64,000 nucleotides of DNA from Anaerolineae bacterium (GTDB lineage: Bacteria; Chloroflexota; Anaerolineae; Aggregatilineales; Phototrophicaceae). A program made the translations under genes and the position numbers. This document shows positions 1 through 64,000 of this stretch, in pieces (within the stretch, counting starts at the first letter, position 1; every line of letters begins with the position of its first letter). The stretch spans positions 1-64,000 of the forward strand of contig JALHOR010000017.1 of the NCBI GenBank assembly GCA_022842885.1, given 5' to 3'. Below the pieces are notes generated by a model. It ran no database searches. It was not told where the DNA came from and worked only from the letters and a program-made list of their open reading frames with translations.

Positions 1-1014
1 TCGCGTTGAAGAACTATCTACTTGGTAAAACAAGTCAAAAATGTTTTTGAGTTTGTCTTCGGGAATACCGATGCCGTAATCACGCACAGCAATATAGGCT
101 TTATCGCCTTCGCGTTTGCCAATCACTTCAACATCTTTGCCATTTTTCTCGCTGAATTTAAGCGCATTATCAATCAATTGTTGAAGTACCGTGCTAAGTC
201 CCTGTTTATCTGCCATGATAGGCGGCAAATCACTGGCAATGAACAATTTGATGCGTTCAGCTTCGCCTTTGCGCTGCCAAACACGCCCCAGATTGCGGCG
301 TGCATATTCAACAGCATCACGCAAGATAATGGGGCTGATGTTGATTTCTAGGCTTTGTCCCAACATCGTAATGTTCTTAACGAGGGCTTCCAACCGTGCC
401 ATCGCATTTTCGGCATATACAATCAGTCGTTTATCTTCCACATCGTCGGCAATCAGCGCCACTGCCGATTTGACTTGCAGGAGAGGGGTTCGCAATTCGT
501 GAGAAACATTTTGGATGATGGCATCGCGCAAAAGCTGTACTTCATTAACGGTGCGATTTTGTTTTTCAATCGTGACACGCAACTCTTTAATTTCGGCTTG
601 CGAACTGGCGGCTTGTTGATTAATGCGTTGATTATCGAGCCGTAATTGCAAAAACATCTGTAATTGGCGCTCAATATAGGTTGGTTCAGGGGGCAAAATA
701 ATATCCGCTGCTCCAAACTTTTCGGGCGCGATGTGGGTATCAGCTGTAATGAGTACCAATAAAGGGCGTTGATTCAGCGCAGGATTGCCCCGCAGCGCAT
801 CATAAAATATCAGACTGCGGTTGCTAGCAGCAGTAATGACGACATCCGGGCAGTGGCGGGCAATGGCGGCTTCGGCTTCATCTACAGAAGCGACAACGCT
901 CAGGCGATAACCTGCCGTAGATAGCACTTTTTCTACGCTATCAGCCCAAGTAGCGGCTTCTCGCGCTAATAAAATTGAAGGTTCGTAAGATGGCTCAATT
1001 GTTGCGGCTATCAT
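1..1014 (-). CDS. Sensor histidine kinase with degenerate receiver domain (C-terminus beyond window)
   Basis: I translated this from the ATG at 1014; the frame stays open to the left edge, so about 338 residues are visible and the end is missing. A receiver-like domain covers about residues 12-115, a coiled coil about 125-165, then HisKA with NVSHELRTPL (phospho-acceptor His172) and a HATPase_c domain with the N box QLIDNALKFS and the G1 box DYGIGIP. It should autophosphorylate on His172 and pass phosphate to a separate regulator. No membrane segment is visible, so it is probably cytoplasmic. The receiver lacks the phospho-accepting Asp (VVITA, Ala62), the N-terminal acidic pair (ILLAREA) and the conserved Lys (LPPEP), so it is probably a non-phosphorylated pseudo-receiver. 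It stands alone here; any partner regulator would lie to the left. Confidence 0.9.
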   Translation of the reverse strand, partial: MIAATIEPSYEPSILLAREAATWADSVEKVLSTAGYRLSVVASVDEAEAAIARHCPDVVITAASNRSLIFYDALRGNPALNQRPLLVLITADTHIAPEKFGAADIILPPEPTYIERQLQMFLQLRLDNQRINQQAASSQAEIKELRVTIEKQNRTVNEVQLLRDAIIQNVSHELRTPLLQVKSAVALIADDVEDKRLIVYAENAMARLEALVKNITMLGQSLEINISPIILRDAVEYARRNLGRVWQRKGEAERIKLFIASDLPPIMADKQGLSTVLQQLIDNALKFSEKNGKDVEVIGKREGDKAYIAVRDYGIGIPEDKLKNIFDLFYQVDSSSTR

Positions 1015-1137
1015 GTGTCAAATATCCTGCTTAAACCCATTCCATTGTCATGTTAGCACAGAGCGATAAGCAGTTAAAGCAATTTACGGCTTAGGTTGAC
1101 AAACTCGAACTAAGTGTGTACTGGATGTTGGGAAACT

Positions 1138-2334
1138 CTAATAGCAGCGCCCAATGGTTTGGCACAGTTGATTCAAGTGTAAACGGTCATGCTGTGCCGT
1201 AAACAGTGCCATCTCCAGCAGGGTCGTCAGCCCAAAAATACTATGCCGTGCCGGACGCTGCCAATCTTCTGGTTGCAGGGTGTTCAAAAATTGCATTGTT
1301 TCTTGGCGGGCGCGAACAAAATCGGCGGCAATTGCGTTGCCATCATCGCTGCATACAGGAATATCGGGACCTGGTGGGCGGGGAGCAACGATAAAAGGAT
1401 TACTTTCTTGCAAGATACGCTGCAAGCGTGGTCGCTGGTGTGTGTTTTCAGAATCGCGCAAATGGCACAAAATCTGAAGAATAGACCATTCAGCGGCATG
1501 GGGGCGTTTGTGCCAGAAATTCGGTTGAACATTCTCCAACATACCATAAAGTGCGCCGATATTGCCGCGATACTGGGGGAAAATCATGTTGGGGTCTAAA
1601 TTCTGGCGCGAAAATGAGACATGTTGCCAATCAGGTTTGTGTGTAATGGCGATAAAATCTTGCAGACTGCCGCTGGCTTGCGCTTCTGGCACAGCCGTTT
1701 CACCCGCCCCTATAATTTGGAAGGATGGAATACCAATGGTGTATGCTGGCACAATATCATTGCGTGAACTATCCCCCACCAAAAGCGCCTCATCTGGCTC
1801 AACGCCCACTCGCGCTACAATCTCGGCATAATAAGCGGGGTCTAGCTTGGCAAAGTGCATATTTTCGGCAGTGGTGATAAGGGCATAAGTCTCTTTTTCG
1901 TCCGGCAACTGCGCCCATGCCATGCGCTGCCGAATAGCAGTTTCGGGGTAGATAGGGTTGGTGGCGATGACAACAGCAATATTTTGTTTTCGTAAATCGC
2001 GAATCAATTCTGATGCACCAGCGATAGGTTGAACACATCCTGCCAGCGTGGGATAGTGGTTTGTATAAAAATCATCCAATGTGTCTCGAATGACCCCAAT
2101 GCTTTTGCCTGTGGCTTCTGCCAGCATCGTAAGCGCCACCACATATAACGATTGTGTACCTGATTGAGTATCACTGGCAGCCGCAATAAACCGCCGGATA
2201 TATTGCGAAATGCCCGTTGTGCCGATCGCTGCTGTAAAATGCTCATCAATCAAGTGCAAATAAGCACGAGCAAACACCATATCTGGGTTGCTTAACAGGG
2301 TGTTATCAAGGTCAAGCAGCACGAGTTTAATCAT
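1138..2334 (-). CDS. HAD-family hydrolase fused to a DinB-like domain
   Basis: The 398-residue protein has two parts. Residues 1-230 are a haloacid-dehalogenase-type phosphatase: motif I DLDNT near residue 8, motif II around ATNP, motif III Lys in KLDPAYY and motif IV GDSSRND. Residues about 245-398 resemble the DinB/YfiT-like four-helix bundle, with HLRDSE and a late QHDRLHLNQL, whose His residues suit the usual metal site. Known HAD enzymes remove phosphate from small molecules through an Asp intermediate; DinB-like proteins are often thiol-dependent transferases. The substrate cannot be told. The ATG overlaps the end of the upstream four-Cys protein by 8 bp, so it is probably the last gene of the dinG operon. 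The fusion is unusual. Confidence 0.85.
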   Translation of the reverse strand: MIKLVLLDLDNTLLSNPDMVFARAYLHLIDEHFTAAIGTTGISQYIRRFIAAASDTQSGTQSLYVVALTMLAEATGKSIGVIRDTLDDFYTNHYPTLAGCVQPIAGASELIRDLRKQNIAVVIATNPIYPETAIRQRMAWAQLPDEKETYALITTAENMHFAKLDPAYYAEIVARVGVEPDEALLVGDSSRNDIVPAYTIGIPSFQIIGAGETAVPEAQASGSLQDFIAITHKPDWQHVSFSRQNLDPNMIFPQYRGNIGALYGMLENVQPNFWHKRPHAAEWSILQILCHLRDSENTHQRPRLQRILQESNPFIVAPRPPGPDIPVCSDDGNAIAADFVRARQETMQFLNTLQPEDWQRPARHSIFGLTTLLEMALFTAQHDRLHLNQLCQTIGRCY

Positions 2335-2674
2335 CGTCGTTTTCCAGCGCCTTACGGAAAATATCGAGGGCGGGATTATCTTTCAACTGTCCGACATACG
2401 GATCCGCAATGAGGCTGCCATCAATGGCGCTGGTGGCGACAACTTCTACGCGCCGATTCAATCCCAAAAAGCCGCGCTTAATGGTCAAGGTCAAAATCAT
2501 GTCGGGGTCGGCGTTTGCCAGCAAAATATCGGGAACCGGGCATTTGCTGCAATCACCCGGTTGCCAGCGTTCTGAATTGGGATTTAGTTTTTCCAAACGA
2601 CATTCCTGCACATCGCGCCCACGATGAAAATCTTCGTAGTAATAGCGACATTCTTTGCCCGCAGGGGTTCGCAT
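2327..2674 (-). CDS. Conserved-type small protein with four cysteines, function unknown
   Basis: This is a 115-residue soluble protein I do not recognise by function. The start is set at the ATG at 2674 because a GGAG lies 8 bases upstream; a TTG at 2713 would add 13 residues and overlap dinG. Four Cys (C9, C25, and the pair C42/C45 in CSKCP) could bind zinc or an iron-sulfur cluster. The rest is mixed alpha/beta with a VEVVATSAIDGSLIADPYVG segment. It lies between dinG and the HAD-DinB gene, overlapping the latter by 8 bp, which indicates co-expression. A link to the Fe-S helicase DinG is only a guess from position. Confidence 0.75.
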   Translation of the reverse strand: MRTPAGKECRYYYEDFHRGRDVQECRLEKLNPNSERWQPGDCSKCPVPDILLANADPDMILTLTIKRGFLGLNRRVEVVATSAIDGSLIADPYVGQLKDNPALDIFRKALENDDD

Positions 2675-2694
2675 GATGTTTGCTCCATCCAATG

Positions 2695-5460
2695 TCAGGA
2701 TAATTTCAGCCAATTACGGGCGGCTTTTGCCAGTTCAGACATTGCACCATATTTGAGCGTGCAATCTGGCAGTGCCTCCAGAAAGCTCAGTCCATAGGAT
2801 TTATTGATAATACGACTGTCAAAAATTGCCACAATTCCCCGGTCAGAACGGGTGCGAATTAAGCGACCAAACCCCTGCCGGAAACGCAAGATAGCATCGG
2901 GAATCGCATAATCTTGAAAATGATTATTATAGGTATCCGAGCGTGCCGAAAAAATGGGGTCGGATGGCACGGCAAATGGCAATCGCACAATGATGACACC
3001 GCTTAAATCTTCGCCGGGAATATCCACGCCTTCCCAGAAACTTTTTGTTCCCAATAACACCGCTTTATCAGTAGATTTAAAGCTATCCAGCAAAGTTTCG
3101 CGGTTGCCGCCTGTGGCTTGGTCATAGACAACAATATTGCCTAATGCCAAACGCGGTGCAATATTGGAGGCAGTTTCGCGCAATTGCGTATAACTGGTGA
3201 ATAAGACTAACACGCGCCCATTTAAGGCACTTGCCAGTTCAATGATGCCGCGCTCTACCGCTTTTTGATACCCGTTGCGGGCAGGTTCTGGAATATCTTC
3301 TGGCACGAAAATCAGCGTGGAATTTTTATAATCAAAGGGTGAACCAACGGCTAGGGTTTCGACGGAATCGGCAAATAACCGTTCTTTGATGAAATGAAAA
3401 TTGGAGTGCGTTTGTAAGGTCGCGCTGGTGAGGATTACAGTTTCTTTTGCCTGCCAGATATGCTGTTCCATGAGGGGACCAACATGCAAAGGGGCAGCTT
3501 GTATTGAAACGAACTCTGGGTTTTGCGACGAATTAATCCAATAAATCATGTTCGCGTCCGGTTGGAGCGCGAAAGCATTCATCATATTACGAACATCCGT
3601 CAAGTAGCGGGCAGCCGCGGCGGTGCTGTTGGAGTGGTCATCAAATTCTGGTATCGTGTATTTTTCGAGGCGTCCTAATGCCCCGGTGAGATGTTGCATG
3701 GCATCTACCAACACCGCGAAAAATTCGTCTAGGCTATTCCAAGCATCTCGAAGATTGCTAAAACTGGCATGTTCGCGTAGTTTAGGGTCTACCCGCGTGT
3801 TGTGATGCTCGGCGCCGATGTCTTGCAATAGGTCATACACTTTGCCAAAGAAGACGCGCACTTGCGAATTCATCACATCAATGGCTTCGCCAATACTTTG
3901 AATGAATGCCTCCAAGCGCAGCAGCGTTTTTTCTGGCACACGGTCACGAGTGTTTTTGAGTAAATCTCCCAGAATGCCACTGTTGATACCGCCTAAATCA
4001 TTCAAGCGGCGTAAGAGGGCGGCAGCGTCTATGCGGATACTCAACCCGTAGGTGAGCGCATCTTCTAGCTGATGTGCTTCATCCACAATCAAATGCTGAT
4101 AATCGGGCAAAACACGATTTTCGCTGGTGGCATCGGCGATGAGCAGGGCATGATTGACAATGACAACTTGGGCAGCTTCCGCTTTTTTGCGGGCTTTATA
4201 GAACGGGCAGGTGCCGTGCATCATCGTACTACAACGGTGCATGGTGCAGCCCTCATCCCCGGCACTCATGCGATTCCACGCGGCATGTTCGCCAAAACGC
4301 AAATTGATTTCGCCTTTATCCCCGGTTTTGCTCTCCAAAAGCCAAATCAAAATTTTTGCCAACGTGCGAAGTTCGTCCAAATTGGTCGGACGGCGACGGC
4401 GCACGGCTGCCAAACGGCGCGGGCATAAATAATGTTCGCGCCCTTTCATCAATGTGGCTTGGATAGGCTCATCCAGAATATTTTGTAACAATGGCACATC
4501 TTTATGTAACAATTGTTCTTGTAAATTAATGGTGTTGGTAGAAATCATTACACGGGCGTTGTTTAATGCTGCCCACTTCATCGCCGGGGCAAGATACGCC
4601 AATGATTTACCCGTGCCTGTACCCGCTTCCACCATCAGATGCTTGCCGGCATTGAACGCATCCACAATAGCGCGTGCCATCATCAATTGTTGGGGGCGCT
4701 GCTCATAATGTTCGATAACCGAAGTCAGTTTACTATTTTCGTTCAGCAATTGGTCTACATCGTCAGGATTTAAGGGTTGCTGATTTTCGGTTGGACTCAG
4801 GGATTGTAATTCGGCTGGCAAGGGGTCAAAGCTATCTATCTGAACTGGGGTAGCGATGCCATTTTCAGCTTGTTTTGTTTTTAGCACGGCATCAAAAAAG
4901 AGATGCCCTTCCCAATCAAATGGTTCAGCGGCAAAACAAATTTCTTGCACAATGCTGTAGGGCAAGGCGAGTGCTTGTTCCCATAATTTCCAGTAAAGCA
5001 ACGCTGTGGCGCGGGCATCATCCAGCGCCCGATGAGCATTTTCCAATTCAATGCCAAGGAGTTTACTCATCACCCCTAAGTTGTAACGGGGGAAACGTGG
5101 CAGCAAAATCGAAGCGAGTTCAACGGTATCGAGAGTTTGATTGTGTTCCAACAAATGAAAACGCCGCATAAAATTAACATCAAATGCGGCGTTGTGGGCA
5201 ATGACCAGAGCATCGCCAATAAAGGTGTCAATTTGTGGCAATACTTCTGCCAGCGATGGTGCGCCGCGTAAATCTTCTTGATAAATGCCTGTGATGCGCG
5301 TTGTTTCGGCGGGTATGGCAAAACCGGGATCCACCAATGCCGTATATTCACCAATGATGATGCCATCTTTCATTCGGACTGCGCCAATTTCGATGATGGA
5401 ATCAAGCTGGATATCCAGCCCGGTGGTTTCTAAATCCAGCGCGACAAATTCTCCGCGCAT
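2695..5460 (-). CDS. dinG: DinG-family ATP-dependent helicase with N-terminal DEDDh exonuclease domain
   Basis: The 921 residues match the long, Gram-positive-type DinG. Residues 1-165 are a DnaQ-like 3'-5' exonuclease: FVALDLETTGLD, HNAAFDVNFM and HRALDDARAT supply the DEDDh acidic residues and His. A superfamily 2 XPD-like helicase follows: Walker A EAGTGTGKS, DEAH box VDEAHQ, and late motifs GTKSFWEGVDIPG and RFRQGFGRLIRT. Four cysteines (YLCPRR, GCTMHRC and TCPFYKAR) sit where the XPD/DinG family binds a 4Fe-4S cluster. Its likely role is unwinding and trimming DNA or R-loop structures in repair; in Bacillus the homologue acts mainly as an exonuclease. It starts the minus-strand operon with the two genes downstream. 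Confidence 0.95.
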   Translation of the reverse strand: MRGEFVALDLETTGLDIQLDSIIEIGAVRMKDGIIIGEYTALVDPGFAIPAETTRITGIYQEDLRGAPSLAEVLPQIDTFIGDALVIAHNAAFDVNFMRRFHLLEHNQTLDTVELASILLPRFPRYNLGVMSKLLGIELENAHRALDDARATALLYWKLWEQALALPYSIVQEICFAAEPFDWEGHLFFDAVLKTKQAENGIATPVQIDSFDPLPAELQSLSPTENQQPLNPDDVDQLLNENSKLTSVIEHYEQRPQQLMMARAIVDAFNAGKHLMVEAGTGTGKSLAYLAPAMKWAALNNARVMISTNTINLQEQLLHKDVPLLQNILDEPIQATLMKGREHYLCPRRLAAVRRRRPTNLDELRTLAKILIWLLESKTGDKGEINLRFGEHAAWNRMSAGDEGCTMHRCSTMMHGTCPFYKARKKAEAAQVVIVNHALLIADATSENRVLPDYQHLIVDEAHQLEDALTYGLSIRIDAAALLRRLNDLGGINSGILGDLLKNTRDRVPEKTLLRLEAFIQSIGEAIDVMNSQVRVFFGKVYDLLQDIGAEHHNTRVDPKLREHASFSNLRDAWNSLDEFFAVLVDAMQHLTGALGRLEKYTIPEFDDHSNSTAAAARYLTDVRNMMNAFALQPDANMIYWINSSQNPEFVSIQAAPLHVGPLMEQHIWQAKETVILTSATLQTHSNFHFIKERLFADSVETLAVGSPFDYKNSTLIFVPEDIPEPARNGYQKAVERGIIELASALNGRVLVLFTSYTQLRETASNIAPRLALGNIVVYDQATGGNRETLLDSFKSTDKAVLLGTKSFWEGVDIPGEDLSGVIIVRLPFAVPSDPIFSARSDTYNNHFQDYAIPDAILRFRQGFGRLIRTRSDRGIVAIFDSRIINKSYGLSFLEALPDCTLKYGAMSELAKAARNWLKLS

Positions 5461-5525
5461 ACTGAGGCTCTCTTTCCGGGTATTTCGGGTGATTTTACTG
5501 CCATTATAACATATGGCGAAGGCAA

Positions 5526-5554
5526 AACACCCCTGTTAGTTGAACAGGGGTGTT
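5526..5554 (-). terminator. Hairpin terminator after the PstS-like gene
   Basis: A perfect 12-bp inverted repeat (AACACCCCTGTT / AACAGGGGTGTT) with a 5-base loop lies 27 bases past the stop of the PstS-like gene. On the minus strand it runs into a short T tract. It separates that gene from dinG. Confidence 0.8.
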
Positions 5555-5580
5555 AGGGTTATTTGTATTAAGCTATAGGT

Positions 5581-7626
5581 TTAGCTACCTGCTTCTGTCG
5601 CTTCGGCTGTTGCCTCAGCCGCTTCAGTTGCGGCAACTTCTTGGGTAGCAGTCGGGGCTTCAGTCACTTCAGCTTCTTGGGTGGTGGCGGGTGCTTCAGG
5701 GGTGTTTTCCGCCGCCGGGGTTGCTTCCGCTTCAGGTTCGCCCGTGCTTTCAGGTTCGGGCGTTATTTCGGCGGTAGCTGCGGCAATCGTAGCAGCTTCA
5801 AATTCTGCCATCAAGGTATCGCGCAAGGCGGGCAAAATATTAAAATCCAAGCCGAGCAACCCATTCACAGTCAGACCGCCAAAATTGGTATCTGTGAATA
5901 GCGACCATACATAGGCTTTGACGGGTTCTTTTGCCAATGCTTTTTGGCTGATGACCACTTGCGAAGACTGTGTTAAGGGATATGTACCATCCAGAATAGC
6001 GGCTTCACTGGGCTGCACACAGCCGTTGCCGCCATCCACTGCCACCAATTGAATTCGTGTTTGAGCATTAGCCAGCACGCGCTGATAATCGCTCCATGTC
6101 ATATAAGTGAGCGCCCCCGGCACATTGGCAGTCGCCGCCGCACGATAGAGAGGGTCGGTGCTTTGCTCGGTGTCAATCCGCACAGGCAGCACGGGACCGG
6201 TTGGCTGTTGCAACAGAATATCCGTCACGTAATTGCCTTCCCGAATGCCAAACAACGTCATCGCTTGGTCAGGGAAAGATTCGCCGATTGCTTGCCAATT
6301 TTCAATCGTATCGGTCGCGGCAGCGCCCCAGATGGTTGCCAGTTGTTCTTGCGTCAAACACAAGCTGAAGTTATCGCCTTCATGCCCCAACAAGACAACT
6401 GCCTGTGTTCCCATCGGTTGCGTGAAAAGCCCAACATTATTCGCAGTGCAAGCGGCGATTTGTTCTTCGGACATAGCTGAAATAGCAACGACCATATCCG
6501 CTTCGCCATTGCACAAACGGCGATACCCAGCGATGTCACCTTCCATGTTGAAGGTCACATTGAAGTTGGGGTATTGCCCAGTCATACCTGTGCTGACGTT
6601 CTGATAGAACTGGAGTTGACTGCCTGAACCCTCGACGGTTACGGCACCTTCTAGGGTCGGCGGAATCTGATAACTGACTTCTTCGCGGCTGAACACGCGC
6701 CCCGAAACTTCACCAGAAATGACTTGCATATTGTTAGCGATGGTAGGAGGCATCGGCGCACTAAAACCGGCTGATTCCACTGCTGCAACAAAATCCGGCG
6801 TACCGAAAAATGCCAAGAATGGCGCTAATGTTTCTGCCTGAGCGCGATTGATGTAAAAATAAAGTTCGTTAGCAACCGGGTAAATATCGGCTTCGACTGT
6901 GCCAGAGGAAGGGGATACACAACCGGAGGTTTGTCCGACAGATTCAATATTCACCAGTTTGACTTTATCCACCGCCGCCAAAGCACTTTGCAAATCCACA
7001 ACGCCTAATGCGCCGGGCGTGCCGCTGACGGAATTAATCACGGCTTCGGTTGTGCCGCGAATGGCGTCTGAACGAATGCCATCCCCGCTGATGATGCCAT
7101 CTAACAGGGCGAATGCCGGGTTATCATCGCTGACAACCGCCACACTCAATGCTAAATCCGGGAATACTTCACCAGAACTAGCGGTTACTTGGTTCCAGTT
7201 CGTGGTTTGGCTGCCTGCTGCCGGGGCAAAGACTTGGTTAAGTCCGGCTGCGGGGACACAGGTGTAAAATGTATCGGCTGGATTGCCGATGAGCGCCAGA
7301 ATGTAATGCCCGACCAGCAATTCCATAAATTCGATATTGTTGCTCTGGCAGGCTTCTTCTTCGGCAGGGGATAACGGACGGGTAGCCGCCGCGATAGTAG
7401 TCGTCCCCGCACACAGTGCCTCTAACCCGGCAGACGTGCCAGTGACGGTTGTTTCAAGCGTTAATTCAACGCCGCTGACATTAACGAGGGGTTGCAGCAG
7501 CGGCAGTGCAATCCCTGAACCCGATGCAGTAATTGGATCTGCATCTTGTGCCAATAATGTAATGGTTGCAAGGCTTAAAATTAACAACACAAAAGCGCCT
7601 AACACGCGCTGTAAAGGTTTCTTCAC
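5581..7626 (-). CDS. Secreted tandem PstS-like phosphate-binding protein with acidic Thr/Glu/Ala tail
   Basis: A 681-residue exported protein beginning at a GTG preceded by AGGGAG. Residues 1-27 are a signal peptide (KKPLQRVLGAFVLLILSLAT, then a cut near LLAQDA). Two periplasmic-binding modules of the PstS/PBP-like type follow: about residues 30-300 (TASGSGIALPLLQPL, TTTIAAATRPLS) and about 325-610 (VEGSGSQLQFYQNV, EADMVVAISAMS). Both carry the GSG-type loop that in PstS contacts phosphate. The last 65 residues are a low-complexity Pro/Glu/Ala/Thr tail with no membrane anchor. No transporter permease is next to it, so it may bind ligand outside the cell without a dedicated ABC system here. 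Ligand is inferred, not shown. Confidence 0.85.
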   Translation of the reverse strand: MKKPLQRVLGAFVLLILSLATITLLAQDADPITASGSGIALPLLQPLVNVSGVELTLETTVTGTSAGLEALCAGTTTIAAATRPLSPAEEEACQSNNIEFMELLVGHYILALIGNPADTFYTCVPAAGLNQVFAPAAGSQTTNWNQVTASSGEVFPDLALSVAVVSDDNPAFALLDGIISGDGIRSDAIRGTTEAVINSVSGTPGALGVVDLQSALAAVDKVKLVNIESVGQTSGCVSPSSGTVEADIYPVANELYFYINRAQAETLAPFLAFFGTPDFVAAVESAGFSAPMPPTIANNMQVISGEVSGRVFSREEVSYQIPPTLEGAVTVEGSGSQLQFYQNVSTGMTGQYPNFNVTFNMEGDIAGYRRLCNGEADMVVAISAMSEEQIAACTANNVGLFTQPMGTQAVVLLGHEGDNFSLCLTQEQLATIWGAAATDTIENWQAIGESFPDQAMTLFGIREGNYVTDILLQQPTGPVLPVRIDTEQSTDPLYRAAATANVPGALTYMTWSDYQRVLANAQTRIQLVAVDGGNGCVQPSEAAILDGTYPLTQSSQVVISQKALAKEPVKAYVWSLFTDTNFGGLTVNGLLGLDFNILPALRDTLMAEFEAATIAAATAEITPEPESTGEPEAEATPAAENTPEAPATTQEAEVTEAPTATQEVAATEAAEATAEATEAGS

Positions 7627-7683
7627 AAGATTACTCCCTAGGAGAGACTTTATAACTCAGGGAAAGCATTGTACTGTTACGGG

Positions 7684-7689
7684 TATAAT
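7684..7689 (+). promoter_or_regulatory. Probable -10 box for the truncated haemoglobin operon
   Basis: A consensus TATAAT lies 32 bases before the haemoglobin ATG. No good -35 box is seen at the right distance, so the call rests on the -10 match and position. Confidence 0.4.
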
Positions 7690-7721
7690 TGGTAAAGTCA
7701 GATTTTTCTTGTGGAGCAATT

Positions 7722-8120
7722 ATGCATGATAATGAACCTAGCATTTATGATAAAGTAGGTGGTGCGCCCACTTTCCAGAAATTGGTAGATATTTTTTATG
7801 CACGGGTGGAACAGGATGTTGAATTGAGAGCAATTTTCCCGGCAGATTTGGAACCGGGCAAACGCTGGCAATACTTATTCCTGAGCCAATACTGGGGTGG
7901 TCCGCAAGAATACGCCCAAGAACGGGGGCATCCCCGCTTACGGATGCGCCATGCGCCATTTCCTATCAGTCCAGAGTTGCGTGACCGCTGGGTGACTCAT
8001 ATGCTGGCAGCGATAGACGAAGTGGGCATTGCCGAACCAGAACGCGGTCTGATGCGCGATTATTTTGTAAACGCAGCGACCTTTATGGTGAATCGGTATT
8101 CACCGGAGCATGACTCATGA
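7722..8120 (+). CDS. glbO: Group II truncated haemoglobin
   Basis: A 132-residue globin starting at the ATG at 7722, with TGGAGC eight bases upstream; a TTG at 7689 would add an unlikely N-terminus. Family features are visible: VGGAPTFQKLVDIFYARV with the B10 Tyr, the proximal His in MRHAPFPI, and the G8 Trp in RDRWVTHM that marks group II. The length is normal for trHbO. Such proteins bind haem and oxygen, nitric oxide or peroxides in the cytoplasm and help against nitrosative or oxidative stress. It overlaps the next gene by ATGA, so the two are translationally coupled. Confidence 0.93.
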   Translation: MHDNEPSIYDKVGGAPTFQKLVDIFYARVEQDVELRAIFPADLEPGKRWQYLFLSQYWGGPQEYAQERGHPRLRMRHAPFPISPELRDRWVTHMLAAIDEVGIAEPERGLMRDYFVNAATFMVNRYSPEHDS

Positions 8121-8524
8121 CGATGACCAACACAGAACGCCAAACTCAGACGCGCTGGCAGTGGTTGGCGGTTAGGTTACAAAATTGGGTAGCGTTTTTG
8201 CCGCGCATTGTACGCATTTTGATTGCTGCTGGTTTTGCGATTGCGCTGCTGATGGCTATTTTCCCACGGATTGATGAAATCTATATTCTTTATTTTTTTG
8301 ACCCCACGACGGTGATAGTGCCATCACTGGTTGGGGTAGCCATAGCGGGTGCGATGTATATTTGGGGCTGGTATTTGCTTGTAGGCACAACCGGTAATGA
8401 ACAAATCAAACAAACTGCATCGCCCATGCTCATCTGGTATTTTTTTGTGGGGTTGGCAGCAGTTTTTGTAGATATTGTGTTGATTTTGCATGGGTTATCA
8501 CTGACTGATACCTTTGCTGGTTAA
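8117..8524 (+). CDS. Small integral membrane protein, function unknown
   Basis: This 135-residue protein has three clear membrane segments, about residues 34-52, 66-93 and 100-127. The N-terminus is short, polar and basic. I do not recognise a family. The ATG overlaps the globin stop (ATGA), so it is translated with the haemoglobin, which hints at a shared role such as placing the globin near the respiratory chain; that is inference from position. There are no conserved His pairs that would suggest haem binding. Confidence 0.75.
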   Translation: MTMTNTERQTQTRWQWLAVRLQNWVAFLPRIVRILIAAGFAIALLMAIFPRIDEIYILYFFDPTTVIVPSLVGVAIAGAMYIWGWYLLVGTTGNEQIKQTASPMLIWYFFVGLAAVFVDIVLILHGLSLTDTFAG

Positions 8525-8549
8525 TGACCTATCAGATGGAGAGAGAAAC

Positions 8550-9155
8550 ATGCATAATCGTTGGCTAGGGGTATGGTTCGTTGTTATTGTCATAGCTGTG
8601 GTCGCTTGTAATCCGCAAGCTCCCCAAGAATTACCGACTATTGTCCCAGAAAATACAACAGTACCACCGACAGAAGTTCCCGCGCAATCCGTTGAAGTCA
8701 CACCAACGGCATCTGTCACGCCACCCCGCACCCGCCCGACGCTGCCACCGACTTGGACACCTGTGCCAAGCGAAACACCGCTGCCGACGGAAACGGAAAC
8801 ACCGCCGCCAACTCCCACATTTTTTGCGCCCACAGCGGCACTCCCAGAAGGGTGCAATGTGTTCCAGATTGATTTTGAGCGCAGTGCCACTGATTTCCGT
8901 ATTGGAACAGCGCCCACCGTATCTTGGGTAGCTGTGCCGGAAGCTGTGCGGTATCGGGTGTCATTGAAGACGCTAAGAGGGACTACCATCAAAGATGATA
9001 TTTTCATTGCCGAAACGCAGTACACCTTTGCCGCAGAATTATTTGAGCAAGGTGTTCAATATGGTTGGGAAGTGTATCCCATCAATACGCTCGGCGACCA
9101 AATGTGCTTCCAACGCGGCGGTGAATTATATCCAGTGCTGCGCTTGGGCAATTAA
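8550..9155 (+). CDS. Lipoprotein with Thr/Pro-rich linker and Fn3-like C-terminal domain
   Basis: A 201-residue lipoprotein. The start is the ATG at 8550 after GGAGAGAG; an upstream ATG at 8514 lies inside the previous gene. The signal peptide MHNRWLGVWFVVIVIAVVAC ends in a lipobox Cys at residue 20. A Pro/Thr-rich spacer follows (about 22-95), then a compact beta-rich domain (about 100-200) with VSWVAVPEAVRYRVSL, which looks like a fibronectin-type III fold. It is probably anchored on the outer face of the membrane. Function unknown; it is the last gene of the haemoglobin set. Confidence 0.8.
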   Translation: MHNRWLGVWFVVIVIAVVACNPQAPQELPTIVPENTTVPPTEVPAQSVEVTPTASVTPPRTRPTLPPTWTPVPSETPLPTETETPPPTPTFFAPTAALPEGCNVFQIDFERSATDFRIGTAPTVSWVAVPEAVRYRVSLKTLRGTTIKDDIFIAETQYTFAAELFEQGVQYGWEVYPINTLGDQMCFQRGGELYPVLRLGN

Positions 9156-9167
9156 TCAAGTTCAACA

Positions 9168-9199
9168 ATCAGGGATAACACAACTTGGTTATCCCTGAT
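9168..9199. terminator. Perfect inverted repeat between convergent genes
   Basis: A perfect 12-bp stem (ATCAGGGATAAC / GTTATCCCTGAT) with an 8-base loop sits between the lipoprotein stop and the thyX stop. It lacks a T tract on either side, so it may act as a bidirectional barrier or 3' stabiliser rather than a classic intrinsic terminator. Confidence 0.6.
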
Positions 9200-9205
9200 G
9201 ACGGC

Positions 9206-11071
9206 TTACTCTGGCTTGAGGATATATTCTTCAAAGGCTTCGGCTGTCCACGGTAGGGCAGGTTTAAAAAAATGCTCATAAATGGCTTGGGCATATACCC
9301 GAATTTCGTATTGGGCTTCATCTGCCATGCGTAATTTTAGGAAGTGCATCAAATTATGAGCATCTACTTTGACAACCCAAGTGTAATACACGCTGAACCC
9401 CGGCAAGAAAAACCGTGCCATCTCACGAGAGACACCCGTTTTTAATGCCTCCTCATACAAGCGATAACTTGCCTCGTAGTGGGCAACCAATTTTTCAGTC
9501 AAGGCATGGTTTTCTTCGTCGGTGACTTGCCCCTCACTCGCTTGTTTATTGTCTTTGGATTGTTTGCGCCAAACATCCGGCACATAAAAATCATTCTCTT
9601 CAAATTCGGTATAGCGCCCTGAGTTATGAACGATAAACCAATTCGCAACAAAGTTAGGATAACGACCATCTACAACTAGGTCATACATCTGACGCTCACC
9701 CACATATTCAATGTTTGTTATGTTTACTAGGTGAGGAGTAGACTTTCCATTTCGCCAATCTCGCGCCTCATAAAAAGAGGATTTTGAAAAAGGTTCAAAG
9801 CCAGTACCAGCGCGAAGATTTTTAGCGAACTCATATTCAAGATGATTGGCATGGATATAGCGATGGCAGCTTTCATGTAGAGTGATTAGATTATCTACAT
9901 CACACGCTTTGGTTATATCTGCCCAAACTGGGATTATATGGTGAGCATGAAAACCGTCTTGTGAATTTGCTACTTCACCACAGAAGGCACACTTATAGTT
10001 ATCACGTTCAAAAATGAAAGGAGAAATATCTGTTGTCCACCGTCCAATATTTTCTCGCTCAGTACTCATTCCTCCTTTCCAAAAATGACATTCTTCTCCA
10101 CGTAGAACAGATTCACTTGCACGTTTGCGTCGTACAAGGTTTTGTTCCACAGTTTCATTTAAGCTATAAGACAAATTCTTATTCCAAGCTGCATGACCTT
10201 TTTTGAAGCGATTATTTTGACTACGTTCAGGTAATGTTAAATTATGAACTTTCAAGTATTTCCGTATTGTATGCGTAGAACACCCAGCTAATTCAGCAAT
10301 TTCTTTTACAGATAATCGCCGAGTATGATATTGGTATTTTAGCCAATCAACACTTGTGTATAATTCTGCGGTTTCTAGCGGTTTTCCATTTACATGAACC
10401 TGTGGAAGTTCACGCCAGACAGCACGTTCATTCACTACTTTTAGCCCAGTAGCATCTCTTAATGTTTTCCAACCATCCTCGAAAAGAAACTGATGATCGG
10501 CACTACAAATAATCGTATTGCCTTCGCTTGTGGTAATACGAAATCCCGGTTTTATACCAGCATCTACAACATCGCCAATTCGTGCTGTAGTTAATAACAT
10601 GGATTCTTCATCAAGTATTCTAAGTTGCATATTTTGAAGACGTTTACGCTCCCATGTATTCCAGCGACGAAACAGGTCTTTTAGTTTAATTTTTGAGCCG
10701 ACCCGGAAACTGCCTTTTTCAATTTGTTCCGGTTTATCAAAGATAATTTCTGTTTCTCCATCCAAACACTGGGCATTCATATTCCAAGTTCTGTGTCGAA
10801 CCCATTGCCAAAATGTGACAACTGGGGCTTTAATACGAAACTTAAATTCAACCATCTCAAACGGAGACGTGTGTTTATGTCTTAAAAGATAAAAGAGTAA
10901 TTTTTTATCTTTTTCATCGCCCTTGCTTTCGCCCAAAAAACTCACTCGCGCCGCATTGACAATCGCCAAGTCGCCGCTGATATTGGAAGCAGGGTGCGGC
11001 ATCAAATCAATGAGTTCAATAAACCCTTTATCGAGCAGGGGAACCGATTTACCGATGAGTGTCTCGGTCAT
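9206..11071 (-). CDS. thyX: Flavin-dependent thymidylate synthase ThyX, interrupted by an intein
   Basis: The frame is 621 residues from the ATG at 11071, which has GGAGG five bases upstream (an in-frame ATG at 11086 lacks one). The mature enzyme is made of residues 1-101 and 484-621, about 239 residues, normal for ThyX. It converts dUMP to dTMP with methylene-tetrahydrofolate, FAD and NADPH. The N-part has VNAARVSF and ends in the ThyX signature WQWVRHRTWNMNAQ; the signature resumes after the intein with SGRYTEF. The C-part has SREMARFFLPGFSVYYTW and DAHNLMHFLKLR. The intein must splice out to give activity, because it splits the conserved RHRxxSxNxxSxR-type loop. No thyA is in the window. 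Confidence 0.96.
   Translation of the reverse strand: MTETLIGKSVPLLDKGFIELIDLMPHPASNISGDLAIVNAARVSFLGESKGDEKDKKLLFYLLRHKHTSPFEMVEFKFRIKAPVVTFWQWVRHRTWNMNAQCLDGETEIIFDKPEQIEKGSFRVGSKIKLKDLFRRWNTWERKRLQNMQLRILDEESMLLTTARIGDVVDAGIKPGFRITTSEGNTIICSADHQFLFEDGWKTLRDATGLKVVNERAVWRELPQVHVNGKPLETAELYTSVDWLKYQYHTRRLSVKEIAELAGCSTHTIRKYLKVHNLTLPERSQNNRFKKGHAAWNKNLSYSLNETVEQNLVRRKRASESVLRGEECHFWKGGMSTERENIGRWTTDISPFIFERDNYKCAFCGEVANSQDGFHAHHIIPVWADITKACDVDNLITLHESCHRYIHANHLEYEFAKNLRAGTGFEPFSKSSFYEARDWRNGKSTPHLVNITNIEYVGERQMYDLVVDGRYPNFVANWFIVHNSGRYTEFEENDFYVPDVWRKQSKDNKQASEGQVTDEENHALTEKLVAHYEASYRLYEEALKTGVSREMARFFLPGFSVYYTWVVKVDAHNLMHFLKLRMADEAQYEIRVYAQAIYEHFFKPALPWTAEAFEEYILKPE
9623..10768 (-). mobile_element. 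ThyX intein with HNH homing endonuclease and a helix-turn-helix module
   Basis: The in-frame insertion of 382 residues begins with the splicing Cys1 (CLDGETEI) and ends with the His-Asn pair of IVHN, followed by extein Ser+1. Block B is IICSADHQFLF and block F is MYDLVVDGRYPNFVANWF. Between the splicing halves are a short helix-turn-helix (SVKEIAELAGCSTHTIRKYL), like the NUMOD-type DNA-binding modules of homing enzymes, and an HNH domain (CAFCG, HAHHIIPVW, HESCHRYIH). All key splicing and nuclease residues are present, so it looks active. The DNA is visibly richer in A+T than thyX, which fits recent transfer. The site, inside the FAD/dUMP signature, is a typical choice for inteins. Confidence 0.97.
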
Positions 11072-11173
11072 CAACGCCTCCATCATTATCAGAATAGGTG
11101 GGAAATATGCAGACCAGTATAGAGAAAAATTGCGGATAATCAGCGCAAAAGGGTTAGAAAGTTGTTCTAATTC

Positions 11174-11752
11174 TTAGGGCTGAAGGTATTGTAAGGATAA
11201 CCGAATACGTTCTTGCAGGTCTTTGGGTGCGTTGGCGGGCAATGCTTGGATGGCGGTTTGTGCCTCTACGATGCTGAAACCTAAGCCGACTAAGGCATCC
11301 ATCACATCGCTGTTCATATCATCAAAGGCTTCGCCGGGAATAGCATCTAGCCCGGTAGGAAGTTTGTCTTTAAGTTCAAGCAGAATTTTCTGAGCAGTCT
11401 TTTTGCCAATACCGGGAACACGAGTCAGGATTTCGGCTCGTTCAGTGACGACGGCATTGCGTAAATTATCGGTGCTGAGATTGCTCAGAATGGCTATCGC
11501 CAGCCGCGGGCCCACGCCACTCACTTTGAGCAGTGTATCAAACATGTCGCGCTCATAGTCGCCTGCAAAACCATACAATGTCAACGAGTCTTCGCGCACG
11601 ATGAGCCGGGTATAAATAAAAGCAGTTTCGCCGGGTTGGCATTTTTCTAGTGCTGGACGGGTGGCAATAATTTCGATGCCGACACCGCCCACCAATATCA
11701 CGACGCTATCTTGACTATTTTGGGCGACCATGCCTTGTATGCTGGCAATCAT
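11174..11752 (-). CDS. ruvA: Holliday junction branch migration protein RuvA
   Basis: The 192-residue protein has the RuvA layout: an N-terminal OB fold (MIASIQGMVAQNSQDSVVIL, FIYTRLIVREDSLTLYGF), a double helix-hairpin-helix region (LLKVSGVGPRLAIAIL and LTRVPGIGKKTAQKIL) and a small C-terminal domain (VMDALVGLGFSIVEAQTAI) that contacts RuvB. It binds four-way junctions and loads RuvB motors. It follows ruvC after 12 bases. ruvB lies about 40 kb away with queA. Confidence 0.97.
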   Translation of the reverse strand: MIASIQGMVAQNSQDSVVILVGGVGIEIIATRPALEKCQPGETAFIYTRLIVREDSLTLYGFAGDYERDMFDTLLKVSGVGPRLAIAILSNLSTDNLRNAVVTERAEILTRVPGIGKKTAQKILLELKDKLPTGLDAIPGEAFDDMNSDVMDALVGLGFSIVEAQTAIQALPANAPKDLQERIRLSLQYLQP

Positions 11753-11764
11753 AAGCGGACTTTC

Positions 11765-12259
11765 TTATTCGGCGAGTAAACCACCCAAACTGCCCAATTG
11801 GATATTGGTAATGGCGATAGCGAGGGCGTCGGCGGCGTCATCTGGGCGTGGGATAGAGTCTAAATTCAAGAGCAAACGTACCATTTCTTGCATTTGGTGT
11901 TTATCCGCGCCGCCATACCCGGAAGTCGTTTGCTTAATCTGATTGGGCTTATATTCATGGATAACAATGCCCGCTTTTTGCAGCGCCAACAAAATTACCC
12001 CACGCCCTTGCGCTACGGTAATTGCCGTTGTTACATTGCGAGCAAAAAATAATTCTTCCACACCGGCGCTATCCGGCTGATACAGTGTCGCCAATGCCAT
12101 TACTTCGTCATAAATCATTGCCAAGCGTTCTGGCATCGCCATCGTCGCAGGCGTGCGGATAACGCCATAGTGAACTGCCTGTAGCGAACTATCTGGCAGT
12201 TCACGGACTAATCCGAACCCAATGATGGCGGTGCCTGGGTCAATGCCAAGTGAGAGCAT
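11765..12259 (-). CDS. ruvC: Holliday junction resolvase RuvC
   Basis: The 164-residue endonuclease has LSLGIDPGTAIIGFG with the first catalytic Asp, GVEELFFARN with the Glu, and the C-terminal acidic pair in DDAADALAIAI. It cuts Holliday junctions symmetrically after RuvAB branch migration. Its ATG overlaps the yebC stop by one base (TAATG), and ruvA follows 12 bases downstream, so yebC-ruvC-ruvA form one operon, an order common in many bacteria. Confidence 0.97.
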   Translation of the reverse strand: MLSLGIDPGTAIIGFGLVRELPDSSLQAVHYGVIRTPATMAMPERLAMIYDEVMALATLYQPDSAGVEELFFARNVTTAITVAQGRGVILLALQKAGIVIHEYKPNQIKQTTSGYGGADKHQMQEMVRLLLNLDSIPRPDDAADALAIAITNIQLGSLGGLLAE

Positions 12260-13011
12260 TAGGCAGTTTCAAACGCTGCTAAAACTTCTTGGCTCATTGC
12301 AAGGTTAGAAGCTACACCTTGGGTATCATCTAGTTCTTCCAGTTTTTCCATCAGGCGCATATTCTGAACAGCTTTATCTGCCGGAACTTCCGTTTCTTCT
12401 TTTGCCATCCAGCGTAGTTCCGAATCTTCGACTTCGTAACCAGCATCGGCGAGTGCCTGTTCAACAGCCGCAAACGCTTCACGCGGGGTATAAACAGTCA
12501 CCGTGCCTTCATCATCTTCGACATCATCAGCACCTGCTTCTGCCGCTACCAAAAAGACTTCATCAAAATTTAGATTATCCCCTTTAAGGGTGATGCAGCC
12601 TTTTTGCGCGAACTGCCATGCCACCGACCCCGCCGCCGCTAACTTGCCGCCATTGCGATTGAGAACGGCTTTAATTTCTGCTAAGGTGCGATTGGTGTTG
12701 TCGGTCATCACTTCAATCATGAAGGCAATGCCCTCCACGCCATAGGCTTCATAGGTGATTTCGTCTAACGAACCACCTTCCAATTCGCCCGTGCCTTTTT
12801 TGACAGCGCGTTCAATATTTTCACGCGGCATGTTAGCGGCTTTGGCTTTGGCAATTGCCAATTTTAATTTGGCATTATTCACTTCATCGCCGCCGCCTTC
12901 GCGGGCGGCAATGGTAATGTCGCGCCCAATGCGGGTAAAAATCTTCCCGCGTTTGGCATCTTCTGCCCCTTTTCTGCGTTTGATTGTAGACCATTTACTA
13001 TGCCCGGACAT
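12259..13011 (-). CDS. yebC: YebC/PmpR-family regulatory protein (TACO1-like)
   Basis: The protein begins MSGHSKWSTIKRRKGAED, the family signature, from the ATG at 13011 with GGGAG nine bases upstream; an ATG two codons earlier is too close to that site. At 250 residues it has normal length. The glycine-rich EGGGDEVNN and the NGGKLAAAGSVAWQF segment are typical. Family members have been described as DNA-binding regulators and, more recently, as translation factors that relieve ribosome stalling at proline stretches. It heads the operon with ruvC and ruvA. Confidence 0.96.
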   Translation of the reverse strand: MSGHSKWSTIKRRKGAEDAKRGKIFTRIGRDITIAAREGGGDEVNNAKLKLAIAKAKAANMPRENIERAVKKGTGELEGGSLDEITYEAYGVEGIAFMIEVMTDNTNRTLAEIKAVLNRNGGKLAAAGSVAWQFAQKGCITLKGDNLNFDEVFLVAAEAGADDVEDDEGTVTVYTPREAFAAVEQALADAGYEVEDSELRWMAKEETEVPADKAVQNMRLMEKLEELDDTQGVASNLAMSQEVLAAFETA

Positions 13012-13059
13012 AAGCATCTGCTCCCATTATGAATTATCATTTCGCGCTGAATATCGCCC

Positions 13060-13065
13060 ATTATA
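13060..13065 (-). promoter_or_regulatory. Probable -10 box for yebC-ruvC-ruvA
   Basis: On the minus strand this reads TATAAT, about 50 bases before the yebC ATG. No clear -35 box is seen, so the call is moderate. Confidence 0.4.
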
Positions 13066-13102
13066 ACCTAGAATCCAGAGAGTACGGTAGGCTGTGGTGG
13101 TG

Positions 13103-13111
13103 TGCTATAAT
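13103..13111 (+). promoter_or_regulatory. Extended -10 promoter element for the following plus-strand gene
   Basis: TGCTATAAT matches the extended -10 form (TGn then TATAAT) and lies 25 bases before the TTG start at 13137. No -35 box is evident, as is usual for extended -10 promoters. It diverges from the yebC promoter. Confidence 0.5.
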
Positions 13112-13136
13112 GCCTGTCGTGAGCGATAAATAAGTA

Positions 13137-14555
13137 TTGAATCCGATTAGCAAAGGGGCGCGTGGCGTCTTGGAATCGCTGGATACCGCAACTTATATTA
13201 CCCCCGAAATGGAAAAACAAACCCAACGCCTTGCATGGTTGATTGTCTTGGTGGCGTTTGGTGTGTTTTGTTCGGTTTGTATCGGCAGTACAACGGGTGT
13301 TTACTTTTTTTTCTTTGAATCCACAATTGCCTTAGAGTCGGTGCTGCACGTTGGGCGTGGCACTGCTGTGATTACAACTGAAGATTTGGTGGAACGTGGG
13401 ATACGCGGTCAAGATGCCTATAGCTTGGTGAATCGTCCGGCACAAGTCAGTACCGATTCGCAATCTCAATTTACAATGTCATTTTATGTTACCGATGAAA
13501 ATCAACTATCGCAGCTTGTTGCGGCTGTGACTTTAAAAAATACCAGTGCTTTCTCCTTACGGCGGGCGAATCGTCCGCGTTTTGAGTGGAGCAATGGGCG
13601 TTATGAAATTGAACTACAAAATTTTACAGGCGAAATGGATGTCGTGGTGTTGGGTGCGCCTAATCGGGCGTTGCTCATGCGAATCTATACTCAGCGTGAC
13701 GAGTTGGTGTATATCAATCAACCGGGACGTTATATGCTGAGTGCCAATGATGTCTATTTTCATGCCGCGAATCGTGCTGGCGAAGCGATTTTGTTTTCGG
13801 CTAACCGCGAAAGCAATTTGCTGATTCCCGCCGGACAGGAGGGGCGTATTTTTGTCGGGCGTAATCCTGTATTTTATCCAGCACGAGTCAATTTATTGGA
13901 AAACAGTTTATTTGTGTTCGATATGCCCGCCAATTCTGGGGATGAGATTACGACTTTACCGGGACGGTGGGGATGTGCCAATGTGCAAGCCGATTTGCCG
14001 CGTGGGGTATATTTGCTAGGCACGGTGGATGGACGCCCAGCGTTACGACTGCGCCGCGCCGAAGATGCTAGCACCAATGGCGAAACGCGCTGCAAACAAC
14101 CGTTTGCCGGCATAGGCAAAAGTGTTAGTGCTTTTAATTATCTGGAATTAGAAACTACTTTTTATCTGAATTATCAATCATTGAGTGAATGCGGGGTAGA
14201 AGGTAGTGAGTGTCCGTTGATGCTGCATTTGCAATATGTGGATACCAATGGTGTCCCGCGTGAGTGGTATCAGGGATTTTATTATAATTTGAATCCGGCA
14301 TTCGATGCTTATAAACAACGCTGCGCCAGTTGTATGCAAGACCATCTTCAGATCAATGAAAAAACGTGGTATACGTTTGAAACAGGCAATTTGTTTAATG
14401 TGCTGCCTGCGGACGCACGCCCGGCATCCATTACCAATGTTGAGTTTTATGCGTCTGGGCATCAATATGATACATTTATCAGCGATATTGCTTTATATGC
14501 TGGTTTCGTAGATGCGACTGTGCCAGTAGATGTTGTGCCACAAGCAGGCAATTAA
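13137..14555 (+). CDS. Membrane-anchored extracellular protein, unknown
   Basis: A 472-residue protein I do not recognise. The TTG at 13137 is the only start that keeps the whole frame; an ATG at 13209 (residue 25) is the alternative, but neither has a good Shine-Dalgarno site. One membrane helix lies at about residues 35-58 (LAWLIVLVAFGVFCSVCIGS), with the rest outside. The ectodomain is beta-rich and the last 150 residues carry paired Cys (CGVEGSEC, CASC) that could form disulfides, with a jellyroll-like look. It meets radC tail to tail, overlapping by 4 bp. Confidence 0.7.
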   Translation: MNPISKGARGVLESLDTATYITPEMEKQTQRLAWLIVLVAFGVFCSVCIGSTTGVYFFFFESTIALESVLHVGRGTAVITTEDLVERGIRGQDAYSLVNRPAQVSTDSQSQFTMSFYVTDENQLSQLVAAVTLKNTSAFSLRRANRPRFEWSNGRYEIELQNFTGEMDVVVLGAPNRALLMRIYTQRDELVYINQPGRYMLSANDVYFHAANRAGEAILFSANRESNLLIPAGQEGRIFVGRNPVFYPARVNLLENSLFVFDMPANSGDEITTLPGRWGCANVQADLPRGVYLLGTVDGRPALRLRRAEDASTNGETRCKQPFAGIGKSVSAFNYLELETTFYLNYQSLSECGVEGSECPLMLHLQYVDTNGVPREWYQGFYYNLNPAFDAYKQRCASCMQDHLQINEKTWYTFETGNLFNVLPADARPASITNVEFYASGHQYDTFISDIALYAGFVDATVPVDVVPQAGN

Positions 14556-15250
14556 TCCTGAAATGCCAAACCCATTTCTCGTAAAGAAACCCACGCTTGT
14601 TGCCCGATAATAATATGGTCAAGCAATTGAATATCTAATAATTTGCCTGCGGCGATAAGCGTGCGCGTTATTTCCACATCTTCAGGCGAAGGTTGCGGGT
14701 CGCCCGAAGGGTGATTATGGATGAACAAAATTGCTGGACTGTTGCGGGTAATGGCTTCTCGGTACACTTCTGCCACGCGCACAATGGACATGTTGACGGT
14801 TCCCATATAAATCGTGGGGATGGCAATCACACGCCGACTGCTATCCAACAACATCACGCGCACCTGTTCTTGGGCGAGATATGCCATATCTTGCACCAAG
14901 CGCACCGCATCGGTTGCCGATTGTATCCGCTGCCGTTCATCCACAGGTAAAGCACTCAGACGTTTGCCCATTTCCAGCGATGCCAAAATTTGGCTGATAC
15001 GTGCATTCCCCAAGCCTTTAATACGCTGCAATTCCGGCGCGGTGATGCGGGCTAACCCATTTAACCCGCCGGATTCGGCTAAAATGCGCGTTGCCAATTG
15101 CAAAACATTCTCTTGTTTTGTACCAGTACCTAAAATAATTGCCAATAATTCAGCAGTGGAAAGTGAGTCTGCGCCGCTGTTGAGCAATCGTTCCCGCGGA
15201 CGGTCGGCATCGGGCATATCATGGATTGTGATGTGATGGTTTTCCGGCAT
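14552..15250 (-). CDS. radC: RadC-family JAB-domain protein
   Basis: A 232-residue protein of the RadC (UPF0758) family. The N-terminal half has a helix-hairpin-helix (LQRIKGLGNARISQIL) and the C-terminal half has the JAMM metal motif HNHPSGDPQPSPED. The family was once linked to DNA repair; current evidence for that role is weak, and the biochemical activity is unsettled. It is a single gene reading away from the Bat operon, from a region that also holds the promoter of that operon. Confidence 0.95.
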   Translation of the reverse strand: MPENHHITIHDMPDADRPRERLLNSGADSLSTAELLAIILGTGTKQENVLQLATRILAESGGLNGLARITAPELQRIKGLGNARISQILASLEMGKRLSALPVDERQRIQSATDAVRLVQDMAYLAQEQVRVMLLDSSRRVIAIPTIYMGTVNMSIVRVAEVYREAITRNSPAILFIHNHPSGDPQPSPEDVEITRTLIAAGKLLDIQLLDHIIIGQQAWVSLREMGLAFQD

Positions 15251-15287
15251 AGCCTATATCAAATCCTTATCAGTGGGCATCCGCCTG

Positions 15288-15293
15288 ATTATA
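15288..15293 (-). promoter_or_regulatory. Probable -10 box for radC
   Basis: On the minus strand this reads TATAAT, 38 bases before the radC ATG. The -35 region is weak. Confidence 0.4.
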
Positions 15294-15297
15294 ACAA

Positions 15298-15326
15298 TTG
15301 CGTGCAAAACACCTCATGCTTATACT
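15298..15326 (+). promoter_or_regulatory. Sigma-70-type promoter ahead of the zinc-ribbon gene and Bat cluster
   Basis: TTGCGT (15298-15303) and TATACT (15321-15326) are separated by exactly 17 bases, a good match to the housekeeping promoter. It lies 36 bases before the ATG at 15362. Confidence 0.65.
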
Positions 15327-15361
15327 GACATCTAAACAGGTTTTGTTCAGGATGTGGTGCT

Positions 15362-15964
15362 ATGGATTTTCCAATTGATAATAATGTGCTGCTTGGCATC
15401 GCGGTATATGGCGGGGTAGTGCTGGCGGCATTTTGGTTAGCGATGATTATTTGGGCGTATCGGGATATGCGGGCGCGTTCCCGCGATGGGCTAGCGCAGT
15501 TGTTGGTGGCGCTGCTGGTGGCAGTGCTGAATATCCCCGGTTTATTTGTGTATATTTTGCTGCGCCCGCGTGAAACGTTGGCAGAAGCGTATGAACGCTC
15601 GCTAGAAGAAGAAGCCTTGTTGCAAGAAATTGAAGAAAAGCCCGTTTGCCCCGGCTGTGGTCAGCGCGTACAAGACGATTGGCAAGCCTGTCCAGCGTGC
15701 CATACTCGGCTGAAAAAGGCGTGCCACGTTTGCCATAATTTATTAGAACTGCCTTGGATGCTCTGCCCGTATTGTGCCTCACCGCAGCCGGCGTACATGC
15801 CAGATGATGGGGTAGTCAATTCTTCGCGGCATATTCAACGCACGCCGCCACAGCCCCCCGCCATTGCCGATAAATGGTTGCAACCACAGCGGCGCGGCAA
15901 CGCTCCACAACAGCCCCCATACCCTGCGCCAGAAACACCGGGCTTCGTGGAGGATGATTATTAG
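15362..15964 (+). CDS. Membrane protein with cytoplasmic double zinc ribbon
   Basis: The 200-residue protein has two membrane helices at about residues 9-30 and 44-66, a short acidic linker, then four CxxC knuckles (CPGCG, CPACH, CHVCH, CPYCA) that form a double zinc ribbon at about 97-143. The tail is Pro/Gln-rich and probably disordered. It likely serves as an adaptor at the membrane. It has the same orientation as the MoxR-Bat genes, but a 92-base gap separates it from moxR, so membership in that operon is likely but not certain. Confidence 0.8.
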   Translation: MDFPIDNNVLLGIAVYGGVVLAAFWLAMIIWAYRDMRARSRDGLAQLLVALLVAVLNIPGLFVYILLRPRETLAEAYERSLEEEALLQEIEEKPVCPGCGQRVQDDWQACPACHTRLKKACHVCHNLLELPWMLCPYCASPQPAYMPDDGVVNSSRHIQRTPPQPPAIADKWLQPQRRGNAPQQPPYPAPETPGFVEDDY

Positions 15965-16056
15965 AAGTTATACCCCAATCGTCCGGTATTGCGCTCTGTC
16001 ATTTTCGATTACAATATCCAATGGAGATTGATCAACCCACATAGAATTTAGTGTTT

Positions 16057-17046
16057 ATGACCCGTTCTATCCGTGAATTGAATGAGTGCGTCCAGCGCGA
16101 AGCCGCTTTTGTAGAGCCATTGTTGACCGAAACCGGACGAATCATCGTGGGGCAAACGATGATGATTCAGCGAATGTTGGTGGCATTGCTCTCTGATGGG
16201 CATATCTTAATCGAAGGCGTGCCGGGGCTGGCGAAGACACTGGCAGTTCGCACGTTGTCATCCAGCATTAGCGCCCATTTCCAACGGATTCAGTTCACAC
16301 CGGATTTGCTGCCCGCCGATTTGATTGGCACACAAATTTATAATCCTCGTACAGGCACTTTTGCTGCCCGCCGTGGTCCCGTCTTTGCTAATATTGTGTT
16401 AGCAGATGAAATTAACCGCGCCCCGGCAAAAGTCCAATCGGCATTATTAGAAGCCATGGAAGAACGCCAAGTGACGTTAGGCGAAGAAACCTTTAAACTC
16501 GATGACCCGTTCATGGTTTTGGCAACCCAGAATCCCATCGAACAAGAAGGGACATATCCGCTGCCAGAAGCGCAATTAGACCGTTTCATGCTCAAAATTA
16601 TCATTGATTATCCCACTCGTGATGATGAACGTGAAATCATCAATCGTATGACCGGCGAAAAACCGGCAGCACCCCAACCTGTCATAGACGCCGCCGCAAT
16701 TCAAAAAGCCCGTAAAATCATTCACGAGATTTATGTGGATGATAAAATTAAAGAGTATGTGTTAGATATTGTGTTTGCCACGCGCCAACCTGCCAAAAAT
16801 GGCATGAAACGCCTGCAAACGCTCATCGAAACGGGGGCATCGCCGCGTGCGACCATTTGGCTCATCAAAGCCGCCAAAGCCAATGCCTTTTTAAGCGGGC
16901 GTGGTTATGTGACGCCCGATGATATTAAGTTGCTTGCGCCGGATGTGCTGCGACATCGCATCATCACCAGTTTTGAAGCGCAGGCAGAAGGCATCACAGG
17001 CGATAAAATTATTGATGTGATTCTGAGCAAGGTAGAAGTGCCTTGA
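16057..17046 (+). CDS. moxR: MoxR-family AAA+ ATPase
   Basis: A 329-residue AAA+ chaperone. Walker A is EGVPGLAKT, Walker B is IVLADEINRAPAKVQ, sensor 1 is LATQNPIEQEGTYPLPEAQ, and the C-terminal lid has the typical SPRATIWLIKAAKANAFL. The ATG at 16057 was preferred over a GTG two codons before. MoxR proteins act with VWA-domain proteins to insert metals or mature envelope or enzyme complexes, and they open operons of exactly this kind. The stop overlaps the DUF58 ATG (TGATG). Confidence 0.95.
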   Translation: MTRSIRELNECVQREAAFVEPLLTETGRIIVGQTMMIQRMLVALLSDGHILIEGVPGLAKTLAVRTLSSSISAHFQRIQFTPDLLPADLIGTQIYNPRTGTFAARRGPVFANIVLADEINRAPAKVQSALLEAMEERQVTLGEETFKLDDPFMVLATQNPIEQEGTYPLPEAQLDRFMLKIIIDYPTRDDEREIINRMTGEKPAAPQPVIDAAAIQKARKIIHEIYVDDKIKEYVLDIVFATRQPAKNGMKRLQTLIETGASPRATIWLIKAAKANAFLSGRGYVTPDDIKLLAPDVLRHRIITSFEAQAEGITGDKIIDVILSKVEVP

Positions 17047-17930
17047 TGTTGACGCCGGATGTACTCCGCCGGATTCGCCGGATTGAATTTAAAACGCGCC
17101 GTTTGGTCATCAATGCTTTTGCCGGGGCATATCATTCGGTCTATAAAGGCAGAGGGCTGTCGTTTGCAGCGGTGCGTCCCTATGTGCCGGGCGATGATGT
17201 GCGCTCCATTGATTGGAAAGTGACGGCTCGTACCGGCGAACCCTTCATCCGACAGCATGTCGAAGAGCGCGAACTGACGGTCATGATTGTGATAGATGGC
17301 AGTGCTTCGGTCTTGTTCGGCACGATTGACCGCCAAAAACGCGATTTTGCTGCTGAATTGGGTGCGGCATTGGCGTACATGGCAATCACCAATAATGACC
17401 GCGCTGGATTGCTGATTTTCAGCGATAAAGTGGAACATTATGTGCCGCCGCGCAAAGGGCGCAAACACGTTATGCGGCTGATACGCGATTTGCTCATAGT
17501 AGAGACATCCGGCAGCGGCACAGATTTAGCGCAGGCGCTTCGCACTTTAAATCGTGTTGTGCCATCGGGTGCAATTATTTTTCTGCTTTCCGATTTTTTG
17601 CTATCGGGCGAGAGTTATTATCAGGATTTAGCCATCACTGCCCGCCACCATGAACTCAATGTCGTCATTTTGAGCGACCCTTTGGAGGAACAATTTCCTG
17701 AAGTGGGCATGATGGGCTTGCGCGATGCTGAAACCGGTGAAGTGCAATGGGTAGATACTACTTCTCCTGCTTGGCAGCAGCAGTTTCGGCAGCAGCAGCA
17801 GCAGTTCCAGCAAGACCGTGATACTATCCTAAAACGGGCTGGGGTTGCTCGCATTGATATTCCGCCCGATGGCGATTATGCTCGCGCTTTGAATTTGTTT
17901 TTCCGTCAGCAGTTGGAACGCCGCCGATGA
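17046..17930 (+). CDS. DUF58-domain protein (VWA-like), MoxR partner
   Basis: The 294-residue protein carries the DUF58 signature PYVPGDDVRSIDWKVTAR and, after it, a von Willebrand A-like core (VMIVIDGSASVLFG) with a DxSxS-type metal site. A Gln-rich stretch near residue 245 precedes the C-terminus. No membrane helix is seen. These proteins are usual partners of MoxR ATPases. The ATG overlaps the moxR stop, and its own stop overlaps the next gene by ATGA, so translation is coupled throughout. Confidence 0.93.
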   Translation: MLTPDVLRRIRRIEFKTRRLVINAFAGAYHSVYKGRGLSFAAVRPYVPGDDVRSIDWKVTARTGEPFIRQHVEERELTVMIVIDGSASVLFGTIDRQKRDFAAELGAALAYMAITNNDRAGLLIFSDKVEHYVPPRKGRKHVMRLIRDLLIVETSGSGTDLAQALRTLNRVVPSGAIIFLLSDFLLSGESYYQDLAITARHHELNVVILSDPLEEQFPEVGMMGLRDAETGEVQWVDTTSPAWQQQFRQQQQQFQQDRDTILKRAGVARIDIPPDGDYARALNLFFRQQLERRR

Positions 17931-18976
17931 ATCTGTTAGCTAGTTCAGATGTTATTTCTGTTGAAAGGCGATTTCTCGTAATCGCTGGAATAAGATACCG
18001 TAGGGACACGATATATCGTGTCCTTACAAAAGCATATTATCTTTTATTTGCTTTTAGTATGCCGTTTTTATGGGTCGGAATGCCCATTTACGCCCAAAAT
18101 GCGACGGCGACGCCGTTTGTGCCGCCCATTAATGCCGGGCAAGCCGATATTGTGAATGCCTATTTAACTGCCGCCAACCTATCGCCGTTGGTAGGGGACA
18201 TCATTGAAGTTCACATTATCATTGAAGCGCCGCCCGGTGTGCAGTTAGCCAATTTGCCTGAATTTCCTGCCGATGATATTTTTGCTGTTTTAGAGACAGG
18301 TGACATCACAAGGGAAACGCGGGCAGATGGAGTGACAGTATATTCCCGCATTTTGGAGATGATTATTTGGCTGCCGGGGCAGCACTTAACCCCAGAAATG
18401 CCTGTAACGTTCACATATAACGGCGTCACAATGAGCAATCCGGTGAAATCACTTTTTTTCACTGTGCCATCGGTGCTAGAAACTGCGCCAGACCGCAGCT
18501 TGCGCCCCTTTGCACCCCCTATCGAATTGCCGTATATCTCGCCATTGTGGTTAATTCCGTTGATTGTGGTGCTTGGGAGCATCGTGTTCATCCTGAGGCG
18601 CGTTTTGCGCCGCCGGAATGGGCGCATTGCGGGCATTATTGGCGGCACACCTGCTCAAATTGCGATTGCTGAATTGGAAGACTTAAAGACCCAATCACTG
18701 CCTGTATCTACCATCTATTTATTGGTGGCTGATAAACTCCGAGGTTATTTGCAAGTGGTTCACCAAATTAATGCCGCCGAATTGACCACAGCCGAACTTA
18801 ACCAACTGCTGAAACAACACAATTCTTTCCCAGAACCTTTGCGAAAAGGTTTGCAGCAAGTTTTGGAACAAGCCGATTTGGTCAAATTTGCCCGGTTTGA
18901 ACCCGAACCGGATGCTGGTGTACGATTGGTGAATTATGCGATTCGCTGGTTGCAGGCGATAGAAAAACAACCATGA
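17927..18976 (+). CDS. BatD-like membrane protein of the MoxR-Bat operon
   Basis: A 349-residue protein with an odd N-terminus: about 40 polar and basic residues precede what looks like the real signal or anchor (YYLLFAFSMPFLWVGM, about 42-58). An extracellular beta domain (about 75-190) is followed by a membrane helix near 205-225 (LWLIPLIVVLGSIVFIL), a basic stretch and a helical cytoplasmic part. The arrangement is like the short BatD or DUF4381-type proteins of such operons. The 20-bp palindrome at 18004-18023 falls in the extra N-terminal part, so that part may come from an inserted repeat. Overlaps of ATGA on both sides keep it in the operon. Confidence 0.75.
   Translation: MNLLASSDVISVERRFLVIAGIRYRRDTIYRVLTKAYYLLFAFSMPFLWVGMPIYAQNATATPFVPPINAGQADIVNAYLTAANLSPLVGDIIEVHIIIEAPPGVQLANLPEFPADDIFAVLETGDITRETRADGVTVYSRILEMIIWLPGQHLTPEMPVTFTYNGVTMSNPVKSLFFTVPSVLETAPDRSLRPFAPPIELPYISPLWLIPLIVVLGSIVFILRRVLRRRNGRIAGIIGGTPAQIAIAELEDLKTQSLPVSTIYLLVADKLRGYLQVVHQINAAELTTAELNQLLKQHNSFPEPLRKGLQQVLEQADLVKFARFEPEPDAGVRLVNYAIRWLQAIEKQP
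18004..18023. repeat. Perfect 20-bp palindrome inside the BatD-like reading frame
   Basis: GGACACGATATATCGTGTCC is its own reverse complement and sits in a TAGG...CCTTAC context like the small dispersed palindromic repeats (REP/MITE-like) found in many bacteria, usually between genes. Here it codes for residues near RRDTIYRV. One copy only is seen in this window. Confidence 0.75.
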
Positions 18977-19929
18977 TTGAATTTCGTTTTGCGTATCCGC
19001 ATGTTTTTTTGCTGCTGCTTCCGGCAGCACTCTTTTTATTCCAACAGTGGCGTGGACGCTGGCAGTCAGCACCAGTAGTCATGCGTTATTCCGATACGCG
19101 CTTGTTGAGTGGTTTGCCTGTGGGGCTGCGCGTGCAGTTGCGCCGTTTGCCGGATGTATTGCGATTGCTAGTCTGGTTGCTGTTGGTAGCGGCACTAGCA
19201 CGCCCCCAAGCCGGGAATGCGCGGGAAGTGCTACGTGGGGCAGGGATTGATATGGCTTTCGCGCTGGATATTTCTGCCAGTATGGGAACACAAGATTTTG
19301 CACCCTTCAGTCGTTTGGATGCAGCAAAAATGATGCTGGATAATTTTATCACTCAGCGCGAATTTGACCGCATTGGGCTGATTGTGTTTGCTGAAGAGGC
19401 GTTTTATCAAGCACCCCCCACACTGGATTATGCGATTTTGCGGCGCTTATTGGCAGAGGTACAACTGGCAGAAGCGATTGGCAATAGCGGCAAAACGGCG
19501 ATTGGGGTAGGCATTGCGGCTGCCGCCAATATGCTGCGCCAGAGCCAAGCCACCAGCAAAGCAGTTATTTTGCTGACCGATGGCACAAATAATACTGGCA
19601 GCGTTGACCCGCTATCCGCAGCACAAGCCGCCAGTGCCTTTGATATTCGCATTTATACAATCGGGATGGGCAATCCGGCAGCCGGCGAAATAGATGAGGT
19701 GATGCTGCAATCGGTGGCGGCGGTGAGCAATGGGCGCTATTTTAATGCGCTGCAATTGCCAGATTTAGAAGCCATTTTTGCCGAAATTGACCGCCTAGAA
19801 CGCTCCGAAGTCGAGCGCCAATTGAACGTGCGTTGGCAAGAACAAGCGTATCTGTGGCTGATAGTGGCATTGATTTTGTTGCTGCTTGAACGATTTTTAC
19901 GACTAACCCTATTCCAGACAATCCCATGA
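18973..19929 (+). CDS. batA: BatA-type VWA membrane protein
   Basis: The 318-residue protein has N-terminal membrane helices (about 8-24 and 58-76), a VWA domain with the metal site DISASMG (DxSxS) and LLTDGTNNTG, and a final helix near 292-312. This is the BatA/aerotolerance layout. It probably sits with the VWA domain in the periplasm or outside. Together with BatB it forms the conserved pair of the operon; Bat proteins were named for aerotolerance in Bacteroides, but their exact substrate is not known. ATGA overlaps join it to both neighbours. Confidence 0.92.
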   Translation: MIEFRFAYPHVFLLLLPAALFLFQQWRGRWQSAPVVMRYSDTRLLSGLPVGLRVQLRRLPDVLRLLVWLLLVAALARPQAGNAREVLRGAGIDMAFALDISASMGTQDFAPFSRLDAAKMMLDNFITQREFDRIGLIVFAEEAFYQAPPTLDYAILRRLLAEVQLAEAIGNSGKTAIGVGIAAAANMLRQSQATSKAVILLTDGTNNTGSVDPLSAAQAASAFDIRIYTIGMGNPAAGEIDEVMLQSVAAVSNGRYFNALQLPDLEAIFAEIDRLERSEVERQLNVRWQEQAYLWLIVALILLLLERFLRLTLFQTIP

Positions 19930-20933
19930 CGTTTCTTAATGCGCCATTTTTGGCATTCCTTGTGCTTATCCCGTTGTTCGCGCTGTTTTTCCTGTGGCGC
20001 AACTTGGTGCGGGCGATGGTCGTGCGCCGTATTGGCGATACCGAGTTGGTACAAAAATTGCTGTCCCAAATCAGCCCGGCACGCCGCCGTTGGAAACAAA
20101 TTTTGTGGTTATTGACACTCTTAGCCTTAATTCTGGCAGTGGCGCGTCCGGTATGGGGGATTGAACTCCAAAAAATTGAAAAACAAGGCGTTGCTGTCGT
20201 TTTCGTGGTGGATGTCAGTTTGAGTATGGCAGCCCAAGATATTGTGCCATCGCGTTTAGAACGCGCCCGATTAGATATACAAGACTTGTTGGCATCGCTG
20301 GAAGGCAACGATGCTGGCATTATCTTGTTCGCCGGGCAAGCCTTTCAATATATGCCGCTGACTTATGATATGCAAGCCGCCCAAGTATTTGTCCGCAGTA
20401 TCGCCCTGAATGCTGTGCCAACGCCGGGAACAGCCATCGGTGAGGCGCTTGATATGGCGCTGCAAGTTTTGGATGATGTAGCTGGCGATAACCGGGTCAT
20501 TGTGCTGCTATCCGATGGGGAAAATCATGAAGGCAACCCATTGAATGCGGCGCGTGCCGCAAGTGAGGCAGGGATTGTTATCCATACATTGGGCTATGGC
20601 ACGATTACAGGGTCAACGATTCCTATTTTTGATGATGCTGGCACATTGATAGACTACAAAAAAGACTCGCAGGGAACATTAGTCCAGACCGTATTAGATG
20701 AAATTGTGCTGCGAACACTGGCAGAAACAACCGGTGGTAGCTATCAACCGATTGTGGATGGCACGGAAATTGCGAATGTTATTGCTGCGATTCAGGCATT
20801 GCAACCGGGTGATTTGGGCGAAGAATTAATCGATCGTCCTGTTGAACAGTTTGGGATTTTTGTGGCATTGGCATTATTGGCGCTCTCAGTCGAGATGTTA
20901 TTGCCAGAAACACGGCGGGAGCGTGACTCATGA
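19926..20933 (+). CDS. batB: BatB-type VWA membrane protein
   Basis: The 335-residue protein repeats the BatA layout: helices near 5-22 and 58-76, a VWA domain with DVSLSMAAQDI (DxSxS) and LLSDGENHEG, and a C-terminal helix near 308-325. The long insert around GYGTITGSTIPIFDDAG is typical of BatB. It probably pairs with BatA at the membrane. It overlaps batA and batC by ATGA. Confidence 0.92.
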   Translation: MTFLNAPFLAFLVLIPLFALFFLWRNLVRAMVVRRIGDTELVQKLLSQISPARRRWKQILWLLTLLALILAVARPVWGIELQKIEKQGVAVVFVVDVSLSMAAQDIVPSRLERARLDIQDLLASLEGNDAGIILFAGQAFQYMPLTYDMQAAQVFVRSIALNAVPTPGTAIGEALDMALQVLDDVAGDNRVIVLLSDGENHEGNPLNAARAASEAGIVIHTLGYGTITGSTIPIFDDAGTLIDYKKDSQGTLVQTVLDEIVLRTLAETTGGSYQPIVDGTEIANVIAAIQALQPGDLGEELIDRPVEQFGIFVALALLALSVEMLLPETRRERDS

Positions 20934-21697
20934 AACATTTCATTGTGATGGGCTTGCTATTTTTATTAGGATTGGCGGCGTGCAGCACTAACCCGGCAGA
21001 GCGCAATAATGCAGGCAATAGTTTTGTCGCGCAAGGGAATTATCCGGCTGCTGTCAGTGCTTATCAATCGGCATTAGTCGCTGACCCAGACAATGCTCAA
21101 TTGTATTTTAATGTGGCGAATGCTTATGCACGGGCAGGCGACAATGAATCGGCTATCACGGCATATCAACAGGCGGTTGAGCGCGGTGATGCGGAATTAG
21201 CGGCGTTGGCACACTATAATTTGGGGAATCTCTTTTTTGAACAGCAGCGATTTAACGAAGCCGTAGCCGCCTATCAGCAATCGCTGTTGTTGATGCCAGA
21301 GCGCGAAGATACCCGGTTTAATTTAGAATTGGCATTGCTTTACATCGAAAAACCAACGCCCACACCCTTTGAACAAAAGACCGAACCCGACACTCAGCAA
21401 GCCAATCCATCGGTGACGCCCACGCCAAATCCCGGTGATTTAAATGAACCGACGCCCACACCAACACCGCCGGGCGGGGCATTACCCGAAGGTTCAACGC
21501 CCGATGGTGGCATGGCAGGGACGCAAGAAGGCGATTTTAGTGCTTCACCCGTGCCGCGTAATAGCGAAAATGACCTGACTGTAGAAGATGCTCGCCGAAT
21601 TCTTGACCCGATAGATGTTGAAAAACCCGGTGTGGGCGGTGGAATGCCAGACATCCTCGTGACCCCCGCGACACCGCCATCTGGACGAGATTGGTAA
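20930..21697 (+). CDS. batC: BatC-type TPR lipoprotein
   Basis: The 255-residue protein starts with a lipoprotein signal (MKHFIVMGLLFLLGLAAC) with lipobox Cys18. Three TPR repeats cover about residues 25-135 (AQGNYPAAVSAYQSALVADP, YFNVANAYARAGDNESAI, HYNLGNLFFEQQRFNEAV). A Pro/Thr-rich disordered tail follows, ending in a short conserved-looking segment (DLTVEDARRILDPIDVEKP). TPRs give protein-protein contacts, so it probably scaffolds the VWA proteins. It overlaps batD (TAATG). Confidence 0.9.
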   Translation: MKHFIVMGLLFLLGLAACSTNPAERNNAGNSFVAQGNYPAAVSAYQSALVADPDNAQLYFNVANAYARAGDNESAITAYQQAVERGDAELAALAHYNLGNLFFEQQRFNEAVAAYQQSLLLMPEREDTRFNLELALLYIEKPTPTPFEQKTEPDTQQANPSVTPTPNPGDLNEPTPTPTPPGGALPEGSTPDGGMAGTQEGDFSASPVPRNSENDLTVEDARRILDPIDVEKPGVGGGMPDILVTPATPPSGRDW

Positions 21698-23085
21698 TGA
21701 TGCCGAGTTATCACCCACCATCACCTGCTATGTGTTTGAGATTAATAAGCGCAAAATATTTGTTTGTGCTTGTGGTTGTGTTGTTTGTTTTTGTGCAGAT
21801 AATACCACTGGATGCCCAAGATTCGGGCAGTAGTTTTCTGGATGTCACAATAGATAGCCTCACACCCTATGTTGGGCAGCCGACTATTTATACTTGGCAG
21901 TTATTTTTGCCAGCGGGTATGAATGCTGAGTCCGCGCAAATTACACTGCCACCATTTACCGGATTTGGGCAAGAAAATTTACCTGCTGGCGATGTGCAAT
22001 TGCAAACCGTCAATGGACAATCTATGCAGGTGGTTCAGCGTCAAATCGTATTGTATCCGCTGCAAACCGGGACATTCACGATTGAAGCATTGCAAATTTT
22101 ACTCCCGGAAACACCGTTTCAATCGGCAGTGCCATTATCTTCCCCACCTTTCGCCGTCAATGTCTTACCGATGCCGCCGAATGCGCCGGTTTATTTCCAG
22201 AACGCCATCGGGCAATTTGATGTGGCGGCGGCGCTTAATGTGACTTCTATCGCGGTTGGGCAACCGGTGATTTTGACAATGACGATAACTGGCACAGGCA
22301 ATATTCAACAAGTGCTGCGCCCAAAAATGGTGCTACCGGAATTTTGGCGCATATTTGAACAAGATAACCCTGTGCAACCTGCGAGTCCGGTCTTTGGGTC
22401 ACGAGTATTTGAATGGCAACTTATCCCCGCCCAAGCCGGTATTCATGTGATTCCGGCGCTTGAATTTGGTTTCTTGAATCCGCAAACAGGCAGTTACGAA
22501 ACGCGCACGACAACACCGCTACCTATTGAAGTGCTGGCTGCTGACAATCCCACAACGAGTCCACCCATATCAGCCGATGTAACCCAAACAACCCACTCTC
22601 AGCCTGATATTATGCTGAAACCTTTGCCGGAGAATATCGCGTCAAGAAGCACGAATTTTGATATTTGGGGCTTGGTATTATGGCTGCTGCCACCACTTGG
22701 TGCGGGCTTGGTAGCATTCATGTCTTCAGCGCGTTCTCGGCGCAATCCTAGCCCAAAACCAGAACGACTCAGTGGCAGCCGCGCCTTACAACAAGCACAG
22801 ATGCAATTAAAAACGGCATTATCCCAATCGCCAAAAGATGCGTCTGTGATGATTGCTGATATTATATTGACGTATCTTAGCCGCAAAACTGGGCAATCTA
22901 TCCAGCGCGAGACGCTTAAAAATGCGCTTTCCGGTTTGTCGCTACCTGTGCAAAAAACACTTTTGGACTGCCTAGACCATGCCGATGCCGGACGTTATGC
23001 CCCGGTCAGTGAACAGGACATCAAATTATTGGTGCGCGATACGCTGCGGATATTGCTGGAGATAGATAAAACGTGGCAAGCCTGA
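21697..23085 (+). CDS. batD: BatD-type membrane protein
   Basis: The 462-residue protein starts at the ATG that overlaps the batC stop. A signal or anchor helix is at about 20-37 (YLFVLVVVLFVFVQIIP). The ectodomain contains two or more Ig-like beta domains with the BatD hallmarks (VDVTIDSLTPYVGQPTIYTWQL-like opening and SIAVGQPVILTMTITGTGNI). A helix near 328-348 (WGLVLWLLPPLGAGLVAFM) is followed by a helical cytoplasmic part. It is the largest component of the putative Bat complex. The stop lies inside the batE start region, overlapping by 13 bp. Confidence 0.88.
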   Translation: MMPSYHPPSPAMCLRLISAKYLFVLVVVLFVFVQIIPLDAQDSGSSFLDVTIDSLTPYVGQPTIYTWQLFLPAGMNAESAQITLPPFTGFGQENLPAGDVQLQTVNGQSMQVVQRQIVLYPLQTGTFTIEALQILLPETPFQSAVPLSSPPFAVNVLPMPPNAPVYFQNAIGQFDVAAALNVTSIAVGQPVILTMTITGTGNIQQVLRPKMVLPEFWRIFEQDNPVQPASPVFGSRVFEWQLIPAQAGIHVIPALEFGFLNPQTGSYETRTTTPLPIEVLAADNPTTSPPISADVTQTTHSQPDIMLKPLPENIASRSTNFDIWGLVLWLLPPLGAGLVAFMSSARSRRNPSPKPERLSGSRALQQAQMQLKTALSQSPKDASVMIADIILTYLSRKTGQSIQRETLKNALSGLSLPVQKTLLDCLDHADAGRYAPVSEQDIKLLVRDTLRILLEIDKTWQA

Positions 23086-23831
23086 TACGTCCTTTCGCTA
23101 TCTTTTTGTTATGCGTGTTGCTGGTGTCGGCTACTGCGGCACAGTTTGATTTTGAATCGGCGGCAACGGCGTATAATAATGGCGATTTTGCCACTGCTAT
23201 TTCGATTTACGACTCTGCGCTTGCGGCGGGGGTGCGCGATGGTGGTGTCTTCTTTAATCTGGCAACCGCATATTATGCCAGTGGTGATAATGCCCGTGCT
23301 TTGCTGAATTATTTGCGTGCCGCTGACATTGCCCCACGCGAAAACGATACTCAATTGCAAATAGCTCGCCTCCGCGCCCGCCGTGAAGATGGCAATATGC
23401 AGGAATCAGATGCGCTGGTATTGTTCGGGTCGCTGACCAATGCTTGGCTAACCTATGATGAACTCAATGTTTTGACATGGTGTGTTTGGACAAGTTTTTT
23501 TGTTGTATGGGCAATTTTTTTTCGGCAGAAACATGGACGACAGCGATTGCGAAGCGTTTTATTTGTGAATGCAAGTGTGATGGCTGTGTTCTTGTTACTG
23601 TTATTTTCGCGCTGGTATGTGGGGGCAACGATGCCACCTGCGGTTGTTATTGAATCATCGGTACAGGTGATGAATGGTGCGGGTGATAACTATTTGCCTT
23701 TGTTTCGCGTATTTGCTGCCGCCGAGGTTCGCATTTTGGAGGAGCGTAACGATTGGTTGCGTGTCATTTTGCCGGATGGTCGGCAAGGATGGCTACGTGC
23801 CAGCAATATCGAAAAGGTTATAGTTCCGTAA
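23073..23831 (+). CDS. batE: BatE-like protein: TPR and SH3-type domains
   Basis: The 252-residue protein starts at a GTG inside batD (13-bp overlap). It has a signal peptide (FAIFLLCVLLVSATAA), TPR repeats at about 25-100 (AATAYNNGDFATAISIYDSA, VFFNLATAYYASGDNARALL), two membrane helices at about 125-145 and 160-180, and a bacterial SH3 domain at about 190-250 (SVQVMNGAGDNY, RILEERNDWLRVILPDGRQG). That is the BatE plan. It ends the operon; the next genes run on the other strand. Confidence 0.88.
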   Translation: MASLIRPFAIFLLCVLLVSATAAQFDFESAATAYNNGDFATAISIYDSALAAGVRDGGVFFNLATAYYASGDNARALLNYLRAADIAPRENDTQLQIARLRARREDGNMQESDALVLFGSLTNAWLTYDELNVLTWCVWTSFFVVWAIFFRQKHGRQRLRSVLFVNASVMAVFLLLLFSRWYVGATMPPAVVIESSVQVMNGAGDNYLPLFRVFAAAEVRILEERNDWLRVILPDGRQGWLRASNIEKVIVP

Positions 23832-23852
23832 AAAATGTGAGTAAAATATCAC

Positions 23853-23874
23853 AAATTTGGGATAAATTTGGGAT
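23853..23874 (+). repeat. Two tandem copies of an 11-bp unit
   Basis: AAATTTGGGAT occurs twice back to back in the short gap between batE and the convergent sucD-like gene. Role unknown; it may be replication slippage. Confidence 0.6.
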
Positions 23875-23905
23875 AAAAATCATCTCTTTTCAGGATGAAT
23901 GTCAT

Positions 23906-24748
23906 TTATACCCCTTTGAGCAACTCAGAAACATCTTCTGGATAACGGGCAACCGGAACACCTATATTGGTGAGTGCCGCCGCACGACTGGCAGCATATT
24001 TTGCTTCTGTGGGTGATTCAATCAGGCTGATAGATTGCCCTGGAATGAGTGCCACCACCGGGCGGGTCATCCGATTTGAGATATAAGAAGTCACTTCATG
24101 AATCGCATCATACTGGCTTGGTTCGCTGATAAGCACAATTTTTTCGGTATTCAGGTCATTCTCAAACAATTCGAGAATATCCTTAAAATTCATGCCGATA
24201 ATGGCATTACTCCCAATTCCCACTAATGCCGATTGCCCCATATTGGCTTGTGTCAGTGCCAATGTCGTTTCGTAAAGGAGGGCGCTGCTGCTGGAAACAA
24301 TCCCAATATTGCCGGGTTTTGCAACCATAGGTGGGATAATGCCAACGCTCGTCACGCCCGGAATTAAAATACCCGGGCTATTAGGTCCTACTAAACGAAT
24401 ATTTTTTCTTTGCAATAATTCCCGTGTGCGTAACATATCATGCAGCGGAATATGTTCGGTGATGCAAATAATGAGCTTAATCCCGGCATCGGCAGCTTCA
24501 ATAATCGCATCGGCAGCGAGGGGGGCTGGTACGGTAATCAGGCTCACCGTTGCCCCGGTCGCATCCATCGCACGGCGCACAGTATCAAAAACGGGCTTGC
24601 CCTCAAACCAATCGCCACCTTTGCCGGGTGTTACCCCGCCGACGATGACGGTGCCATATTCCAGCATCTGCCGCGTATGAAATGACCCATAACGCTCAGT
24701 GATACCTTGTATAAGAATTTGCGAGTGTTTATCCAGCAAAATCGCCAT
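23906..24748 (-). CDS. Succinyl-CoA ligase alpha-like protein with altered catalytic loops
   Basis: The 280-residue protein follows SucD along its whole length: ILLDKHSQILIQGITERYGSFH, VGGVTPGKGG, LITVPAPLAADAI, IKLIICITEHIP and VGPNSPG. But the loop that in SucD carries the phospho-histidine (GHAGAI) reads IESPTEAKYAAS here, with no His. The conserved Cys of NCPG is Ser, SRSGTL is SSSSAL and GIGGDP is GIGSNA. The Rossmann CoA-binding half is well kept. It therefore may bind CoA but is unlikely to run the normal phospho-His reaction. The ATG at 24748 overlaps the stop of the beta-like gene (TGATG). Confidence 0.85.
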   Translation of the reverse strand: MAILLDKHSQILIQGITERYGSFHTRQMLEYGTVIVGGVTPGKGGDWFEGKPVFDTVRRAMDATGATVSLITVPAPLAADAIIEAADAGIKLIICITEHIPLHDMLRTRELLQRKNIRLVGPNSPGILIPGVTSVGIIPPMVAKPGNIGIVSSSSALLYETTLALTQANMGQSALVGIGSNAIIGMNFKDILELFENDLNTEKIVLISEPSQYDAIHEVTSYISNRMTRPVVALIPGQSISLIESPTEAKYAASRAAALTNIGVPVARYPEDVSELLKGV

Positions 24749-25911
24749 CAAGCATAACTCCTAGTCGCCATTGCGATCGCTTGATGTATTGCCGCAGATA
24801 ATGTTTTTGCTACGATTAAATTGGGAATATCGGCGGCTGCCAACATGTGCTGGGCTTCCTCAGCACCACTGCCTTGCAAGCGAATAACGGTAGGAATAGT
24901 GGGCTTTAGCTCATGCCATGTGTGCAAAATGGCGCCTGCCAGCAAATCGGCTTCCACTAAGCCATCAAAAATATTAACCAGCCCGACTTGTACGGAGGGG
25001 TGTGCCATAATCAAGCGCAATCCGGCGGCAATTTCTTCAGGGGAGGCGCTGCTGCCAGCATCCACAATGCAGGCAGGATGAACACTGGTTTCCTCACCAT
25101 AATGATGCAGCATATCGCGGATGGTTAATGCCATGCCCGCCCCATTGACCAAACAGCCAATTTGACCCTCAAATGACTGATAGGCAACCTCTGTATGCCG
25201 CGCTTGTGCTTGGAGCGTTGTTTCATAACTACTATCGTACATCGCGGCAAGCTGTGGTTGGCGATAGAGAGCGTGCGGGTCAATATGCATTTTGCCATCT
25301 ACTGCCAAGAGATAGCCTTCACGGGTGATGACCAGGGGATTAATTTCAATTTTTTCAGCATCGTTATGAACATAACATTGGTATAAATGATGAATAATTT
25401 CGACAAAAGAGCGCCATTGCGAATGCGGAAAATCCAAGTCACTGGCGATTTTATTGGCTTGATATAAGTGTAAACCTGTCACCGGGTTGATATATTCACG
25501 ACTAAAAATATCAGAGTTATCCCAGGTCATGGTATGCGGGTCTTTGCCGCCTTCCAGCGATGCCAACAGCAGCGGACGCCCGGCAGTATAGTCGGTGATA
25601 ATCGTCACATAAATCGCCTGTTGAATGTGCGCTTTGGCTTCTACCAGAATTTGTCGCACAGGCTGATTTTCAAGCTGATCGCTTAACATGCGGCGGGCAA
25701 CATCTCGCGCCCCCGCCGGGGTATGTGCGATTTTCATGTTGATACCGGGTAATCGGCTGCTGTTAAGGGATTGTGCTTTTAGCACCACATCGCCACCCAA
25801 TTCAACAGCTATACGATAGGCATCATCGGGCGTGCTAATCACGTCGCCTTCCGGCACGGGGATATGCGCCTGTCGCAGCAGAAATTTCATTTGATATTCA
25901 TAAAGCCGCAA
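24748..25911 (-). CDS. Succinyl-CoA ligase beta-like protein with altered ATP-grasp loops
   Basis: The 387-residue protein starts at a TTG backed by a strong AGGAGGT seven bases upstream. It follows SucC: MRLYEYQMKFLLRQAHIPVPEG, ILVEAKAHIQQAIYVTIITD, KIEINPLVIT (metal Glu/Asn kept), LVNGAGMALTIRD. But the glycine-rich loop HAGGRGKAGG is SLNSSRLPG, the DVGGGA loop is DAGSSA, and NIFGGI is NIFDGL. It is paired with the alpha-like gene, which has matching losses, so the pair has probably evolved a new role, perhaps a CoA or acyl-CoA sensor. Plain succinyl-CoA ligase annotation would be misleading. Confidence 0.85.
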   Translation of the reverse strand: MRLYEYQMKFLLRQAHIPVPEGDVISTPDDAYRIAVELGGDVVLKAQSLNSSRLPGINMKIAHTPAGARDVARRMLSDQLENQPVRQILVEAKAHIQQAIYVTIITDYTAGRPLLLASLEGGKDPHTMTWDNSDIFSREYINPVTGLHLYQANKIASDLDFPHSQWRSFVEIIHHLYQCYVHNDAEKIEINPLVITREGYLLAVDGKMHIDPHALYRQPQLAAMYDSSYETTLQAQARHTEVAYQSFEGQIGCLVNGAGMALTIRDMLHHYGEETSVHPACIVDAGSSASPEEIAAGLRLIMAHPSVQVGLVNIFDGLVEADLLAGAILHTWHELKPTIPTVIRLQGSGAEEAQHMLAAADIPNLIVAKTLSAAIHQAIAMATRSYA

Positions 25912-25982
25912 GCGTTTTACCTCCTGATAATAAGCTAAAGTTTTCTAGTATATTGCGATTTTGCAGTTCATAAGTACCTTAT

Positions 25983-27239
25983 CTAATCTCCTGTTATAGT
26001 GGGTATATTCCAAACTTTAAGAATGTGATCCCACCAGGTCAATAATTTACTACCGTCTTTATGAAGCTTGAAACCAGTCCTCACAGGGAATCTAGCATCT
26101 ACAGTAGATAAATAAAATAATTGTTGATTTTGATCTACATCCCAGATAACTACATTATAAGAATAATTGAGAATCAATTGGTTAAAGCCCTCTCGCCAAC
26201 TCATAAAATACACTGTTTGCTGTAAGGGCGCTATAGATATGATTTTGCTTAATTTTATGTCCCAAACAAAACTCGATTCAAGACAATCATTCTGACAATC
26301 AAGTGGCATGGTAAATGCTAATGCTAGATAAGTACCCGTTGAATTCCACGCGACTCGCCTGATTCTTATATCATCAAATTGCCCATTACTGATTAATACT
26401 TGATCGATAGTATTATAAATATAGAATCCATTCTGAGAGTTTGAAAAAACGATTGATCCATCCACAGACCAGCTAACGGGGTATTCATAAGACGAAATGG
26501 CAAATAATTTTTCCTGTGTGTCAATATTCCAGATAGTGAGTTCATCCGCCTCTACGAGAATACGATTATCTTGCTGATTAGTATGATATCGTTTAATCTC
26601 TCCACCGGGCGTAAATTCTGTTAGTAACTCGCCGGAAGTAGAATCATAGATGTGAATTTTTCTATATGTTTGATCAACAGCAATAATCTGTGCCTCATCT
26701 GTACTCCAACTCCCGTAATTACTGGCAAATTCCAATAATTCCTGCTCTGTTCCAACATCCCAAAGATTTAAGGTGTTAGTATGATAATCGCTCCATAAAA
26801 GTTTTTCACTACTACCACTCCATAGCACATCAAAGGGTTCGATATTTGATATTTCGAACAGAAGTTCAAAGTCTTCTGTCGAGAATATACGCAAGAAACC
26901 TAATTCTGACCCTAGCGATGACCAGACCACAATCCACCTACTATTAGGTGAAAATGCAAACTGGATATATTCACCTTTGCCAAGATTGGCAATAAGTCTC
27001 CCTGAATTTGTATCAAAAACCTGCACAAAGACAGTTCGCGGGGATGCTTGGAACTCTTCTACTACTGCTACAAGGCAGGTTGCATCAGGGCACCACTCAA
27101 CCGGACCAAAAAGATTGCCTATTTCAATTTCAATCGAAGAAGAAGGATATAACACTTGTGGAATTTGTTGTTGAGCAAGGCTGGTGGGAATGTAAAAAAG
27201 CAATATCCAATTAAAGAGATAACGGCTTATCTTGCTCAT
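25983..27239 (-). CDS. Secreted WD40-like beta-propeller protein
   Basis: The start is the ATG at 27239 (MSKISRYLFNWILLFYIPTSLAQ), which gives a clean signal peptide and does not overlap the upstream DUF503 gene; a longer frame to 27326 would. The 418-residue product has about six repeated blades with WD-like ends (LNLWDVGTEQ, LTIWNIDTQE, VVIWDVDQNQ, LKVWNIPTIT). It probably acts as an extracellular scaffold. The base composition is plainly more A+T-rich than the neighbours, which suggests acquisition from elsewhere. It follows the DUF503 gene by 49 bases. Confidence 0.8.
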   Translation of the reverse strand: MSKISRYLFNWILLFYIPTSLAQQQIPQVLYPSSSIEIEIGNLFGPVEWCPDATCLVAVVEEFQASPRTVFVQVFDTNSGRLIANLGKGEYIQFAFSPNSRWIVVWSSLGSELGFLRIFSTEDFELLFEISNIEPFDVLWSGSSEKLLWSDYHTNTLNLWDVGTEQELLEFASNYGSWSTDEAQIIAVDQTYRKIHIYDSTSGELLTEFTPGGEIKRYHTNQQDNRILVEADELTIWNIDTQEKLFAISSYEYPVSWSVDGSIVFSNSQNGFYIYNTIDQVLISNGQFDDIRIRRVAWNSTGTYLALAFTMPLDCQNDCLESSFVWDIKLSKIISIAPLQQTVYFMSWREGFNQLILNYSYNVVIWDVDQNQQLFYLSTVDARFPVRTGFKLHKDGSKLLTWWDHILKVWNIPTITGD

Positions 27240-27288
27240 ACAACATCTACCCTTATAAAGTCTATCCCACCACTTTAGCGCGTTTTTC

Positions 27289-27582
27289 TCACAACACTTC
27301 CGTGTTATGCCGCGTGATGATGGCATCAGGAAAATGTTCTTCTAGCCATTGCATCACCGTTTGCAGCATTTGCCGTGTATGCGGAGCAGAATTGCTCACG
27401 GAAGCGACAGCGATTTTTGCCGATTGCCACTTATCCAAGTGTGCCACTTCCGCCGCAGACACATTAAACGTATTGCGAATCCGCGCCAACATGGATTTGA
27501 TGATGCCGCGTTTTTCCTTGAGCGATGTCACGCCCGGTAAATACAATTCAATTTCACACAGTCCTACAATCGTATCCGACAT
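27289..27582 (-). CDS. ylxP: DUF503 (YlxP-like) protein
   Basis: The 97-residue protein has the DUF503 pattern: GLCEIELYLPGVTSLKEKR, IIKSMLARIRNTFNVSAAEV, IAVASVSNSAPHTRQMLQ. Length is normal. In many bacteria this gene sits near infB and rbfA and is probably RNA- or ribosome-related, but its function is not settled. Here it is separated from those genes. Confidence 0.9.
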   Translation of the reverse strand: MSDTIVGLCEIELYLPGVTSLKEKRGIIKSMLARIRNTFNVSAAEVAHLDKWQSAKIAVASVSNSAPHTRQMLQTVMQWLEEHFPDAIITRHNTEVL

Positions 27583-27651
27583 GCTTGTTTCAGGCAGAAA
27601 GACTATTTGGCTTGAAATTGGTTAGAATGATGCTGCCAGTACCATCATCTT

Positions 27652-27680
27652 TTGTGTAAGATTTTACCTTGAGTTATAAT
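27652..27680 (+). promoter_or_regulatory. Promoter for the LysM-DUF192-LysM/M23 operon
   Basis: TTGTGT (27652-27657) and a perfect TATAAT (27675-27680) are 17 bases apart. The start codon at 27786 leaves an untranslated leader of about 100 bases. Confidence 0.6.
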
Positions 27681-27785
27681 CCCTGTCAGGATGCAACCCA
27701 TGAACAACCAACCTAAGACTGATTTGTCATGTTGAAAAATCACACTATACTTAACGTAAATTCATACCACCATCAGGAGTTTGTT

Positions 27786-29525
27786 ATGAGGAATCCCGCA
27801 GGCATAACACGGCGACTACTGCGCCTCCTTCCGGTCTTGTTATTGCTGGTCGCGGGGAATGTCCTGGCACAGACCGGGCAAAACCTGTTGACCAATCCCG
27901 GTTTTGAGACTGGCTTTGTAACGGTGGCGGGTGAGCAACCGCGCTCTGTGGCGAATGGCTGGACGCCTTGGAACGCTGCCCGTACCGCCAGTATGCCCTC
28001 TTTCCAGAATGCCCAGCCCAAATATATCGCGGCTTCGGCGGCAAACGCCCAAAACATTGTGCCGCGTGTTCGGTCTGGGAATGATGCCCAAATTTATTAT
28101 TCGTTTTTCGAGACGCATGATGGCGGGGTTTATCAACAGGTGAGTGGTATCACGCCCGGCACTGAGCTTCGCTTCAGCATTTACGCTCATGTGTGGTCTT
28201 CCACGTTTGAAGATTTCGCTGTGAGCGAGGAACCCGGCGATGTGGCGCTGCGCGTGGGGATTGACCCGACAGGTGGCACGGACGGCTTGAGCAGCAACGT
28301 CGTCTATACCGAAGCCGCCATTTTTTATGATACCTATCGCCAATATTCAATTATTGCCACTGCCCAAAGCAGCACGGTGACGGTGTTTGTGCGTTCAACC
28401 GTCGGTGATGCGGTGTGGAACAGCTATGTGTATTTGGATGACGCCGAATTGACTTCTACTAGCGGCGGCGGCACTCAACCCACTGCGACCACCGTGCCGC
28501 CGACAGCGACAACCGCTGCGCCGACGGCAACCACTGTGCCACCCACTGCGACCACCGGTTCAGTAGCAGCAACCGCCACGACGGTGCCACCGACAGCGAC
28601 AACCGGCTCAGTGGCAGCGACAGCCACCACTAGCAGCGGCAGTACCGACTCAACGCCCACTCGTGAGGGCAGCAGCGGTGGTGTTCCAACCGCAACTTCT
28701 TTCCAGATTAGCCCCACTGCCACCACCCGTCCGGCAACTGGCGGCAACAATCCGCCCATTTCTGAAGAATTTCCCGGCACTGTTTCGCATGTTGTGCAGT
28801 CGGGGGATACGGTGGGGCGTTTAGCAGTTTTGTACGGCAGTAGCGTTAGCGCCATCATCACTGCGAATGGCTTAGACGAAAATGCCTTGATTCGTACTGG
28901 GCAAAGTTTGGTTATCCCGGTTCGTATTCCCAACCCGGCAACTGAAACACCTTCGCCCACATCCAATGTGCCGCCGATTATTACCGCCACCCCGAATACC
29001 CCGCCGGCAACAGGTGGACCCACAGGAACAACGGCGTATGTGGTGCAGCCCGGCGATACGCTCTCAACGATTGCTCGCCGCTTTAACACGACGATTGATG
29101 CTCTGATTCAGTTGAATGGCATTGCCAATCCGAATCGTATTTTTGCTGGACAACGTTTGAATGTGCCAGCGCCGAACACAGGTGGACCCGGGACTGTGCC
29201 AACATCACCGCCCGTTGTGTTAACATCGCCCCCGGTGGTTGTCACATCCCCGCCCGTTGTGGTGACATCGCCGCCCATTGTGGTCACATTACCGCCGGTC
29301 ATTATCACATCGCCGCCGTTGGTGATTACTGCCACGCAGCGCCCGAATGTGGTCACGGCAACGCCTATCCCGCCGTCGCGCCCCACGACTTATACGGTAC
29401 AGCCGGGCGATAATTTGTATCGGATTTCGTTACGTTTTGGGGTGAGCATGGTGGCATTGGCGCAGGCGAACAACATCACCAATTATAATTTTGTCTTCAC
29501 GGGACAGGTGTTGACGATTCCGTAA
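27786..29525 (+). CDS. Secreted protein with CBM-like N-domain and three LysM domains
   Basis: The 579-residue protein starts at the ATG at 27786, with CAGGAG seven bases upstream. A signal peptide (RLLPVLLLLVAGNVLA) is followed by a carbohydrate-binding-like domain at about 30-225 (NLLTNPGFETGF, GVYQQVSGITPGTELRFSIY), a Thr/Ala/Pro-repeat linker (about 230-330), LysM 1 (VSHVVQSGDTVGRLAVLYG), LysM 2 (TAYVVQPGDTLSTIARRF), a second TSPPVVV-repeat linker and LysM 3 (TTYTVQPGDNLYRISLRF) at the end. LysM modules bind peptidoglycan or other N-acetylglucosamine polymers, so it probably sits on the cell surface. It overlaps the DUF192 gene by TAATG. Confidence 0.92.
   Translation: MRNPAGITRRLLRLLPVLLLLVAGNVLAQTGQNLLTNPGFETGFVTVAGEQPRSVANGWTPWNAARTASMPSFQNAQPKYIAASAANAQNIVPRVRSGNDAQIYYSFFETHDGGVYQQVSGITPGTELRFSIYAHVWSSTFEDFAVSEEPGDVALRVGIDPTGGTDGLSSNVVYTEAAIFYDTYRQYSIIATAQSSTVTVFVRSTVGDAVWNSYVYLDDAELTSTSGGGTQPTATTVPPTATTAAPTATTVPPTATTGSVAATATTVPPTATTGSVAATATTSSGSTDSTPTREGSSGGVPTATSFQISPTATTRPATGGNNPPISEEFPGTVSHVVQSGDTVGRLAVLYGSSVSAIITANGLDENALIRTGQSLVIPVRIPNPATETPSPTSNVPPIITATPNTPPATGGPTGTTAYVVQPGDTLSTIARRFNTTIDALIQLNGIANPNRIFAGQRLNVPAPNTGGPGTVPTSPPVVLTSPPVVVTSPPVVVTSPPIVVTLPPVIITSPPLVITATQRPNVVTATPIPPSRPTTYTVQPGDNLYRISLRFGVSMVALAQANNITNYNFVFTGQVLTIP
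28479..28640 (+). repeat. In-gene Thr/Ala/Pro codon repeats (first LysM linker)
   Basis: Repeated units coding for TATTVPPTATT and TTGSVAATATT form the linker before LysM 1. Copies differ at third positions, so this is an old, coding repeat. Confidence 0.8.
29201..29330 (+). repeat. In-gene TSPPVVV codon repeats (second LysM linker)
   Basis: About six imperfect 21-base units code for TSPPVVV-type heptads between LysM 2 and LysM 3. Such a stiff Pro/Val linker probably spaces the LysM modules. Copy number may vary among strains. Confidence 0.8.
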
Positions 29526-29899
29526 TGAGTGCTTATCGCCAAATCAACAACTCCCGTACTGGAAAAATCGTGCTGGCACGCGCAAAATGGTGTGCCAGCG
29601 CCTTTTGTCGTTTTCGCGGCTTACAATTACAGGGAACTGCCGCCCGCGATGCCGGGTTAATTTTCGTCAATAGCAGCGAGAGTCGGTCTGAATCTGCCAT
29701 CCACATGTTTTTTGTTTTCATGGATATTTCGGTGATATGGCTCGATTCGGCGGGAAAAATTGTAGATAAAACGCTGGCAAAACCTTGGCGTCCCTATTAT
29801 GCTCCTCAGTCAAAGGCGCGATATTTCATCGAAGCCCACCCCGATATTTTGGGGACAGTTGAAATCGGCGATGTTTTGACATTTGAGGATGTCCCTTGA
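29525..29899 (+). CDS. DUF192-family protein
   Basis: The 124-residue protein fits DUF192: LARAKWCASAFCRFRGLQLQ, GLIFVNSSESR, IHMFFVFMDISVIWLDSAGKIVD, PWRPYYAPQSKARYFIE and GDVLTFE. There is no signal peptide, unlike many exported DUF192 proteins. Function of the family is unknown. Its ATG overlaps the stop of the LysM gene and its stop overlaps the TTG start of the LysM/M23 gene, so it is tightly coupled to two cell-wall genes. Confidence 0.85.
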   Translation: MSAYRQINNSRTGKIVLARAKWCASAFCRFRGLQLQGTAARDAGLIFVNSSESRSESAIHMFFVFMDISVIWLDSAGKIVDKTLAKPWRPYYAPQSKARYFIEAHPDILGTVEIGDVLTFEDVP

Positions 29900-31221
29900 A
29901 ATTACGTTTGTTTGCTTTGTTATGGCTTGGGGTGGGGTTGTGTTGGCAATTGCCCACTGTATCCGCGCAAACACCTACCCCTCTCCCGGAAACACTGCCT
30001 GCCGGATTGACGATTCATGTGGTGCAGCGCGATGAAAATTTATTTCGGATTGCACTGCGCTATAGCACAACCCCAGAATACTTAGCACAACTCAATGGCA
30101 TTTCCAATGTGACGATGATTCAAGTGGGGCAGCGGTTGCTTGTACCCGCAGGGGATGCTGCCGCGTTACCTTTCGCAACCCCAACACTTGCGCCGACCTT
30201 AGCAGCCTCGGATACCAATGCCAATCTGAGCGCCGCACCCACTTTTGGTATTCATACCGTCGCCGCCGGAGAAACCCTGTTTAGCATCGCCCAACAATAT
30301 CGCTTAACGGTCAATGATTTGACTGCTGCTAATAATTTGGTGGATGCAACCCTTATTTTTGCCGGGCAGCAATTATTTATTCCGGGGTCTGCCGCCACCG
30401 AGATTCCCGAAGTATTGCCCGCGCCACTGACGGAAATCACCATCAAGCCATTGATTTTTACGGAAGGTGAAACAGGCAGCATTCGGCTCATAACCGCAAC
30501 CAGCGTCACCATCACCGGAAAATTTTTGGGTCAAGAATTGCCTATCATTGCCGAAGCCAATAATACGCAGCACAGCCTGTTGGTGGGTATCCCAATTTAC
30601 ACCGAAACCGGAATTTATCCGGCAGAATTTGTGATTACGGTTGCGGATGGTACAAAAACGAATTATACGCTCAATATTCGTGTTGCTGGCGGAGCTTATA
30701 CTTCTCAATCGTTGACGATTAGCGACGAATTAGCCCCCTTGCTCTCGCAAGCGCCGCAAGATTATGAATTGGGGTTGTTGCAGCGATTGACCAGCAGTTT
30801 TACGCCGGAGCGTTATTTTACTGGTGCGTTTGGTTTGCCGGCGGCTGCCCCCATGAATTCACCATTTGGCACGCGCCGGTCTTATAATGGCGGTATCTAC
30901 ACCGGGTATCACACCGGGGCTGACTTTGCCAGTGCGCCGGGGTCGCCTATTTTGGCAGTTGCCCCCGGCAAAGTGGTCTTGGTAGATTTGCTGAATATTC
31001 GTGGCAATACTGTCGTTCTTGACCATGGTTGGGGTGTTTTTTCGGCATATTCGCATCAATCGCAGCTAAGTGTTCAGTTGGAACAAATGGTGATGACAGG
31101 CGATATTATTGGCATGGCGGGCGCAACGGGGCGCACGACGGGTCCACATTTACATTGGGAAGTATGGGTGAATGGTGTCCCTGTGAATCCGCTGCAATGG
31201 ACACGCGAAATCTTCCCATAA
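29896..31221 (+). CDS. LysM and M23 peptidase protein (cell-wall endopeptidase)
   Basis: A 441-residue protein from a TTG start with GAGGA six bases upstream, overlapping the DUF192 stop. Signal peptide to about residue 24, LysM 1 (IHVVQRDENLFRIALRYS), LysM 2 (IHTVAAGETLFSIAQQYR), an Ig-like domain at about 180-275, and a C-terminal M23 metallopeptidase at about 320-435: YHTGADFA (His, Asp), VLDHGWGVFSAYSHQ and GPHLHWEVWVNG (HxH). All zinc ligands are present, so it should cut peptide cross-links of peptidoglycan or similar polymers outside the cell. Confidence 0.95.
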   Translation: MKLRLFALLWLGVGLCWQLPTVSAQTPTPLPETLPAGLTIHVVQRDENLFRIALRYSTTPEYLAQLNGISNVTMIQVGQRLLVPAGDAAALPFATPTLAPTLAASDTNANLSAAPTFGIHTVAAGETLFSIAQQYRLTVNDLTAANNLVDATLIFAGQQLFIPGSAATEIPEVLPAPLTEITIKPLIFTEGETGSIRLITATSVTITGKFLGQELPIIAEANNTQHSLLVGIPIYTETGIYPAEFVITVADGTKTNYTLNIRVAGGAYTSQSLTISDELAPLLSQAPQDYELGLLQRLTSSFTPERYFTGAFGLPAAAPMNSPFGTRRSYNGGIYTGYHTGADFASAPGSPILAVAPGKVVLVDLLNIRGNTVVLDHGWGVFSAYSHQSQLSVQLEQMVMTGDIIGMAGATGRTTGPHLHWEVWVNGVPVNPLQWTREIFP

Positions 31222-31241
31222 TCGGCATTCTGTATATTATC

Positions 31242-31266
31242 AAGCGCACCATAGTTGTGCGCTTTT
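31242..31266 (+). terminator. Hairpin terminator after the LysM/M23 gene
   Basis: AAGCGCAC and GTGCGCTT pair around a 7-base loop and run into TTTT. It ends the envelope operon, 20 bases past the stop, before the glucosidase gene. Confidence 0.7.
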
Positions 31267-31287
31267 CATTTCATAGGAGACAAGCTG

Positions 31288-33768
31288 ATGCCCGAAAATC
31301 CCGAACTGGAAAATGTTGAGACGCATTGGCATAGCCCAGAGGCAGGACGGGCAATTGCTGAAAATAATGCCATCATTGCTGCATATGATAAACAGTATGG
31401 CACACCCCCAATGGATGATACTCTCGCGTGGCAAACACCCGGCGCAGTGCAATCGTTCCAGAAAACGCCGCAAGGACTGATGGTGCAATGCGAAAATGCC
31501 AATATTGAGTGTGTGTGGCTGACCGCTGATGTGCTGCGCGTGCGCGTCACACATCATGGCAAATCCTTGCCGGATGCACCATTTTCATACGCCGTTGTGA
31601 AAACGGATTGGACACCTGTGGAGCTCTATGTGGCGGAAAGCCGTGAAGCGATTACGGTTCACATCGAAAATTATGTGTATGTGATTCATAAATTGGCTTT
31701 CGCGCTGGAACTGCGTAGCGAAGATGACCATGTTTTATATCAAGATTCAGCAGGCATCGGCTGGCGCAGTGACGGTGCATCGCATTTGAGTTTATCTTTG
31801 GCGGCTGATGAAGCGAGTTACGGCACGGGGGAACGGGCTTTCCCATTAAATTTGCGCGGCAGAAAATTATCGCTCTGGAATAAAGATGCTGGCAATTACA
31901 CCTATGGCTTTGAACCCATAAATTACTGCGTGCCATTTTATTTAGAGGTTCATCGCAACGGCTTGTATGGTGTTTTCTGGGATAATCCCGCACGGGGCAG
32001 CGTGGATATAGGGGCGACACACGCTGATGAAATTGTTTTTACCAGCGAAACGGGCGACATTACCTATTATTTGTTTGCCGGCACAACGGTAAATCAAATT
32101 TTAGGGCGCTATACAGAACTCACCGGACGAATGCTGCTGCCACCGCTGTGGGCATTGGGCTATCATCAGGCGCGTTATAGCTATTTCCCTGCGGAAGATG
32201 TCCTCAATACTGCCCGTCAATTTCGGGAACGCCACATTCCCTGTGATGCGATTTATCTGGATATTCATTACATGGATGGATACCGTATTTTCACTTGGGA
32301 TAAAGAGGGGTTCCCAGACTTTGCCGGAACAATCGCTGAATTGCACGCGATGGGCTTTAAAGTGGTGGCAATTTTAGACCCCGGTGTCAAAGTAGACCCG
32401 AATTACGCTGTCTATCAATCTGGTATTGAACACGATGTGTTTGTTAAATATCCCGATGGCAAAATTGCAGCAGGCGTTGTGTGGCCCGGTTTATGCCATT
32501 TGCCGGATTTTACATCTCCCACTGTGCGCGACTGGTGGGCGAAACATGTAGAAACGCTGTTGGCAACAGGCTTGGACGGCTTATGGAATGATATGAATGA
32601 GCCACTATATTTCAGCGCGAGTGACGCTATAGACCCGCCTGATTATTTGCAGCACGCTAACGAAGGACATGGCGGCAGTCATCGCGCATTGCACAATATT
32701 TATGGGATGCAAATGGCACGCGCCACCTATACCGCACTCGAAAAACAGCGGTCTGGATTGCGCCAACTGAATATTACCCGTTCTGGGTACGCCGGAACAC
32801 AGCGCCTCGCGTCATCGTGGACAGGCGATAATCGGTCAAATTGGGATGGTTTACGCCTGAGTTTGAGCATGGTCATCAATATGGCGCTGTCTGGGCAATC
32901 GTTCACGGGTCCGGATATTGGTGGCTTCGCGCAAGATGCCACAGGCGAACTCGTTGCCCGTTGGACACAAGCCGGGGTGTTATTCCCATTTTTTCGTAAT
33001 CACAGTGCCGTAGATACAGTGCGGCAAGACCCGTGGCAATTTGGCGAACCGTATGAATCAATTTGCCGTGCTGCGATTGAACTGCGTTATCAACTGCTGC
33101 CCTATCTGTATAGTATCTTTGCCGAATGCCATTTTTATGGGTATCCCATTATTCGCCCGCTGTGGATGGCAGAACCGGAAAATCCGCAGCTTCGTAGCAT
33201 TGACGATTGTTATCTCGTGGGTGATTCGGTGTTGGTTGCGCCGATTCTCTATGAATTTGCGCTGCGCCGCACTGTGTATTTGCCAGCGGGGGATTGGTAC
33301 GATTTCTGGACAAATGACCGTTACACAGGTGGGCAAATGATTAGCATTGAAGCGCCGCTAGACCGGGTGCCGCTATTCATCAAATCTGGTATGGCGCTGC
33401 CTATGTTCCCGGTGATGCAATCCACCAGCGAAAAACCGGTTGAAAAACTCATTTTGCGAATTTATACCGATTCGGGCGAAACTCGCCTTTATGAAGATGC
33501 AGGCGAAGGCTTGGCATATCAACACGGTGATTATCGTTGGATGCACATCGTCTGCACCGAAACTGCCAACACGATGACCATTGAACGCGATATAGAAGGC
33601 AGCTATCAGCCGACTTATTCACACATTGAATTACAGACAGTTGGTTTTCGGACAGCGCCAGTGAGCGTATTGGTAGATGGGCAACCTGCTGAAAAATGGT
33701 CATTCATAGATGGGACGCTGACAGTAACGGTTGGGGAGTTTAATACCGTCTTGATTATCACCGAGTAG
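31288..33768 (+). CDS. Family 31 glycoside hydrolase (alpha-glucosidase or alpha-xylosidase type)
   Basis: The start is the ATG at 31288 with TAGGAGA nine bases upstream; a TTG at 31255 is in the terminator. The 826-residue enzyme has the GH31 N-terminal beta-sandwich, the catalytic barrel with the nucleophile Asp in GLWNDMNEPLYF and the acid-base Asp in SSWTGDNRSNWDGL, and the C-terminal beta domains (YLPAGDWYDFWTNDRYTGG, PLFIKSGMALPMF). No signal peptide, so it is cytoplasmic. It probably releases glucose from alpha-linked oligosaccharides; the exact specificity is unclear. A single-gene unit between two terminators. Confidence 0.93.
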   Translation: MPENPELENVETHWHSPEAGRAIAENNAIIAAYDKQYGTPPMDDTLAWQTPGAVQSFQKTPQGLMVQCENANIECVWLTADVLRVRVTHHGKSLPDAPFSYAVVKTDWTPVELYVAESREAITVHIENYVYVIHKLAFALELRSEDDHVLYQDSAGIGWRSDGASHLSLSLAADEASYGTGERAFPLNLRGRKLSLWNKDAGNYTYGFEPINYCVPFYLEVHRNGLYGVFWDNPARGSVDIGATHADEIVFTSETGDITYYLFAGTTVNQILGRYTELTGRMLLPPLWALGYHQARYSYFPAEDVLNTARQFRERHIPCDAIYLDIHYMDGYRIFTWDKEGFPDFAGTIAELHAMGFKVVAILDPGVKVDPNYAVYQSGIEHDVFVKYPDGKIAAGVVWPGLCHLPDFTSPTVRDWWAKHVETLLATGLDGLWNDMNEPLYFSASDAIDPPDYLQHANEGHGGSHRALHNIYGMQMARATYTALEKQRSGLRQLNITRSGYAGTQRLASSWTGDNRSNWDGLRLSLSMVINMALSGQSFTGPDIGGFAQDATGELVARWTQAGVLFPFFRNHSAVDTVRQDPWQFGEPYESICRAAIELRYQLLPYLYSIFAECHFYGYPIIRPLWMAEPENPQLRSIDDCYLVGDSVLVAPILYEFALRRTVYLPAGDWYDFWTNDRYTGGQMISIEAPLDRVPLFIKSGMALPMFPVMQSTSEKPVEKLILRIYTDSGETRLYEDAGEGLAYQHGDYRWMHIVCTETANTMTIERDIEGSYQPTYSHIELQTVGFRTAPVSVLVDGQPAEKWSFIDGTLTVTVGEFNTVLIITE

Positions 33769-33773
33769 ACAAC

Positions 33774-33801
33774 AAAAAGGGGCATTTTCAGCCCCTTTTT
33801 T
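33774..33801. terminator. Bidirectional terminator between GH31 and the histidine-rich membrane gene
   Basis: AAAAAGGGGC and GCCCCTTTTT pair around ATTTTCA, with T tracts on both strands. It lies between two convergent genes. Confidence 0.88.
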
Positions 33802-33808
33802 GATTCTA

Positions 33809-34987
33809 TTATGCCGTTTGATAGGCTTTATCCAGCGATTCAAAATCGGTGAACAGGAAATGGTCGTGATAATAGTGAATCCACAGGAATGACAAAATTG
33901 CTGTGTAGTAGGCAGTGTCAAAGTGGGCATTCGGGTCAATGCCGGGTTTGACAATCCCCGCAATCACATACACCAGCACAAAAATCACGGCTGACCCACC
34001 GAGCATCAACGTACTCAACAGGTATAAGCCTTTCGAGTCTTTGGTGCGGCGGCTAAAGCGGGCAACCAGCGGCGATTCTTCGTTCAATTTGCCGTATTCT
34101 TGGCGAATTTTGATGATGTAGAACGTGAGTGCCAGATACTGGAAGGAATGCCAAGTATTCAATCCCTGAAACGCAGTGTCAAGATTATCCATTGCCGGGG
34201 CGATGAAGGCAATGACAATCGTGAACAGCATAAACAGCGTCTTGGGAATATTCAGGATACCTTGGCGATATTCGCGCACGGATTTGACGACATAGGCAGT
34301 GAATGCCGTAAAAAACACCCCACTCATGACCACGAAAAACCATGCTTGTTCAAAGAAATCTGGGATAACAGCCCCCAAATCATTTGTGCCAATTTCAAAT
34401 GAGCCATTGGCGATTTTGTATGCCGCAATCGGGAACAGGCACGTCAAAATGACGGCATAATCAATCAAACGGGCGGGCAAACTGACGGCGCTGGTTTTGC
34501 GGACGAAATGATGTTCTTTGTGGTTATACAACTCGACGATGTAGGTAATCTGATGCAGCACATGCAGCGATGCCCAGAAAAAGAAAATCGTCAGCAGCAG
34601 GGTGAGATTCAGAAATGCCAATGAAATGACAATAATCGGAATAATGATGGATGAGCGAATCAGCATCGGATAGCGTTTGGCGAAACTATCATCCAGCCCA
34701 GTCCGCAAGAACGTAGACATCATGTGTGGACCCCCAATGGCAATGGCTACAAAACCATTGACGATATTCCGTGCCACATCATCGACTTGCATGGCTTCTT
34801 CTGGTGTTGCTGTGCTAGGGGTAAACGCCGCCCGTAGCAATAGATAAATGATATAGGGTAGTGGGACGACAACCACACTCAGCGTAATGAATATCAAGTC
34901 CCAACGTTTGTTCCGCAGCCATAGGCTGGATGCCGGTGATGCAGCTATTGATTGTTGTTGTAACGAAGGTGATGCAATTGCAGCCAT
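33809..34987 (-). CDS. Polytopic membrane protein with many conserved-looking histidines, unknown
   Basis: The 392-residue protein starts at the ATG at 34987, with GGGGG upstream; a GTG four codons earlier is the alternative. About nine membrane helices are visible. His residues cluster at helix ends: GGPHMM (near 88), LHVLHQ (142/145), YNHKEHH (156-160), NTWHSFQYL (280) and IHYYHDHF (371-376). This looks like a membrane di-iron or other metal site, as in desaturases and hydroxylases, but the motifs do not match the classic three-box set, and I do not recognise the family. It stands alone between a terminator and a gap of 90 bases. Confidence 0.8.
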   Translation of the reverse strand: MAAIASPSLQQQSIAASPASSLWLRNKRWDLIFITLSVVVVPLPYIIYLLLRAAFTPSTATPEEAMQVDDVARNIVNGFVAIAIGGPHMMSTFLRTGLDDSFAKRYPMLIRSSIIIPIIVISLAFLNLTLLLTIFFFWASLHVLHQITYIVELYNHKEHHFVRKTSAVSLPARLIDYAVILTCLFPIAAYKIANGSFEIGTNDLGAVIPDFFEQAWFFVVMSGVFFTAFTAYVVKSVREYRQGILNIPKTLFMLFTIVIAFIAPAMDNLDTAFQGLNTWHSFQYLALTFYIIKIRQEYGKLNEESPLVARFSRRTKDSKGLYLLSTLMLGGSAVIFVLVYVIAGIVKPGIDPNAHFDTAYYTAILSFLWIHYYHDHFLFTDFESLDKAYQTA

Positions 34988-35074
34988 AATAACCCCCACT
35001 CAATCTCAAGATTTCAATACGGGATACTTGCCAGTATAGCGCAATTTATTTAGCGATGCAAAGTACTTTTGGAC

Positions 35075-35392
35075 TCAATACCCAAACAGGCGGCATAAAT
35101 TGGTTTGTAGCGGTGTGCCACAATTCGGTAAAACCGATGCCAAGAGCAAAACGATAAAACTACAACCGGCACAGCCAAAAATCATGACAAGACAACCACA
35201 CCATGCGATAGGTCCGCCCGTGATAACGCTGATGACAACATCCAAGAGTGTCCCAATGATTTGTATGCCCACCCCCAAAAATTGCATCACAAACCCAATC
35301 ACCCCGCCAAACAATAAAATGCCAATGCAGCACAGCGCCACTGGTAGCAGGGTATTCAGGTCTAAGCCTTGCAACAGGTCATTCAAATTCAT
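35075..35392 (-). CDS. Small membrane protein, unknown
   Basis: The 105-residue protein has three or so hydrophobic segments (LLPVALCCIGILLFGGVIGF, IGTLLDVVISVI, CLVMIFGCAGCSFIVLLLAS) and eight Cys, several within the membrane part. It starts three bases past the stop of the gene upstream, so the two are co-expressed. No family recognised; cysteine content might allow disulfides or lipid modification. Confidence 0.65.
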   Translation of the reverse strand: MNLNDLLQGLDLNTLLPVALCCIGILLFGGVIGFVMQFLGVGIQIIGTLLDVVISVITGGPIAWCGCLVMIFGCAGCSFIVLLLASVLPNCGTPLQTNLCRLFGY

Positions 35393-35395
35393 GGG

Positions 35396-35821
35396 CTACT
35401 CCGTTGTACATGTCCCGGATTCTGTACGGATTAACTGCCAAGAGGTTTCGGCATTGTCGCGCTCATAACAATCGCAGTAAGTCGTTGCCGGGTCATCACG
35501 GTTGCGGTTTTCCCACAGCAAAAAATTAACATTGGTTTGCACGCATACCGCATTGTTTTTGTCGGCAAGGATGCTGCTGTTGGTGATGCTCAACCCGCGA
35601 TAATCGGCGGTCATCAGCAGCCCTAATTTGAACATGGGGTGTTCATGGGCATCCGGCACATTGGCATGAGGAATGATAAGCTCATTGCCAAAGCCAAACC
35701 AGAACAAAACGCACGGCGTCATCATCACCGTAAACCATAAGACTAATCCAAGCGCACAGCCAATTTTGCCGCGCGTGGTGGTTGGGGCAGGAATAATCGG
35801 TTGACGAGGTTGTGTTGACAT
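35396..35821 (-). CDS. Single-helix membrane-anchored protein, unknown
   Basis: The start is the ATG at 35821 with GAGAGG six bases upstream. The 141-residue product has a short Pro/Thr-rich cytoplasmic N-terminus, one helix at about residues 22-46 (IGCALGLVLWFTVMMTPCVLFWFGFG) and an ectodomain of about 95 residues with Cys in a CDCYERDN and TESGTCTTE setting that may form disulfides. Not recognised. It is in an operon with the small membrane protein after it. Confidence 0.65.
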   Translation of the reverse strand: MSTQPRQPIIPAPTTTRGKIGCALGLVLWFTVMMTPCVLFWFGFGNELIIPHANVPDAHEHPMFKLGLLMTADYRGLSITNSSILADKNNAVCVQTNVNFLLWENRNRDDPATTYCDCYERDNAETSWQLIRTESGTCTTE

Positions 35822-35859
35822 GACCATCCTCTCTTTGAAAATAGATGTGATTGGCGATG

Positions 35860-36390
35860 TTATCTCAGCACTTCGTCTGAAAAACGCATCACAATTTTAT
35901 CGTTATCATCATAACTGACATGCACAAATAAGGGTGGGGCAGTGTCCGGCATGTTCAAAATGCGTGGCAGAATCAAAGCTAAATCTTCGACCATATCTAG
36001 CGACTCTAATTCATGGATATTCACCCAATGGAGCGTACCTTCGCGTTCATCCGCAATGACAGCGCGTTTATCGCTAGAGGCAGTAAAAACAAACAGGGCA
36101 ATGCCAGTCTCTTCGCCAGCATCAATATTATAAATTGCCCGCAGACGCACATTCTGAACATCCAAGCCGCTTTCTTCCAGAATCTCGCGCTTGGCGCTCG
36201 TGTATGGGTCTTCATCGCGTTCAATGTGTCCACCCAATCCATTATATTGATTCGGAAAAACCCGTTTATGGGCGGCACGTTTCATGAGCAAAATATCATC
36301 GCCATTCAGCACAAAGGATAAGGTGCGTGGAATGACTAACCAGCGTCCGTGTGTTGCATTTGCCCCTTGTTGTGCTGCCCCCATCCTCAT
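35860..36390 (-). CDS. Nudix hydrolase
   Basis: The 176-residue protein carries a full Nudix box, GHIERDEDPYTSAKREILEE then SGL, which fits Gx5Ex7REUxEExGU, at about residues 54-76. The front part (RTLSFVLNGDDILLMKR) and the phrase NQYNGLGGHIE resemble the 8-oxo-dGTPase/MutT-like branch. It probably hydrolyses a nucleoside diphosphate-linked compound with magnesium. The exact substrate is open. It is followed on the same strand by the two small membrane proteins, 38 bases away. Confidence 0.9.
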   Translation of the reverse strand: MRMGAAQQGANATHGRWLVIPRTLSFVLNGDDILLMKRAAHKRVFPNQYNGLGGHIERDEDPYTSAKREILEESGLDVQNVRLRAIYNIDAGEETGIALFVFTASSDKRAVIADEREGTLHWVNIHELESLDMVEDLALILPRILNMPDTAPPLFVHVSYDDNDKIVMRFSDEVLR

Positions 36391-36525
36391 ATCCTTTCCA
36401 ACTTCAACCTATTAATTTGGTTACTTTAACTAAAAATTATCGTGTTTTTTGTGTTAATGTTGACAATGTGTGATACTCTTTTGAAAAATCATTCATCAAA
36501 ATTATTTGAAAGATTATGCAGCATT

Positions 36526-37344
36526 ATGAGCGAACATCGCACTGCACCTGTGCCAGATTTGCGAATTTTACCTATAGAAATTGTGCATCCTCACGAAGAA
36601 CACGATTCGCAGCGGGCAGCCCCTTTGTTAGAGCGCATACGCCACGCCCAATTATTCACCAATCCCCCGATAGTTGCACCGATGAATGACACCGATTTTG
36701 TGCTGCTAGATGGCGCGAATCGCTATCATGTGTTGGGTGAATTGGGGTATCAACATATTCTCGCACAGGTTGCCCCTTATGACAGTGGTTTTGTGGAATT
36801 AGGTGTCTGGCAGCATATTATCTCCGGTTGGGATACGGAATCTTTGTTAAAACATCTACATCAGTTACCCAATGTGAGCATTAAGCATGGCTGGGAAGAG
36901 ACCGCCATTGCCCAAATTTTGCTGCGTGAAGGTATGACGTTTTCTATAGATGTGCCTATTGCAAGCATTGAACAGCGAAACGCGGCTCTACGAAATGTCG
37001 TGGGTATTTATCAACAACGTGCCACTTTACATCGGACGGCGCTCACAGACCCTATGCGAATCTGGCATTTGTATCCTGATGCGATTGCACTGATTTTATT
37101 TCCTCAATATCAACCCGACGATATTATGCAAGCTGCTCGTTATCGCGCTTTCTTGCCACCCGGTATCAGCCGCCACATGATTCATGGGCGGGCATTGCGC
37201 CTGAATTATCCTCTGAAAACATTGTATGATATAACGATTAGTTTAGAAGATAAAAATGCCGATTTACAAAATTGGCTGCGAGAAAGACTGGCAAATCGCA
37301 GTGTCCGCTATTATGCTGAAAGCACCTATCAATTTGATGAATAA
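36526..37344 (+). CDS. ParB/SerK-like domain protein
   Basis: The 272-residue protein starts at the ATG at 36526; a frame to 36442 would add a hydrophobic, A+T-rich lead that looks like promoter DNA. The N-terminal 110 residues are ParB-like (LRILPIEIVHPHEEHDSQRA, TNPPIVAPMNDTDFVLLDGANRYHVLGEL). The DGANR motif resembles DGxHR in ParB-type nucleotide-binding domains, including free serine kinases of the SbnI/SerK kind. No DNA-binding helix-turn-helix is visible after it, so chromosome partitioning is unlikely. The substrate may be a small molecule. Its stop overlaps the next start (TAATG). Confidence 0.75.
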   Translation: MSEHRTAPVPDLRILPIEIVHPHEEHDSQRAAPLLERIRHAQLFTNPPIVAPMNDTDFVLLDGANRYHVLGELGYQHILAQVAPYDSGFVELGVWQHIISGWDTESLLKHLHQLPNVSIKHGWEETAIAQILLREGMTFSIDVPIASIEQRNAALRNVVGIYQQRATLHRTALTDPMRIWHLYPDAIALILFPQYQPDDIMQAARYRAFLPPGISRHMIHGRALRLNYPLKTLYDITISLEDKNADLQNWLRERLANRSVRYYAESTYQFDE

Positions 37345-37811
37345 TGGCGTTCATTTATCCACAAGGTCATCAGAAAATAATGCCGCAAACACTTCAGGAT
37401 GTGCTGCAAAAAGCCGTTTTTTATAGCGACCAGCGCGATTATCGGTTGGTACATCTGCCGCCGAATGCTATCACTGTGACGGCGGGCGTTGTCGCCGAAG
37501 TAGGGGAAGCATTTGTGGCGCTCATCGTGGATAAAGATGAGGTTACATTGGTGCTGGATAATGAGTCCCTGGCAGCATTTGGTAAGCGCCTCCGTGACCA
37601 TCGCGTCGTTGAAACGGCTTATCGGCTTATTACACTCGATGTAGAATTAGAACCGACATTGACTGGTTTGATGGCACATCTTAGTACCGCCTTAGCACAA
37701 GCCGGTATTTCGATTTTGCCTTATGCCGCTTTTGCGCGTGATCATATCCTTGTCCCAGCGGCACAATTTGATTTGGCAATGACAACACTCCAACAACTCA
37801 AGTCTGGTTGA
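37344..37811 (+). CDS. ACT-domain regulatory protein
   Basis: The 155-residue protein resembles the small ACT-domain proteins of the CASTOR/ACT_7 type: YSDQRDYRLVHLPPNA, VVAEVGEAFVALIVDKDEVTLVLD, YRLITLDVELEPTLTGLMAHL and LAQAGISILPYAAFARDHILV. ACT domains bind amino acids and control enzymes. The start overlaps the ParB-like stop; an internal ATG at 37380 is possible. If the ParB-like neighbour is a serine kinase, an amino acid sensor next to it would make sense, but this is inference. Confidence 0.8.
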   Translation: MAFIYPQGHQKIMPQTLQDVLQKAVFYSDQRDYRLVHLPPNAITVTAGVVAEVGEAFVALIVDKDEVTLVLDNESLAAFGKRLRDHRVVETAYRLITLDVELEPTLTGLMAHLSTALAQAGISILPYAAFARDHILVPAAQFDLAMTTLQQLKSG

Positions 37812-37840
37812 TATTCAGGCTCTTTTTTATAATCACGCTT

Positions 37841-38200
37841 ATGGAAATTCATCTCTTCAACGACCCAAACCAGATTCCGCAACCGAAGGATAAGATTCGC
37901 ATCGAGAGTCTTGTCGCTACCCCTTATCCTGACCGTTTTCGCGTTCATGTGGATGTGAAAGTGACGATGTTTCAGGAACGTCCGAATTTATTGCTGGTTG
38001 CTCGCTACGATAGCGGCAAAATTGTGGCAGAGTTAGATATTATTGCCACGATGCACGCCCACATGGAATTTACACTGCATATCCGGGGTTTGAGCGACCC
38101 GACAGGCACTTATACATTGGACGCTGAATTGTTTTATGAGACGCGCCAACCCCCGCAAGATAGACATTCGGTTACATTTACTGTTCCTCCGGCGGAATAA
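37841..38200 (+). CDS. Small beta-rich protein, unknown
   Basis: I do not recognise this protein. The 119-residue product from the ATG at 37841 is mostly beta strands (RVHVDVKVTMFQERPNLLL, AELDIIATMHAHMEFTLHI, GTYTLDAELFYET), like an Ig-type or C2-like fold. It has no signal peptide and no C-terminal Gly-Gly. A TTG at 37808 would add an 11-residue hydrophobic lead. It ends three bases before the JAMM peptidase, so the two are probably co-translated, and it may be a partner or substrate of it. Confidence 0.65.
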   Translation: MEIHLFNDPNQIPQPKDKIRIESLVATPYPDRFRVHVDVKVTMFQERPNLLLVARYDSGKIVAELDIIATMHAHMEFTLHIRGLSDPTGTYTLDAELFYETRQPPQDRHSVTFTVPPAE

Positions 38201-38203
38201 TCT

Positions 38204-38761
38204 ATGGAGTATTTGCGGCTGTCGCATGAACAAGCCCGTGCTATGATTCACCATGCTCAAGCGAGTTATCCTGCCGAAGCCTGCGGCTTAATCGGTGGAC
38301 AAGCCAATACAGCCCACTTGCTGATTCCAGTAACCAATGTTGCTGCTAATCCGAACTCACAGTTTCAAATGGCGGCACATGAGTTGTTACAAGGACTTAA
38401 AACGATTGAAGTTGCTGGATTCGACCTGATTGGAATTTATCATTCTCATCCCAAAAGTGATCCGATTCCTTCCTCGACAGATATTCAAATGGCGGAAAAA
38501 CATTACCCCCAAGTGGCGCAGGTGATTATTAGTTTAAAGTATCAGCGCCCACGCCTCAAAGCCTGGCACATTCAACCCGGACGAGTAGATGCCTTAGACT
38601 TGATAGTGGGCAAATCTGTGGCAGAAACGCCATCTTATCGTTTATCCCGCGCTCAACAAATGGCAATTGTATTAGCCGCCTGTTTATCGCTGATAATCAT
38701 GTTAAGCATCTCATTGACTTTGTTACCACCCGCACCCCTATTAACCCCTGCCCCGCGCTAA
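38204..38761 (+). CDS. Membrane-anchored JAMM-type metallopeptidase
   Basis: The 185-residue protein has the JAB1/MPN metal site: Glu in SYPAEACGLIGG and the HxHPx6SxxD motif HSHPKSDPIPSSTD, so it should bind zinc. The N-terminal 130 residues resemble the Mec+/Rri1-like bacterial JAMM proteins linked with sulfur carriers and cysteine synthesis. Unlike those, it ends with one membrane helix (about 150-173) and a short Pro-rich tail, so the peptidase domain is held on the cytoplasmic face. No ubiquitin-like or ThiS-like gene is next to it. Confidence 0.9.
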   Translation: MEYLRLSHEQARAMIHHAQASYPAEACGLIGGQANTAHLLIPVTNVAANPNSQFQMAAHELLQGLKTIEVAGFDLIGIYHSHPKSDPIPSSTDIQMAEKHYPQVAQVIISLKYQRPRLKAWHIQPGRVDALDLIVGKSVAETPSYRLSRAQQMAIVLAACLSLIIMLSISLTLLPPAPLLTPAPR

Positions 38762-38777
38762 TAATGGAGTTTTTTGT

Positions 38778-39722
38778 ATGATTGGATTATTAATTAGCGG
38801 AATTTTGGGGTTTTTTGCTGGTATTCTCGTGAATGCGCTCGCCGATGACTTGCCTTATCGGCGTAATCCGGGCTTGCCTGTTTATCCAGATGGCACTTCC
38901 CGTCCGTTGCTTGCTTGGTCAGGAATTTTGGCATTCGTGTTGAATTTACGCGCTCCTGTGAACAAACAACCGAATCAGGCACGCAGTCGTTATCCTTGGT
39001 ATATCCCGCCGTCTGAACCGGAAGACACCCACACTACCGCGAATACAGATGATGATGATGTGACGGAACCAATTGAAGCGATCCCTCTGCCGGAAAAACC
39101 TTTGCTCACTTGGCGTTATCCCCTCACAGAACTTTTGACGGTGGGGTTGTTTATCTTGGCTGCGAGTGCAGCGCAAGAACAAAATCTTGGTTTGGTGCAG
39201 GTGGCATTCTGGTTGGCGTATATGGCGATTTATGCGCTCATCACCGTGATTGATATTGAACATAAGTTAATTTTGTTTATCGTTGTTATTCCGTCGGCAG
39301 TATTGGCGTTGATTAATGCGCTATTTTTTCCTGAAGTGGTGAATACGCCGCAAAATGCATTTTTGGGGGCGGTTGCCGGATTTGTGCCATTCTTTATTTT
39401 GTATCAGGGCGGGTTTATTTTTACTTATATTTTGGGACAGGCACGCGGTGAGAAAATAGATACGGTGGCGTTTGGCTATGGCGATGTCATGCTGATGACG
39501 CTGAGTGGATTGATATTAGGCTTGGATAGGACGCTTATTGCGTTGTTTATCACGGTCTTTTTGGGCGCGTTGGGAGCGATTGGTTATATGCTGCTGCGGT
39601 CAATTTTGGGCAAACGTTATAGTTTGTTCACCGCCATTCCCTACGGTCCCTATATCGTCATCGCATTTGTCATTATGTTGCTGTATGGCGATGCAGTACG
39701 TAAATCTATCCTTGGTTATTAA
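38778..39722 (+). CDS. A24-type prepilin peptidase-like membrane protein
   Basis: The 314-residue membrane protein has an N-terminal GFFAGILVNALADDLPYRR like the start of prepilin peptidases, a long acidic cytoplasmic insert (about 70-105), then about seven helices with the two aspartates of aspartic A24 peptidases: TVIDIEHKL and FGYGDVML (usual form GxGDxKL). The zinc-binding Cys pairs of the methyltransferase domain are missing, so it probably cleaves but does not N-methylate. No pilin gene is next to it. RBS TGGAG lies ten bases before the start. Confidence 0.85.
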   Translation: MIGLLISGILGFFAGILVNALADDLPYRRNPGLPVYPDGTSRPLLAWSGILAFVLNLRAPVNKQPNQARSRYPWYIPPSEPEDTHTTANTDDDDVTEPIEAIPLPEKPLLTWRYPLTELLTVGLFILAASAAQEQNLGLVQVAFWLAYMAIYALITVIDIEHKLILFIVVIPSAVLALINALFFPEVVNTPQNAFLGAVAGFVPFFILYQGGFIFTYILGQARGEKIDTVAFGYGDVMLMTLSGLILGLDRTLIALFITVFLGALGAIGYMLLRSILGKRYSLFTAIPYGPYIVIAFVIMLLYGDAVRKSILGY

Positions 39723-39729
39723 CTGAGTT

Positions 39730-42219
39730 ATGGTTGCCAATAATCAATTTTCCCACAGATCGCATCTGTTTTTTTTGCTGTGCATGGTGGCTATACTATT
39801 CGTGGCTTTCTGGTTGCGAACTGCCGATTTAGACCGTTTCCCCCCCGGCGTGAGCAATGATGAAGGCGTGAATGTCATTGATATTTTGCATATTTCGCGC
39901 CATTGGAATTTTCCCCTCTACGAAGATTTAGGACGCCCAGAACCGTTATATCGCATTTTGAATACGGCAATCACTCAATTTTTTGGCGTTAGTGTGTGGT
40001 CAACGCGCTATACGACGGCATTATTTGGTCTGATAACGATTGCTGCTGCTTATTGGGCAACCGCGCAAACCTTGCGTGATATTCCCCCTGTGCCACGCCG
40101 CATTGCTGCTCTCTTTGCCGCTGTCGCCCTGACTATCGCTGTCGGACATATGACTCTCAGCCGAGCGTTATATCGTGCTATTTTGCAACCATTGTTTATG
40201 CTGCTTGCTGCTGGTTTTGTGCTGCGGGGCTTGCATTTATATCGTTGGCGTGATTTTGCATGGGGCGGCGTTTTTACGGCGTTGGCAATTTATAGCTATA
40301 CCGCTGCTTATTTTGTGCCATTCGCCTTTTTGCCGATGGTGTTGGTTTTGGCATTGTTTCAACGCCGAAAATGGCGTTTATGGCTGCCACGTTTGCTCTT
40401 GACAGCCATTATCATTGGACTATTGCTTTTGCCTGTGATGCTGCGTTTTTTGCAATCCCGCGAAGCGATTATTGGACGTGCCGCTGATGTGTCCGGTGTA
40501 CCATTTGCCATCGAAAATACCCCTGCTGTCATCATCAGTCTTTTTTTTGGCGAAGGCGACCAGAATCCCCAATATAATGCAGACCGCGCCCCACTTATCC
40601 CAGAAATTTTGATGCCTGTTTTTTCGTTTGGTGTGCTGGCATTAGTGCTTCGCCTCCGGCAGCCAGCATCTTATTATTGGTTATCGTTGCTGCTGCTGTG
40701 TACGATTCCGGTGCTGCTCACCCAAGAAATTCCGCATGGGTTACGCATCATGGGCGAGTTTGCGGTTTTTCCAGTGGTGATTGGCGCTGGCGTGGCAGTT
40801 TTTCTGGTATTTTGCCAGCGACTTTTTTCAGAAAAATTGATTTTGGCAGCAGGCATTGTTATTGCCTTTAGTGTCTTGGTGATTGGTGCTAGCCGTGCGT
40901 GGCAGCGATACCTATTTTTCTGGGAGAATGCTGCTGATTATCGCCAGTGGACGATGTTCGACCGAGAATTGACACATAACGAATGGTTTTTTCGCACAGA
41001 TAGACGCGCCTTTGCCGATTGGATAAGTCAGCAAAATGACCCGTTGCTGCTGCCGCTGGAAGAAATCAGCTTGATTACGACTCGCGCTTGGCTGGCAGAT
41101 GATTTTCCGGTGGTTACAACAGCCAATGATAATTTTGTGCTGCCACCGAACGCGCAGATTGTGATACCTTGGTCGCTGGAAACTGGCGATATTTTGCGTG
41201 AGTCACGCCAATTTGTGCTGCTTGCTGATGGCAAGATAACGCTATTGCCGCCTGTTTCAGCGGAAACCCATGTGGAAATCATAGCGAATATTGAAAATGG
41301 CACAGCAATCTATGGTGATGGGGCATTGGACATTCTCGGTTATGCCAAACCATTACCTGAAAATATCGAATGGCACTTCGCTGAACAACACAACAAGCAG
41401 GAATCAATCGCTGTTTTGGGCGATGATGTTCAGCTTGAAGGTTGGGTTGGCAACGATACCTTAACCCACAATGCTCAGTCCGTGAGTTATACGCTGATGT
41501 GGTCGCCATTGCGCCGAATCGGGCATGATTATTTTGGTTATGTGCAGCTTTTGACGCAGGATTATCAGCGGATTGCGGGCAGTTCCGATACTCAACTTTT
41601 GCGCTGGATTTACCCGACAACGCTTTGGCAAATGGGGGATGTTGTTCCTGTCGCTTATCATTTGGATGTGCCTGACCTTGCACCGGGAGCGTACCAATTG
41701 GTAACGGGGATGTACCCGATTTTTGGTGACAATGTGCGGGTGCGCCAATCCGAATCAGCTTCTAATGCCAATACAGCCCGCATCAGTTGGGTAAAAGTGC
41801 CGCAGCAACCCATTTCACTTGCGGCAGATACTACGCCAATCAATACTACCTTTGCTGATACTTTCACATTATTAGCATCAGAAGCGCAACCACTTGATGA
41901 TGGCACAACACAAATCACGCTCTATTGGCAATCCGAAATCCAGCGTCCTACTTTAGATGCGACAATTTTTGTGCATGTGTATGACGATACTGGCACGATT
42001 ATTGCCCAAGATGATAGCCGCCCGATGCAAGGGCAATATCCCACCTTCATTTGGGATGAAAGCGAACTTGTCAAAACGGAACATCGTTTTGCGGTGGAGA
42101 ATGTGGATAATCTTAGTGTGCGTGTGGGGATGTATATATTTCCGGGTCCACAAAATTTGCTGACGGAAGATAATCAACCATTTGTGGAATTGGGTAATAT
42201 CGCGTCAATCATCCGATAA
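39730..42219 (+). CDS. GT39/ArnT-like glycosyltransferase membrane protein with large C-terminal domain
   Basis: The 829-residue protein starts eight bases after the prepilin peptidase. The first 400 residues carry about ten helices and the acidic loop signature of GT-C enzymes (RTADLDRFPPGVSNDEGVN), which place it with the PMT/ArnT glycosyltransferases that use lipid-linked sugars. The last 430 residues are an extracellular beta-rich part with two similar domains (LEGWVGNDTL..., LLASEAQPLDDGTTQITLYW). It probably moves a sugar to a surface protein or glycan. It overlaps the RHH gene by 15 bp at the end. Confidence 0.85.
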   Translation: MVANNQFSHRSHLFFLLCMVAILFVAFWLRTADLDRFPPGVSNDEGVNVIDILHISRHWNFPLYEDLGRPEPLYRILNTAITQFFGVSVWSTRYTTALFGLITIAAAYWATAQTLRDIPPVPRRIAALFAAVALTIAVGHMTLSRALYRAILQPLFMLLAAGFVLRGLHLYRWRDFAWGGVFTALAIYSYTAAYFVPFAFLPMVLVLALFQRRKWRLWLPRLLLTAIIIGLLLLPVMLRFLQSREAIIGRAADVSGVPFAIENTPAVIISLFFGEGDQNPQYNADRAPLIPEILMPVFSFGVLALVLRLRQPASYYWLSLLLLCTIPVLLTQEIPHGLRIMGEFAVFPVVIGAGVAVFLVFCQRLFSEKLILAAGIVIAFSVLVIGASRAWQRYLFFWENAADYRQWTMFDRELTHNEWFFRTDRRAFADWISQQNDPLLLPLEEISLITTRAWLADDFPVVTTANDNFVLPPNAQIVIPWSLETGDILRESRQFVLLADGKITLLPPVSAETHVEIIANIENGTAIYGDGALDILGYAKPLPENIEWHFAEQHNKQESIAVLGDDVQLEGWVGNDTLTHNAQSVSYTLMWSPLRRIGHDYFGYVQLLTQDYQRIAGSSDTQLLRWIYPTTLWQMGDVVPVAYHLDVPDLAPGAYQLVTGMYPIFGDNVRVRQSESASNANTARISWVKVPQQPISLAADTTPINTTFADTFTLLASEAQPLDDGTTQITLYWQSEIQRPTLDATIFVHVYDDTGTIIAQDDSRPMQGQYPTFIWDESELVKTEHRFAVENVDNLSVRVGMYIFPGPQNLLTEDNQPFVELGNIASIIR

Positions 42220-42636
42220 TTGTGGAGTTTGTTTCTGCCAAGCATGAATACTATAGCCACGATTTTTAAGGAGCAATAAAGCCTGTGACCGAAGCAGCAT
42301 GTAGAGATCGGCACGACGTACCAGTTTATCTAATTCTTCCTCTTCAGATATTGTTAATAAATCTTCTTTTTGCTGTTCTGCCAACTCTTGATAGCGTGCC
42401 AATTGTCGCGGAGGAAAGTTGCGAAACATGACTGCCCACAGTTGAGCATCTGAAAATTTAGAGAGCGCGGTTTGCTCTTGTTGAAGTGTCTCATCATTCA
42501 ACGAAAATAATGGGTCAATGAGGACACTAATTGCTTCTAGGACTATCTCATCGAAAGATTTTTGCGATTTTGCGGATATATCCTCAAGAATGCCATACAA
42601 TTCATCCGGCAAATCCAATGTAATGGTTTTGCTCAT
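42205..42636 (-). CDS. Ribbon-helix-helix (CopG-like) protein
   Basis: The 143-residue protein opens with MSKTITLDLPDELYGILEDI, a beta strand then helix as in MetJ/Arc/CopG-type DNA-binding proteins and antitoxins. The remaining 95 residues are helical and charged, without a recognisable toxin. It is translated after mnmA with a 4-bp ATGA overlap. It may be a solitary antitoxin or a local regulator. No PIN or RelE partner is next to it. Confidence 0.65.
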   Translation of the reverse strand: MSKTITLDLPDELYGILEDISAKSQKSFDEIVLEAISVLIDPLFSLNDETLQQEQTALSKFSDAQLWAVMFRNFPPRQLARYQELAEQQKEDLLTISEEEELDKLVRRADLYMLLRSQALLLLKNRGYSIHAWQKQTPQLSDD

Positions 42637-43727
42637 GGAGTTGCTCCTCGTTCTATGATGCCGCCACCTAACACCATATCGCCAGCATAAACCACTGCAC
42701 CCTGACCGGGGGTAATATCGCGTAACGGCTCATCAAATGTGACGTGCATTCGGTCAGTGCCAATCGGTTCGACTAATGCCGGATAAGCAGCGGACTTATA
42801 ACGAATTTTGACCTCAGCACGAAATGGCTCATGCGGGGCTGTACCACTCACCCAATTGATACGATGCGCGGTAAGTGTGTCACGTCCCAAATCCATTTTT
42901 GTGCCGACTACCAGTGCGTTGCGGTACGGATTCATGGCAATCACATATAAAGGCTCAGGATGGGTAATGCCTAACCCTTTGCGCTGCCCAATCGTGTAAT
43001 TGGCGAGTCCAGTATGCTCGCCCACAATTTCGCCTGTTTTGAAAACGATGGGTCCCGGATGCATGATTTCAGGGGCGTGCAGTTGCAAAAAATCACGGTA
43101 ATCGTTTTTCCCCAGAAAACACAAATCTTGACTATCTTTTTTGCTCTCGACACTCAACCCAAATTTTGCTGCCAATGCCCGCACTTCTGGCTTGGGAAAT
43201 TCGCCAATAGGGAATAGGGTATGGGATAACTGTTCTTGCCCCATGACGCTCAAGACATAACTCTGGTCTTTGGCATCATCCAGTCCCTTACGCAGCCGGA
43301 ACAACCCGGCATTATCGCGGTCAATGCGGGCATAATGTCCGGTTGCCAAATAATCGGCATCCAGTGAGAGAGCCGTATTGAGCAAATACTCAAAGCGAAT
43401 ATGCCGATTGCATTCCATACACGGATTCGGCGTGAAACCTTGCCGATGCCCTTCAATAAAATATTCGACAATCGTATTGCGGAATACCTCTTTGGTATCC
43501 AACACATAAAAAGGAATCCCCAAATGGTCAGCAATACGGCGGGCATCTGCCATTTGTTCGGGCGTGCAACAGCGGTTATGTTCTGCGCCGCCCATCGCCT
43601 CATCTGACCACAGGCGCATCATCATGCCAACGACATCATAGCCTTGTTCTGCCAACAATGCCGCCGCGACGGAGCTATCCACGCCGCCACTCATTGCCAC
43701 AACCACTCGTGTATCTGCGTTTGTCAT
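42633..43727 (-). CDS. mnmA: tRNA-specific 2-thiouridylase MnmA
   Basis: The 364-residue protein begins MTNADTRVVVAMSGGVDSSV from the ATG at 43727, just after the desulfurase stop; the upstream TTG frame is inside that gene. The PP-loop SGGVDSS binds ATP; the two catalytic Cys are in PCMECNRH and DLCFLGK. It makes 2-thiouridine at the wobble base of tRNA for Lys, Glu and Gln. The adjacent cysteine desulfurase is the natural sulfur donor. It is followed by the RHH gene. Confidence 0.96.
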   Translation of the reverse strand: MTNADTRVVVAMSGGVDSSVAAALLAEQGYDVVGMMMRLWSDEAMGGAEHNRCCTPEQMADARRIADHLGIPFYVLDTKEVFRNTIVEYFIEGHRQGFTPNPCMECNRHIRFEYLLNTALSLDADYLATGHYARIDRDNAGLFRLRKGLDDAKDQSYVLSVMGQEQLSHTLFPIGEFPKPEVRALAAKFGLSVESKKDSQDLCFLGKNDYRDFLQLHAPEIMHPGPIVFKTGEIVGEHTGLANYTIGQRKGLGITHPEPLYVIAMNPYRNALVVGTKMDLGRDTLTAHRINWVSGTAPHEPFRAEVKIRYKSAAYPALVEPIGTDRMHVTFDEPLRDITPGQGAVVYAGDMVLGGGIIERGATP

Positions 43728-43728
43728 C

Positions 43729-44913
43729 TTATCCCTGCACCACGACAACTTTTTTGAACTTCAACATGGTTTCGATTGATTCAGCAATAGCATTAACAGC
43801 ATATTCGACATCTTCAGGCGTCGTATCTTGACCTACTGAGAGGCGCAAACTGCCTAACGCGGCTTCACGGTCATAGCCCAACGCCAATAAAACACCTGAC
43901 GGTTCTGGATTGCCTGTTTTACATGCCGAGGCACTGCTGGCGGCAACGCCTTTTAAATCAATGTGAATCAAGAGTTGATTGGCATCAATGCCGTTCAGCA
44001 CAAAACTGGCATGAGATGGCAAGCGTTGTTCAGGATGCCCGCTGAGTTCTGCCTGTGGCACGCGCTCTAAAATGCCTTGAATTAATCTATCGCGCATGTG
44101 CTGATAATGTGCAATGCGCGTCTCATATTCGTGATACGCCAATTCCAGCGCCTTTGCCATGCCCACAATCAGGGGTGTATTATGCGTACCAGCGCGACGC
44201 CCATCTTCATGGCTGCCACCACTTTGACTTGCCAACAATTCTATGCCTTCGCGCACATAGAGCGCCCCGACACCCTTGGGTCCGTAAAATTTATGTGCAG
44301 AGATGCTCATCATATCCACACCCAGTTTTTGCACATCCAGCGTCAATTGTCCGGCGGCTTGCACGGCATCTGTATGAAATAAAACGCCGTGTGGATGGGC
44401 AATTGCCGCTAATTCGGCAATGGGCTGAATCGTGCCGACTTCGTTATTCACATACATAATGCTGGTAAAGATAGTTTTATCGGTGATAGCCGCTGCAAAA
44501 TCGTCGCAGTTGACCATGCCGTGTTTATTCACCGGGATAATCGTTTGCTCAAACCCCATGACCTGCACCATTTGCTGAATCGTTTTGCCAATAGCACTGT
44601 GTTCGATGGGGGTGGTAATGAGATGATTGCCTTTGCCGGCTTGTTTGGCAACCCATGCTGCACCGCGAATAGCGAGATTATCACTTTCGGAGCCGCCGCT
44701 GGTAAAAATGATTTCGGCGGGTTTGCAATTCAAAATTTTGGCAATCGTTATCCGGGCAGTTTCAATTGCTTGCTCTGCTTTACGCCCAAATTGGTGGGCA
44801 GAGAGGGCATTGCCATAGACTTCACTGAAATAAGGCAGCATCATGTCCACCACACGCGGGTCAGTGGGGGTGGTTGCTGAATGGTCAAGGTAAACTAAAC
44901 GCCGGGTTGCCAT
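43729..44913 (-). CDS. Cysteine desulfurase (NifS/IscS family)
   Basis: The 394-residue PLP enzyme starts at the ATG at 44913. YLDHSATTPTDPRV opens it, SAHKFYGPKG holds the PLP-binding Lys, and SACKTGNPEPSG holds the active Cys in a long loop, as in the IscS/NifS group I. It turns cysteine into alanine and a persulfide for Fe-S clusters and tRNA thiolation. Being next to mnmA, it probably serves that enzyme. No iscU is adjacent. Confidence 0.95.
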   Translation of the reverse strand: MATRRLVYLDHSATTPTDPRVVDMMLPYFSEVYGNALSAHQFGRKAEQAIETARITIAKILNCKPAEIIFTSGGSESDNLAIRGAAWVAKQAGKGNHLITTPIEHSAIGKTIQQMVQVMGFEQTIIPVNKHGMVNCDDFAAAITDKTIFTSIMYVNNEVGTIQPIAELAAIAHPHGVLFHTDAVQAAGQLTLDVQKLGVDMMSISAHKFYGPKGVGALYVREGIELLASQSGGSHEDGRRAGTHNTPLIVGMAKALELAYHEYETRIAHYQHMRDRLIQGILERVPQAELSGHPEQRLPSHASFVLNGIDANQLLIHIDLKGVAASSASACKTGNPEPSGVLLALGYDREAALGSLRLSVGQDTTPEDVEYAVNAIAESIETMLKFKKVVVVQG

Positions 44914-45077
44914 CAATGATTTTTCCTAATGCGATTGATTTTGCTCATCATGATCTATTTTAATCCACAGAACCTGTTGTGTCAGGATATAAAACCATAA
45001 GCGGGAAGTGGTGGATTCAGGGCGAATCCGGTAAACTTGTGACGATTGTTTTTTACCAGCATTGCTCATCTATCTGA

Positions 45078-46394
<1,317 letters not shown>

Positions 46395-46437
46395 GGTCGC
46401 CGATTGGGCGCACCCAGGCACGCGCAAAGGACACGCC

Positions 46438-47898
46438 ATGCTCCGTACACTGAACAGCAAACATACCAAAATTGTTGCCACCCTTGGTCCCTCTTCCAGT
46501 GACCCGGATACGATACGCGCTATGATTCGCGCCGGGATGGATGTTGCGCGAATCAATTTCTCGCATGGTGACCATGCCACTCACGGCGAGCGTATCGCGT
46601 TGGTGCGCCGTATTGCAGAAGAAGAACAAGCGGTTATTGCCATTTTGTGCGACATTCAGGGTCCCAAAATCCGCGTTGGCAAAGTTGCGGGCGAACCGCT
46701 TATGCTGAATACCGGGGATAAACTCATCCTGACGCTGGATGATGTCCCCGGTGAGAATTATCTGATTTCACTGCCACACCCCGAATTCGTCCAAGACATC
46801 AAGCCGAATACAATTTTGCTCTTAGACGATGGCAATTTGCAATTTATCGTCAAAGAAGTGACCCCACGCAATTTGCATTGTGAGGTCATGATTGGTGGCG
46901 GCTTGAAGTCCAATAAAGGGGTCTCTGCGCCCAATGCCAAACTCACTTTATCTGCCATCACCGATAAAGACAAAGCCGATATTGAATACGCGCTATCGCA
47001 AAAGACAGATTACATTGCCATGTCATTTGTACGAACAGCGGATGATATTCGGCAAATGCGCTGGCTGATGAATTTTCTGGGCGGTGATGCGGCGATTGTT
47101 GCCAAAATCGAACTCAAAGAGGCGCTGGAAAATATCGAAGCGATCATCAATGTCTGCGAAGGTATTATGGTGGCACGCGGCGATTTGGGCGTAGAAACGC
47201 CCGCTGAAAAAGTGCCGTTTGAACAAAAGCGCATTATTCGGCTGTGCAATCAGGCTGGCATACCCGTCATTACCGCTACACAGATGTTAGAATCCATGAC
47301 GCAAAATCCGCGCCCAACTCGTGCGGAAGCTAGCGATGTTTACAACGCCATTATTGATGGCACGGATGCTATTATGTTGAGCGCGGAAAGTGCCAGCGGC
47401 AAATTCCCGGTGCGGGCTGTTGAAGTGATGACCAACATTGCCACGATAGCCGAACAGCATATCTGGGATAACCGCGAACAACAACAGCATTTTGATATTG
47501 GTACATCTTTCGGGTCAGAAGCAATTTCTAATGTTATCGGCGAAGCAACGTTTCATATCTCAGAAGCGTTGCAACCTGCTGCTATCGTCACGACAACGCT
47601 ATCTGGGTATACTGCCCGCCGCGTCGCACGTGAGCGCCCACGCACGCCGATTCTGTGCATGACGCCGAGTGAAACAACCTATCGGCGTATGGCGCTCGTG
47701 TGGGGCGTAATTCCGCTGCGAGTACCAGAATTTACCACGATTGATGAGATGATTAGTATCACAGTTCGCGCAGCGCATGATGCTAAACTCATCCACCGCG
47801 GCGATACCCTTGTGATTATTGCGGGTGTTCCATTTGGGGTTGCTGGACAAACCAACTTGCTCAAAGTGCATCGTGTGGGCGAAGCTGGCGAAATCTAA
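46438..47898 (+). CDS. pyk: Pyruvate kinase
   Basis: The 486-residue protein has the usual KIVATLGPSS, DVARINFSHG, CDIQGPKIRVG, VEYDYIALSFVR-type segment (TDYIAMSFVR), MVARGDLGVETP, ITATQMLESM and DGTDAIMLSAESA. The C-domain has SGYTARRVARERPR. It makes pyruvate and ATP from phosphoenolpyruvate. A strong terminator lies three bases past the stop. There is no extra C-terminal PEP-utiliser domain. Confidence 0.98.
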   Translation: MLRTLNSKHTKIVATLGPSSSDPDTIRAMIRAGMDVARINFSHGDHATHGERIALVRRIAEEEQAVIAILCDIQGPKIRVGKVAGEPLMLNTGDKLILTLDDVPGENYLISLPHPEFVQDIKPNTILLLDDGNLQFIVKEVTPRNLHCEVMIGGGLKSNKGVSAPNAKLTLSAITDKDKADIEYALSQKTDYIAMSFVRTADDIRQMRWLMNFLGGDAAIVAKIELKEALENIEAIINVCEGIMVARGDLGVETPAEKVPFEQKRIIRLCNQAGIPVITATQMLESMTQNPRPTRAEASDVYNAIIDGTDAIMLSAESASGKFPVRAVEVMTNIATIAEQHIWDNREQQQHFDIGTSFGSEAISNVIGEATFHISEALQPAAIVTTTLSGYTARRVARERPRTPILCMTPSETTYRRMALVWGVIPLRVPEFTTIDEMISITVRAAHDAKLIHRGDTLVIIAGVPFGVAGQTNLLKVHRVGEAGEI

Positions 47899-47901
47899 AG
47901 C

Positions 47902-47931
47902 AAAAGGGCGCAATTTCCGCGCCCTTTTTTT
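47902..47931. terminator. Bidirectional terminator between pyk and tdk
   Basis: AAAAGGGCGC and GCGCCCTTTT pair around AATTTCC, followed by seven T on the plus strand and matching A run for the minus strand. It serves both convergent genes. Confidence 0.9.
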
Positions 47932-47940
47932 ATCCTATTT

Positions 47941-48552
47941 TTAAAAGGTGTGACCATTGCGTGAGTGTTCCGCCACACGTTCAAACCGGGGGACATCATG
48001 ATGGTCACGGCAGCGGGGTTCGTAACTTTCTTGTGCGCCGACCAGAATAATCGGGTCATCATAATGGGCAGGTTCGCCATTCACTAGGCGCTGGGTGCGC
48101 GATGCCGCTTCGCCACAAATGGGGCAAATGGCATGAAGTTTAGTGACTTCTTCGGCAATTGCTAACAAATGTGGGATTTTGCCAAACGGCTCACCACGAA
48201 AATCCATATCCAACCCTGCAATCAGCACCCGAATCCCGCGTTTTGCCAATTGCTGAACGACTTCCACAATGCCTGCATCAAAAAATTGTACTTCATCAAT
48301 GGCGACAACGGTGGTGGTGGCTGCCAAACAGCGTAAAATCGAATTGGCATCGGGAACAGGCTGGGCTTTTACCTGTTGACCGTTGTGGCTGGTGATACTT
48401 TCGATACCGTAACGATTATCCAGTTGCGGTTTAAACACTTGAATTTCTTGATGAGCGATAATGGCGCGACGCACCCGCCGAATCAGTTCTTCCGTTTTGC
48501 CGGAGAACATGCTGCCACAAATGATTTCAATGCGTCCTGTATGATGTTTCAT
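47941..48552 (-). CDS. tdk: Thymidine kinase (type II)
   Basis: The 203-residue kinase has the P loop [11 protein letters not shown], the DEVQFFD motif ([15 protein letters not shown]), the lasso-like [12 protein letters not shown] and the zinc CPICG pair with a later Cys in EPRCRDHH. It phosphorylates thymidine for salvage, complementing the de novo ThyX upstream. Length is normal. The gene lies between pyk and the L31 terminator. Confidence 0.95.
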
Positions 48553-48644
48553 GCGATTTGACTCCCAACGTAAGTAAATAAAAGTATATTCAGGTGCTTT
48601 GCAAGCGCCGGAGAATTGAATAACAATATCGTTTTAGTTTTATT

Positions 48645-48684
48645 TGAAAAAAGAAACTCTATCAGCTTTTGCAACCGATAGAGT
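48645..48684 (-). terminator. Hairpin terminator after the L31 fusion gene
   Basis: On the minus strand, ACTCTATC and GATAGAGT pair around a 13-base loop and run into TTCTTTTTT. It lies 16 bases past the stop. Confidence 0.7.
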
Positions 48685-48699
48685 CAGTCAACAAGTGGA

Positions 48700-49185
48700 T
48701 TATTCGGCGTCAGTCTCAGCGGTTTTAGCACCGGGGACGTTATAGCCTTTGGCACGCAAATTCTTCTTGATTTCGCTCAGGGTTTGCCGACCAATGCCGG
48801 AAATCCCCAATAGAGCGTCATCGCCACCTTCGGCTAATTTGTTCAAGAAATCCTGAACCAGTACCATGCCGTTTTCTTCCAGAATGGTGAGATAGCGCGG
48901 ACTAATGCCGAGTTTGGCAAGCGGCATATCCAACGGTGTCAGCGAGTCTTTGACGGCTTTTTGGGCAGCCTTCATATCGTCGCGTTTTTGCAAGCGGCTC
49001 ATGAATTTGTCCACGCGCCCTTCAGTGTTTACGATACGCTGTTCGCCAGTATAAAACGGATGGCAGTTGGAACAAATTTCTGTCTGGAGTGTTTGGACGG
49101 TTGCGCCTGTGACCCATTTTGTTCCACAGGACATGCATGTAACAGTGGCATCCGCAAACCACTTGGGATGAATCTCTGCTCTCAT
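48700..49185 (-). CDS. rpmE: Ribosomal protein L31 fused to an RNA polymerase alpha-CTD-like domain
   Basis: The 161-residue protein starts at an ATG with GGAG six bases before. Residues 1-68 are bacterial L31 of the zinc type: MRAEIHPKWF, CMSC (17/20), CSNCHPFYTG (38/41) and GRVDKFMSR. Residues about 84-151 closely resemble the alpha subunit C-terminal domain of RNA polymerase (PLAKLGISPRYLTILEENG, LLGISGIGRQTLSEIKKNL), a helix-hairpin-helix fold that binds DNA and proteins. A charged linker joins them. L31 bridges the two ribosomal subunits at the head; the extra domain could contact DNA, RNA or the polymerase. It is separated by a terminator from L27. Confidence 0.92.
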   Translation of the reverse strand: MRAEIHPKWFADATVTCMSCGTKWVTGATVQTLQTEICSNCHPFYTGEQRIVNTEGRVDKFMSRLQKRDDMKAAQKAVKDSLTPLDMPLAKLGISPRYLTILEENGMVLVQDFLNKLAEGGDDALLGISGIGRQTLSEIKKNLRAKGYNVPGAKTAETDAE

Positions 49186-49295
49186 TGGGGTCTCCTTATG
49201 GCATCACGAGCCGCATAGGGTTGGCGTAATGCACTTTGATAAAGCGATAAAAATATAGACGTTGTGATGCTGCGAAAATTACATCAGAAATAGGT

Positions 49296-49323
49296 AAAAA
49301 ATGCCGGTAGCCCCGGCATTTTT
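49296..49323 (-). terminator. Hairpin terminator after rpmA
   Basis: An 11-bp stem (AAAAATGCCGG / CCGGCATTTTT) with a 5-base loop follows the L27 stop and runs into T. It ends the L21-L27 operon. Confidence 0.88.
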
Positions 49324-49330
49324 AATCAGC

Positions 49331-49639
49331 TTAGTCACCGCTGGCAGGGGCAGAAGCTGTCGGTAGCGTTTTTGCCGGGAGTTCCGCGTAAACACTGATT
49401 TGTTTCTGATTGCCACGCCCATAAATGCGTTCAAAAACCACAAAACCCTCAATAGTAGCAAAAATGGTATGGTCTTTACCAAGACCAACATTTTCGCCGG
49501 GGCGGAATTTGGTGCCACGCTGCCGCACAATAATATTCCCAGAAACAACTTTTTGCCCGCCAAACACTTTGACGCCCAAGCGTTGCGACTGGCTATCGCG
49601 CCCATTTCTACTGGAACCGCCGCCTTTTTTATGTGCCAT
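49331..49639 (-). CDS. rpmA: 50S ribosomal protein L27
   Basis: The 102-residue protein begins [20 protein letters not shown] and holds [20 protein letters not shown], the L27 core. It has no long N-terminal cleavable extension as in Firmicutes. It sits near the peptidyl transferase centre. It follows rplU by 22 bases, the usual pair. The last 15 residues are a small low-complexity tail. Confidence 0.97.
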
Positions 49640-49661
49640 TGTTCACAGTCCTTTTGATATA

Positions 49662-49976
49662 TTATTTAACGACAATATCGCCAATTTTCAGGCGGGTGTG
49701 ATAATGCCGATGCCCACGCCGACGCCGATAAACGGTGCTGGGGTGAAATTTGATGATGAGCAGTTTTTTTCCGCGAAATTGATCTGCTACAGTCGCTTTG
49801 ACGGCTGCCCCTTCAACAACGGGTGTGCCAATCACGGTATTATCGCCATCGCCGACTAACAACACATCTTCAATGGTAATTTCTGTGCCGATTTCATGCG
49901 GCAAGCGTTCTACATCCAAAATATTGCCGGATTCCACCCGATATTGGTGTCCACCCAGCCGAATCACTGCATACAT
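49662..49976 (-). CDS. rplU: 50S ribosomal protein L21
   Basis: The 104-residue protein has [18 protein letters not shown] and [20 protein letters not shown], typical of L21. GGAG precedes the ATG by eight bases. It is the first gene of the rplU-rpmA operon, read from the promoter at 50092-50121. Confidence 0.97.
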
Positions 49977-50091
49977 TATTTTTGCTCCAACATTCGCTTT
50001 TAGCCGCAGCCGAACACCAGTTTAGGGTCAACATGCGGGGAATTTGGCGGATAAACAGAAAAATACCCTGTTGGGGAACAGAGCGTGAAGA

Positions 50092-50121
50092 ATTATAGTC
50101 GCTTACAGGCGGTAGCGTCAA
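50092..50121 (-). promoter_or_regulatory. Promoter for rplU-rpmA
   Basis: On the minus strand TTGACG and a perfect TATAAT are 18 bases apart, the best promoter in the window. The transcript would have a leader of about 110 bases before rplU, with a short hairpin (CTGTT, CCCC loop, AACAG). Confidence 0.75.
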
Positions 50122-50137
50122 CGCTGGATTTGTATTT

Positions 50138-51145
50138 TTACAAGGCAGGAATATTCACTGCGAAATGTCTAAGTTGTTCCAACCCATCTTCCAACGTGAT
50201 ATTGTCAACAGGCAGGGGTGTATTTTCTAGCGAAACACTTTGTTGATGCGCTTTTAAGATAGCAATCATGCGGGCAACGATGCGAGTTTGGTCAGCCGGG
50301 CTGTAACGCTGAAAATTATGAGGCAATTGCTGATAATCCACGTCATCGCCATAATAGGCTTCTTCAAATGTTCTTTGATAAACAGCATTAAAATCAAATT
50401 CAATAATATCTTGTCCATGCAATGGGATAAGGATTTTGGGTACTGGCATATCTACATCAAACCCAGTGACAAAGGCTTTGCCCTGCTCATAATAGGGACG
50501 AGGGTCAACAACAATGATATAATAGGGATGAGCATGAGGTTCTGCCGTGTGTTTTTTGCTTACTCGGTACATAGGTAATTTTTCCCACAATGTCCCAGAT
50601 TCGTGGAGATAATCGAGTTCAAGTACGACAATACCTGTTCGTAGGAGTTTTTCACGTTTTGCCTGATATAAAGCAGCATCACGACTGTTGACTTTATTCG
50701 ATGGTGAAAGAATTTCAACCCATGCCACAGGTTTTCCCCGTAATGTTTTATCATTAGTTCGCTTGTAAATTGCCAGTGCAGGATGTTTAAGGCGTGAGAG
50801 CTTGGGATACGCCAATATCTCCGGTAATGCCATCACTTGTGTCGCTGTAGATAGCGTGGAGATGGTTGGATAAATCAGCGATTCTGCACGTTCTTCATCT
50901 GTATCATAAATCATGACATCGGCTTCTGGTTCATTCGCCGAATTGTTGTCAATCCGCCGAATTTGCATAGATTGTTCAACATCGGCAGTATAACCCAGCG
51001 GACGTAATTGCGTCTTGAATGCTTTTGCTAAATCACTAATGTGAGTTGTGTGGAAACTACTGAAATTACCCGTTGCTTGCCATGTGCTATGCAAATGGGC
51101 GTTAATCCCCAAGTATTGGTTTTTTATTGCTGTAATCGCATCCAT
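50138..51145 (-). CDS. DUF4058-family protein
   Basis: The 335-residue protein is of the DUF4058 family, common in Chloroflexota and Cyanobacteria. Visible segments are NEPEADVMIYD and AWVEILSPSNKVNSRDAAL followed by YQAKREKLLRTGIVVLELDY, close to the Uma2-type nuclease fold core in which D, E and K residues line up. The catalytic nature is not proved. No partner gene is seen. It is a single gene between rplU and queA. Confidence 0.82.
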   Translation of the reverse strand: MDAITAIKNQYLGINAHLHSTWQATGNFSSFHTTHISDLAKAFKTQLRPLGYTADVEQSMQIRRIDNNSANEPEADVMIYDTDEERAESLIYPTISTLSTATQVMALPEILAYPKLSRLKHPALAIYKRTNDKTLRGKPVAWVEILSPSNKVNSRDAALYQAKREKLLRTGIVVLELDYLHESGTLWEKLPMYRVSKKHTAEPHAHPYYIIVVDPRPYYEQGKAFVTGFDVDMPVPKILIPLHGQDIIEFDFNAVYQRTFEEAYYGDDVDYQQLPHNFQRYSPADQTRIVARMIAILKAHQQSVSLENTPLPVDNITLEDGLEQLRHFAVNIPAL

Positions 51146-51163
51146 TGATGGTTTATCCAGAGC

Positions 51164-52231
51164 TTATACAATCAACATTGCATCGCCAAATGAGAAGAAG
51201 CGATACTGTTCTTGTTTGGCAATTTCATAAGCATTCAGCATCGTTTCGCGCCCGGCAAAGGCACTCAGCATCATCAACAAGGTGGATTTTGGCAGATGAA
51301 AATTGGTAATCATAGCGTCCACTACGCGCCATTGATAACCGGGATAGATAAATAAATTGGTGTCACGCTCAAACGCAATCACCGGACGCCACGCACACAT
51401 ATCACGGGTTGCTGCCGGATGTGCGGGGTCGCCGCCCGCGCTAAGAATACCAGCGGTTTCCAGCGTGCGGGCAGACGTTGTGCCAACTGCGATGATGCGC
51501 CCACCTGCTAATTTAGCTTGATTGATGATATGGGCGTTGGTGGCATCCAAACGCGCAAATTCATGGTGAATTTTATGGTCGGTGATGGTGTCTACTTTCA
51601 CAGGCTGGAATGTATCTAAGCCGATATGCAGTGTGCAATATGCCAGCAGCACCCCTTTATCGCGCAGTTGCAGCAATAATTCGGGTGTAAAGTGCAAGCC
51701 CGCCGTAGGAGCCGCCGCCGAGCCTTTGTGCTGGCTATACACCGTTTGATAGCGTTCATTATCATCCAACCGCGTATGGATATAGGGCGGTAACGGCATT
51801 TCCCCCAAATCCACTAGCAAATCATTGACACTCTGGCTAAAACGCACGGTGCGCCCGGATTCTTCACCTTCTTCAAGCACTTCAGCGATGATGCTACTGC
51901 CAGCAAAGCCTAGTTTTGTGCCTCTAAAAACCCGTTTACCTCCGACGATGACTTGCCAATCGGTATCGCTCATCTGGCGCAACAATAAGACCTCAACCGC
52001 GCCACCCGTTTCTAATTTGTGGGCATGTAAACGCGCTGGAATCACGCGCGTATTATTCATGACCAGCACATCGCCCGGACGCAAAAAATCGCCAATCTCC
52101 CGAAAAATGTGGTGGCTAATTGTGCTTGTTTGCCGATTGAGCAGCATCAATTTTGATGAATCGCGGGGTTCAAGCGGCGTTTGAGCAATATAGTGTTCCG
52201 GTAAATCGTAGTGAAAATCATCAATCTTCAT
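51164..52231 (-). CDS. queA: S-adenosylmethionine:tRNA ribosyltransferase-isomerase QueA
   Basis: From the ATG at 52231 the 355-residue protein begins [19 protein letters not shown], the family start. It has [28 protein letters not shown] and the late [17 protein letters not shown]. It adds the ribosyl part of SAM to preQ1 in tRNA to make epoxyqueuosine. Its start lies inside ruvB, overlapping by 11 bp, so it is coupled to ruvB, as in many bacteria. Confidence 0.97.
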
Positions 52232-53264
52232 GGCTAAAAAGTTCCGGTTGAATAGGACGTGTACCATCGTTGAGTTTAAGACCCAAGTGAGCGTAAGCGT
52301 GAGGGGTAACAACCCGTCCGCGTTTGGTACGATCCAGAAATCCTAATTGAATCAGATATGGTTCATAAACATCTTCAATCGTAGACCGGTCTTCGCTGGT
52401 GGCGGCGGCAATCGTTTCGACACCGACGGGACCGCCATTAAATTTTTCGATAATGACGCGCAAAATACGGCGGTCTATTTCATCGAGTCCTAGACCATCA
52501 ATGTTCATGAGTTGCAATGCTTCGTCCGTTACCGGGCGGGTGATGATGCCATCGGCACGGGTTTGGGCATAATCGCGCACGCGGCGCAAGAGACGTAGTC
52601 CGATACGCGGCGTGCCACGAGCGCGGCGGGCAATCTCCGATGCCCCTTCGGGTTCAATGGCGATTTTGAGCATTCCGGCAGCGCGGGTGACAATATGTTC
52701 CAATGCCGCCTGCGAATAATAATCCAACCGAAAACGCGCCCCAAAACGGTCACGCAAGGGACCGGCGAGTAATGCCAATTGAGTCGTTGCGCCAATTACA
52801 GTAAAACGCGGCAAATTTAAACGAACGGTTTTGGCAGCAGGACCCTTGCCAATAACAATATCCAACACAAAATCTTCCATTGCCGGGTACAAAATTTCTT
52901 CTATGGCTTTGCCCAGACGATGCACTTCATCTATGAATAAAATATCGCCTTTTTTGAGATGCGTCAGAATCGCTGCCAAATCACCAGCGCGTTCAATCGA
53001 AGGACCCGCTGTTACACGGATATTCGCGCCCATTTCGTTAGAAATGACATGTGCCAGCGAGGTTTTGCCCAAGCCCGGCGGTCCATAAAACAAAATATGG
53101 TCTATTGGTTCTTGGCGTAATTTTGCTGCTTCGATGATGATGGAAAGATTCTCACGTAAATCATCCTGCCCGACCATATCTTTCAGAAATTTAGGGCGCA
53201 GCGCGATATTTTCGCGGTCATCTTTTCGTTCTGTACCCGTTACCAAACGTCCATCGTCGGACAT
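52221..53264 (-). CDS. ruvB: Holliday junction branch migration ATPase RuvB
   Basis: From the ATG at 53264 (GGAG six bases upstream) the 347-residue motor has [19 protein letters not shown], Walker [11 protein letters not shown], Walker [17 protein letters not shown], sensor [17 protein letters not shown] and the winged helix ([20 protein letters not shown]). With RuvA it drives branch migration. It is 40 kb away from ruvAC. Confidence 0.98.
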
Positions 53265-53299
53265 GGTTTGCTCCAACCCTTGCTTAAATGTTCTATCTC

Positions 53300-53327
53300 A
53301 GTATAACGCAAGCCACCCATGAGACAA
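53300..53327 (-). promoter_or_regulatory. Promoter for ruvB-queA
   Basis: On the minus strand TTGTCT and TATACT are 16 bases apart, 36 bases before the ruvB start. Confidence 0.55.
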
Positions 53328-53487
53328 TGCCTGCTCTTGAGGTGTGCTGAGGACGGAGTGCCAAATCAAGACAATAACACCAGCGGGTTATGAGCATGAT
53401 TTTTGTTTGGTAGCGGGGTTTCCCTGTGATTCAGGCGATGTTTGCGTTATCCTTTTGCCGCTTGATTTGCCTATTAGGAGCCAGACC

Positions 53488-54111
53488 ATGCCAGAATTGC
53501 ATGTTTCTAATCATCCCCTAGTAAAACACAAACTCACTTTGCTGCGCGATGTCCATACCAATCATCGGACGTTCCGGGAATTAGTGCGCGAATTGGCGCT
53601 GCTTTTATGCTACGAAGCCACCCAAGATATTCAAACTTCCCCCAAAACCGTGACAACCCCAATGGGGTTAGCAGAAGGTGTTAAAGCCGAAGAATTGATT
53701 GGGCTTGTACCCATTATGCGAGCCGGCATGGGTTTGTTGGACGGTATCATGGAATTGTTACCCGATGTTCAGGTGTGGCATATTGGGCTGTATCGGGATG
53801 AACATACGCTACGCCCGGTGCAGTATTATAATCGTCTGCCCGGTGAACCGACGGTTCAACTGTGCTTGGTGCTAGACCCCATGTTGGCTACCGGTGGGTC
53901 GGCAGTGGCAACGGTAGATATTATCAAAAAATGGGGTGTGAATCGCATCAAATTTTTAGGACTCTTGGCAGCACCTGAGGGTGTAGGACGCCTGCACGAA
54001 GCGCATCCTGATGTGCCGATTCATGTGGCAGAACTAGATGAACACTTGAACGACATTGGGTTTATTGTGCCGGGCTTGGGCGATGCAGGCGATAGAATGT
54101 TTGGAACATAA
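53488..54111 (+). CDS. upp: Uracil phosphoribosyltransferase
   Basis: The start is the ATG at 53488 with TAGGAG ten bases upstream; the longer frame from 53344 has no site. The 207-residue enzyme opens MPELHVSNHPLVKHKLTLLR and has GLYRDEHTLRPVQYYNRLP, the PRPP loop LVLDPMLATGGSA and the final GLGDAGDRMFGT. It makes UMP from uracil and PRPP for salvage. A sugar-phosphate transferase follows 3 bases after the stop. Confidence 0.97.
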   Translation: MPELHVSNHPLVKHKLTLLRDVHTNHRTFRELVRELALLLCYEATQDIQTSPKTVTTPMGLAEGVKAEELIGLVPIMRAGMGLLDGIMELLPDVQVWHIGLYRDEHTLRPVQYYNRLPGEPTVQLCLVLDPMLATGGSAVATVDIIKKWGVNRIKFLGLLAAPEGVGRLHEAHPDVPIHVAELDEHLNDIGFIVPGLGDAGDRMFGT

Positions 54112-54114
54112 AGT

Positions 54115-55173
54115 ATGACCGTGCTGGATATTAGCGCGTTTTTGATTGTCTTTTGGCTGGCATTTACGCTGGCACTGTTGTTGACGCCCCCAGCAATTTG
54201 GTTGAGTCATCGTCTGGGGGCAGTCACGAAGCCGGGCGGACGCCGCCGTGAAAGCGCGCCGATGCCGCGCTTGGGTGGGCTTCCGGTGTTTGTGGGTTTT
54301 GCGGGGGCAGCCTTGGCGGCTCAATGGTTGCCTGTACCGCGCTTAGATGATTATGAAGTTATTCGCTTGACTGGATTGCTGCTAGGCGCGTTGGTGATTT
54401 CCATCACGGGTTTTTTGGATGATATTTTTGAATTTAGTTGGCTGCCGCAATATATTGGGCAAATTTTGGCGGCAGCCTGTGCGGTCGCCTTCCAAATTTT
54501 TATCGAATATTTCACCAACCCATTTACTGGACAACCCACTGACCCTTGGCATTATGTCATCACAGTCACATTGAGTTTGTTTTGGATGGGGTTGATGATG
54601 AATACCGTCAATTTTATGGATGGGCTAGATGGGTTAGCAGTGGGTGTCACGCTGATTGCTTGTATGATGTTGTTTATCAACAGTGCCTTTCGGGTAGCGC
54701 CCGCGCAAACCAGTGTTAGTCTGCTACCCTTGGCGCTGATGGGAGCATGTGCGGGTTTTTTGCTGTTTAATTTCTCTCCGGCACGAATTTATTTAGGCGG
54801 CGGCGCACCGTTTTTGGGGTATATGTTGGGAACACTCAGTATCATTGGTGGCGCGAAGATGGCGACGATTTTGCTGGTGATGGGGCTACCACTGATGGAT
54901 TTTGCTTGGCAAGCGTTTAATCGGTTGTTGCAAGGGCGCAACCCCATGTCAGGTGATAGGGGGCATTTTCATTATCGGTTATTGGATAGTGGTAAATTGA
55001 CTCAGCGGCAAATTGTGGTGGGCTATTATCTTTTTTGTGCGTTTTTTGGTGTTTTGACGCTGGTATTAGAGAGCCAATTTTATAAATTTATTTCATTTGG
55101 GGTGATGCTGGCGCTCATCGCATTCGCGTTTGTGCTAGTGACCCGGATGCAACCGGCTCATTCATCGTCATAA
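54115..55173 (+). CDS. wecA: WecA/TagO/MraY-family undecaprenyl-phosphate sugar-1-phosphate transferase
   Basis: The 352-residue protein has about eleven membrane helices and the family motifs: LGAVTKPGGRRRESAPMPRLGG, the Asp pair in FLDDIFEF, NFMDGLDGLAVG and GDRGHFHYRL. It moves GlcNAc-1-phosphate (or similar) from UDP to undecaprenyl phosphate, the first step for wall polymers or O-antigen-like glycans. It starts three bases after upp. It overlaps the acidic M50-like gene by 16 bp at the 3' ends. Confidence 0.92.
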   Translation: MTVLDISAFLIVFWLAFTLALLLTPPAIWLSHRLGAVTKPGGRRRESAPMPRLGGLPVFVGFAGAALAAQWLPVPRLDDYEVIRLTGLLLGALVISITGFLDDIFEFSWLPQYIGQILAAACAVAFQIFIEYFTNPFTGQPTDPWHYVITVTLSLFWMGLMMNTVNFMDGLDGLAVGVTLIACMMLFINSAFRVAPAQTSVSLLPLALMGACAGFLLFNFSPARIYLGGGAPFLGYMLGTLSIIGGAKMATILLVMGLPLMDFAWQAFNRLLQGRNPMSGDRGHFHYRLLDSGKLTQRQIVVGYYLFCAFFGVLTLVLESQFYKFISFGVMLALIAFAFVLVTRMQPAHSSS

Positions 55174-57452
55174 TCCGTGTATTCCTCATCATCTACATAC
55201 CGCAAATCATCCAAATCATCTTCCTCATCGTCTTCCGGCGGCTTTTGTGGCGCTGATTTAAACATGCCTGCGCTTGGTTTGGGCGTGCTAAACAATTTGC
55301 CAGAAGATGGCGTTACGGATTTTTGCATATTGCCAAATAATGAACTGCCGGGTTTGCTGGCAGCAGGCTTTATTGTTGGGCGCACATCATCGGAATAATC
55401 ATCATCCCCAGTGAGATCTTTGAACAAATCAGACACCGCATCGCTATCATTATCAACGCGCCCCCGCCGCAATAAGGATTCTTCTTCGTCCTCATCGTCG
55501 TCATCACCGACGGGTTTTGCCGCTGGGCGTGAGAAGGGGCTAAAGGATGCAGCGGGTGATTTAAAGGGTGCTGGTTTTGCTGGCAGCGCCGGTTTGGTAG
55601 GTGTAATTGTTTCACCGTCATTATCGGTGTCGTTACCGATAACAGGTTTTGTTATTGGACTTTTGAAAGGGCTAAAAGATGCAGCGGGTGATTTAAAGGG
55701 TGCTGGTTTTGCTGGCAGCGCCGGTTTGATAGGTGTAATCGTTTCATCGTCCTCATCTTCTTCATCGTCATCAACAACAGGTTTTGCGGCTGGAAGCGAG
55801 AAAGGACTGAGGGATGCTGCCGGGCGTTTAAAAGCGGCAGGTGAAAGCGGAGCAGCAGGTTTTACAGGTTCTTCCTCATCATCCTCAAATTGTTCATCTT
55901 GATCATCATCTTCGTCAAATTCTTCTTCGTCATCATCATCTACAACTATCACGGGCTTGGCGACAGGCGCTATTGGGCGTGAAAACGGACTGAGTGATGC
56001 TGCTGGTTTAGCAACAATAGGAGCAGGTTCGTCTAATTCGTCGTCTTCGTCCACATCCTCATCATCGAATTCTTCTTCATCAATATCATCATCTATTTCT
56101 TCAAGTGTATCGGGCGTATCGTCATCTTCTTCATCGTCAACATCCACGCTTGTTTCAGTGATAGGCGCAGGTTTAAGCGGTTGATTTGCTGCAACTTTTT
56201 CAGCCAAAATACTCGTGGCATCGTCAATCGCTTGGGCAGTTTCAACTTCTTTATCGGTATCCTCATCCTCAGCAATAGGCGCAGGTTTTGTGACAAGTGG
56301 TTTAAAAACAGGTGGTTTAATCGGTGATACTGGCTGTGGTGTGGGTATCATGGTTGGCTCGACGCTGGTAGCAGCAGGTTTATCTGCCGTTTCGGGCGAG
56401 CGCGGTTGACCAATCAAACTGCCACCGATACGAATAATCGGTTCGGTTGTTGGGGTAGTTTCGCCTTCAATGAGGTCAACGCTTTTGCCAGTGGGGCTTA
56501 AAGTCGCTACGGGCTTTTCATCGGGCAAACCGCTAATCTGGATAACAGGCTGTGTAACAGATTCTTCGCCGGGACCACCGGGAATAGGCAAGGCAAACTG
56601 ATAAATCGAAGGGGGACCCGATAGGGCTGCCGGATTACGTTTGGCAACTGTCGCCAATTGTTTTTGTTCGCGCTCGCGGGCTTTTTGCCGTTCTGCCAGC
56701 ATTTCCTCACGCGTGAGCGTAATCATCTTGCCTTTTTTGAAGGTGGCACTGCGCCCAGTGGTGGATTCAATCCCATATTCGATGCTGCCCAATACTAAGG
56801 TCATGAACAAATTGCTACCAATAATGAGCAGCAAAATATTTTGCAGCACGCCCAAAAAACTACCCAAGGGCGTTGCCACCGATTGCGAAATTTCGTTGCC
56901 AATGCCAATTACAAAGAGCGTGATAATGATGACGACCACGGCTCCGGCAACGGTGCGCCAACCGCGCAAATCTTTTGGCACTGCCGGGTACATGGTATTG
57001 CTAACGGTGAATAAAACATAAAACCACAGCCAAAAATCGGGCGCTTGCACCAATTGGCGAAAACCCGCAGCCACATCATCTAAATTGCCGCTGCTCATGG
57101 TTAGCACGACGGCATTAATATCCAGAATATTGCTGGCAATCCACCAGACAACAGTTAGTCCGGCGACGAGAGGAACAATCGCAATAATGGCGCGGCGATA
57201 AACGCCTGCCCGCGGCGAAATCTGTACAAAATTCAGGCGCAATTCGCCAATTTCTTGGGCTTCGGGCCATTTAATGGCGCGTTCTGCCCGGACGTTGAAG
57301 ATACCTGCTGCCAACCAATATACAAACTCGTGCAGGATGACGCCGGGCAGAAAAAATGTGTAGTATAAAATCGTGGTTGTTTTGAAATTCTGAGTCAGTA
57401 ACCAGCCAACTTTAAAGATATGCTGGTGCAACCAGCGTTCAATACTTCGCAT
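55158..57452 (-). CDS. M50-like membrane protein with long acidic repeat tail, unknown
   Basis: The 764-residue protein has about six helices in the first 230 residues. LPGVILHEFVYW resembles the metal motif of site-2 proteases, but HExxH is HEFVY (the second His is Tyr45), and a later SNTMYPAVPKDLRGW resembles the NPxPxxxxDG motif with Asp161. It may therefore be an inactive relative. The rest is a basic coiled stretch and about 480 residues of Pro/Ala and Asp/Glu-rich repeats with the unit PAAPLSPFSRPAAKPV or similar, probably disordered. In frame with and upstream of the ATG lies a likely helix (NLVFSALIVVGLFLL), so the real start may be further up, at a non-standard codon. Confidence 0.75.
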   Translation of the reverse strand: MRSIERWLHQHIFKVGWLLTQNFKTTTILYYTFFLPGVILHEFVYWLAAGIFNVRAERAIKWPEAQEIGELRLNFVQISPRAGVYRRAIIAIVPLVAGLTVVWWIASNILDINAVVLTMSSGNLDDVAAGFRQLVQAPDFWLWFYVLFTVSNTMYPAVPKDLRGWRTVAGAVVVIIITLFVIGIGNEISQSVATPLGSFLGVLQNILLLIIGSNLFMTLVLGSIEYGIESTTGRSATFKKGKMITLTREEMLAERQKAREREQKQLATVAKRNPAALSGPPSIYQFALPIPGGPGEESVTQPVIQISGLPDEKPVATLSPTGKSVDLIEGETTPTTEPIIRIGGSLIGQPRSPETADKPAATSVEPTMIPTPQPVSPIKPPVFKPLVTKPAPIAEDEDTDKEVETAQAIDDATSILAEKVAANQPLKPAPITETSVDVDDEEDDDTPDTLEEIDDDIDEEEFDDEDVDEDDELDEPAPIVAKPAASLSPFSRPIAPVAKPVIVVDDDDEEEFDEDDDQDEQFEDDEEEPVKPAAPLSPAAFKRPAASLSPFSLPAAKPVVDDDEEDEDDETITPIKPALPAKPAPFKSPAASFSPFKSPITKPVIGNDTDNDGETITPTKPALPAKPAPFKSPAASFSPFSRPAAKPVGDDDDEDEEESLLRRGRVDNDSDAVSDLFKDLTGDDDYSDDVRPTIKPAASKPGSSLFGNMQKSVTPSSGKLFSTPKPSAGMFKSAPQKPPEDDEEDDLDDLRYVDDEEYTDYDDE
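55537..55746 (-). repeat. Two near-identical 78-bp coding repeats
   Basis: Copies at 55537-55614 and 55669-55746 differ at only a few bases and code for a 26-residue unit in the acidic tail (TITPTKPALPAKPAPFKSPA and similar). The close match shows recent duplication or gene conversion. Confidence 0.88.
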
Positions 57453-57510
57453 CAGCAGGAATAACCCGACGACGATGAGCGCCGAAAATACCAGATTCAG
57501 AAATTCCAGT

Positions 57511-58278
57511 TTAAACGCCTTTCGACTCCGCAGCCGCTTTCACCAGCGCGGTAAAATCAGCGACTTTTAAGGACGCACCACCCACTAGCGCCCCATCAAT
57601 TTCCGGTTGTGACATATACTCTGCCATATTTTCCGGTTTAACGCTGCCCCCATATTGAATCCGCAGGGCGTTTGCCACATCATTCCCGTACAAATCACGC
57701 ACCACACCGCGAATCATGCCAATGATACTGTTGGCAACATCGCCGCTGGCACTTTTGCCTGTGCCAATTGCCCAGATGGGTTCATAGGCAATGACGACAT
57801 TTGCCATGTCTGGCGCACTAATGCCCGCTAATCCGCCACGTACCTGCCCACTGACAAAACTTTCGGTCTCGCCCGCTTCGTTCTGTGCCAAACTTTCGCC
57901 GACAGCGACGATGGGTTTTAACCCATGCGCTAATGCTGCCTTGGCTTTTTTATTCACGGTCTCGTCGGTTTCGCCCAAATAAGCCCGGCATTCGGAATGC
58001 CCAATGATGACATATTCTACCAAGCCTTGCAGCATAGTAGGGGAAATTTGCGATGTAAACGCGCCTTGTGTTTCCCAATGAAGTTGTTGTGCGCCTACTT
58101 TGATGTCTGTATTTTTTAGGGCATCGGCAACCGCTGCCACCGCAATGAAGGTAGGGCAAACCACACGCTCAACCCCATTAAAAGGGGCAAGATGGGGTGC
58201 TAGTTCCTGCACAAAACTGACTGATTCAGCCAGCGTCTTATACATTTTCCAGTTGCCTGCAATAATCGGCATTCTCAT
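57511..58278 (-). CDS. tpiA: Triosephosphate isomerase
   Basis: The 255-residue enzyme has AGNWKMYKT (Lys), IIGHSECRAYLGET (His), IAYEPIWAIGTGKSA (Glu) and RIQYGGSVKPENM. It interconverts dihydroxyacetone phosphate and glyceraldehyde 3-phosphate. The ATG overlaps the stop of the Ser/Thr kinase gene (ATGA), an unusual coupling. Two codons downstream is a second ATG. Confidence 0.97.
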   Translation of the reverse strand: MRMPIIAGNWKMYKTLAESVSFVQELAPHLAPFNGVERVVCPTFIAVAAVADALKNTDIKVGAQQLHWETQGAFTSQISPTMLQGLVEYVIIGHSECRAYLGETDETVNKKAKAALAHGLKPIVAVGESLAQNEAGETESFVSGQVRGGLAGISAPDMANVVIAYEPIWAIGTGKSASGDVANSIIGMIRGVVRDLYGNDVANALRIQYGGSVKPENMAEYMSQPEIDGALVGGASLKVADFTALVKAAAESKGV

Positions 58279-60185
58279 TCTAAATTATGCTCCTTGAGTA
58301 GGTCTTTAGCGCGTTCTCGAATCCAATCGGGGGCGGCATCATTGGCTTCTACACCTTTTAATATGCGGCTCGCTTCCCGGTCTGCATCCCGCGACAGTGC
58401 CAATTCAGCACGAACTAATAAGACTTCTGGTGAATTATTTTCTGCTTCTGGGATGCGATTTAATGCTGCCAACGCCAGAACGGGATTGCCTTCTAAAATC
58501 CGATTGTAGGCAGTCACGATGAGACCCTGCGTTAAATTACCAATCACTTCCAATTCGGCAGCAGGATACATCTCAGGAACGCCGATTTCAATGTAGGTGT
58601 TGCCCAAGTTCAAATTATTGGCTTTGGCAGCCGTGGTATACAGATATTCGCCGGCGCTGGCACGCATCGCGGTTTGTAATTCGGTATCGCGGCGTGCCTC
58701 ATAAAACGACAAAATGACGTAGGCAATAGCGGCATCATAATCCTGCACTTGGTCAGCCACTTGTGCGGCTGATGAAAAATAAACAGCAGGATTATCACTG
58801 TATTGTTTGCCCTGTTGGATAGTGGCATAGCTTTTTTCAGCATCTGTTTCCCACACTGACCGGGCATAAATCAGATAACTGGTAGCTTCTTGCGGTAGTT
58901 CTTCCAGAATCCCTAGAGCAAACTCCTCTGGCAAAGGCGGAATATTATAAAAGGGAATTCCCATCTCTGAGTTAATTGAAACGCCCGCCTCGACAAATGG
59001 GGCAGACAAGGGATTCATCGCCACTATCATATTGCTGGGTGATGACCGTTGCAGAATTTCACCTAACTCCAATAAATTATTGGACGCCCCTAATAACACT
59101 GCCAAACTGACGAAAAAGATGACCAAAAATCCCGCGCAACCGCCTACCATCCATAACCGCCCTCTAGTAGGTGGTTCATAGATCGTGGCAGTTTTATAGC
59201 CCGATAGGGTCATAGGGGTGGTAGGTGTGCGTGTTTTAGGCGTTGCAGATGATGACAGTGATGTTGAAGCGTTGGGTATGTCTGCCAATTCTTCGCGGAA
59301 TTGTGCCAACGATTCGCTGGCGATACTGGCGCGTTCTGGGTTTAATTCGACCAGTTTAGACTCGGAAATAGCATCATCCAAATCCCGAATCATCTCATCA
59401 GCAGTCGCATAACGTTCATCAGGTTTTTTGCTGGTAGACTTCAACAGTACTGTTTCGACACTGAGAGGAATTTCTGGATTGATTTTGGAGGGCGATGGCA
59501 GCGGCGTATAGATATGGTCGTGAATCACGGCATAGGGGGTATCGCCAGAAAAAGGCACTTGCCCCACCAACAGTTCGTATAACACAATCCCCAACGAATA
59601 AATATCAGTGCGCCCATCCAGATTTTTCTTGCCACTGGCTTGCTCTGGCGACATATAATTGGGTGTTCCCAACAACATGTCGGCGCTCAATGTCGATTCA
59701 CCAGCTTGGGCGATGCGTGCCAAGCCAAAATCTGCCAAATACGGCACATTGTCTTTATCAATCACGATATTGGATGGTTTAACGTCGCGGTGTAAAACGC
59801 CTTTGCTGTGGGCATAGGTGAGGGCGCTGCCGACAGCACGCATGACATACAAAACATCATCCAGCGTCATGGCTGTTTTTATCATGCGCTGTTTGAGCGT
59901 CACCCCCTCTACATATTTCATGACAAGATAGGGCTGCCCATTATAATCGTTAAAATCATAAACTGGCACAATGTGGGGATGGGTGAGGCTGGCGACGATT
60001 TGGGCTTCGCGGCGAAAGCGTGCCACAAACGCCTCATCCGCTTGGATAGTTTGGTGCATGACCTTAATCGCCACATGGCGGTCTAATTGGGCGTGGTATG
60101 CCTTATAGACCGTTGCCATGCCGCCTTGCCCAAGCTGTGACATGATTTGATACTGCCCGATTTGCTCGCCTTCGCGCCACATCAT
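58275..60185 (-). CDS. PknB-type Ser/Thr protein kinase with extracellular TPR-like region
   Basis: The 636-residue protein has the kinase domain at about 8-270: LGQGGMATVYKAY, VAIKVM (Lys), HRDVKPSNIV, ADFGLARI and PNYMSPEQASG, all intact. A basic linker leads to a helix near 345-370 (MVGGCAGFLVIFFVSLAVLL). The extracellular 265 residues are helical with TPR-like repeats (SVWETDAEKSYATIQQGKQY, YNRILEGNPVLALAALNRIP). No PASTA repeats. It may sense envelope state and phosphorylate cytoplasmic proteins. It is coupled to tpiA. The ATG at 60185 was preferred over a TTG two codons before. Confidence 0.94.
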   Translation of the reverse strand: MMWREGEQIGQYQIMSQLGQGGMATVYKAYHAQLDRHVAIKVMHQTIQADEAFVARFRREAQIVASLTHPHIVPVYDFNDYNGQPYLVMKYVEGVTLKQRMIKTAMTLDDVLYVMRAVGSALTYAHSKGVLHRDVKPSNIVIDKDNVPYLADFGLARIAQAGESTLSADMLLGTPNYMSPEQASGKKNLDGRTDIYSLGIVLYELLVGQVPFSGDTPYAVIHDHIYTPLPSPSKINPEIPLSVETVLLKSTSKKPDERYATADEMIRDLDDAISESKLVELNPERASIASESLAQFREELADIPNASTSLSSSATPKTRTPTTPMTLSGYKTATIYEPPTRGRLWMVGGCAGFLVIFFVSLAVLLGASNNLLELGEILQRSSPSNMIVAMNPLSAPFVEAGVSINSEMGIPFYNIPPLPEEFALGILEELPQEATSYLIYARSVWETDAEKSYATIQQGKQYSDNPAVYFSSAAQVADQVQDYDAAIAYVILSFYEARRDTELQTAMRASAGEYLYTTAAKANNLNLGNTYIEIGVPEMYPAAELEVIGNLTQGLIVTAYNRILEGNPVLALAALNRIPEAENNSPEVLLVRAELALSRDADREASRILKGVEANDAAPDWIRERAKDLLKEHNLE

Positions 60186-60453
60186 AAACAACGCGCCTTC
60201 GTGGTGTGATTCATTGAGATTATGCCATAGACATGTTGGTGCTGCACTCTATTCTATACGCGCATAGGCGTGAATTGTTTTATGAGTGTAAATTTTAATT
60301 GAAATGAGCGTAAAGTACGACTCATCAATTGCCGCGGCAAGTGTGCAGAGCAACGGTAAAAATAGCAAGGGAAAGGTATCTTGTTTTTTCCTTTTTCGCG
60401 TATGATAAATTAGCGTGTGTTGATGGTATTGAATGTCATTTTGGGAGGCAATG

Positions 60454-60792
60454 ATGACCATTATTTTTGATGAGGTGTTGAAATTGGCTGAACAACTGGA
60501 TACAGCGCAACAAGAATTATTGATTTACCGCCTGCGCCTGAAACAACTCCAACATGCTTTGCCTGCTCATCCTATGCCAACAGAATCGAGTATAACACCA
60601 ACCCACGAAGCCTTACTCCACTATGCCCAAACGCTGCGAACTATTCCAGCGCGTCCTGAAGATCGTTTATTGGGCAAGTACGCTGACCCTACTTTACCAG
60701 AGATAAGCGAAGCAGAATTTCATGCCCAACTTCATGCCATTGCTACTGAATGGGAGCAAGAATTAGATGAGTTCACCAGCGACACCCTTTGA
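60454..60792 (+). CDS. Antitoxin-like protein of a VapC pair
   Basis: The 112-residue protein starts at the ATG at 60454, with GGGAGG five bases upstream. The front is helical (FDEVLKLAEQLDTAQQELLIYRLRLKQLQ), the rest is charged and ends overlapping the PIN toxin by 26 bp. It has no AbrB, Phd or RHH signature that I recognise, so it is an antitoxin by position. It could be a member of the small leucine-rich antitoxins found with VapC. Confidence 0.7.
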   Translation: MTIIFDEVLKLAEQLDTAQQELLIYRLRLKQLQHALPAHPMPTESSITPTHEALLHYAQTLRTIPARPEDRLLGKYADPTLPEISEAEFHAQLHAIATEWEQELDEFTSDTL

Positions 60793-61183
60793 ACCACTCT
60801 ATGTTGTGGATACCCACGCACTTATTTGGTATCTACGAAACGATAAAAAACTTAGTTCGCAGGCAAAAACGATTTTTCAGGCAGCAGAACAAAACCAGAC
60901 CGTTTTAATCATTTCTGCGATTGTGATGGCAGAGTTGTATTATGCCAATGCGAAAAACAATTGGTTCGCTGATTTTATGGTGATCTACACCGATATTTTA
61001 AGCAAGCCTTTTATTCGATTTATGCCTGTTGACCATACTCATATTCCAAACTTTAGCCAAGATGTGGCTGTTCCTGAAATGCATGACCGTATAATTGCTG
61101 GTGTTGCTCGCCGCTTGAACGCACCTCTGATAACCTCTGATCCGCTTATCATCGCTACAGGTATTGTTAAGATTGTCTGGTAG
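60767..61183 (+). CDS. vapC: VapC-like PIN-domain toxin (ribonuclease)
   Basis: The 138-residue protein shows the PIN domain: LYVVDTHALIWYL with the first Asp, SAIVMAELYYAN with the Glu, and PEMHDRIIAGVARRLNAPLITSD with the later Asp residues. Metal-dependent RNase toxins of this class cut tRNA or rRNA. The ATG lies 26 bp inside the antitoxin gene, the usual coupling. It stands as a two-gene module. Confidence 0.88.
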   Translation: MSSPATPFEPLYVVDTHALIWYLRNDKKLSSQAKTIFQAAEQNQTVLIISAIVMAELYYANAKNNWFADFMVIYTDILSKPFIRFMPVDHTHIPNFSQDVAVPEMHDRIIAGVARRLNAPLITSDPLIIATGIVKIVW

Positions 61184-61213
61184 GTAAATAGCCATTGCTA
61201 AAATTGTTTATCA

Positions 61214-61250
61214 GCAAAAAAACAACAGGCGAATCATCCGATTCGCCTGT
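61214..61250. terminator. Bidirectional hairpin between vapC and pgk
   Basis: An 11-bp perfect stem (ACAGGCGAATC / GATTCGCCTGT) with a 4-base loop has a run of seven T on the minus strand after it, so it ends pgk, and may stop vapC as well. Confidence 0.85.
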
Positions 61251-61264
61251 CATGTTTTGATGTG

Positions 61265-62452
61265 TTATTTATCTTTAATCGCCGTCACGCCGGGGAGTTC
61301 TTTGCCTTCCAGCATTTCTAGGCTAGCACCGCCGCCTGTTGAAATGTGGGTGATTTTGTCCGCCAAGCCGGATTGTTCGGCGGCTGCTGCCGAATCGCCG
61401 CCGCCGATGACGGTGGTCGCGCCATTGGCAGTGATGTCCGCTAAAAGTTGAGCAATCGCAAATGTGCCTTCAGCAAAATTGGGCATTTCAAACACGCCCA
61501 TGGGTCCGTTCCAAATGACTGTTTTGGCATTTTTGAGGACATCCCCATATGCTTTCACCGTGTCTGCGCCAATATCCAATACACGCCAGCCCGCTTCTAC
61601 TCCGGCGCTAATAGCAATGGTCTTTTTGTTGGCAGCATTATCAAATGCATCTGCCACCACCGCATCTATGGGAAGCATGAGTTTGTCGCCGCCGCTGGCA
61701 ATGAGCGATTTTGCTGTTTCAACCGCCTCTTTTTCTACCAGCGAATCGCCCATTTCAATGCCGTGTGCCGCAAAAAAAGTATTCGCCATGCCACCGCCAA
61801 TGAGCAGCTTATCCACTTTGCCCAGCAATGCTTCAATCACTTTAATTTTGTCGGAGACTTTTGCGCCGCCCAATATGGCTACAAAGGGCGCTTTGGGGCT
61901 TTCAATCGTCGTAGCAAGATAATCAATTTCTTTTTCCATCAGCAGCCCGGCAACCGCCGTCAAATGTGCCGAGACGCCGACATTAGAAGCATGAGCGCGA
62001 TGTGCTGTTCCGAAAGCATCATTGACAAAAATATCGCCATGTTTTGCCATTTGCGCGGCAAGTTCAGCGTCATTCTTTTCTTCGCCTTTGTAGTAGCGCG
62101 TATTTTCCAGCAGTAGCACGCCGCCATCCGGCAATGCCGCTACCGCGTTATCGGCAACTTCGCCCACGCAATCATCAGCGAAAGCCACAGCTACGCCTAA
62201 GTGCGCTGCCAATGCTGGCGCAACGGGCGCCAGCGAAGTATCGGCGTCTCCTTTGGCTTTGGGGCGTCCCAGATGCGACATTAAAATGAGTGCTTTTGGC
62301 TTTTGTTCGAGGATATATTTCAAGGTGGGAACAGCCGCCCGAATGCGGGTATCATCGGTGATGACGCCGTTTTCCAGCGGTACATTAAAATCCACGCGCA
62401 CTAACACGCGCTTGCCTGCAAAATTGGCATCCCGCACAGTCATTTTGTTCAT
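61265..62452 (-). CDS. pgk: Phosphoglycerate kinase
   Basis: The 395-residue enzyme has [37 protein letters not shown] and the nucleotide end [11 protein letters not shown] with [13 protein letters not shown]. It makes ATP from 1,3-bisphosphoglycerate. RBS AGGAG lies eight bases before the ATG. It follows yvcK by 87 bases on the same strand and probably is in the same unit. Length is normal. Confidence 0.98.
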
Positions 62453-62539
62453 GGTCTTTGCTCCTGTGGTACGAAAATAATGACGAAGTAGCGATGCTTT
62501 GAATTAAAAAATTGATTTCCACGATAAGCGTTATACCGC

Positions 62540-63829
62540 CTATCGGTTTTGCGCTGTTTGTTCCAGAATTGCCGCCGCTAATTTTTGCGGGTCATGCCGC
62601 CACGGGCGGGCTTCATCGGTTAAATCGGTATAGCGTATTTCATAACGCTGCAAAATTTCATGATTATCTGGCGCTGGTAACACATACCGGGTATTTTCGC
62701 CCGCATTGTGCTTCGGATAGGCATTATTTGCCAGTATCAATTGAAAAACGCCGCGCCCAATATGGCGCTCTAATGCCATCACATGTTCTGCCACCGTGTA
62801 ACCATCTGTCTCTACTGGTTGGGTGGCAATATTACAAACATATATTTTATATCCACTGGCAGCCCGCAAGGCACTCGCAATCTCTTTGACCAGCAAATTC
62901 GGCAAGATACTGGTAAACAAACTCCCCGGTCCCAAGACAATAATATCGGCTTCTTGAATCGCTTTTACACTTTCAGGGTACGCTTCGGCAGCGGCAGGGT
63001 TTAGTTCAATGGTCTCTACCATGCCATCAACGTCTTCAATTTGCGATTCGCCGCGTACTTTGATGATACGACTTGACTCATTCAGGCGGACTTGTGCGAT
63101 GAGGGTCACATCTTGTAACGTCGCTGGCAGCACCCGCCCCCGAATATTCAAGATGCGCTCAACTTCGATAAGTGCCTCTGCCAAACTATTTTGCCCGCCA
63201 TGTTTTTCCGCCACAATATTTGCCAGCGCCGCAATGAACAAATTGCCAAAAGCGTGTCCCTGCAAATCGCCCGACTGAAAACGATACTGAAACAATTGCG
63301 TCAGCAAACTATCGGCATCTGCCAATGCTGCGATGTTATTGCGTAAATCGCCGGGTGGGGCAATGCCCATATCGCGGCGCAATCTACCAGAACTACCGCC
63401 GTCATCGGCAACAGTCACAACAGCGGTGATATTGCTGGTAAAATCTTTCATGCCGCGCAACGCTGATGGCAGACCCGTTCCGCCGCCAATTGCCACAAAT
63501 TTAATGCCTTTGGTGCGCCGATTGTGTTCTTTATGCTCCATCACCGCATCTATCACATCATCTTGCCGCAGCCGCCGATAGGGAGCAAGCAAATTGCGCG
63601 TGAGTTTAACCAACGCCAGAATCACCCCGGCAAAGCCCAAAATAATTAAGCCGGCACTGCTGACCCAATCCAGATTGCGAAGAAAACTTTCGAGTCGCGC
63701 AATATCTAAAAATTCAAATAAGACGCCGACAGTACCCAAATCAATGATGACTATGCTAGTCAGCAGCAGGAATAACCAGCGTTTAATGCCGATGCCCGGC
63801 GTAAACCATTTAATCAAGCGTTGTAACAA
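62540..63829 (-). CDS. yvcK: YvcK-family (CofD-like) protein with N-terminal membrane helices
   Basis: The 429-residue protein starts at a TTG. Two helices are at about 18-38 and 58-76. The body is the YvcK/CofD-like fold: VAIGGGTGLPSALRGMK, VTVADDGGSSGRLRRD, PPGDLRNNIAAL and VLGPGSLFTSILPNLL. In Bacillus and mycobacteria the homologue binds UDP-GlcNAc and adjusts carbon use and cell-wall synthesis. The membrane helices are a variant of the usual soluble form. It is upstream of pgk, linking it to glycolysis. Confidence 0.92.
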   Translation of the reverse strand: MLQRLIKWFTPGIGIKRWLFLLLTSIVIIDLGTVGVLFEFLDIARLESFLRNLDWVSSAGLIILGFAGVILALVKLTRNLLAPYRRLRQDDVIDAVMEHKEHNRRTKGIKFVAIGGGTGLPSALRGMKDFTSNITAVVTVADDGGSSGRLRRDMGIAPPGDLRNNIAALADADSLLTQLFQYRFQSGDLQGHAFGNLFIAALANIVAEKHGGQNSLAEALIEVERILNIRGRVLPATLQDVTLIAQVRLNESSRIIKVRGESQIEDVDGMVETIELNPAAAEAYPESVKAIQEADIIVLGPGSLFTSILPNLLVKEIASALRAASGYKIYVCNIATQPVETDGYTVAEHVMALERHIGRGVFQLILANNAYPKHNAGENTRYVLPAPDNHEILQRYEIRYTDLTDEARPWRHDPQKLAAAILEQTAQNR

Positions 63830-63862
63830 ATTGAATGCCTAAATCTGACGAATGAAAAGCAT

Positions 63863-64000
63863 TTACGCCGACCCAATGCGCTTTAAATTACTGCGCCGCC
63901 AGGTTGCCCCTAAGAGTAAAACAGCCCCAAGCGTCGTAAAAATGCCCATCATCAATGCCGAATCGAACCAGAATTGTTCTGGATATAGCCGAATCAGTGT
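63863..64000 (-). CDS. Partial membrane protein (C-terminal end only)
   Basis: Only the last 45 residues are in the window; the frame enters from the right edge and stops at 63863. One helix (SALMMGIFTTLGAVLLLGATW) is followed by a short basic tail (RRSNLKRIGSA). The next gene, yvcK, starts 33 bases later, so they may be in one operon. Family cannot be told from this piece. Confidence 0.7.
   Translation of the reverse strand, partial: TLIRLYPEQFWFDSALMMGIFTTLGAVLLLGATWRRSNLKRIGSA

Follow-up and report, generated by a model that had tools for sequence, protein, structure and literature searches.

What becomes of a succinyl-CoA synthetase (SCS) that keeps its length, fold and gene order but lacks conserved catalytic motifs? 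The question is raised by two genes in the window, by which we mean the whole stretch of 64,000 nucleotides analysed here, at the start of contig JALHOR010000017.1 of an Anaerolineae bacterium. The first-pass annotation, made from the sequence alone, had described the two products as alignable end to end with SucC and SucD and their genes as an overlapping pair. Profile searches bear this out, in that the matches of alpha to TIGR01019 and of beta to TIGR01016 both span nearly the whole length of the protein, and the best matches in the PDB are the E. coli SCS chains SucD (for alpha, E=2e-70) and SucC (for beta, E=1e-60). Both family scores stay under the curated cut-offs (286.6 bits against 353.2 for alpha; 306.4 against 375.6 for beta), as does the score of alpha against PRK05678 (287.3 against 336). 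Pfam assigns ATP-grasp_2 and Ligase_CoA domains to beta, and CoA_binding and Succ_CoA_lig domains to alpha; PF02629, the CoA-binding Rossmann domain, is recognised in alpha well above its cut-off (95.8 against 22.3 bits). Two other profiles remain far from their family cut-offs, namely that of FdrA/AllF with the window alpha (PRK06091, 39.3 against 433 bits) and that of the ADP-forming acetate--CoA ligases (TIGR02717, 66.7 against 567 bits). The reading frames overlap as the first-pass annotation had stated, and a putative ribosome-binding site precedes the beta gene (see table).

Table. Features of the native sucCD locus in the window, with the second SucCD of the same genome (last line)
Feature	Position	Strand	Remarks
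MoxR / vWA / Bat-type gene cluster	16051..23831	+	Synteny marker beside native sucCD in intact and degenerate genomes alike
SucD-like alpha subunit gene	23906..24751	-	281 aa
Beta/alpha reading-frame overlap	24748..24751	-	4 nt, from ORF coordinates; layout permitting translational coupling
SucC-like beta subunit gene	24748..25911	-	387 aa, TTG start
Shine-Dalgarno-like AGGAGGT	25919..25925	-	7 nt 5' of the beta TTG start; putative function
WD40/beta-propeller-like gene	25983..27326	-	Between DUF503 and sucC; overlaps the DUF503 frame; GC3 0.33
DUF503 gene	27289..27582	-	Immediately 5' of native sucC in those relatives that have it at this locus
Type-2 SucCD	G000 contig C145:4883-6938		Only other SucCD in the genome

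The nearest kin of the window pair are the native, or type-1, SucCD of the same order, with identities of 50-55% for alpha and about 45% for beta. The native locus lies between MoxR/Bat genes and a LysM gene, with DUF503 upstream in genomes that keep it. Such neighbours flank intact native SucCD in four genomes (G006, G012, G015 and G016) and degenerate pairs in nine (G001, G004, G007, G013, G014, G018, G078, G081 and G085), synteny being judged on whichever sides of the locus the contig covered. The WD40/beta-propeller-like gene has no counterpart at the corresponding position in those relatives that were compared and looks like a later insertion. We therefore find that the window pair is the order's native, vertically inherited SucCD at its ancestral locus, and the possibility that it is an exotic paralogue was rejected on grounds of positional orthology. 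It shares with native type-1 SucCD the fold, the gene order and the CoA-binding domain; in contrast to them, it has neither the phosphohistidine loop, nor an intact power-helix phosphate site, nor the nucleotide glycine loop.

Alignment with intact copies locates these losses. In alpha, the phosphohistidine loop GHAGAI falls in a 10-column alignment gap, where the window reads GQSI----------SLIES, and further changes convert NCPG to NSPG (C124S), SRSGTL to SSSSAL, GIGGDP to GIGSNA, GEIGG to SEPSQ and ITGxxG to ITERYG. In beta, GGRGKAGG has become SSRLPGIN, DIGGGA has become DAGSSA and NIFGGITR has become NIFDGLVE. The absence of the histidine, the replacement of the NCPG cysteine by serine, the SSSSAL motif and the loss of the beta glycine loops had all been reported in the first-pass annotation, together with matched changes in both subunits; the alignments agree on every point and place the matched loss at the phosphoryl-transfer site. 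Other parts of the active site, on which the first-pass annotation was silent, are retained. With the numbering of the intact relative G006, the window beta keeps Lys45, Arg53, Glu189, Asn191 and Asp205 of the ATP-grasp fold, so that the ATP-grasp lysine and metal ligands (Lys45, Glu189, Asn191, Asp205) are present four out of four, as well as the substrate residues Asn256, Gly257 and Gly259, while alpha keeps Glu209.

The preserved sites of the window alpha are unevenly distributed. Of the conserved sites, 50 of 55 survive in the Rossmann domain and 48 of 86 in the remainder (Fisher p=5e-6), whereas intact copies keep 95% and 98%, respectively. We looked for this bias in four altered copies and found it in the window only; it is absent in G001, G014 and G078. 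This would mean either that these copies have retained different roles or that the inference applies to the window alone. Within the same domain, the change G18E, which recurs in G078 and G081, lies in the CoA phosphate-binding loop and, judged by its position, could weaken CoA binding. In an AlphaFold model (pLDDT 78.6), alpha is similar to the alpha chains of SCS (TM 0.72-0.76); confidence is low around the missing motifs, as it is in the beta model around the glycine loop that was lost.

The genome (6.0 Mb) is a fragmented draft of 252 contigs, 93.7% complete, and it contains one other SucCD, which we call type-2. The first-pass annotation had proposed that the genome be searched for a canonical sucCD, and this pair answers the description: it scores above both curated cut-offs (401.8 and 434.6 bits) and all of its scored catalytic sites are intact. 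It belongs to the same superfamily as the window pair, with which it shares only 42% (alpha) and 28% (beta) identity. Presumably, it supplies the cell's succinyl-CoA ligase, and its presence means that the window pair need not be one. We note that a long WD40-repeat protein (L075:1850-4687, minus strand) and a protein resembling Type ISP restriction enzymes and carrying a DUF559 domain (L075:9917-11884, minus strand) are encoded near type-2 sucCD, and that the genome of the window pair holds four citrate-synthase-family genes (G000 contigs C21, C35, C51 and C14).

A survey of 154 genomes of the order, many of them draft MAGs, places the pair in a wider pattern. Type-2 SucCD, defined by at least 68% alpha identity, occurs in 28 of the 154, with a partial match in G140; 20 of the 28 also hold a native copy and eight show no native alpha, which may reflect incompleteness. 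Fifteen alpha and 19 beta sites were scored; alpha sites 19 and 43 vary among intact copies and were not counted, which leaves 13 alpha sites. Where type-2 SucCD is absent from the genome, each of the 65 native copies sampled is intact at all 19 beta sites and at every covered one of the 13 alpha sites, two of them being contig-edge fragments that do not cover alpha G18 and one genus contributing many copies to an uneven sample. With no variation in these columns among the 65 copies, the motif losses are not due to chance. Beside type-2 SucCD, all 19 native beta copies have lost between 2 and 16 beta sites, a count that leaves out G036, where a second SucCD accompanies a partial alpha that lies at the edge of a contig and looks intact, with no beta visible. 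Beta identity to an intact reference is 29-51% beside type-2 SucCD, against 59-75% in the others.

The extent and the place of the damage vary between these copies. Six of them (G042, G048, G053, G143, G144 and G149) carry only two or three beta changes and, from their sequences, may be active; losses are severe in G001, G007, G013, G014, G078, G079, G081, G085 and the window, and the native beta of G140 looks frameshifted. The N-terminal ATP-grasp part of beta is lost and the alpha histidine kept in G001, G007, G014, G079 and G085, and largely also in G013. In the SucC of the first five (L067, L069, L070, L087 and L088), most of the N-terminal 100 ATP-grasp residues are missing. The phosphohistidine is lost in the window only and kept in the 65 native-only copies and in all other degenerate ones. 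Alpha C124 has become serine in 12 of 19 copies, with at least five origins and no other replacement. The first-pass annotation had asked whether relatives conserve the same substitutions; as a set they do not, most relatives being intact and the degenerate ones having broken different parts. Outside the order, a Chloroflexota MAG (USDV_maxbin.034, locus L209), found irrespective of any second SucCD, has KSPG, SRAGTL and GIGSDP in alpha (NCPG changed to KSPG, S154A, G180S) and INGRGKS and DIGKD in beta, keeps the histidine and the ATP ligands, and scores above the SucC cut-off (386 bits). A search of its genome for a second SucCD found none. By its motifs it is a possible active variant without the NCPG cysteine. 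Altered though apparently a sole copy, it indicates that mild motif change is possible without a second SucCD, and consequently the rule is stated for the order only.

The losses arose more than once. The best alpha tree (INDEPENDENCE; 61 rows, IQ-TREE, LG+C20) has six changes of state, at least four of which are forced by its starred branches. A single clade of degenerate copies was rejected by the AU test (p=0.0008). The window alpha groups with G001, of the same genus, and with G014, in a region where long branches meet and the inner order is unsure. The association between a second SucCD and loss in the native copy is perfect in raw counts and corresponds to four to six independent pairs (sign test p=0.125 for four).

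We consider it probable, if by some way short of assured, that the window pair is a native SucCD released by redundancy, which has lost ligase catalysis and is kept as a heteromeric non-ligase pseudoenzyme, with the Rossmann domain as the best-preserved part of alpha. This explanation takes up what was observed or computed above, from homology, locus and site loss to the second SucCD and the parallel losses in relatives, along with the reading-frame constraint described below. The canonical type-2 SucCD would have made the native pair redundant, and ligase catalysis would have been lost after or during that step. We infer that alpha and beta may still assemble into a complex, inactive as a ligase, that would bind CoA or acyl-CoA and possibly a Mg-nucleotide in the beta ATP-grasp fold. 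Phosphate would not be carried between the two sites, and no phosphohistidine cycle would run; any role of the complex would come from binding, as a sensor, a buffer or a regulator of a partner. PDB entry 9a6e, an integrative GatB-SucD model by its title, is a pointer to possible non-catalytic partners of SucD. The first-pass annotation had suggested a new function such as a CoA sensor or a different ligase. The first part of this suggestion holds up better, since the Rossmann domain is what alpha has preserved and a CoA-binding, non-ligase role fits this; for the window pair another ligase is an unlikely answer, as the histidine and the phosphate site on which the phosphohistidine route depends are lost.

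That the pair is functionless, a redundant gene in slow decay whose frames are still open through a recent loss or mere chance, we regard as unlikely. Many active-site residues are gone, the eight type-2 genomes without native alpha indicate that the locus is dispensable, and the frameshifted appearance of the G140 beta and the breakage of different parts in different lineages also fit decay. Against this stand the reading frames themselves. The first-pass annotation had named frameshifts as the mark of a decaying pair; there are none, and both frames are open over 668 codons, whereas neutral decay by at least 30% gave stops in 200 of 200 simulations, so that such a stretch was never left free of stops at 70% identity or less. 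The simulation and the divergence by codon position were used because dS between the window and G001 is saturated. Divergence from G001 at codon positions 1, 2 and 3 is 0.37, 0.24 and 0.70 in alpha and 0.43, 0.33 and 0.66 in beta, such that third positions show some two to three times the divergence of second positions, and first and second positions are far more conserved than third. GC3 is ordinary, the pair still has its ribosome site and the overlap of its subunit genes, and the marks of a pseudogene (stops, frameshifts, a lost codon-position pattern) are absent from the window pair.

Selection can be measured directly in G078 and G081, two close species whose beta lacks Lys45, Glu189, Asn191 and Asp205. 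Their alpha genes give dN 0.033, dS 0.514 and dN/dS 0.065, and their beta genes dN 0.040, dS 0.414 and dN/dS 0.097, with no gaps or stops in either; intact pairs at like dS (e.g., G012/G029) have dN/dS of about 0.03-0.04. This dead-looking pair is therefore under purifying selection, somewhat weaker than that on the active enzyme. The selection argument for the pseudoenzyme reading leans on these two species, a lineage separate from that of the window. A scan of the genomes with the window alpha alone as query found nothing closely related to the window pair, and a second genome scan, with the alignment as query, returned mainly intact Chloroflexota copies.

It is also conceivable, and to us rather improbable, that the pair has acquired new catalysis without ATP coupling, for instance phosphorolysis, hydrolysis or transfer on acyl-CoA or acyl-phosphate, by analogy with FdrA/AllF. 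In that family an SCS-like fold is employed without the ATP-grasp ligase cycle, and its members are thought to work without the phosphohistidine ligase cycle. AllFGH (formerly FdrA, YlbE and YlbF) is an oxamic transcarbamylase (PMC11326118), and the window alpha does have a weak match to the FdrA profile. The five relatives in which SucC has lost its N-terminal ATP-grasp part, and also G013, keep the alpha histidine and Glu209, which would fit chemistry persisting at the CoA site; from their sequences, the SucC and phosphohistidine-keeping SucD pairs of those five are candidates for ATP-independent chemistry. The recurrent choice of serine at C124 points the same way. The window, however, is the reverse of these relatives, having lost the phosphate site (histidine loop, SRSGTL and NIFGG) and kept the ATP-grasp ligands. 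In addition, FdrA/AllF is a separate and much more distant family of different architecture, with 39 bits for the window alpha against 287 for SucD.

We hold it very improbable that the pair has remained an acyl-CoA ligase whose substrate or phosphoryl route has changed. The five ATP-grasp residues retained in beta speak for it, the mildly altered native copies of the six relatives may be active, and the C123S mutant of E. coli SCS was crystallised as an enzyme (PDB 2nu7), but the window alpha has no histidine loop, both power-helix motifs are broken and the nucleotide site has lost its glycine loop. A sequencing or assembly artefact, for which only the draft state of the genome speaks, is scarcely credible: relatives with an intact histidine, which the first-pass annotation had named as the sign of an error, do exist, but an error is refuted by some 80 losses at invariant sites, together with two open frames and conserved synteny.

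Returning to the reading of the native pair as a non-ligase pseudoenzyme, the relatives might extend it to a class of SCS-like, non-ligase CoA-binding complexes, formed from native SucCD freed by redundancy with at least four origins in the order, the window alone being without the phosphohistidine; on the sequences at hand, we see the case for such a class as evenly balanced. Pseudoenzymes are well known in general (PMC5106787, PMC10211241), and the window pair resembles them as a homologue of an active enzyme in which conserved catalytic motifs are missing. No SCS pseudoenzyme is described in the literature that we searched, which was covered in part.

In sum, a native central enzyme has lost catalytic sites in several lineages, and within the order it has done so only where another enzyme with its function is present. 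Purifying selection nevertheless acts on at least one severe case, which makes these lineages a natural experiment on non-catalytic roles of succinyl-CoA synthetase. For annotators and metabolic modellers, a full-length, syntenic sucCD is not necessarily an enzyme of the TCA cycle.
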